A stretch of DNA of 26,293 nt, taken from the IMG/VR virus record IMGVR_UViG_3300046001_002318, positions 1 to 26,293 of that record; one strand, 5' to 3'. Each line of letters opens with the position of its first letter. Positions within the stretch are counted from its first letter, which is position 1. Below, in pieces: positions 1-26,293 of the stretch. Position numbers and translations under genes: made by a program. The notes below the pieces were generated by a model. That model was given only the letters and a program-made list of their open reading frames with translations. It made no database searches and was not told the DNA's origin. The stretch comes from a virus.

Positions 1-1
1 T

Positions 2-715
2 GAAAGACCATATGTAAATCCAACTACGTTAGCAACTTCTGGAACTGCAACAGATATCGCAGCCTATACAGAATATGAAGGTTTGGCAAGATCAATTATT
101 GACTCAATTACTGGCGGATTTTATTATAACAGAACTTACTTAGAGGTTGTTGGTCAAGGAACTGACTACGTTCCCCTATGGAAAAAAACACATAAGATTT
201 TAAAGGCATACGAAAATGCAGAATTAGTTTATGACTTAAACGATACAGTAAATGGACCAGCGCTAAAGTCTTACACATACCTAATAACAAAAGATAAATC
301 TGCAATTACAAAAGATCCACTAGAGACGACTGATTCATTAAATCGTGCTGAAAGAAAATATCCAAATATTCCAGTTGCACCATCAGACTCTATAAGTCTT
401 TTTGATACTGAGGATAGCGGAAACGTACAAACCATCGTTCCAGCAGTAGCCTTTCCAGAAGGAATAGACTGCATCTTTTTACTAGAAACTGGCTACAAGG
501 TAGTTCCAAATGATATTACAGATGCAACAAAAATGTTGATTGAAGACATTAAATGTGGAAAACTAGACTATTACAAGCGCTACATTAAGAACTACAGTAC
601 AGATCAGTTTAAGATTGAATATGATAAGAGAATGATCGACGGTACTGGAAACATACTTGTTGATAAAATTCTTGATAAATACATAGAAACGATTATCCGT
701 CCAGGAGTCTTATAA
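2..715 (+). CDS. Head-tail connector (adaptor) protein, 5' end missing
   Basis: The frame is open from base 2 to the TAA at 713-715, so the gene enters from the left edge; the TTG at 83 is an ordinary internal Leu codon. About 237 residues are present. They are acidic and mixed alpha/beta: helical ends (the last 60 residues are Lys/Asp/Ile-rich helix) flank a central segment rich in Thr, Ser, Pro and Val that probably forms a beta insertion. No catalytic motif is seen. Gene order (first of four small genes before the tail tube) and this architecture suggest the ring that docks under the portal and receives the neck proteins. The family is assigned mainly from position, so a different neck protein is possible. 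It overlaps the next start by one base (TAATG), which favours translational coupling. Confidence 0.6.
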   Translation, partial: ERPYVNPTTLATSGTATDIAAYTEYEGLARSIIDSITGGFYYNRTYLEVVGQGTDYVPLWKKTHKILKAYENAELVYDLNDTVNGPALKSYTYLITKDKSAITKDPLETTDSLNRAERKYPNIPVAPSDSISLFDTEDSGNVQTIVPAVAFPEGIDCIFLLETGYKVVPNDITDATKMLIEDIKCGKLDYYKRYIKNYSTDQFKIEYDKRMIDGTGNILVDKILDKYIETIIRPGVL

Positions 716-1164
716 TGGAATGCTGTCCAGAAACAGATTTCATGTACCCTATGAAGGCTGATATTTATTATCCAATCATAAAGCAAACGCAGTATGGTCA
801 AGCAACAAAAGACTGGGTATTCGATAGAACAATTATTTGCAACGCAACAAGTGTTGGTGGTGCAGGAACAGAAGACATTAAACCAGAAACATTTTTACAA
901 TACGAAAATAAACTTATTGCTAGAACAAAGAGTGATCCAAGAGTATCCTCTACAAATTCTGAAAATGCTATTACAAACATTTTAGTTACAAATGTAAGAA
1001 GTGCTAATGATGACATTGTTTATAGGGAAACAGCAGGTCCAAGGTCTGGCAGAGGAACCATTTATGAAATGGCTACAGTAGAACCTTTTATGGGACCATT
1101 TGGAAATATTGAATTCTTTAAGATGCTCTGGCGCAGGACAGAGAATCAAACAGTGGGTGACTAG
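715..1164 (+). CDS. Probable head-tail stopper (neck) protein
   Basis: 149 residues starting at the ATG that overlaps the upstream TAA by one base; no separate ribosome binding site is obvious, so coupled translation is likely. The N-terminus contains a Cys pair (residues 3-4) followed by a Tyr- and Pro-rich segment; the rest is predicted mostly beta with polar loops (Asn/Thr-rich). Size and place, between the connector and an HK97 gp10-like gene, match head-closure or stopper proteins such as SPP1 gp16 or lambda gpFII-type neck proteins, which plug the channel after DNA packaging. I see no diagnostic motif, so the role rests on synteny. It ends with TAGTG, sharing one base with the next GTG start. 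Confidence 0.5.
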   Translation: MECCPETDFMYPMKADIYYPIIKQTQYGQATKDWVFDRTIICNATSVGGAGTEDIKPETFLQYENKLIARTKSDPRVSSTNSENAITNILVTNVRSANDDIVYRETAGPRSGRGTIYEMATVEPFMGPFGNIEFFKMLWRRTENQTVGD

Positions 1165-1841
1165 TGAGAATAACCACAAACTCAAAAAAGTTTGAGTCTC
1201 AAATGAATAATATAATTCAATACTCTATGGGGTTTTTAGATGGTGTTGAAAATGGTAAAAGAGTATTTTTAAAAAACCTTGGTGCTGGAACAATACAGGC
1301 AATGGCTGCATATGTTGATGTTTCTGCTAAAGGTAATCCAAATGCGCTACACCATGTCTATGAGTGGTATCAAACAGGAAGCCCTAGTGCAAGACTATTT
1401 GATATAGACTATACAGTTAGTAATCTTGGTTTAACATTTAATTCAAAATTTAGACAGTCTAGAACATTAAAAGAAGACTCAAATGTACCTTTCTACAATA
1501 AAGCAAGCATTATGGAGAATGGAGTGCCAGTTACAATAACTCCAAAGAAATCTTCAGTATTAGTTTTTGAACAAGGTGGAGAAACTATTTTTACAAAAAG
1601 TCCAATAACCGTAAGAAATCCAGGTGGCGACTATGTTGCTGGATCATTTGAAAGAACAATAGACGAGTTTATTCTTAAATATTTCAAGCAATCATTTTTA
1701 CGTGCTAGTGGAATATATGATTATATCAAAAAGCCAGTTTTGTATAAAAAGAACTTCAAGGCTGGATCAAAAATGGGTAAATCTAAAGGAGTCGATACTG
1801 GTTTTAGATGGATAGCAAATGCAAAGATTGGTGTAGAATAG
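1164..1841 (+). CDS. HK97 gp10-like neck/tail completion protein
   Basis: 225 residues from a GTG start that shares its G with the upstream TAG stop (TAGTG). The N-terminal ~70 residues form a Lys- and Asn-rich helix (KKFESQMNNI, then a stretch around GKRVFLKNLG) followed by a region containing HHVYEWYQTG, the layout seen in HK97 gp10-like proteins that lie between the head-tail stopper and the tail terminator. A middle beta region follows, and the C-terminal 40 residues are strongly basic (Lys/Tyr-rich). Such proteins help complete the head-tail joint or tail end; the exact role varies between phages. At 225 residues it is longer than the usual 130-170, the extra part being the C-terminal basic section. 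The next gene begins four bases after its stop. Confidence 0.55.
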   Translation: MRITTNSKKFESQMNNIIQYSMGFLDGVENGKRVFLKNLGAGTIQAMAAYVDVSAKGNPNALHHVYEWYQTGSPSARLFDIDYTVSNLGLTFNSKFRQSRTLKEDSNVPFYNKASIMENGVPVTITPKKSSVLVFEQGGETIFTKSPITVRNPGGDYVAGSFERTIDEFILKYFKQSFLRASGIYDYIKKPVLYKKNFKAGSKMGKSKGVDTGFRWIANAKIGVE

Positions 1842-1845
1842 ACCT

Positions 1846-2424
1846 ATGACATTAAATACTTATGCCCAAACTGGATTTCCGCCAACATTTCTTAATGCCT
1901 ATATCAATAGTGAGTTAAAAGAATTTGGATTGATTCCAGATGGACCAAACCCATTCCAACCATTTTTTCCAGCACAGAGCCCAATCAATATAGAAGATAT
2001 TTATAACGATAGTGTTTATATTAAAAACAACCCAAATGCAATTGTTGTTATGTTTGACAGGCTTATTAGATTTAGACCAAATGCATTTTATAGAAATAAA
2101 AGAGAGCAACTTGTATATTTCATTTATGCCCCAGATCTAACTAAACTTTTTGATGCAACCAGAGTAATTATTGAGTGCCTTGATCGAGAAGACGCAGCAG
2201 CCCAAGACCTAAACTCCTGGCTATCAATTAATGATATAGAAGATGAAAATGGAAATGCCATTACAAAAAATGTAATGTTTCATAATATTAAGGTATATCA
2301 GGCAGATGAGGCACGGGACATAGCAGAACTAGCCTCAGCCAGAACCCTATTCTTGAACAAACTTGTCATAGAGTACGATTATCACACAGTAGACACTTTG
2401 GGGACCTCCCAAAGATATACATAA
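1846..2424 (+). CDS. Probable tail terminator protein
   Basis: 192 residues; ATG at 1846, four bases after the preceding TAG, with no strong ribosome binding site. It has an N-terminal helix and Pro-rich loop (residues ~30-50), a strand-rich centre (VYFIYAPDLTKLF around residue 88-100), and a C-terminal strand with YDYHTVDTL. Tail terminators (lambda gpU, SPP1 gp17 type) are small alpha/beta proteins encoded directly before the tail tube gene; they cap the finished tube and join it to the neck. Location immediately before the major tail protein is the main evidence. No motif alone proves the family. Confidence 0.5.
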   Translation: MTLNTYAQTGFPPTFLNAYINSELKEFGLIPDGPNPFQPFFPAQSPINIEDIYNDSVYIKNNPNAIVVMFDRLIRFRPNAFYRNKREQLVYFIYAPDLTKLFDATRVIIECLDREDAAAQDLNSWLSINDIEDENGNAITKNVMFHNIKVYQADEARDIAELASARTLFLNKLVIEYDYHTVDTLGTSQRYT

Positions 2425-2430
2425 AAATGC

Positions 2431-2439
2431 TGTTATAAT
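2431..2439 (+). promoter_or_regulatory. Extended -10 promoter (P1) for the major tail protein
   Basis: TGTTATAAT: a perfect TATAAT at 2434-2439 with an upstream TG in extended -10 register. I see no -35 hexamer at 16-18 bases. It lies in the 77-base gap just before the tail tube gene and would give a leader of about 55 bases. Confidence 0.55.
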
Positions 2440-2484
2440 TATCATGAGGAAACACAAACGCCGTACAACTTAATATCTATTCTT

Positions 2485-2496
2485 AAGGAAGAGGTG
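2485..2496 (+). promoter_or_regulatory. Strong ribosome binding site of the major tail protein
   Basis: AAGGAAGAGGTG, five bases before the ATG at 2502; two overlapping Shine-Dalgarno-like cores (AAGGA and GAGGTG). It fits high expression of the tail tube subunit and fixes the start. Confidence 0.7.
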
Positions 2497-2501
2497 AATA
2501 A

Positions 2502-3140
2502 ATGGCATACAGTCGTGGAACGTCGTCCAACATTATCGTTGGTGCAGCAGCACTTTTCGTTGCAGACACAACCCTAACTCCAAATACATTGGAGAACTTT
2601 AGTACTGAAGTATCATTCAGAGAGACACTCTCAGAGGATGCAGACTATACAAACGTAGGTTACACCATGAACGGTCTAGAAATGCAGTTCCAACCAGACT
2701 TCGGTGAAGTCCAGGTAGACCAAATTCTTGACGTTGCAAAACTTTACAAGCAGGGCATGCAGGTTAATCTTGCAACTGCTTTCGCTGAAGCAACACTAGA
2801 GAATCTTCTCTTGGCTTTGGCATTCGGTTCAGACGAACTAACTGGAAACGTAGCAACTCACACAGGTAAGACATTAAACTTATCTGCAGGAGATATCGGC
2901 GAATGTCCAGTAGAGCGTGGAATTGTTGCAGTAGGACCTGGTACAGGTGACTGCGTAGACTCTCCATTCGTGGAGCGTGTTTACACAGCATACCGTGCTT
3001 TGTCAATCGAAAACGTAACAGTTTCAGCAAAGCGTGATGAGGCTTCAATGTTTGAAGTTTCTTTCCGTTTGCTACCAGAAGATACTTCAGGCTCATATGG
3101 TAAGATCGTTGATCGTACCTTCGGAGACCTATTGTCTTAA
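2502..3140 (+). CDS. Major tail tube protein
   Basis: 212 residues, Ala/Thr/Val-rich and acidic, with the alternating strand pattern and short repeated loops of siphovirus tail tube subunits that stack as hexamers around the tape measure. It is the only gene in this half with its own promoter, a strong ribosome binding site and its own terminator, as expected for the most abundant tail protein. By my count seven of eight Arg codons are CGT and one AGA, whereas AGA dominates in the large minor-tail genes, which also suggests selection for high expression. It sits between the tail terminator and the tail assembly chaperones, the canonical position. Family assignment rests on position, size and composition rather than on a catalytic motif. 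Confidence 0.75.
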   Translation: MAYSRGTSSNIIVGAAALFVADTTLTPNTLENFSTEVSFRETLSEDADYTNVGYTMNGLEMQFQPDFGEVQVDQILDVAKLYKQGMQVNLATAFAEATLENLLLALAFGSDELTGNVATHTGKTLNLSAGDIGECPVERGIVAVGPGTGDCVDSPFVERVYTAYRALSIENVTVSAKRDEASMFEVSFRLLPEDTSGSYGKIVDRTFGDLLS

Positions 3141-3159
3141 TAGTTTAACTATACATCAG

Positions 3160-3193
3160 AGCCCATGTCTTCGGATGTGGGCTTTGTTGTTTT
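3160..3193 (+). terminator. Intrinsic terminator with UUCG tetraloop
   Basis: Stem AGCCCATGTC (3160-3169) pairs with GATGTGGGCT (3174-3183): ten pairs including two G-U wobbles. The loop is TTCG closed by C-G, the very stable cUUCGg tetraloop. A T-rich tail (TTTGTTGTTTT) ends at 3193. It lies 20 bases after the tail tube stop and would isolate that gene from the chaperones. Confidence 0.85.
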
Positions 3194-3194
3194 A

Positions 3195-3203
3195 TGGTAG
3201 AAT
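3195..3203 (+). promoter_or_regulatory. Extended -10 (P2) giving a near-leaderless chaperone mRNA
   Basis: TGGTAGAAT with the hexamer TAGAAT at 3198-3203, starting two bases after the terminator T-tract. The ATG of the long chaperone is at 3213, nine bases after the hexamer, so the transcript would begin at or within about three bases of the start codon. No -35 is evident. Confidence 0.5.
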
Positions 3204-3212
3204 AGAATTTCT

Positions 3213-3908
3213 ATGGCAACTACAATATATAAAAGTGAAATAATACATTTATTTGATGGCACAGAATTAGAGATAATGCCATTAAAGATTAAATATCTAC
3301 GTGAATTTATGCAGGCATTTGAAAATGTCAAGGTAACTAAAAATGATGACGAAGCAATCGCAGCCTTAGTAGAATGTGTTCGGGTGTGCATGAAACAGTA
3401 CTATCCATCAATATCTGGAAGTGTTGAAGATGTTGAAGATAGCATTGATATGCCAACAATCTACAAAGTTTTAGATGTCTCTGCTGGAATTAGAATTAAT
3501 AAAAAATCTGAAGAGCCAGTAAAAGATCAAGCAGTAGAAAGTGGTTCTACTTGGGATGACTTAGATCTTGCCAAGTTGGAGTCAGAGGTATTTTTGCTGG
3601 GTATATGGAAAGACTATCAAGAACTAGAATTATCACTATCTATGCCAGAACTCATGGCTACTTTAGAGGTAAGCAGAGAGTTAGATTATGCAGAAAAGAA
3701 ATTTATGGCTGCTATTCAGGGTGTTGATCTAGATGCAGAATCTGGAAAAGGCAAGGGACAACAAGAATGGGAAGACATGAAAGCAAGAGTATTTAGCAAA
3801 GGTCAAACAAATGATTCAAATGATATTTTATCTTTTCAAGGACCTAAAGCCCAAAAAGCAGGGTTTGGTATTGGAATGGGATTAGACTACGAAAATTTAA
3901 CACAATAA
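3213..3908 (+). CDS. Tail assembly chaperone, long form (gpGT-like)
   Basis: 231 residues in one uninterrupted frame. Residues 1-~96 are a G domain clearly paralogous to the next gene: shared MATT start, PLKI, FM..FE, ECV, M.QY.P, PT.YKV, roughly 35-40% identical by hand alignment. A linker follows (KSEEPVKDQ region), then a T domain (~115-231) with YQELELSLSMPELMATLE and a C-terminal GFGIGMGLDY segment. In lambda-type phages the equivalent protein (gpGT) is made only by -1 frameshifting; it coats the tape measure and recruits tail tube subunits. Here the fusion is encoded directly. There is no Shine-Dalgarno sequence before the ATG (bases 3204-3212 are aatttct-like), which suggests leaderless or weak initiation and a low amount of product. 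Arg codons are mixed. Confidence 0.75.
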   Translation: MATTIYKSEIIHLFDGTELEIMPLKIKYLREFMQAFENVKVTKNDDEAIAALVECVRVCMKQYYPSISGSVEDVEDSIDMPTIYKVLDVSAGIRINKKSEEPVKDQAVESGSTWDDLDLAKLESEVFLLGIWKDYQELELSLSMPELMATLEVSRELDYAEKKFMAAIQGVDLDAESGKGKGQQEWEDMKARVFSKGQTNDSNDILSFQGPKAQKAGFGIGMGLDYENLTQ

Positions 3909-3925
3909 GCGTTTTATGCTATAAT
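3897..3925 (+). promoter_or_regulatory. Near-consensus promoter (P3) for the short chaperone
   Basis: -35 TTAACA at 3897-3902, a 17-base spacer, then TATAAT at 3920-3925 preceded by TG at 3917-3918 (extended -10). The -35 overlaps the last codons of the long chaperone. This is one of the two best promoters in the window. Confidence 0.75.
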
Positions 3926-3940
3926 TGAGTTAACCTATAT

Positions 3941-3946
3941 AGGAGG
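3941..3946 (+). promoter_or_regulatory. AGGAGG ribosome binding site of the short chaperone
   Basis: A full-consensus AGGAGG, four bases before the ATG at 3951. It contrasts with the absent site of the paralogous long form. Confidence 0.8.
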
Positions 3947-3950
3947 AATA

Positions 3951-4283
3951 ATGGCAACAACAGTACATGAGGGCACAGAACTAACTCTTATGGATGGGTC
4001 AAAGATTAAGGTACGTCCACTTAAAATCTCTTTGCTTCGTCCATTTATGAAGAAGTTCGAACAGGTAGCAGGGGTGGCAGAAGATAACGAGAAGTCAATG
4101 ACTCTTCTTATTGAATGTGTACAAATTGCAATGGAGCAGTACAACCCAGACTTGTCTACAGATATTAACAAACTAGAAGAGATCCTAGATCTCCCAACAG
4201 TCTACAAGGTTATTGAAGCCGCTTCTGGAGTTAAGTTAACAGATGCAAACAACTTGTTAAACACAGTTCTTGCAAATAACTAA
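3951..4283 (+). CDS. Tail assembly chaperone, short form (gpG-like)
   Basis: 110 residues, aligned over nearly its full length with the G domain of the preceding gene (MATT, PLKI, ECV, QY, PT.YKV, then SG) and ending soon after the point where the long form enters its linker. It is therefore a stand-alone G protein, the form made in large excess in lambda. It has its own promoter and AGGAGG, and both of its Arg codons are CGT. Together with the next gene it makes the usual chaperone-tape measure pair. The -1 frame near its end closes at once (TAA), so no frameshifted T extension exists here. It probably arose by duplication and loss of the T part, or the long form arose by fusion; the direction is not shown. 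Confidence 0.75.
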   Translation: MATTVHEGTELTLMDGSKIKVRPLKISLLRPFMKKFEQVAGVAEDNEKSMTLLIECVQIAMEQYNPDLSTDINKLEEILDLPTVYKVIEAASGVKLTDANNLLNTVLANN

Positions 4284-4305
4284 TTAATAAAAGAGGTGTA
4301 AATGA

Positions 4306-7300
4306 ATGGCTGATGTAAATGCTAATATTGGCGTACATATTGATACGTCAGCGGCACTGGCAGAACTTAAAAACTTACAGCGTCAATTAGCGACATTTCA
4401 TTCATCTGTAGCAAAGAATAGTGCAGCCTCAGCAGCAGCACAGAAAAATCTACAGACAAACCTTTTAAATTCTATCAATGCCACTGGCAAATTCTCTGCC
4501 CAGATGGGGTTGGTAAGAACTTCAACGGAGTCGTTTACTCACGCACTGGAGAAAAATAAACTCTCTATGCGTGAGTATTTCCGTTATGCAGGCGGATCTA
4601 CTAAAACATTCGGAAAGTTATTTAGACAAGAATTTGACACAATTGGCAAGGTAGCCGAAGAGCGTGTCAAAAAGATGCAGACCCAGTATATCAAGATGGG
4701 TCGTGATGCATCTGGTGCAATGAAGGCAATGGCAATCACACCAAGAACTTTGGATATGAATGATTATGCTACAAAAACAGCCTTAGCAGCACAGAAGCAA
4801 GCATTATTTAATCAGTTAATTAAGCAGGGGTCTACCAACCTGTTGAACTTTGGTAAGAATACTCAGTGGGCAGGTCGCCAGTTAATGGTTGGCTTTACCG
4901 TACCCCTTGCATATTTTGGCACAGCAGCAGCAAAAACATTTATGGATCTTGAGGCGCAGGCTGTTAAGTTTAAGCGTGTTTATGGAGACATGTTTACAAC
5001 TACAGATGAAACTACTAAGGCTCTTGCTGACATTGAGGCTCTTGCTGAACAATTTACAAAATATGGTGTATCTGCAGTTAAGACTATGGAACTTGCTTCA
5101 CAGGCTGCAGCAATGGGTAAAACTGGAGCAGATCTAACAGCCCAAGTAGCAGAAGCAAATAGACTTGCTGTTCTTGGCGGGGTAGAACAAACACAAGCAC
5201 TAGAAACAACCATATCACTTACAAATGCATTTGGTATAGCATCAGAAGATTTAGCAAAAAAGATTGACTTCCTTAACTCAGTAGAAAACCAAACAGTTGT
5301 ATCTATTGAAGATTTAACAATTGCAATACCAAAGGCTGGACCAGTTGTAAAGCAACTTGGAGGAGATGTAGAAGATCTAGCATTCTTCCTTACTGCGATG
5401 AAGGAAGGCGGAATTAATGCATCAGAAGGTGCTAACGCACTTAAGTCTGGTCTTGCTTCTCTTATTAATCCAACTAAAAAGGCTAGCGATATGCTTGCTG
5501 GATTTGGTATTAACATTAAAGCAATTGTTGAGGGCAATCAAGGAAACATTAGACAAACAGTTATTGACTTCTCAAGAGCACTAGATACACTAGACCCCCT
5601 TAATCGCGCCCGTGCCATTGAACAACTATTTGGTAAGTTTCAGTTCTCACGTCTTTCTACACTATTTCAGAACGTAACAAAAGATGGAACACAGGCTAGC
5701 AGGGTTTTACAACTTGCTGGATCTTCTATTGAACAACTTGCTATATTGTCAGAACGAGAATTAAAAACAGTAGAAGATGCTGTTGGTACCCAGTTTAAGT
5801 CAGCAGTGGAAGAACTTAAATTAGCAATTGCTCCAATTGGAAAGACATTCCTTGAAGCGGTTACTCCAATCGTTAGAGTTATTGGAGACATCCTTGATAA
5901 GTTTAACAACCTTGGAGAGGGAACAAAGAAATTTATTGTAATTGCCTCTACTCTTGTTGGTATTATTGGTCCAACACTTTTAATGACCTTTGGTTTGCTT
6001 GCTAACGGTGTAGCAAATATTATTAAACTATTCCTTGCTCTTCGTGGTGGATTCTTAAAACTTGGTGGTAACTCAAAGATTCTTGCACAACAAACAGACT
6101 ATTTAAACACAGAACAGATGGAAGCGGCAACAGTTGCTGCATCTCTTAACCAAGCACATACAAGACTTACACAATCATTTACAGCAGAAACATCTGCAGT
6201 AAGATTACTTCGCCAAGCATATATTGATGCTACCGTAGCAGCAGCCAACTTTGCTAGAGCAAACCCAGGTATGATGATGCCAGGTAGAGGTGGTGCTCCA
6301 AAGAAGTTTGCAAGAGGAACAACATCTGTACCAGGACGTGGAAAAAAAGATAATGTTCCTGCAGTGCTTATGCCTGGAGAAGCGGTAATCCCAACAGATA
6401 TTGCACAAGATCCACAGTATCAGCCAATTATTGAAGCAATGATGAATGGAACATTACAAGCATTTGGTAATGGTACTGGAGATGCACAGCCATTTGCTAA
6501 CTCTCCACAGTTCCAACCAAAGATGGATCTAAGCGGACCTTCAGCACAAGTTCTTAATACTAATCCAAGAGCAGTAAATGATCTTGTTTTAGGTAAATCA
6601 TCATTCACAGAAACTAACGAAGCCTTTGCTGCAAGAAACGCAGCACTCCTTGCAAAAATGAATGCAAGAAAAAATCCAGTAGATGTTACTACTGGTAAAA
6701 CTGTTTTTGCACATGCTGTTGATAATAGAGTTTTAACTGGTGCAGGAGTTCCAACCTCTATTCAGGCTGGTGGCTTTACAAAAGCAACTGCATTCTCTGC
6801 CATTGGGTTTGACTTAAGTCCATCTGTAAACTCTAGACTTATTGCTGGAACAGTGCCTACATCAGAATATTTAAAAGAAATTAAATCACCTTTATCAACA
6901 CAAACTATGACTGCTAGACTTATAGACCTTGGTGCATCTCCAAGAGAGGCTGCACGTGTAACTGAGGTTATGAAGAGCAACCTTATAAGGTCGCTAGAAA
7001 CATTGCCTCCAGACAAACTTATTGGTGACAAAGACATTTATTCAAGAATGGGTAATTTAAAAACTGGAATTCTTGGAGGAATGGTTAAAAAATCTAAGGG
7101 TGGAGCATTTGGAAATGCAGTAAAACAACTTTATGCAAATACAACGTTTAGTCCATCTGGAAAATCTTCAGTTGCAATGAATTCAACTGCTCCAATTGGT
7201 TCAGTTATTGATGCTATTAAAAAAACAAAAACTTCACAAGCAGTTCTTAAACCATTAGAGGCTTTAAGAAGAATGGATCCAAACTATAGAATTCCAGTAA

Positions 7301-10300
7301 GGCTTGACGCAAATGGTAACATTACAGCCTACGATAGACCAGAAATAAGTAAAAAAACTGGACAAATAACCAGCACAAGAAATGTTGGAGTTTTAAATGG
7401 TGATAAGTTTGTGGTTGGAAGACAGCAACGTGGTGGTGGAAGAAAACTTACGGTAAGTAAAAAGGCTGGACAGTTAGCATCAGAACAACTACTTGGTACA
7501 ACAAAAACTGGAGTTGTTAGTGGTCAGACTGGAACAGCAAAGCCTACTACAACAACTGTAACTGGTGGGGCTCCTACAGACCGTCGTGTTGTTGGAGTTG
7601 GTAAGGGTGAGGCTGTTCTTAATAAAAAAACGACATCAGCACTTAAAGGTGGAAGAACTGCGTTTATCCCAGGTCTTGGAAGAATTAGAATTGCAGGTGC
7701 TGATCAGGGCATTCCAACAGGTCAAAAAACTGGAAGTACCACAGTTGGAGCGGTATCACAATCAGCACAACTATCTCGTGCACAGTTAATAGCAGCAACA
7801 GAAAAGATAAGTTTAAAAGAAGCAAAGCGTAGAATAGCAGCAGAAAGAAAACTTACTACATCTATGGAAGAGTCTACAAAGGCTCAGATGACAACAAAGG
7901 AAAGACTAACCCAGTTTAGTTCTAAAGCAGGTGTTGGAATTGGAGCAATGAGTGGTTTGACTATTGCTGCTTCATTTGCTGGTGGTCAAGTTGGAGAAAT
8001 GGCACAAAAAATTATGCCATTTGTATTTGGTTTACAAGGTATAACAATGCTACTTCCACTACTTGCTAATCCTTGGGTAGCAGCAATTGCAGCAATTGCA
8101 GTTGTTGGTGGAGTATTTATAAAGATGGCTAAAGATGTTGAAAATGCTAGAAAGGCTGGAGTTGATCTTGCTAAATCTATGAACATGACATCTGATAAAC
8201 TTCAAGGTCTTGCAGAGACAACTGGAACAGTCAGCGCTTCAGAAGAGGCAAACAGGAAAAGAGAAGGTATTCTAACTGGTGAAGATGCTGTTCAAAGAAA
8301 ATTTGGTCAAAACATTCTTGGTAGTGATTTCGGTAAAGGCTTATTAGCAGATATTGAAAAACAAGCAGAGGCTGGTCAAGGAATTCAAGATATTGGTAGA
8401 AACATATCAAATAGTCTTGCCTATGCAATTGTTCAAGGAGTTATAACAACAGATCAAGCAAAAAGTATATCTTCTGCACTTGGTGAAGAGTTAAAGAGTT
8501 ATGAAATACCAGCAATTGTTAGCGGTAGACTGACTACTCTGCTTGGACCAAATGGTGAAAATCTTGCAACAGATCCACTAAAGGTTACCATTGCAATTCA
8601 AGAAGAATCAATGACAAGGCAGGCTGATTTCTTTAAGACTGCTCTAGAAAATATAAAGCCAACCGTTGGACTTAGTGCTACCCAAACTATACTTGGGGCA
8701 ACAGGTGCTGGTGCTGTAATCGGTGGAGGTATTGGTCTTGCAGGTGGACCATTTTCTCCCGTTACTGCAACAGGAGGAGCCATTGCTGGAGGTGTAGTAG
8801 GTGCAATTGGCGGTGTGGGTGCTGCTCTTAGTGAAAAGGGAGCAAGAGAAAGTAACGCTAACCTTGGGGCTGCTGCACTTCAACTTGGACTAGAACAAGT
8901 ATCAATGAATAATGGATTGGTTGATTCCTTAAATAAACAATATGATGTTAAAGTTAAGATGGCTAAGACAGATAAAGAAATTAAAAAAATTGAAAAAGAA
9001 AGAAAAGCGGCACTCGATACACTTAATGCAAAAAATGCAGAAGCGTTAAATCTTCTTATTGCACAAAAAGACAACTTCGGCGCTGATATATTTACAAAGG
9101 GTATCAATGCAGCAATAGATACACTTTATAAAGATGGACCAATGAAGGTTTTTGCTGATGAAGCAAAGAAGTCTTTAGAAAGCATTAAGGATGCAGACTT
9201 TAAGGCAATGCTTCAGGTTCAATTTGCCAGTGGATCACTTGACCCAGTAACAATTATGAAACTTGCCAATAATCAAGAATTGCAAAGTAAGTTTACAGTT
9301 CTTGTTGAAGAACAGGGTAGTGAAAATGCAAACTTAGTAATGCAACTACTTATGAAGGCTGGAACAAATGATACCAACCTTCCTATCTTTATGGACATTA
9401 TAAATAAAGATCCTGACAGTTTTGATAAAAATATGAAGGCTATTTCAGTTCTTGCTAACATGCAGCAGAAGTATGGAATAACAATTGATGTTAATGATGA
9501 TGGAGCAACACAAATAGCAGAAGTTGTTGCAATAACTGAAAAATTAGCAGGAATAACTGGAGAAGAATTAACAAAAGAAGCCTTCCTTGATCTTGGTATT
9601 ACTGGAAATATGACAGGACCAGAATTTGATGCGTTGTGGAAAACTCTTGTTGGCACATCAAAAACAATTAATAAAAGTGTAATTGTTGACTTTGTTGCTG
9701 CTGGAGATAGAAATGTATTGTCTGCATATCTTGCTTCACAAGGAATTACACAACTTAGAGGTAGAGGTGCTGCATCGCAAAGAAAAGCCTATCTGGATAA
9801 GGCAAAGGCTGATCTTGTTGGAAGACAAGGCAAGGTAGACCCAAATGCTATTCCTGGCGGTACAGGTGGAACAGGTGGAGACACAGGTGCAAGAGACACA
9901 ACACTAGACGATATTTTAAATAGACTAAAGATGGTTCGTGAGCAATCGATTAAGGCTACTGGCGGAGTAAAAGAATTATTAAGGGTAACTGGTGGTAAAG
10001 GTTTAACTCAATTTGGCGGAGTAATGCAAGATTTACTTAAAACTCCTGGCGGAATAAATAGAGAGTTCCTTGACTTTATTAATCAAATGGATGATAAAAC
10101 TCGTAAAATTTATTTAACAGAAAAAAATGGCACTGCAATATTAACAGGTAAAGGTAAAGCACTTAAAGAAGCCTATGATGAAGCCATAATTGGTGAGTAT
10201 CAATACTCACAACAGGAAAGTCTAGATGCCGCTAAGGGTCAACTTGCTGCTCTTCAAAAATTAAAAGATGCTGGAGTTCCTACTGCACAGGCAGTTGAAA

Positions 10301-12132
10301 TGGTTGCTGATGCTCAATTGGCTATAGCAATTAATGGAGAAGATATTAGTTCTGAAGAATTAAAGAGAATGGCAGAAGATGCCAAATTTGCCGCAGATGA
10401 ACTTGAAAGAGTTGGCGTTGCATTAAAACTGGCAACTCCTGCTGGAAAAATAGAAATAGTCCAAGGAGAACTATCAAAGGCAAATGATTACTTTGATAAG
10501 CAAAGTGCTTTAATTGAACAGCAAAGAGAAGCAGCGCCAGCATATAAGGCTCTTACATCTACAATAGAAAAACAAACACAGGCAATTGAAGATGCAAACG
10601 ATGAGATAGATGGATATCAATCTAGTATAGATGTTATACAGCGTGAACTTGAAGTAAATGCTATTTATGGTAGTAGAGTAATCGATAATCTTAATGCACA
10701 GGTTGATATATTAAATAGAACTGCTGAATTAGATTTTGACAGACCTCTTGCAAACTTAAGCGATGAGTCTAATATTCTTTCAAACACACTTGGACTTATT
10801 GATAGAGCCCAGGATAAGATTAATAAAAAGTATGATGCTCAAGAAGAAGCCTTGTCAAAGATATCACAACTTAATTCTGAAATTGCGGGGCAAGAAAAAC
10901 AAAGGCTTACACTTGCTGACGCATTAAGTCAGGGAGATATTTCTGCAGCCGCTGCTGCTGCTCAAGAAATGAGAGCAACTGCTGCCGAGGCTGCTTCACG
11001 CAGATCATCTGGAACACTTGCCGCTGCACGAGAAGCAGAGATTGGTGCAGTATCAGTTAGTGGAATGACAAGAGTTCAAATTGAAGAACGTCAATTCCAA
11101 ATAGGTCAACAAACATTTGCACTAGAACAACAGCGTCAAATTGTTGAAGCCAACATTCAAAGAATTCAGGATGCTGTTTATGCTAAGGAACAGTTAAGAC
11201 TTCCCCAGATAGCAGCAATACAAGGATATCAAGACAAAATTTATGCAGTACAAACATTGCAGTTAATTCCTTCACAAAAAATTCTTGAAGATACTACTAA
11301 AGCCAAAGAAGCATATGAAAAAATAACTCAAGATTCTATTGATCAGTTAACTTATCTTACAAGGACACAGGAACAATGGATAACAATAAACACTGAACTA
11401 GTTGCTGCAGAATCTATGAATAAAAAAATTGAAGATGAAACTTCTGCATCTGCAATTGCAGCAAAGGATATTTTGGACAATTGGACAAAAACCAAGCCAA
11501 AACTTGATGAATCAATTAAACCTGCAACTGATCTTAAAGGAGTTATTGCAGAGTCAGCAACAAAGTCTGCAAGTATACTAGCATCTTGGAATGCTTTAAA
11601 TAAAACCTTTACGACTACCCACATTATTAATACTGTTTATACTTCAAGCGGTGGTGGGGGATCAACAGGAGGCACTGGTAGTGGTGGTGGTGCTAAAGGC
11701 AGTGTACAGTTGAAGGCTTATGGCGGTAAGATTATGCCAATGAACTATGGTGGAATGGTTCCTAAGTATATGGCTATGGGTGGTGCAGTTGGATCTGATA
11801 CAGTACCAGCCATGTTAACCCCTGGAGAATTTGTAATGAATAGGGCTGCAACTAAACAATTTGGTCCAATGCTTAATGAGATGAATAACTCCAAATTTCC
11901 TTCAATGATTGAAGGTATGACTCCAGCAGTCTATTCATCTAATAACTCATCTATAGTTTCTCCAACTATTACTTCTGTAGCAACAACTGTTTCAGATAAC
12001 TCAAGCACCATGTATAATTATAATATTGGAATTACTGTTCCACAATCAAGTGCAAGTTCTAACGATATTGCTAGAGCAGTAATCGGTCAGATTAAGTATA
12101 TTGATTCACAGAGAATTAGAGGGCAGAAATAA
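4306..12132 (+). CDS. Tape measure protein (very long)
   Basis: 2608 residues; ATG at 4306 with AAGAGGTG at 4291-4298. The ATG at 4302 is out of frame and stops after three codons. The tape measure fills the tail tube, fixes its length and enters or aids the channel at the host membrane. Residues ~190-520 match the phage minor-tail/TMP domain (a hydrophobic patch around VGFTVPLAYFGTAAAKTF, then helical repeats with AAAMGKTG and EGGINASEGANALKSGL). Hydrophobic segments lie near 194-213, 542-579, 1208-1276 and a Gly-zipper at 1454-1510. Residues ~656-1180 are Gly/Thr/Pro-rich and not coiled-coil-like. A long coiled coil covers ~1990-2420. The C-terminus carries DTVPAMLTPGEFVMN at ~2498-2512, a motif common in tape measures. 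At about 1.5 angstrom per residue the ceiling is a tail near 390 nm. Confidence 0.93.
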   Translation: MADVNANIGVHIDTSAALAELKNLQRQLATFHSSVAKNSAASAAAQKNLQTNLLNSINATGKFSAQMGLVRTSTESFTHALEKNKLSMREYFRYAGGSTKTFGKLFRQEFDTIGKVAEERVKKMQTQYIKMGRDASGAMKAMAITPRTLDMNDYATKTALAAQKQALFNQLIKQGSTNLLNFGKNTQWAGRQLMVGFTVPLAYFGTAAAKTFMDLEAQAVKFKRVYGDMFTTTDETTKALADIEALAEQFTKYGVSAVKTMELASQAAAMGKTGADLTAQVAEANRLAVLGGVEQTQALETTISLTNAFGIASEDLAKKIDFLNSVENQTVVSIEDLTIAIPKAGPVVKQLGGDVEDLAFFLTAMKEGGINASEGANALKSGLASLINPTKKASDMLAGFGINIKAIVEGNQGNIRQTVIDFSRALDTLDPLNRARAIEQLFGKFQFSRLSTLFQNVTKDGTQASRVLQLAGSSIEQLAILSERELKTVEDAVGTQFKSAVEELKLAIAPIGKTFLEAVTPIVRVIGDILDKFNNLGEGTKKFIVIASTLVGIIGPTLLMTFGLLANGVANIIKLFLALRGGFLKLGGNSKILAQQTDYLNTEQMEAATVAASLNQAHTRLTQSFTAETSAVRLLRQAYIDATVAAANFARANPGMMMPGRGGAPKKFARGTTSVPGRGKKDNVPAVLMPGEAVIPTDIAQDPQYQPIIEAMMNGTLQAFGNGTGDAQPFANSPQFQPKMDLSGPSAQVLNTNPRAVNDLVLGKSSFTETNEAFAARNAALLAKMNARKNPVDVTTGKTVFAHAVDNRVLTGAGVPTSIQAGGFTKATAFSAIGFDLSPSVNSRLIAGTVPTSEYLKEIKSPLSTQTMTARLIDLGASPREAARVTEVMKSNLIRSLETLPPDKLIGDKDIYSRMGNLKTGILGGMVKKSKGGAFGNAVKQLYANTTFSPSGKSSVAMNSTAPIGSVIDAIKKTKTSQAVLKPLEALRRMDPNYRIPVRLDANGNITAYDRPEISKKTGQITSTRNVGVLNGDKFVVGRQQRGGGRKLTVSKKAGQLASEQLLGTTKTGVVSGQTGTAKPTTTTVTGGAPTDRRVVGVGKGEAVLNKKTTSALKGGRTAFIPGLGRIRIAGADQGIPTGQKTGSTTVGAVSQSAQLSRAQLIAATEKISLKEAKRRIAAERKLTTSMEESTKAQMTTKERLTQFSSKAGVGIGAMSGLTIAASFAGGQVGEMAQKIMPFVFGLQGITMLLPLLANPWVAAIAAIAVVGGVFIKMAKDVENARKAGVDLAKSMNMTSDKLQGLAETTGTVSASEEANRKREGILTGEDAVQRKFGQNILGSDFGKGLLADIEKQAEAGQGIQDIGRNISNSLAYAIVQGVITTDQAKSISSALGEELKSYEIPAIVSGRLTTLLGPNGENLATDPLKVTIAIQEESMTRQADFFKTALENIKPTVGLSATQTILGATGAGAVIGGGIGLAGGPFSPVTATGGAIAGGVVGAIGGVGAALSEKGARESNANLGAAALQLGLEQVSMNNGLVDSLNKQYDVKVKMAKTDKEIKKIEKERKAALDTLNAKNAEALNLLIAQKDNFGADIFTKGINAAIDTLYKDGPMKVFADEAKKSLESIKDADFKAMLQVQFASGSLDPVTIMKLANNQELQSKFTVLVEEQGSENANLVMQLLMKAGTNDTNLPIFMDIINKDPDSFDKNMKAISVLANMQQKYGITIDVNDDGATQIAEVVAITEKLAGITGEELTKEAFLDLGITGNMTGPEFDALWKTLVGTSKTINKSVIVDFVAAGDRNVLSAYLASQGITQLRGRGAASQRKAYLDKAKADLVGRQGKVDPNAIPGGTGGTGGDTGARDTTLDDILNRLKMVREQSIKATGGVKELLRVTGGKGLTQFGGVMQDLLKTPGGINREFLDFINQMDDKTRKIYLTEKNGTAILTGKGKALKEAYDEAIIGEYQYSQQESLDAAKGQLAALQKLKDAGVPTAQAVEMVADAQLAIAINGEDISSEELKRMAEDAKFAADELERVGVALKLATPAGKIEIVQGELSKANDYFDKQSALIEQQREAAPAYKALTSTIEKQTQAIEDANDEIDGYQSSIDVIQRELEVNAIYGSRVIDNLNAQVDILNRTAELDFDRPLANLSDESNILSNTLGLIDRAQDKINKKYDAQEEALSKISQLNSEIAGQEKQRLTLADALSQGDISAAAAAAQEMRATAAEAASRRSSGTLAAAREAEIGAVSVSGMTRVQIEERQFQIGQQTFALEQQRQIVEANIQRIQDAVYAKEQLRLPQIAAIQGYQDKIYAVQTLQLIPSQKILEDTTKAKEAYEKITQDSIDQLTYLTRTQEQWITINTELVAAESMNKKIEDETSASAIAAKDILDNWTKTKPKLDESIKPATDLKGVIAESATKSASILASWNALNKTFTTTHIINTVYTSSGGGGSTGGTGSGGGAKGSVQLKAYGGKIMPMNYGGMVPKYMAMGGAVGSDTVPAMLTPGEFVMNRAATKQFGPMLNEMNNSKFPSMIEGMTPAVYSSNNSSIVSPTITSVATTVSDNSSTMYNYNIGITVPQSSASSNDIARAVIGQIKYIDSQRIRGQK

Positions 12133-12773
12133 TGGCTACCGCAGCATATTTAACAGGTCGTCGTAGATATCAACGTCCACAGGCTCTGCTTTGGTCTGAG
12201 AACGCTGGAACTCTACAAGATGGAGTTTATGTACCAGTAGGGTATGAAATAGGCGTAGATGCCCCAGAGGGGGCTGACGAAGCCCTTCTAGACCAGTTCC
12301 TTATCCTATCTGACCATAATCGAGGGGAACTTCAATTTAAACCAACAAGAATAGAACAACGTCAAAGAACTATCAATGGTAGGATGAGGTCTTATCATAT
12401 TGCAGATAAGTTAACTATGTCCCTATCTTGGAATAATCTTCCATCTAGAGGTTTTCATTTACCTGCCGATTTTAATCCTACAACTGGATCTTCTCCCTAC
12501 AAAAATGTATCAGGTCAAGAATATACAGCAGACGGTGGCGCTGGTGGCGTAGAACTACTTGACTGGTATGAAAATCATCAGGGTCCATTCTGGATGTATC
12601 TAGCATATGATAAGTATAGTAATTTTGGCAAGGACAATGCTGCTTATGGTCACCTAGCACAATATAATCAAATTATGCAAGTTTATTTTGCTGACTTTAA
12701 TTATACTGTTGTAAAACGTGGTGGTAACAACCATGATCTTTGGAATATTTCGGTAACGCTGGAAGAGGTCTAG
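12132..12773 (+). CDS. Minor tail protein, distal tail type
   Basis: 213 residues; the ATG overlaps the tape measure TAA by one base (TAATG). The sequence is rich in aromatic and Gly residues, with predicted beta strands (LTMSLSWNNLP, GPFWMYLAYDKYSNF, IMQVYFADFNYTVV) and ends in a strand with WNISVTLEEV, the kind of ending seen in distal tail and tail-tube-like domains. The gene directly after the tape measure in siphoviruses normally encodes the distal tail protein (Dit), the ring that joins tube and hub. That position, and the large hub-like protein that follows two bases later, support a Dit-type role; sequence alone does not prove it. Confidence 0.55.
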   Translation: MATAAYLTGRRRYQRPQALLWSENAGTLQDGVYVPVGYEIGVDAPEGADEALLDQFLILSDHNRGELQFKPTRIEQRQRTINGRMRSYHIADKLTMSLSWNNLPSRGFHLPADFNPTTGSSPYKNVSGQEYTADGGAGGVELLDWYENHQGPFWMYLAYDKYSNFGKDNAAYGHLAQYNQIMQVYFADFNYTVVKRGGNNHDLWNISVTLEEV

Positions 12774-12774
12774 A

Positions 12775-15700
12775 GTGTTTGTAAATGAAGAATTAAAAAC
12801 ACATCTACAAACATCTGCAACAGTTAAGTTGCAATCACTTGTTTTGGCTGAGTGGAATATGAATATGCCAGATAATATATTTAAACTTGGCAACTACAGA
12901 TACAGACCATTTGATAATACATCCCAATACTTTACATTGCCAAACGACTTTGATCAGTTAGACGCTGGAAATTATTTTACAGGCGCAACGGATGCTGATG
13001 TTGTGATTGACGGTGGTTTTACCAATAGTGACGTTCCTCAACTATTTACATCAATTAAAGATAAGATGAAGATGATATACTCTTTAGAGGATTGCCTAAA
13101 ACCATTTAGACCCAGATCTGGAATTAATAAACCTTTATATTTTAGTAATAGATTTATAGCAAACTCTGGTGCATCTATGGCACAAAGACCAAGATATTAT
13201 ATGCCTTCAAGATATGATGAGTTTAAGTATTGGACATCATACAGAACAGAAAACAATATTGAGCGCGGCATTGCAAAAAATATATCAAACAACCTTTATT
13301 ATATTGATGATGCAGTTCCATTTGTTGTGTATAAAAATAACGTACCAACAAATAGAATTGTTATAAAGATGCAGACAAATGTTGGAGATGTAGACCTTGG
13401 ACCCTTTACAACTGCAACCACATCAATAACTGACCCACTATTTGGAACACTAAACAAGACAACTCCAAGCAGATGGAAGGTCCAGTACCTAAAAGAAAAT
13501 AGTTGGGTTGATGCATATTCCTTTAGAGAAAATGATACACGTACTTCTGGTGAACCAATTATAGATACTGATGGATATGTAGAACTTGAATATGGCTTAA
13601 TTATTCCAGAAGAATACAAAGACTCTTTTATTTTTGCTTCAACATTATCGTCTGATATATTGTTACCAGAAACATCTGTTGAAGGCTATGCATATCTTAT
13701 TATTGAAAATGAGGGGGATCGTGGAACATTTCATATATGGACTAATGGCGACTATGCAACATTTACCCCACAATATGGATGGCAACTAGGTTCAGAAGAG
13801 GTTGCAAATAATACAAACTTTGTAACCGACTTAACATCTCCAGACTCATTTGATAACGATATTTCGGGGGATTTAACTTATAGAGAGTTTCAATATATAC
13901 GTGGTATCAGAGTTGTAGTAGACACAATGAATAAATTTGACTCTACCTTTGATCTTATCGAAATGTCTCCTAGATTAGTGCTTGATATTTCTAATAAGGT
14001 TGTTGATTTTAAAATTACAAAAACACTTTCTGATATTGGTATAACATCTTTACCAGTTGGACAACTTCTTGCTTCAAATGGAACCATATCTTTGTTTGAC
14101 GACGATCAAGCATTTAATGAAAATAACTCATCAAGTATTGTTGCAGACTATATTCGCAAAAATATAAAATTTAATTTTTACGAAATAATTTTAGATGTCG
14201 ATGGGTTTGACTATTACGTTCCAATTAAAACTTTATACTCAGAAGGTTTTCCTCAAGCGGACGTTACTGCTGGAACAATATCAATTAGCCTTAGAGATTT
14301 TTTCTTTTTTTTAGAGTCAATGCCAGCACCAAGATTATTAACAACTCAAACATCTTTAAGTTATGCCATAACAACTCTTCTTGACTATATTGGTTTTACA
14401 AACTATACATTTAGAAGAACAACTGGAGAATCAGATCCAATCATCCCATACTTTTTTGTTGCACCAGATCAAAACGTTGCACAGGTTTTAAATCAACTAG
14501 CCCTAGCAACACAAACAGCAATGTTTTTTGATGAGTATAACAACTTTATAGTAATGAGTAAAGATTATTTAATGCCAACCGAGGCTCAAAGATCAACAGA
14601 CTTTATTTTTTCAGGATCAAACAATCAAATAGATGCAGGGGTAACCGAGAATGCAACATCTGGAAACTTGCCAAACATCCTCTCTATAGCATCACAAGAT
14701 AAAAAGATTTATAATGATGGAAAAATTAACTATACAACTAGATATATTCAACGAACCTATGGATCTATTGAACAGCCATTTTTTCTTGCAAGTGAAAAAA
14801 CTTGGCTATATAAACCATCTTTACTTTGGGAAGTTTCTGGCACAGATAAACTAAAAACCGTTAACTCATTAACACAAAAAGGTAGTGCTTATGTTTTAGG
14901 GGCAATGCCACTAAACTCAATATTATCTTCAGCAGTACCTACAGTAGTAAACCATTCAGTTATTAATAATATAGTTGATTTAGGTGAAAATATTTATTGG
15001 CTAACCAGATATGATGGATATCTATATTCAAATGGTGAAATTATTAGGTATGACGCTGCCGAGTTTAATGTTACTGGAACTGGAAACGTATGGATTAGTA
15101 GTAACCAAGAATATCAAAGATATTTTTCATCAATACCTTTTAATGGTAAAATTTATCCAACGGGATTAATTAGAATATATTCAACTCCATATTATGAAAC
15201 CGTTGACGGAATAACAAGATTACAAAATGGAGCAGTTGTTGACCATGGTCGTGGTCAGTTTGGTACAACTGTAACTGAGCATACTGCTGGTATAAGTGAT
15301 TACTGGTCTAATAACGATTATGTTCGTGGATGTAATATGCAGGCTGGCTTTATGTTTACAACACAATTAGATGAAGATGTTACATACCCAGCAACTACTG
15401 TTGGTGCAGCAGGCGTTGACAATGTTCTTGCAAAACAAACAACACGCAATGGAATTATTAAAAACTTTATGGCAACCAATTATTTAACTGAAACACAGGT
15501 TAATAACTTAAAAAGCACTCAGACTGGAACTATTCAATCATCTGCATTTGTTATGAATGGTCCATCATTTAAAACTACAGATGTTCCACTTAATTTTGTA
15601 TCTTATGTTTATAAATCACTTAATAATGCCTATAAACATTTTGGAACAAGAATGAGAATAGTTGGTAAAATTGAAAACAATACTAGTAGAACTCAGACCC

Positions 15701-17085
15701 CAATTGGCAGTACGACATACTATCAGGCTTCAGGTACACAACCAGATCAAAACGTAAACATTGGTGGTGGAAGCGGTGGGCTTGCAGTTCTACTAAATCC
15801 AGAAACAAATAACGGATACTATTTTGAAGTTATTGCATTGACTGAAGATAATATTAACTCATACTTAAAATTAAATACAAAAGGTGAGGCTGAAAAATCC
15901 ATTAACAATATAGTTTTTTATAAAGTCAAAAAAGACTCTTCAAATAATAACGCAATTCCTGTTAAACTTTGGGGAGGTCTTTCAAAAATACTTGTAGACG
16001 ACGGAAGATTTACTGGGCAATATCGAATGTCTGGTGAAGATAATCCAACGGTTTATGATTTATCCGTAGAGTATCAAGACATTGGTAAAATTAGAAGATT
16101 CTATTTATACATTAACAATAAACTTATAAAAGTTGTTGATGATTCAGATCCACTTCCAATCTATAATAATATGGCTTTGTTTACCCGTGGATCTTCAAGA
16201 GTTATGTTTGAAAACATCTATGCACTTTCAGAAAACTATTCTCAGAATAGTGTATTTACTGTTGGAGAAACCCTTTCCTCTGCCCTTTCAGATACAAAAA
16301 TTAACGCTAACGAATCATTTACAAAATATGCAATGAGTGGAATAATTCAGTCCACATATCTTTCTGGAATTAGTGCACAAGAGCCACCAAAATATAATAT
16401 GTATTTTGAAGAGTTTGGGACTCTTATGCGTGAATGTGCATATTTTGATGTTAAGTATGACCGTGCTTACCCTGCTCTTTATGCACAATTATCACCAACA
16501 CTTGATAGGATCAAGGGGTACACAACTTCAGGATTTAAAGCAGATTCTTATGGAGCAGAATTTTTAATCTTTAACGCTACGGATAAGGCTTTAAGCCTAG
16601 ATGAAACAACAGGAAACTTTTTAAGAATACAAGGAATTACGTTTACACAAGACACAACACATGAACTAACGGTTGACGAATATTTTAAAAAACGTGGAAA
16701 TTTATCTGATCCAGAGTTTAAAGGTGACACACTTGCCTACTCTCCTCTTGTAGAAAAATCTAAATATGATGAAATCAGGCAGAGCAGAATGATCTATGGT
16801 AAAAACGAATTTAGTATAGACAGTATGTATGTTCAAACTCCAGATGATGCTGAGGCATTGATGGGGTGGATTATTAATAAAATTATGCATCCTAAAAAAT
16901 CTATTGGTATTCAATTATTTTCTATTCCAACATTGCAACTTGGAGACATAGTTACAATTGATTATAAAGATTCTACTGGGCTAGACCTTGTTGCATCTGA
17001 TACAAGTAGATTTGTGGTATATAATATTGAGTACTTAAGAGGAACTGATGGACCGAGCATGACTGCATATTTGAGCGAGGTGTAA
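12775..17085 (+). CDS. Tail hub / tip protein (Tal-like) with lectin-like insert
   Basis: 1436 residues from a GTG at 12775, with GGAAGAGG at 12761-12768 deciding the start; one base separates it from the previous stop. Residues ~409-620 look like a baseplate-hub (gp27/Tal-type) domain: a strand-rich segment, then AITTLLDYIGFTNYTF, VAPDQNVAQVLNQLALATQT and a FDEYNNFIVMS strand. Residues ~996-1154 have the strand pattern of a concanavalin-A/laminin-G-like fold (YYFEVIALTE ... RFYLYINNKLIKVVDD ... VMFENIYALSE), suggesting carbohydrate binding. The last 95 residues, with LQLGDIVTIDYKD and a final SMTAYLSEV, again resemble hub proteins. The protein probably forms the trimeric tip opened on host contact. 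No peptidase or lysozyme catalytic motif was recognised. Arg is mostly AGA. Confidence 0.7.
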   Translation: MFVNEELKTHLQTSATVKLQSLVLAEWNMNMPDNIFKLGNYRYRPFDNTSQYFTLPNDFDQLDAGNYFTGATDADVVIDGGFTNSDVPQLFTSIKDKMKMIYSLEDCLKPFRPRSGINKPLYFSNRFIANSGASMAQRPRYYMPSRYDEFKYWTSYRTENNIERGIAKNISNNLYYIDDAVPFVVYKNNVPTNRIVIKMQTNVGDVDLGPFTTATTSITDPLFGTLNKTTPSRWKVQYLKENSWVDAYSFRENDTRTSGEPIIDTDGYVELEYGLIIPEEYKDSFIFASTLSSDILLPETSVEGYAYLIIENEGDRGTFHIWTNGDYATFTPQYGWQLGSEEVANNTNFVTDLTSPDSFDNDISGDLTYREFQYIRGIRVVVDTMNKFDSTFDLIEMSPRLVLDISNKVVDFKITKTLSDIGITSLPVGQLLASNGTISLFDDDQAFNENNSSSIVADYIRKNIKFNFYEIILDVDGFDYYVPIKTLYSEGFPQADVTAGTISISLRDFFFFLESMPAPRLLTTQTSLSYAITTLLDYIGFTNYTFRRTTGESDPIIPYFFVAPDQNVAQVLNQLALATQTAMFFDEYNNFIVMSKDYLMPTEAQRSTDFIFSGSNNQIDAGVTENATSGNLPNILSIASQDKKIYNDGKINYTTRYIQRTYGSIEQPFFLASEKTWLYKPSLLWEVSGTDKLKTVNSLTQKGSAYVLGAMPLNSILSSAVPTVVNHSVINNIVDLGENIYWLTRYDGYLYSNGEIIRYDAAEFNVTGTGNVWISSNQEYQRYFSSIPFNGKIYPTGLIRIYSTPYYETVDGITRLQNGAVVDHGRGQFGTTVTEHTAGISDYWSNNDYVRGCNMQAGFMFTTQLDEDVTYPATTVGAAGVDNVLAKQTTRNGIIKNFMATNYLTETQVNNLKSTQTGTIQSSAFVMNGPSFKTTDVPLNFVSYVYKSLNNAYKHFGTRMRIVGKIENNTSRTQTPIGSTTYYQASGTQPDQNVNIGGGSGGLAVLLNPETNNGYYFEVIALTEDNINSYLKLNTKGEAEKSINNIVFYKVKKDSSNNNAIPVKLWGGLSKILVDDGRFTGQYRMSGEDNPTVYDLSVEYQDIGKIRRFYLYINNKLIKVVDDSDPLPIYNNMALFTRGSSRVMFENIYALSENYSQNSVFTVGETLSSALSDTKINANESFTKYAMSGIIQSTYLSGISAQEPPKYNMYFEEFGTLMRECAYFDVKYDRAYPALYAQLSPTLDRIKGYTTSGFKADSYGAEFLIFNATDKALSLDETTGNFLRIQGITFTQDTTHELTVDEYFKKRGNLSDPEFKGDTLAYSPLVEKSKYDEIRQSRMIYGKNEFSIDSMYVQTPDDAEALMGWIINKIMHPKKSIGIQLFSIPTLQLGDIVTIDYKDSTGLDLVASDTSRFVVYNIEYLRGTDGPSMTAYLSEV

Positions 17086-17086
17086 A

Positions 17087-18043
17087 ATGAGGTTTTATGG
17101 CAACATGCTCTCTGACGGCGGTAGTGGAGATGTTCCACAAAGCGTAAAAAAGGCTGCAATTACACCAACAAAACCAATAACGGTAAAGGTTGAAAGAGGA
17201 GATACTCTTTCATCTATTGCCAAAGAAAACAACACTACAGTAAAGGCAATTCTTGCCGCTAATCCAAAATTTACAGAAGATACAAAATATAAAGGTGGCA
17301 ATACTATATTTGCTGGAACAACTGTAAAAATTCCATCAAAAATATCTACTCCTCCAAAATCTACAACACCTATAATAGATGTTCCAAAACCAATAAATGA
17401 GCCACCAATTGTCACATCAACCGTAGAAGAAAAAGTTGAAGAAAAAAGTGAATCAAAGACTACCGTTACGGATACAGTAGGCACAAATACAACAAATACT
17501 ACATCTTCATCAAATTCTTCTTGGGGGGGATCTACAAATCCAACTCCACTGACTCCAGCAGATATAACTACCGCTTCCGTTGCAGCAGCATTACCTCCAC
17601 CACTACCAGTTAAAACTGCACCAATTGATACTGTTTTATTTAACGATGATGACTTACGAATTGAGGTAATGACAGACCTTATATTTGAAAATATTGGTGG
17701 TCAAGAATTAATAAATATTGCTCGTAATGATATTATTAATGGTCAACAAATTTCATACCAACCAATTAAAAATTTATCATCTATCCAGCAACAGTATAAT
17801 CCAAACAATATTCTTAGTCTGCAGTCTACATCTGATAAGTATTTTGCCAATTTTCCAATTAAACTTGAAAATAAAATACCTAGTCCTGGAACTGGTCCCA
17901 ATGGAACCCACGTCTACCTTGATTCTATAAACGGAAACCTTATTATTGAGGCTGTAAACGTTGAGCCTGATGAACAACTTGAGGTAGAAATCACTGTAAG
18001 TGGTACAATATATGAAGCGGAATTTGGAGAAATAGTTTCATGA
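17087..18043 (+). CDS. LysM-domain tail protein
   Basis: 318 residues; ATG one base after the hub stop, with GCGAGGTG upstream inside the previous gene as the likely ribosome binding site. Residues ~33-83 are a LysM domain (VERGDTLSSIAKENNTT, then ILAANP and a GTTVKIP ending), which binds N-acetylglucosamine in peptidoglycan. A Pro/Thr/Ser-rich linker (~84-185) follows, containing runs of Thr and a PPPLPV segment, then a C-terminal beta-rich domain (~188-318) of unknown fold. No catalytic lysin domain is present, so it is a wall-binding virion protein, or a clamp/adaptor for the hub, rather than an endolysin. There is no signal peptide. Its stop overlaps the next start (ATGA). Confidence 0.75.
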   Translation: MRFYGNMLSDGGSGDVPQSVKKAAITPTKPITVKVERGDTLSSIAKENNTTVKAILAANPKFTEDTKYKGGNTIFAGTTVKIPSKISTPPKSTTPIIDVPKPINEPPIVTSTVEEKVEEKSESKTTVTDTVGTNTTNTTSSSNSSWGGSTNPTPLTPADITTASVAAALPPPLPVKTAPIDTVLFNDDDLRIEVMTDLIFENIGGQELINIARNDIINGQQISYQPIKNLSSIQQQYNPNNILSLQSTSDKYFANFPIKLENKIPSPGTGPNGTHVYLDSINGNLIIEAVNVEPDEQLEVEITVSGTIYEAEFGEIVS

Positions 18044-19194
18044 TAACCAATACAGGTAAAAGCATTATTGGAAAGTATATGCTTGGACAGGCACCTGCCT
18101 ATGCCTCATATATTGCTGTAGGCTGTGGTCCAACACCGCTAGACACTGGCGACGTACAAGGAGATTTTTCTACAAAAGAAGCCTTAGATTTTGAAATGTT
18201 TAGAGTTCCAATATCATCAAGAGGGTTTGTTAATGAAAATGGTCTTAATAAAATTGTTTTAACAGCAGAATTGCCAACAGAAGAAAGATATGAAATTACT
18301 GAGGTTGGCATTTATTCAGCAGGATCTAACCCCTCTGCTGGAGCATATGACAGTAAAACTGTTTTTGCTTTTACTACTGCAGAAAATTGGCAACACCATA
18401 CAGCAGATGCAGTGACTGCTATCAATTTATATTCTGCTCCATTAGATGATCCAGAAGATGATAATATTATTGCTGTGGCTGATGCTGTGTTTCAAACAAA
18501 TGCAGATAACGCTATATTTTATAAACCATCTCGTGCAGTAAGATATGAAAGATGTCGATTTTTAAATAATACAATCTTTATACAAGGTGATGATTCTGAT
18601 TTAACAATAAGTGAAGATAGCGGTCCAACAGAAGATCACTTTGTTGTAGAAAATGGATCAAACCACGTCCACTTAACTGGAGCAAACGTTGACTTTACTA
18701 GAAACTCCCCAATTGATGAACTTAAGTTGGCATTTTCTTTAGTTAATAAAGATGGAGACTCAGGATCAATCCCAGACACTGTTAGAATTTTAGTTGACTT
18801 TGCATCAACAGATGATTTAAGTGGAGAGTTTGCAAGGTTTGAAGCAGAGATAAATCACGGAACATCTGGAAACCCAGATTTAGTTCAAGATTTTTCAACT
18901 AATAGATATTTTGTCGTAACAAAACAACTTCAAGAGTTATATACAAGTGCAAACTTTACATGGAATGCCGTAACAGTAGTTAAAATTTATGCATGTGTAA
19001 TTGATGGTGGAGTGCCTTCAGAAAATTACTATGTTGCACTTGATGCTATTAGATTAGAAAATGTTGCAACAGTAAACCCACTTTATGGTTTGACTGGTTA
19101 CTCACTAATTAAAACAGAAGGTGCTGAGTCAATTATAAAATTTCCTAATACAAGCAACTATATTGAATTTAGATTTTCAGTTGGAGTAACATAA
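18040..19194 (+). CDS. Tail fibre-type minor tail protein
   Basis: 384 residues; ATG at 18040 within ATGATAA, overlapping the upstream TGA by four bases. The N-terminal ~95 residues (NTGKSIIGKYMLGQ, IAVGCGPTPLD, then ELPTEERYEITEVGIYS) follow the plan of N-terminal attachment domains of phage tail-collar fibre proteins, which carry T-N-x-G-K near the start, I-A-V-G a little later and E-x-G-(I/L)-Y at the end. The remainder is beta-rich and acidic, with a predicted jelly-roll-like section (~190-345, RILVDFASTDD, TVVKIYACVID, YYVALDAIRLENV). It probably attaches to the tip and takes part in host recognition. The fold assignment is by pattern only. Confidence 0.6.
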   Translation: MITNTGKSIIGKYMLGQAPAYASYIAVGCGPTPLDTGDVQGDFSTKEALDFEMFRVPISSRGFVNENGLNKIVLTAELPTEERYEITEVGIYSAGSNPSAGAYDSKTVFAFTTAENWQHHTADAVTAINLYSAPLDDPEDDNIIAVADAVFQTNADNAIFYKPSRAVRYERCRFLNNTIFIQGDDSDLTISEDSGPTEDHFVVENGSNHVHLTGANVDFTRNSPIDELKLAFSLVNKDGDSGSIPDTVRILVDFASTDDLSGEFARFEAEINHGTSGNPDLVQDFSTNRYFVVTKQLQELYTSANFTWNAVTVVKIYACVIDGGVPSENYYVALDAIRLENVATVNPLYGLTGYSLIKTEGAESIIKFPNTSNYIEFRFSVGVT

Positions 19195-19694
19195 TGGTTG
19201 ATGAAGTTATTAAAAAAATTAAAATTGAGCAAGAAAACCTTCCAACTATAAGCAGTTCTACAGAAAAATATGATGTTAGATACAGGGTAGTGTCTGAAGA
19301 TAAAAACAGATCTTCTCATTGGTCTCCAATAGTTACTATTGACCCACAATATGTTTATGTTTCAGGAAACATTTCTATTGTGTCATCTGGTATAACTACG
19401 GTTGCTTGGGATACCGTGACTGTTAAAATAGGTAGTCAAATTATACGACAAGCAAAAGATTACGATGTATGGGTAAAATGGAGCAGGGCTGCAGGAAACG
19501 GAGATTTTAATTATGTTCAAAGAATTTCTGGTAATTCAATTAATCTTGTGCACCCAACTACGTTTTATATTAATGGGGTTGATCAAACACAAGCACCAAA
19601 CAGAATTACTGTTGAAGTTTATTTAAAAGGTGAACCAATTTCAAGAGATTCTTCAAATCTTTTGGTTTATAGCCCTGCAATGCACACGATCTAA
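19194..19694 (+). CDS. Small virion protein, FN3-like
   Basis: 166 residues; the ATG overlaps the preceding TAA (TAATG). After a charged N-terminal stretch (VIKKIKIEQE), residues ~25-55 read YDVRYRVVSEDKNRSSHWSP, the strand-and-turn pattern of a fibronectin type III-like domain. Later strands include YDVWVKWSRAAGNGDFNYV and a C-terminal ITVEVYLKG. Such small beta domains decorate phage tail tips. There are no catalytic motifs. Its place between two fibre-type genes supports a virion role. Confidence 0.5.
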   Translation: MVDEVIKKIKIEQENLPTISSSTEKYDVRYRVVSEDKNRSSHWSPIVTIDPQYVYVSGNISIVSSGITTVAWDTVTVKIGSQIIRQAKDYDVWVKWSRAAGNGDFNYVQRISGNSINLVHPTTFYINGVDQTQAPNRITVEVYLKGEPISRDSSNLLVYSPAMHTI

Positions 19695-19703
19695 TGATAT
19701 AAT
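19695..19703 (+). promoter_or_regulatory. Possible extended -10 promoter (P4)
   Basis: TGATATAAT with TATAAT at 19698-19703, beginning right after the TAA of the preceding gene. The ATG at 19713 lies nine bases after the hexamer, the same geometry as P2. A GGAGAG (19704-19709) sits between, so a read-through mRNA could also be translated. No clear -35. Confidence 0.35.
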
Positions 19704-19712
19704 GGAGAGATA

Positions 19713-20156
19713 ATGGCTAAAGTACCGCTACCAGAACGAGGACAACCGCTAGATGTTACATATATCTATCAGTTGGCTGATACTATTAATGATTTATCAA
19801 CACAGGTTTCATCAGCAACCTACAACTACACAACAGTCGATACGGTTAGTGCTGGTAAGCAGAGTGTAAAAACTTCTGAGGCTAGAATGATTGGGGGATA
19901 TGTTGAAATTGCAAACAACTCAACAGTATCCGCTGGAAACGAAAAAACATTTTCATATGATTTTCCAAGTGATTTTAAGTATCAACCAATAGCAACGGCT
20001 ACTATAATCAACGTTGGAAACACACCTGCTGGTCAAAACGCAACTGTTATTTTAAAAGTAGTTACAACATCTAGGGTAGAAGGAATCGTAAGATTCGGTG
20101 CTTCTGGAGACCTGTCTTTAGCAGTTAATTTAATTATTCTTGGCATACCAAACTAA
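19713..20156 (+). CDS. Small tail fibre / tip protein
   Basis: 147 residues; ATG at 19713 preceded by GGAGAG. It begins PLPERGQPLDVTYIYQLADTI followed by a helix (NDLSTQV), an N-terminal pattern I associate with small structural genes of marine and freshwater tailed phages. The rest is beta-rich (FSYDFPSDFKYQPIATATII, VILKVVTTSRVEG, a C-terminal LAVNLIILGIP), compatible with a trimeric beta-sandwich head such as a receptor-binding tip. The helix-then-sandwich design supports a short fibre; the role is inferred. Confidence 0.5.
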   Translation: MAKVPLPERGQPLDVTYIYQLADTINDLSTQVSSATYNYTTVDTVSAGKQSVKTSEARMIGGYVEIANNSTVSAGNEKTFSYDFPSDFKYQPIATATIINVGNTPAGQNATVILKVVTTSRVEGIVRFGASGDLSLAVNLIILGIPN

Positions 20157-20171
20157 CATTAAGGGTGGGAA

Positions 20172-20363
20172 ATGGTTTTTTGCAAAAAATGCAAAGGTCG
20201 TATGTTTGTCGATAGACAATACAGTACAACCGAACATATAGAAATTTTCTGTATGCTGTGTGGGTCTAGACAATTTTTTCACCCTCCTTCAGAAAGTGAG
20301 CAAGGTAGATGGATACTGCAAAAGGAAAAATCCAGAGCCAGCAGTACAATAACGACCCTGTAA
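20172..20363 (+). CDS. Zinc-ribbon protein
   Basis: 63 residues; ATG at 20172 with AAGGGTGGG just upstream. Four cysteines in two CxxC knuckles (C4-x2-C7, C27-x2-C30) separated by 19 residues form a standard zinc ribbon; a basic Lys/Arg-rich loop lies between. The C-terminal ~20 residues are polar and encoded in the 55-base stretch shared with the next gene. It may bind nucleic acid or a protein; the function is unknown. It is the first gene after the tail block. Confidence 0.6.
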   Translation: MVFCKKCKGRMFVDRQYSTTEHIEIFCMLCGSRQFFHPPSESEQGRWILQKEKSRASSTITTL

Positions 20364-20851
20364 TAAAAGGAAATCAAAAGGTTTGGTTTTTAAACGGGGA
20401 CCTTGTAAGGCTATACCATAGTTCACGCTCAACTGGAATGGTAACAGTTTATAATATTAATAAAGACAGAATAGAAACATGCTTGAGGTCTGACTTTAGA
20501 AAAAATAGACAACGAGCATATACTGTTGCTGAGACTGCTAAATTAGTTAATCGTCATAGAAAGTATATGCCAAGTTTAATTAAACGAGGAGTAATTCCAA
20601 GACCAATTGGTTCTAGTATTAATGGTAAGACTGGATTTCAAATTAGATCTTATTACTCAGAAGATCATGTTAGAGAGATCCGTGCTATACTTGCAAGTAT
20701 ACATATAGGACAACCAAGAAAAGATGGATTAATAACAAATAATAGTACGCCTACAAGCCAGGAGTTGACACGGCGAATGGGAGACGGTATACTTACATAT
20801 ACGAAGACTGAAGACGGAAGATTTATTCCTGTTTGGTCTGAGAGCATTTAA
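20309..20851 (+). CDS. MerR/excisionase-like DNA-binding protein
   Basis: 180 residues; ATG at 20309, overlapping the end of the zinc-ribbon gene by 55 bases in another frame, with AAGG at 20302-20305. Residues ~70-130 form a helix-turn-helix with wing: YTVAETAKLVNRH, then KYMPSLIKRGVIPRPIG, a turn, and a YYSEDHVREIRAI helix, the plan of MerR/excisionase-type winged helix domains. An N-terminal domain (~20-66, VWFLNGDLVRLYHSSRSTG) of unknown type precedes it, and the tail (~140-180) is loosely structured. It lies exactly at the border between virion and replication genes, so it may be a transcriptional switch or DNA-packing regulator. A shorter form from Met44 cannot be excluded. Confidence 0.65.
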   Translation: MDTAKGKIQSQQYNNDPVIKGNQKVWFLNGDLVRLYHSSRSTGMVTVYNINKDRIETCLRSDFRKNRQRAYTVAETAKLVNRHRKYMPSLIKRGVIPRPIGSSINGKTGFQIRSYYSEDHVREIRAILASIHIGQPRKDGLITNNSTPTSQELTRRMGDGILTYTKTEDGRFIPVWSESI

Positions 20852-20872
20852 AACTATGAAATGGGTGGGGTA

Positions 20873-21082
20873 ATGGAAAACGATTCAACAAAGGTAAACG
20901 TAACTCTTGGATACACTCTCAATTTGGGTAATTTCCAATCATTGAGACTTGATTTGGGCATCGTTGATGGTAAGCGTGAAGGTGAAACTACAGACCAGGC
21001 ATTTGAACGTGTCTACAAGTTTGTAGAAGATAAACTTACAGAGAAGATCAAAGAAGCACAAGAAGAGGCTGCCGAAGCATAA
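20873..21082 (+). CDS. Small conserved-type protein before the helicase
   Basis: 69 residues from the ATG at 20873, chosen over the in-frame ATG at 20861 because GGGTGGGG (20862-20870) then serves as ribosome binding site, as AAGGGTGGG does for the zinc-ribbon gene. The start reads ENDSTKVNVTLGYTLNLGN; two beta strands are followed by an acidic amphipathic helix (TDQAFERVYKFVEDKL) and an Ala/Glu tail. It may be a small replication accessory or binding protein; the function is not recognised. It overlaps the next gene by one base (TAATG). Confidence 0.55.
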   Translation: MENDSTKVNVTLGYTLNLGNFQSLRLDLGIVDGKREGETTDQAFERVYKFVEDKLTEKIKEAQEEAAEA

Positions 21083-21390
21083 TGGCTGAACGCAAAGACC
21101 GTATGGCTTTGCTCAGTAGGTACAGTAAGTTACATACAGCAAAGTATGAGCAGAAGCCATCCTTAAACTTAAATGTAGAACAGTGGGCTTCTGATGCTCT
21201 TGTAGAGTCGTATGGTATTAGCAAGTGTTACGATTTACTAGAGTATTATTTTAGTGTGGCACAAGAACCCAGTTGGAATTATTTTACATACAATGCAGAA
21301 AAAATTCTTAATGGTAAAATTGATAAAGAGCAAGACGATAAAGATAGACTAGAGCGTAGACGGTTGGCAAAGGAGTGGCTTAGTGAATAA
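21082..21390 (+). CDS. Small helical protein, possible helicase partner
   Basis: 102 residues, charged and almost wholly helical, with WASDALVESYGISKCYDLLE, a Trp/Tyr-rich centre (EPSWNYFTYNAEKIL) and a highly charged C-terminus (DKDRLERRRLAKEWLSE). Its ATG shares a base with the previous stop, and its end overlaps the helicase start by eight bases, so the two are coupled. Size, helicity and placement right before DnaB suggest a loader or regulator of the helicase, but no AAA+ or DnaC/DnaI motif is present, so this is only a guess from context. Confidence 0.5.
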   Translation: MAERKDRMALLSRYSKLHTAKYEQKPSLNLNVEQWASDALVESYGISKCYDLLEYYFSVAQEPSWNYFTYNAEKILNGKIDKEQDDKDRLERRRLAKEWLSE

Positions 21391-22606
21391 TACAGAAGCA
21401 AGAGTTATATCCGCACTTCTTGAAGATAAGCAAATGCATGTTTTACTACAGGCAAACGTTGAAAATCTTCTTAGAACTCATAATGATATTTGGAATTTTA
21501 TTCGTTTATATTTTGAAAATAATGGAAGTGTTCCTCCAGTATCTTTAGTTGTAGAAAAGTTTAGAGACTTCCAGCCAGTTGCTGGCATTGGTGCTACAAA
21601 GCATCACCTAGAAGAGTTGCAAACAGAATACCTAAATGACAGCCTTAAGGATATACTTCGATCTGCTGCTGGAGAAGTTCAGGGTGGAGAAGGAACAAAA
21701 GCCCTTGATGAATTAATTACTAAGACTTCAGAACTAAAAAAGAATACTTCTGCTATACGTGATATTGATGCAACGGATTTAGAGTCTGCCATTGCATACT
21801 ATGAAAATGTACAAAAACAAAAAGAAAATGGTCAACTTGGAATTAAAACCAACTTGCCAGGTTTTGATAACTACCTACCTTCTGGAATTATGCCAGGTCA
21901 ACTAGGGGTCTTTCTTGCCTATCCTGGAATTGGTAAATCTTGGATGGCGTTATACTTTGCAGTGCAGGCTTGGAAACAAGGTAAGTCTCCACTGGTAATT
22001 TCTCTTGAAATGTCTGAGACAGAAGTTCGTAATAGAGTTTTTGCAATTATGGGTGAGGGTGTTTGGTCACATAGAAAACTTAGCAATGGTGAAGTTGAAC
22101 TAGATATGCTAAAGAGTTGGCATAAAAATAAAGTAGAGGGTAGACCAGAGTTCCATATTATTTCAAATGATAACGGTGGAGAAGTAACTCCATCTGTTAT
22201 TCGTGGAAAGATTGATCAGTACAAACCAGACTTTGTTATTGTAGACTATTTACAACTTATGAGTCCAAACCAAAAGTCCGATAATGAAACGGTACGAATG
22301 AAGAACCTTTCACGAGAACTTAAACTCATGGCTATTAGCGAAGAAGTTCCTATTATTGCTATCTCTTCTGCAACACCAGATGATGTCAAGGACCTAAGCA
22401 GCGCTCCAACACTTGGTCAAACCGCATGGTCTAGACAAATTGCTTACGATGCTGACTGGGTTATGGCGCTTGGTCGTGCCACTAATAGTGATATTATTGA
22501 GTGCGTTTTTAGAAAGAATCGTAATGGGTTTATGGGTGATTTTTTAGTGCAGGTAGACTTTGACAAGGGATACTATCGTTATAAAGATTATGAAGATGGT
22601 AAATAA
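21383..22606 (+). CDS. dnaB: Replicative DNA helicase, DnaB family
   Basis: 407 residues from GTG at 21383, seven bases after AAAGGAG (21369-21375). Helical N-terminal domain (~1-110), linker helix, then a RecA-type motor. Walker A AYPGIGKS is at ~179-186, Walker B FVIVDYLQLM with Asp at ~288 and the typical YLQL of DnaB. A switch region ISSATPDD (~330s) replaces the usual SQLSR form, and a C-terminal DADWVMALGR...FRKNRNGFMGDF section corresponds to the DnaB Arg-finger/KNRxG motif. It unwinds the fork as a hexamer and pairs with the primase that follows. It is shorter than bacterial DnaB (~450-470), mainly in the N-terminal domain. Confidence 0.92.
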   Translation: MNNTEARVISALLEDKQMHVLLQANVENLLRTHNDIWNFIRLYFENNGSVPPVSLVVEKFRDFQPVAGIGATKHHLEELQTEYLNDSLKDILRSAAGEVQGGEGTKALDELITKTSELKKNTSAIRDIDATDLESAIAYYENVQKQKENGQLGIKTNLPGFDNYLPSGIMPGQLGVFLAYPGIGKSWMALYFAVQAWKQGKSPLVISLEMSETEVRNRVFAIMGEGVWSHRKLSNGEVELDMLKSWHKNKVEGRPEFHIISNDNGGEVTPSVIRGKIDQYKPDFVIVDYLQLMSPNQKSDNETVRMKNLSRELKLMAISEEVPIIAISSATPDDVKDLSSAPTLGQTAWSRQIAYDADWVMALGRATNSDIIECVFRKNRNGFMGDFLVQVDFDKGYYRYKDYEDGK

Positions 22607-22607
22607 T

Positions 22608-23528
22608 ATGACAGACATCTATACAGAAGATCAGATTAGAAGAGTCTTAAATGGAATTGGCGTAGATGTTGAGGCAGAGTTTGGTAATGAATTAATCGTA
22701 TACTGTCCATATCATAATAACAGTAGAACTCCAGCAGGAGAAGTATCAAAAGAGCATGGCAGATTTTTTTGTTTTGGATGCCAAGTTACAAAAAGTCTAG
22801 AAGAATTTGTGATGACAATATCAAACAGGACATACTTTGAGGCTGTTAGATATATTAAGGGTAAGGGTCAAGAGACTGACCTAACTAGCGTTATAAATAA
22901 AACACTATACTCACCTCCAGACTTTGTTCAGTATGACGAACTACTAATTAAAAGATTAAACAATCAGGCTATGGAGTCGCCTAGAGCAGTTAGATATTTT
23001 GAAGGTAGAAAGATAACCAAAGAATCTATGTTAAAGTTTACTTTAGGATACTCAGAAAAACAAGATTCAGTAACTGTTCCAATGCACAACCACGATGGAA
23101 TGTGTTTAGGTTTTGTTGCTAGGACTATAGAAGGAAAAGAATTTAAGAACACTCCAGGATTGCCTAAAAGTAAAATATTATTTAATTTAAATAAAGTTAA
23201 AGCATCAAGCACAGTCTATGTTGTAGAATCATCTTTTGATGCAATTAGACTTGACCAAGTAGGATTCCCAGCAGTTGCAACTCTGGGTGCTAATGTGTCT
23301 GTATCACAGATCAGACTATTAGAGAAGTACTTCAACAACGTTGTACTAATAGCAGACAATGATGAAGCAGGAGTTATTATGACAGAAAAGTTAATTGAAA
23401 AACTTGGGTCAAGAGTAACTATTGTTAATCTAGATAAAAAATACAAAGATATAGGAGATATGGATGATGAGTCAATTAAAAAACTTGAGTTTCAGTTTGA
23501 CAATTCTATATCTGCTATGCTAAAATAA
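22608..23528 (+). CDS. dnaG: DNA primase, compact DnaG type
   Basis: 306 residues if the ATG at 22608, one base after the helicase stop, is used; a TTG at 22560 or the ATG at 22596 would only add residues encoded inside the helicase gene. Zinc-binding domain: C33, H36, C55 and C58 (CPYH ... FFCFGC). TOPRIM domain: E207 in VYVVESSFDA and D250/D252 in ADNDEAG, the metal-binding acidic residues. It lays RNA primers for the helicase-driven fork. At about half the length of bacterial DnaG it lacks the C-terminal helicase-binding domain, so contact with the helicase must differ or use a partner. It follows the helicase without a promoter. Confidence 0.9.
   Translation: MTDIYTEDQIRRVLNGIGVDVEAEFGNELIVYCPYHNNSRTPAGEVSKEHGRFFCFGCQVTKSLEEFVMTISNRTYFEAVRYIKGKGQETDLTSVINKTLYSPPDFVQYDELLIKRLNNQAMESPRAVRYFEGRKITKESMLKFTLGYSEKQDSVTVPMHNHDGMCLGFVARTIEGKEFKNTPGLPKSKILFNLNKVKASSTVYVVESSFDAIRLDQVGFPAVATLGANVSVSQIRLLEKYFNNVVLIADNDEAGVIMTEKLIEKLGSRVTIVNLDKKYKDIGDMDDESIKKLEFQFDNSISAMLK
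23497..23526 (+). promoter_or_regulatory. Near-consensus promoter (P5) for the SSB gene
   Basis: TTGACA at 23497-23502 is a perfect -35; an 18-base spacer leads to TAAAAT at 23521-23526, preceded by TG at 23518-23519 (extended -10). It overlaps the last codons of the primase gene, whose stop ends at 23528. The predicted leader is about 20 bases. Confidence 0.75.
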
Positions 23529-23539
23529 ATATAACAAAC

Positions 23540-23546
23540 AAAGGAG
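23540..23546 (+). promoter_or_regulatory. Ribosome binding site of the SSB gene
   Basis: AAAGGAG, six bases before the ATG at 23553; strong and well spaced, so it decides the start. Confidence 0.8.
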
Positions 23547-23552
23547 AAATAT

Positions 23553-24209
23553 ATGAGCGTAGTAAAGGGACTCAAAAATATTAATGCCCTGCTCGACAAG
23601 CCAAAGTATGATGAAAACTCACCAAAGGTAAAGTGGCTAAAACTTGCCGATGGTCAATCAGTAAAAATTCGTTTTATTGAGGAACTAGATGAAGACTCTG
23701 CAAACTATAATGCAGAACGTGGTCTTGCTCTAGTTGTTAAAGAACACACAAATCCAAAGGACTATAAGCGTAAGGCTGTAGATACTATGGAATCAGAAGG
23801 TCGTGACTGGGCAGAAGAAATGCATCGCAAGGATCCAAAGGCTGGCTGGAGAGGTCGCCTTCGTTTCTATTGCAACGTCTTGGTAGATGATGGCATTGAA
23901 GCACCTTATGTTGCAATTTGGTCTATGGGTGTTAGCAAGCAATCTGCATTTAACACAATTCGTGAGTATGCTCTTGAAACAGGAAGCATCTCAAATGTAC
24001 TTTGGAAAGTAAAGCGTAATGGTCAGGGAACTGAAACATCTTACACAATTATTCCAGGTGCACCAGATAAGGAGCCATTTGATTGGGCTGAAGTAAAACC
24101 TTACCCTCTTGAGTTAGCATTAAAGAACATTCCTTATGCTGAACAAGAAGCATTCTATTTGGGCTTTGACGGTCCATCAACTTCTTCTGCTACTAATATC
24201 GACTGGTAG
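23553..24209 (+). CDS. Probable single-stranded DNA-binding protein
   Basis: 218 residues. The core (~30-170) is beta-rich with VKWLKLADGQSVKIRFIEEL, RLRFYCNVLVDDG, VAIWSMGVSKQSAFNTI and a later KRNGQGTETSYTIIP strand pair, the layout of OB-fold ssDNA-binding proteins of tailed phages (gp32-like). Basic stretches (KDYKRKAVD, WRGRLRF) could hold DNA. It ends in a short NIDW rather than a long acidic tail. Promoter P5, AAAGGAG and CGN use for nine of ten Arg codons (by my count) point to abundant product, as expected for an SSB. It sits between primase and polymerase. I did not find a family-defining motif, so it remains probable. The next gene begins four bases after its stop. Confidence 0.7.
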   Translation: MSVVKGLKNINALLDKPKYDENSPKVKWLKLADGQSVKIRFIEELDEDSANYNAERGLALVVKEHTNPKDYKRKAVDTMESEGRDWAEEMHRKDPKAGWRGRLRFYCNVLVDDGIEAPYVAIWSMGVSKQSAFNTIREYALETGSISNVLWKVKRNGQGTETSYTIIPGAPDKEPFDWAEVKPYPLELALKNIPYAEQEAFYLGFDGPSTSSATNIDW

Positions 24210-24212
24210 TAG

Positions 24213-26293
24213 ATGAATTACGTAGGCTTACACGTACACACACACTATTCATTATTTGATGGTGTTGCTACTCCAGAAGAATATATTGACCGAGCAGTTG
24301 AACTTGGTATGCCAGCATTGGCTATCACAGATCACGGAACTTTATCTGGGCATCGGGAACTGTACCGAATTGCAAAAGCAAAAGGTGTAAAGCCAATTCT
24401 TGGCGTAGAAGGATATTTTTGTCCTGATCGATTTGATAAAAGGGCAAAAGCAGAACGCATCGAGCCAACTGATATGGTCTATAATCATATTATCCTTCTT
24501 GCTAAGAACCAACTTGGTTTAGAAAATCTAAACAAGATAAATGAGATCGCTTGGACTGAAGGATACTTTAATAAGCCACGATTTGACTTTGAAACTCTTG
24601 AAAAGTACAGCGAAGGCATTATTGTTTTATCTGGATGTCTAAGCGGTATCATTGCAAAAGCCTTAGAGCACGGAGAGTATGCTCAGGCAAAGAAGCACAT
24701 TGAATGGTTTAAGAGAGTGTTTAAGGATGACTTCTATATGGAGTTAATGCCACACAATGGTGCAGAGGTTAACAAGCAACTAGCAGATCTTGCAGATGAG
24801 TTTAAGATTCAGACTGTTGTTACTCCAGACTGCCACCATGTTGATGAATCACAAAAAGAGATTCAAGAGTTTAAACTTCTTATGAATTCTCACGCAAAGG
24901 TTCAAAAAGACGTAACCTATGAAAAGTCTAAAAAGCAAGATGGAATGATGAAGCGTCTTGATTATCTCTACGGAGAAGATCGACAGATGTCATTTAACAA
25001 ATTTGATATTCACCTATTGTCTTATGATGAAATGAAGGTTGCCATGGAATCGCAGGGTATAGTTAGAGAAGACATGTACATTAACTCTATAGCCATTGCA
25101 GATAAGGTTGAAGACTACGATATTAAAGATGGTCTAAACCTTTTACCTGTTCAGTATAAGAATCCAGATAAAGAATTAAAGGCTCTTGCCCTTGAGGGTT
25201 TAAAGGTTAGAGGGTTTGATACAAACAAAGAATACCTAGATAGACTTGATGAAGAGTTGCAGATTATTAAAGATAAGTCCTTTGGTCCATATTTTCTTGT
25301 TGTAAGTAACATGATTTCTTGGGCAAAGAAAGAAGGCATTATGGTAGGTCCAGGTCGTGGATCTGCTGCTGGCTCTTTGGTTTGTTATACTCTTGGTATT
25401 ACAGAGGTTAACCCAATAGAACACGGATTGCTCTTCTTCCGTTTCATTAACCCAGATAGAAATGACTTTCCAGATATTGATACAGATATCCAAGATAATA
25501 GACGTGAAGAAGTTAAAGATTATCTTGTTAGACAGTATCGACACGTTGCATCTATTGCTACCTTCTTGCAATTTAAAGATAAAGGCGTAGTTCGAGATGT
25601 TGCACGAGTACTAGATATTCCTTTAACAGATGTTAATAAGGTCCTTAAACTTGTAGATACTTGGGATGAATACTGTTCATCAAAGACAACCGTATGGTTT
25701 CGTGAAAAATACCCAGAGGTAGAGATCTATGGAGATAAACTTCGTGGTCGTATTCGTGGAACAGGAATCCACGCTGCTGGAGTTGTAACAAGTAAAGAGC
25801 CTATATTCAGACATGCACCAATGGAAACACGTTCAAGCACTGGAAGTAATGATCGTATTCCAGTTGTTGCTGTAGACATGGAAGAAGCAGAAAGAATTGG
25901 ATTAATTAAGATTGATGCACTTGGTCTTAAGACACTGAGTGTTATTCAAGATACGTTACAGATGGTTAAAGAAAATCATTTTAAAGAAATAAAATTACTT
26001 GATATTGATTTAACAGATGCAAATGTTTATGAAATGCTTTCAAGTGGGTACACAAAAGGTGTATTCCAGTGTGAAGCAACCCCGTATACTAACCTGCTAG
26101 TTAAGATGGGTGTAAAAAATCTTAACGAATTAGCAGCATCAAATGCATTAGTTAGACCAGGCGCTATGAATACTATTGGTAAAGACTACCTTGCACGTAA
26201 GCATGGAAAACAGTCTGTATCATATACTCATCAGGTCATGAAGCAGTTTACGGAGGATACATATGGGTGTGTTTTATACCAGGAGCAACTCTT
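24213..26293 (+). CDS. dnaE: DNA polymerase III alpha subunit (DnaE), 3' end missing
   Basis: 693 complete codons, open to the right edge. It starts at the ATG three bases after the preceding TAG; the ribosome binding site is weak (GGTAGTAG), so coupling to the SSB gene is likely. An N-terminal PHP domain is complete in its visible motifs: HVHTHYSLFDG (H7, H9, H11), ITDHG (D40, H41) and a later PDCHHVDE. The catalytic palm follows: GPGRGSAAGS at ~379-388, PDIDTDI at ~420-426 (D421 and D423) and KIDALGLKTL with D568, the three carboxylates of C-family polymerases. The finger region and C-terminal clamp-binding, OB and tau-binding parts lie beyond the window. PHP residues are intact, suggesting metal-dependent proofreading or structural use. 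Confidence 0.93.
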   Translation, partial: MNYVGLHVHTHYSLFDGVATPEEYIDRAVELGMPALAITDHGTLSGHRELYRIAKAKGVKPILGVEGYFCPDRFDKRAKAERIEPTDMVYNHIILLAKNQLGLENLNKINEIAWTEGYFNKPRFDFETLEKYSEGIIVLSGCLSGIIAKALEHGEYAQAKKHIEWFKRVFKDDFYMELMPHNGAEVNKQLADLADEFKIQTVVTPDCHHVDESQKEIQEFKLLMNSHAKVQKDVTYEKSKKQDGMMKRLDYLYGEDRQMSFNKFDIHLLSYDEMKVAMESQGIVREDMYINSIAIADKVEDYDIKDGLNLLPVQYKNPDKELKALALEGLKVRGFDTNKEYLDRLDEELQIIKDKSFGPYFLVVSNMISWAKKEGIMVGPGRGSAAGSLVCYTLGITEVNPIEHGLLFFRFINPDRNDFPDIDTDIQDNRREEVKDYLVRQYRHVASIATFLQFKDKGVVRDVARVLDIPLTDVNKVLKLVDTWDEYCSSKTTVWFREKYPEVEIYGDKLRGRIRGTGIHAAGVVTSKEPIFRHAPMETRSSTGSNDRIPVVAVDMEEAERIGLIKIDALGLKTLSVIQDTLQMVKENHFKEIKLLDIDLTDANVYEMLSSGYTKGVFQCEATPYTNLLVKMGVKNLNELAASNALVRPGAMNTIGKDYLARKHGKQSVSYTHQVMKQFTEDTYGCVLYQEQL

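Follow-up and report, generated by a model that had tools for sequence, protein, structure and literature searches.

A pair of paralogous genes upstream of the tape measure gene

The window, by which we mean the whole stretch of viral DNA analysed here (26,293 nucleotides), carries on its plus strand the genes for a major tail protein (2502-3140), a predicted fused tail assembly chaperone, GT (3213-3908), a predicted separate short chaperone, G (3951-4283), and a tape measure protein (4306-12132). The product of the 2502-3140 gene belongs to the phrog_2175 family 'protein with Ig domain' (E 1.6e-32), and the gene's syntenic counterparts in the Streptomyces phages Coruscant, Circinus, and EGole carry the annotation 'major tail protein'. 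The tape measure protein (2608 aa) matches phrog_10030 (E 2e-102) and PhageMin_Tail (E 2.3e-27), both on its first 1000 aa. The open reading frames of 231 and 110 aa that an earlier note on this DNA had placed between positions 3213 and 4283 were indeed found there and correspond to GT and G, respectively.

The same note had described the short protein as a paralogue of the G part of the long one, and this relationship is clear. G and the N-terminus of GT share 36 of 96 residues (38%; BLASTP E=6e-28), and their local alignment score of 220 compares with a maximum of 55 in 2000 shuffles. Both proteins match phrog_10504 (E 3.9e-23 for GT and 2.8e-20 for G), and phrog_10474 is matched by GT only, at aa 131-197. 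GT thus combines a G-like domain (about aa 1-100), a linker, and a T-like domain within one open reading frame, as had been proposed. This holds throughout the proteins scanned: both families were matched by all 40 GT proteins (E ≤0.001), and phrog_10504 by all 46 G-type proteins (E ≤0.1; 39 separate G and seven from frameshift loci). No T-like extension follows the separate G in any frame up to the tape measure gene, again in line with the earlier reading. The window therefore contains a confirmed in-frame G-T fusion next to a separate paralogue of its G part, so that a short and a long form with a common N-terminal domain are encoded by two genes. Both genes are under purifying selection, with a median dN/dS of 0.081 for GT and 0.101 for G (400 pairs per gene at 80-95% identity, from 158 distinct loci).

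Searches of other collections were less informative: Pfam gave no match for either protein (E ≤1), and a profile search of PDB sequences returned nothing for GT and four matches for G, all with E 0.2 or worse. Streptomyces phage genes annotated as 'tail assembly chaperone' match the window pair with E values down to 5e-33 (tblastn). In lambda, the tail chaperone genes follow the major tail protein gene and precede the tape measure gene. The GT/G pair occupies the position of these G/GT-type chaperones, and the same gene order is found in NiceHouse and in six annotated Streptomyces phages whose records name a major tail protein or an Ig-domain protein. A paralogous pair at this place is not what two unrelated neck genes would look like, an outcome that the earlier note had named as refuting its reading. 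Judged by family matches and gene order, GT and G are the putative long and short tail assembly chaperones of a long-tailed phage.

AlphaFold2 models of GT and G (mean pLDDT 74.6 and 78.2, respectively) show the same order of elements in the region that they share, where two strands and four helices lie at almost the same positions. Since the predicted secondary structures match element by element, the models speak against a short protein structurally unrelated to the N-terminal domain of the long one. The HK97 tail assembly chaperone 2OB9 was the first VIA match for GT (Z 4.3, rmsd 4.6, 86 residues aligned) and ranked seventh for G (Z 4.4, rmsd 4.7, 89 aligned). For both proteins these weak matches (Z <5) are tied with unrelated helical proteins, and the ranks therefore lend weak support. 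Foldseek against the PDB found nothing for GT at E <1. In BFVD, named viral chaperones were among the matches; the closest named protein was A0A6J5QVP5 for both GT (E 8.3e-05) and G (E 2e-07), and two unnamed proteins scored higher than it for GT.

Distribution of the two arrangements

In a survey of related genomes, as the earlier note had suggested, the GT and G pair proved to be recurrent. Among 306 sequences (305 loci plus the window), 265 carry a fused GT followed by G, and 30 carry a single G, with T in the -1 frame. Another eight have a fused GT but end 1-122 nt after it; the start of a G gene is visible in three of these (L050, L180, and L263). The remaining three are cut or damaged. 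The window itself makes up three of the 265 fused entries (window, L159, and L160), and the distinct sequences number 164 fused and 27 frameshift loci. Relatives were taken as the best 80 of 355, the best 80 of at least 572, and the best 80 of 91 in the individual scans, and the sample therefore leans towards the kin of the window. With the T domain of a frameshift locus as query, which is expected not to favour fused loci, we obtained 31 fused pairs, 10 frameshift loci, and two cut fused loci (n=43). Sequence beyond T amounts to at least 378 nt in all frameshift loci and to more than 2400 nt in 27 of the 30, so an adjoining second G would mostly have been detectable. In one locus (L134), a short tandem duplication inside T at 4600-4650 splits the fused gene, probably as an assembly error or a damaged copy. 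Because of this duplication we rejected it as an intermediate between the fused and the frameshift layout and left it out of the rates, trees, and census.

A tblastn search yielded matches in 132 of 50,697 phage records (127 Streptomyces and five Rhodococcus phages), in which many of the matched genes are annotated as 'tail assembly chaperone' and others as 'hypothetical protein'. All 11 records examined among them (nine Streptomyces, two Rhodococcus) have a single G and a T in the -1 frame that overlaps the 3' end of G. For the two Rhodococcus phages, the G-domain match is weak (15-16 bits); the annotation of one of them, NiceHouse, contains the frameshift join. Some environmental relatives also carry a single G with T in the -1 frame. 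A scan of genome contigs found no relative, and hence no prophage or host was identified by it; since the relatives are phages of Streptomyces and Rhodococcus, the host is probably an actinobacterium.

Expression signals upstream of GT and G

For the following comparisons we used representatives picked for low sequence overlap (40 fused and 16 frameshift loci) as well as a census of distinct loci, from which repeated sequences and loci with less than 100 nt upstream were omitted. Promoter strength and leaderless initiation were read from consensus matches.

Between the major tail protein gene and GT lies an intrinsic-terminator-like hairpin with a T-rich tail (3157-3196, plus strand). Its stem-loop (3157-3186) has a stem of 13 pairs, the largest among the 13 terminator-like sites on both strands of positions 1-13000, and the fold z of the 3150-3212 segment is -4.81. 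A terminator-like site is present upstream of GT in 161 of 163 distinct loci, compared with 5.2 expected from base shuffles. It is followed in the window by an extended -10 element, TGGTAGAAT (3195-3203, plus strand), which ends 9 nt before the GT start. Extended -10 elements (TGNTANNNT) end 4-10 nt before the GT start in 157 of the 163 loci, with the other six lacking a near -10; the hexamer is a perfect TATAAT in 26 of 163. A Shine-Dalgarno sequence of at least 5 nt precedes GT in none of them. Transcripts start about 7 nt after the -10 hexamer. The close spacing of the -10 element together with the missing Shine-Dalgarno sequence makes GT look leaderless, or nearly so in the window.

Among the 21 listed genes of the window, GT alone combines an extended -10 within 10 nt of its start with a Shine-Dalgarno match of no more than 3 nt. 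As separate observations, a perfect extended -10 (TGATATAAT) within 19695-19713 ends 9 nt before the start of a 147-aa open reading frame at 19713, which has GGAG 5 nt before its start and may be a second gene with a near-leaderless message. A further perfect one (TGTTATAAT) occupies 2431-2439, some 62 nt ahead of the major tail protein gene, which may thus be transcribed from a promoter of its own and with a longer leader.

The G gene is preceded by a different set of signals. A promoter-like site (3897-3925, plus strand) that overlaps the 3' end of GT consists of TTAACA, a 17-nt spacer, and TATAAT with a TG extension (3917-3925); with 11 of 12 matches it is the best of 34 promoter-like sites in positions 1-13000. 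The Shine-Dalgarno sequence AGGAGG (3941-3946, plus strand) is found 4 nt before the ATG. A perfect TGNTATAAT ends 20-45 nt before the G start in all 163 distinct loci, a Shine-Dalgarno sequence of at least 5 nt is present in 160, and a terminator-like site occurs within 60 nt before G in none. The near, GT-type and the far, G-type -10 sites are not exchanged in any of the 163 loci. This G-type layout of promoter and Shine-Dalgarno sequence also prevails for the single G of the frameshift loci: among 25 of them, a near -10 was found in none, a far -10 in 19 (14 perfect), a Shine-Dalgarno sequence in 23, and a terminator in 24.

As a control, 36 tape measure starts (three of 39 representatives yielded no such start) had neither type of -10 and no terminator, with a Shine-Dalgarno sequence in 27. 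When the upstream regions of the 40 representatives were shuffled with preservation of base composition only, 2.1-2.9% contained a TG-extended -10 with at least five matches, and 0.25-0.4% contained a perfect one. In the window, neither Rfam (at gathering scores) nor the tRNA scan gave a match.

These signals suggest how two separate genes might provide unequal amounts of the two proteins, and an excess of G over GT is probably set by transcription and translation initiation. The terminator would curb readthrough from the major tail protein gene into GT, which would be transcribed from an extended -10 promoter that departs from the consensus in most loci, giving a leaderless message that has no Shine-Dalgarno sequence. 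G would be served by the second, perfect extended -10 promoter and a strong Shine-Dalgarno sequence. With no terminator-like site in the last 60 nt ahead of G, transcripts begun at GT should extend through G as well, which would leave G in excess. From these elements we infer two messages: a weaker, leaderless one that spans GT and G, and a stronger one for G. Alternatively, GT and G might be made at similar levels or at different times, with the two promoters serving timing and not ratio. Distinct promoters and types of initiation would fit this as well, and leaderless messages are common in mycobacteria and can be translated robustly according to the accessible part of PMC4633059, so that GT need not be scarce. 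We nevertheless regard this explanation as unlikely. The quality of the -10 hexamer is biased in one direction in the 40 representatives, being better for G in 35, equal in five, and worse in none, and the 30:1 ratio of the lambda proteins is described as crucial in the available text of PMC5009743.

Slippery sequences

We then compared the sites at which frameshifting would take place. A heptamer of the XXXYYYZ type, mostly CCCAAAT, is found in the G frame within the overlap in 20 of the 30 frameshift loci. The other 10 (L161, L163, L244-L250, and L305) have CCCGGAA at the start of the overlap in place of the canonical heptamer; this sequence is not of the XXXYYYZ form. In the fused lineage, both CCCAAAN and CCCGGAA are missing as in-frame sequences from the 164 GT junctions and from the final 25 codons of the 158 separate G genes that are complete. 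This loss is not due to low GC content alone, since a frameshift locus (L253) has 36% GC compared with 37% in the window. In the window, no XXXYYYZ heptamer is present at the GT junction or at the 3' end of G, and the combination by which a frameshift-dependent G/GT gene is recognized, a T in another, overlapping frame together with a slippery site, was not found there. The proposal of the earlier note that both forms are made without a frameshift is thus supported at the sequence level, in that the slippery heptamers of the relatives are absent from the fused lineage.

The fused lineage does contain other XXXYYYZ heptamers. They were found at the 3' ends of 32 of 158 separate G genes (mostly TTTAAAT), with no T frame downstream, and in frame at 28 of 164 GT junctions. 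Among the 40 representatives, five G ends and seven GT junctions contain one, with one G (L284) ending at the contig end. Residual recoding may therefore persist in part of the fused lineage. Near the GT junction, the 164 distinct loci yielded 17 counts of an in-frame A-AAA-AAN, of which 15 fall at two adjacent codons; this heptamer could stem from lysine codon use or be a residual slippage site.

These sites would be the basis for a different explanation, namely that GT also gives the short product by frameshifting or slippage near its junction and that the separate G serves some other or an auxiliary purpose. The in-frame heptamers and A-AAA-AAN runs just described favour it, as does a run of six A near the GT junction of the window. 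We consider it quite unlikely, since 136 of the 164 junctions and the window itself have no XXXYYYZ heptamer. Moreover, purifying selection acts on the separate G, its -10 and Shine-Dalgarno sequence are the better ones, and its promoter and Shine-Dalgarno layout is that of the single G in most frameshift relatives.

Evolution of the two layouts

Phylogenetic trees were calculated for the G domains, the T domains, and the neighbouring genes. In a tree of 95 G domains, the N-terminal domains of GT form one group (SH-aLRT 97) and the separate Gs another (91), with two frameshift loci, L278 and L290, beside the separate-G group (86). The neighbour-gene tree was built from the major tail protein and the N-terminal region of the tape measure protein (53 rows, 809 columns) by a quick search and was midpoint-rooted, with long branches flagged. 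All 38 fused loci form a single clade in this tree (SH-aLRT 98); L278 and L290 are its sister group (100), and the other frameshift loci fall outside. In the first T-domain tree, these two loci were nested inside the fused group, as would result from a reversion to frameshifting. A T-domain tree with the fused loci held together had a higher likelihood than the first one (AU p 0.657), and the reversion was rejected on the grounds of this AU test and the neighbour-gene tree (98/100). Because NiceHouse (L299) has a very diverged G domain and, in the first T tree, a very long branch, we excluded it from both the G and the neighbour-gene tree as well as from the AU test and the frameshift promoter census. 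The trees and the census also exclude Trina (L298), and the neighbour-gene tree excludes two loci (L151 and L284) that have no tape measure sequence.

The trees are most simply read as one switch, and a single ancestral change from frameshifting to two genes has probably taken place. In the ancestor, both forms would probably have been made from one gene by -1 programmed frameshifting. In the lineage of the window, the G part would have been duplicated, with one copy fused in frame to T and the other left without T and without the slippery heptamer of the relatives. The two layouts are seen directly by comparison of the loci; we infer the polarity of the change and the order of its steps.

The opposite polarity, with the fused form as ancestral and the frameshift relatives derived by splitting and loss of the second G, seems very unlikely to us. 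It draws on the midpoint rooting of the trees, which was chosen for drawing, and the G tree alone permits the N-terminal domains of GT as an outer branch. On the neighbour-gene tree, however, the frameshift loci are successive branches outside the fused clade, and the Rhodococcus phages, which are absent from that tree, have the frameshift layout as well. In addition, the accessible part of PMC5009743 describes frameshifting as widespread among long-tailed phages.

Discussion

Our preferred reading, to which we assign a probability of roughly 0.75, is that GT and G are tail assembly chaperones derived from a frameshift ancestor by duplication and fusion, and that their ratio is set by transcription and initiation. 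By analogy to lambda, G would bind the tape measure protein and the rarer GT would recruit the tail tube protein. Somewhat better than even, in our judgement, are the chances of a more detailed version, in which a whole lineage of uncultured, probably actinobacterial phages dropped the frameshift once and has instead kept, across the sampled clade, a circuit of two promoters and two modes of initiation. This circuit would consist of a terminator-insulated, weak, leaderless GT followed by a G that is led by a strong promoter and a Shine-Dalgarno sequence and is nested in the same transcript. That the upstream hairpins and -10-like sites arose by chance or as a by-product of AT-rich intergenic sequence is hardly credible: although the window has 37% GC and promoter-like sites are not enriched overall in positions 1-13000 (34 found, 38.4 expected), their placement is nearly invariant (157 of 163 at 4-10 nt for GT, 163 of 163 at 20-45 nt for G), shuffles produce such sites in 0.25-2.9%, and none of the 36 tape measure starts has either type of -10.

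With both solutions present within one set of related phages, the locus offers a natural experiment on why frameshifting is usually retained. It permits asking whether selection keeps the ratio rather than the recoding, and comparing recoding with promoter and initiation control for the same two proteins. For annotators, it means that a slippery sequence should not be presumed at this position.

The closest relatives of the arrangement differ from it in defined ways. In lambda, according to the available text of PMC5009743, the short G and the long GT have the G domain in common and serve tail assembly, GT being made by low-level -1 frameshifting of one gene at a ratio of 30:1, with binding roles described for both G and GT; frameshifting in these genes is widely conserved among long-tailed phages (same source). 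The window differs in that the long form is an in-frame fusion and the short form has a gene of its own. The Stanwilliamsviridae (for example, the Streptomyces phages Coruscant, Circinus, and EGole) have a homologous T and a clearly homologous G domain at the same place, and in the Rhodococcus phages Trina and NiceHouse the T domain is homologous and the G domain matches weakly (15-16 bits). Unlike the window, all of these have only one G, which overlaps with a T in the -1 frame and contains a slippery-type heptamer within the overlap.

A two-gene solution is already known in principle, since some T4-like phages have one short gene and one longer fused gene, as reported in the part of PMC10885494 available to us (citing Vladimirov, Gautam, and Davidson 2022, Virology 566:9-15). 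The likeness, as far as that description goes, is a short gene and a separate long gene that comprises the short part plus an extension in one frame. Among the literature matches listed, some of them accessible in part, the arrangement was not found outside the T4-like phages; most subscription papers were outside the scope of this search. In contrast to the T4-like phages, the nearest relatives of the window still have the frameshift layout, and the switch can therefore be placed on a tree. The lineage of the window also has consistently contrasting promoter and ribosome-binding signals for GT and G, a comparison in which the T4-like pair is represented by its description only. What appears to be new, as far as the literature surveyed shows, is the occurrence of such a pair among phages with frameshift relatives, a single switch that can be placed, and contrasting expression signals for the two genes.
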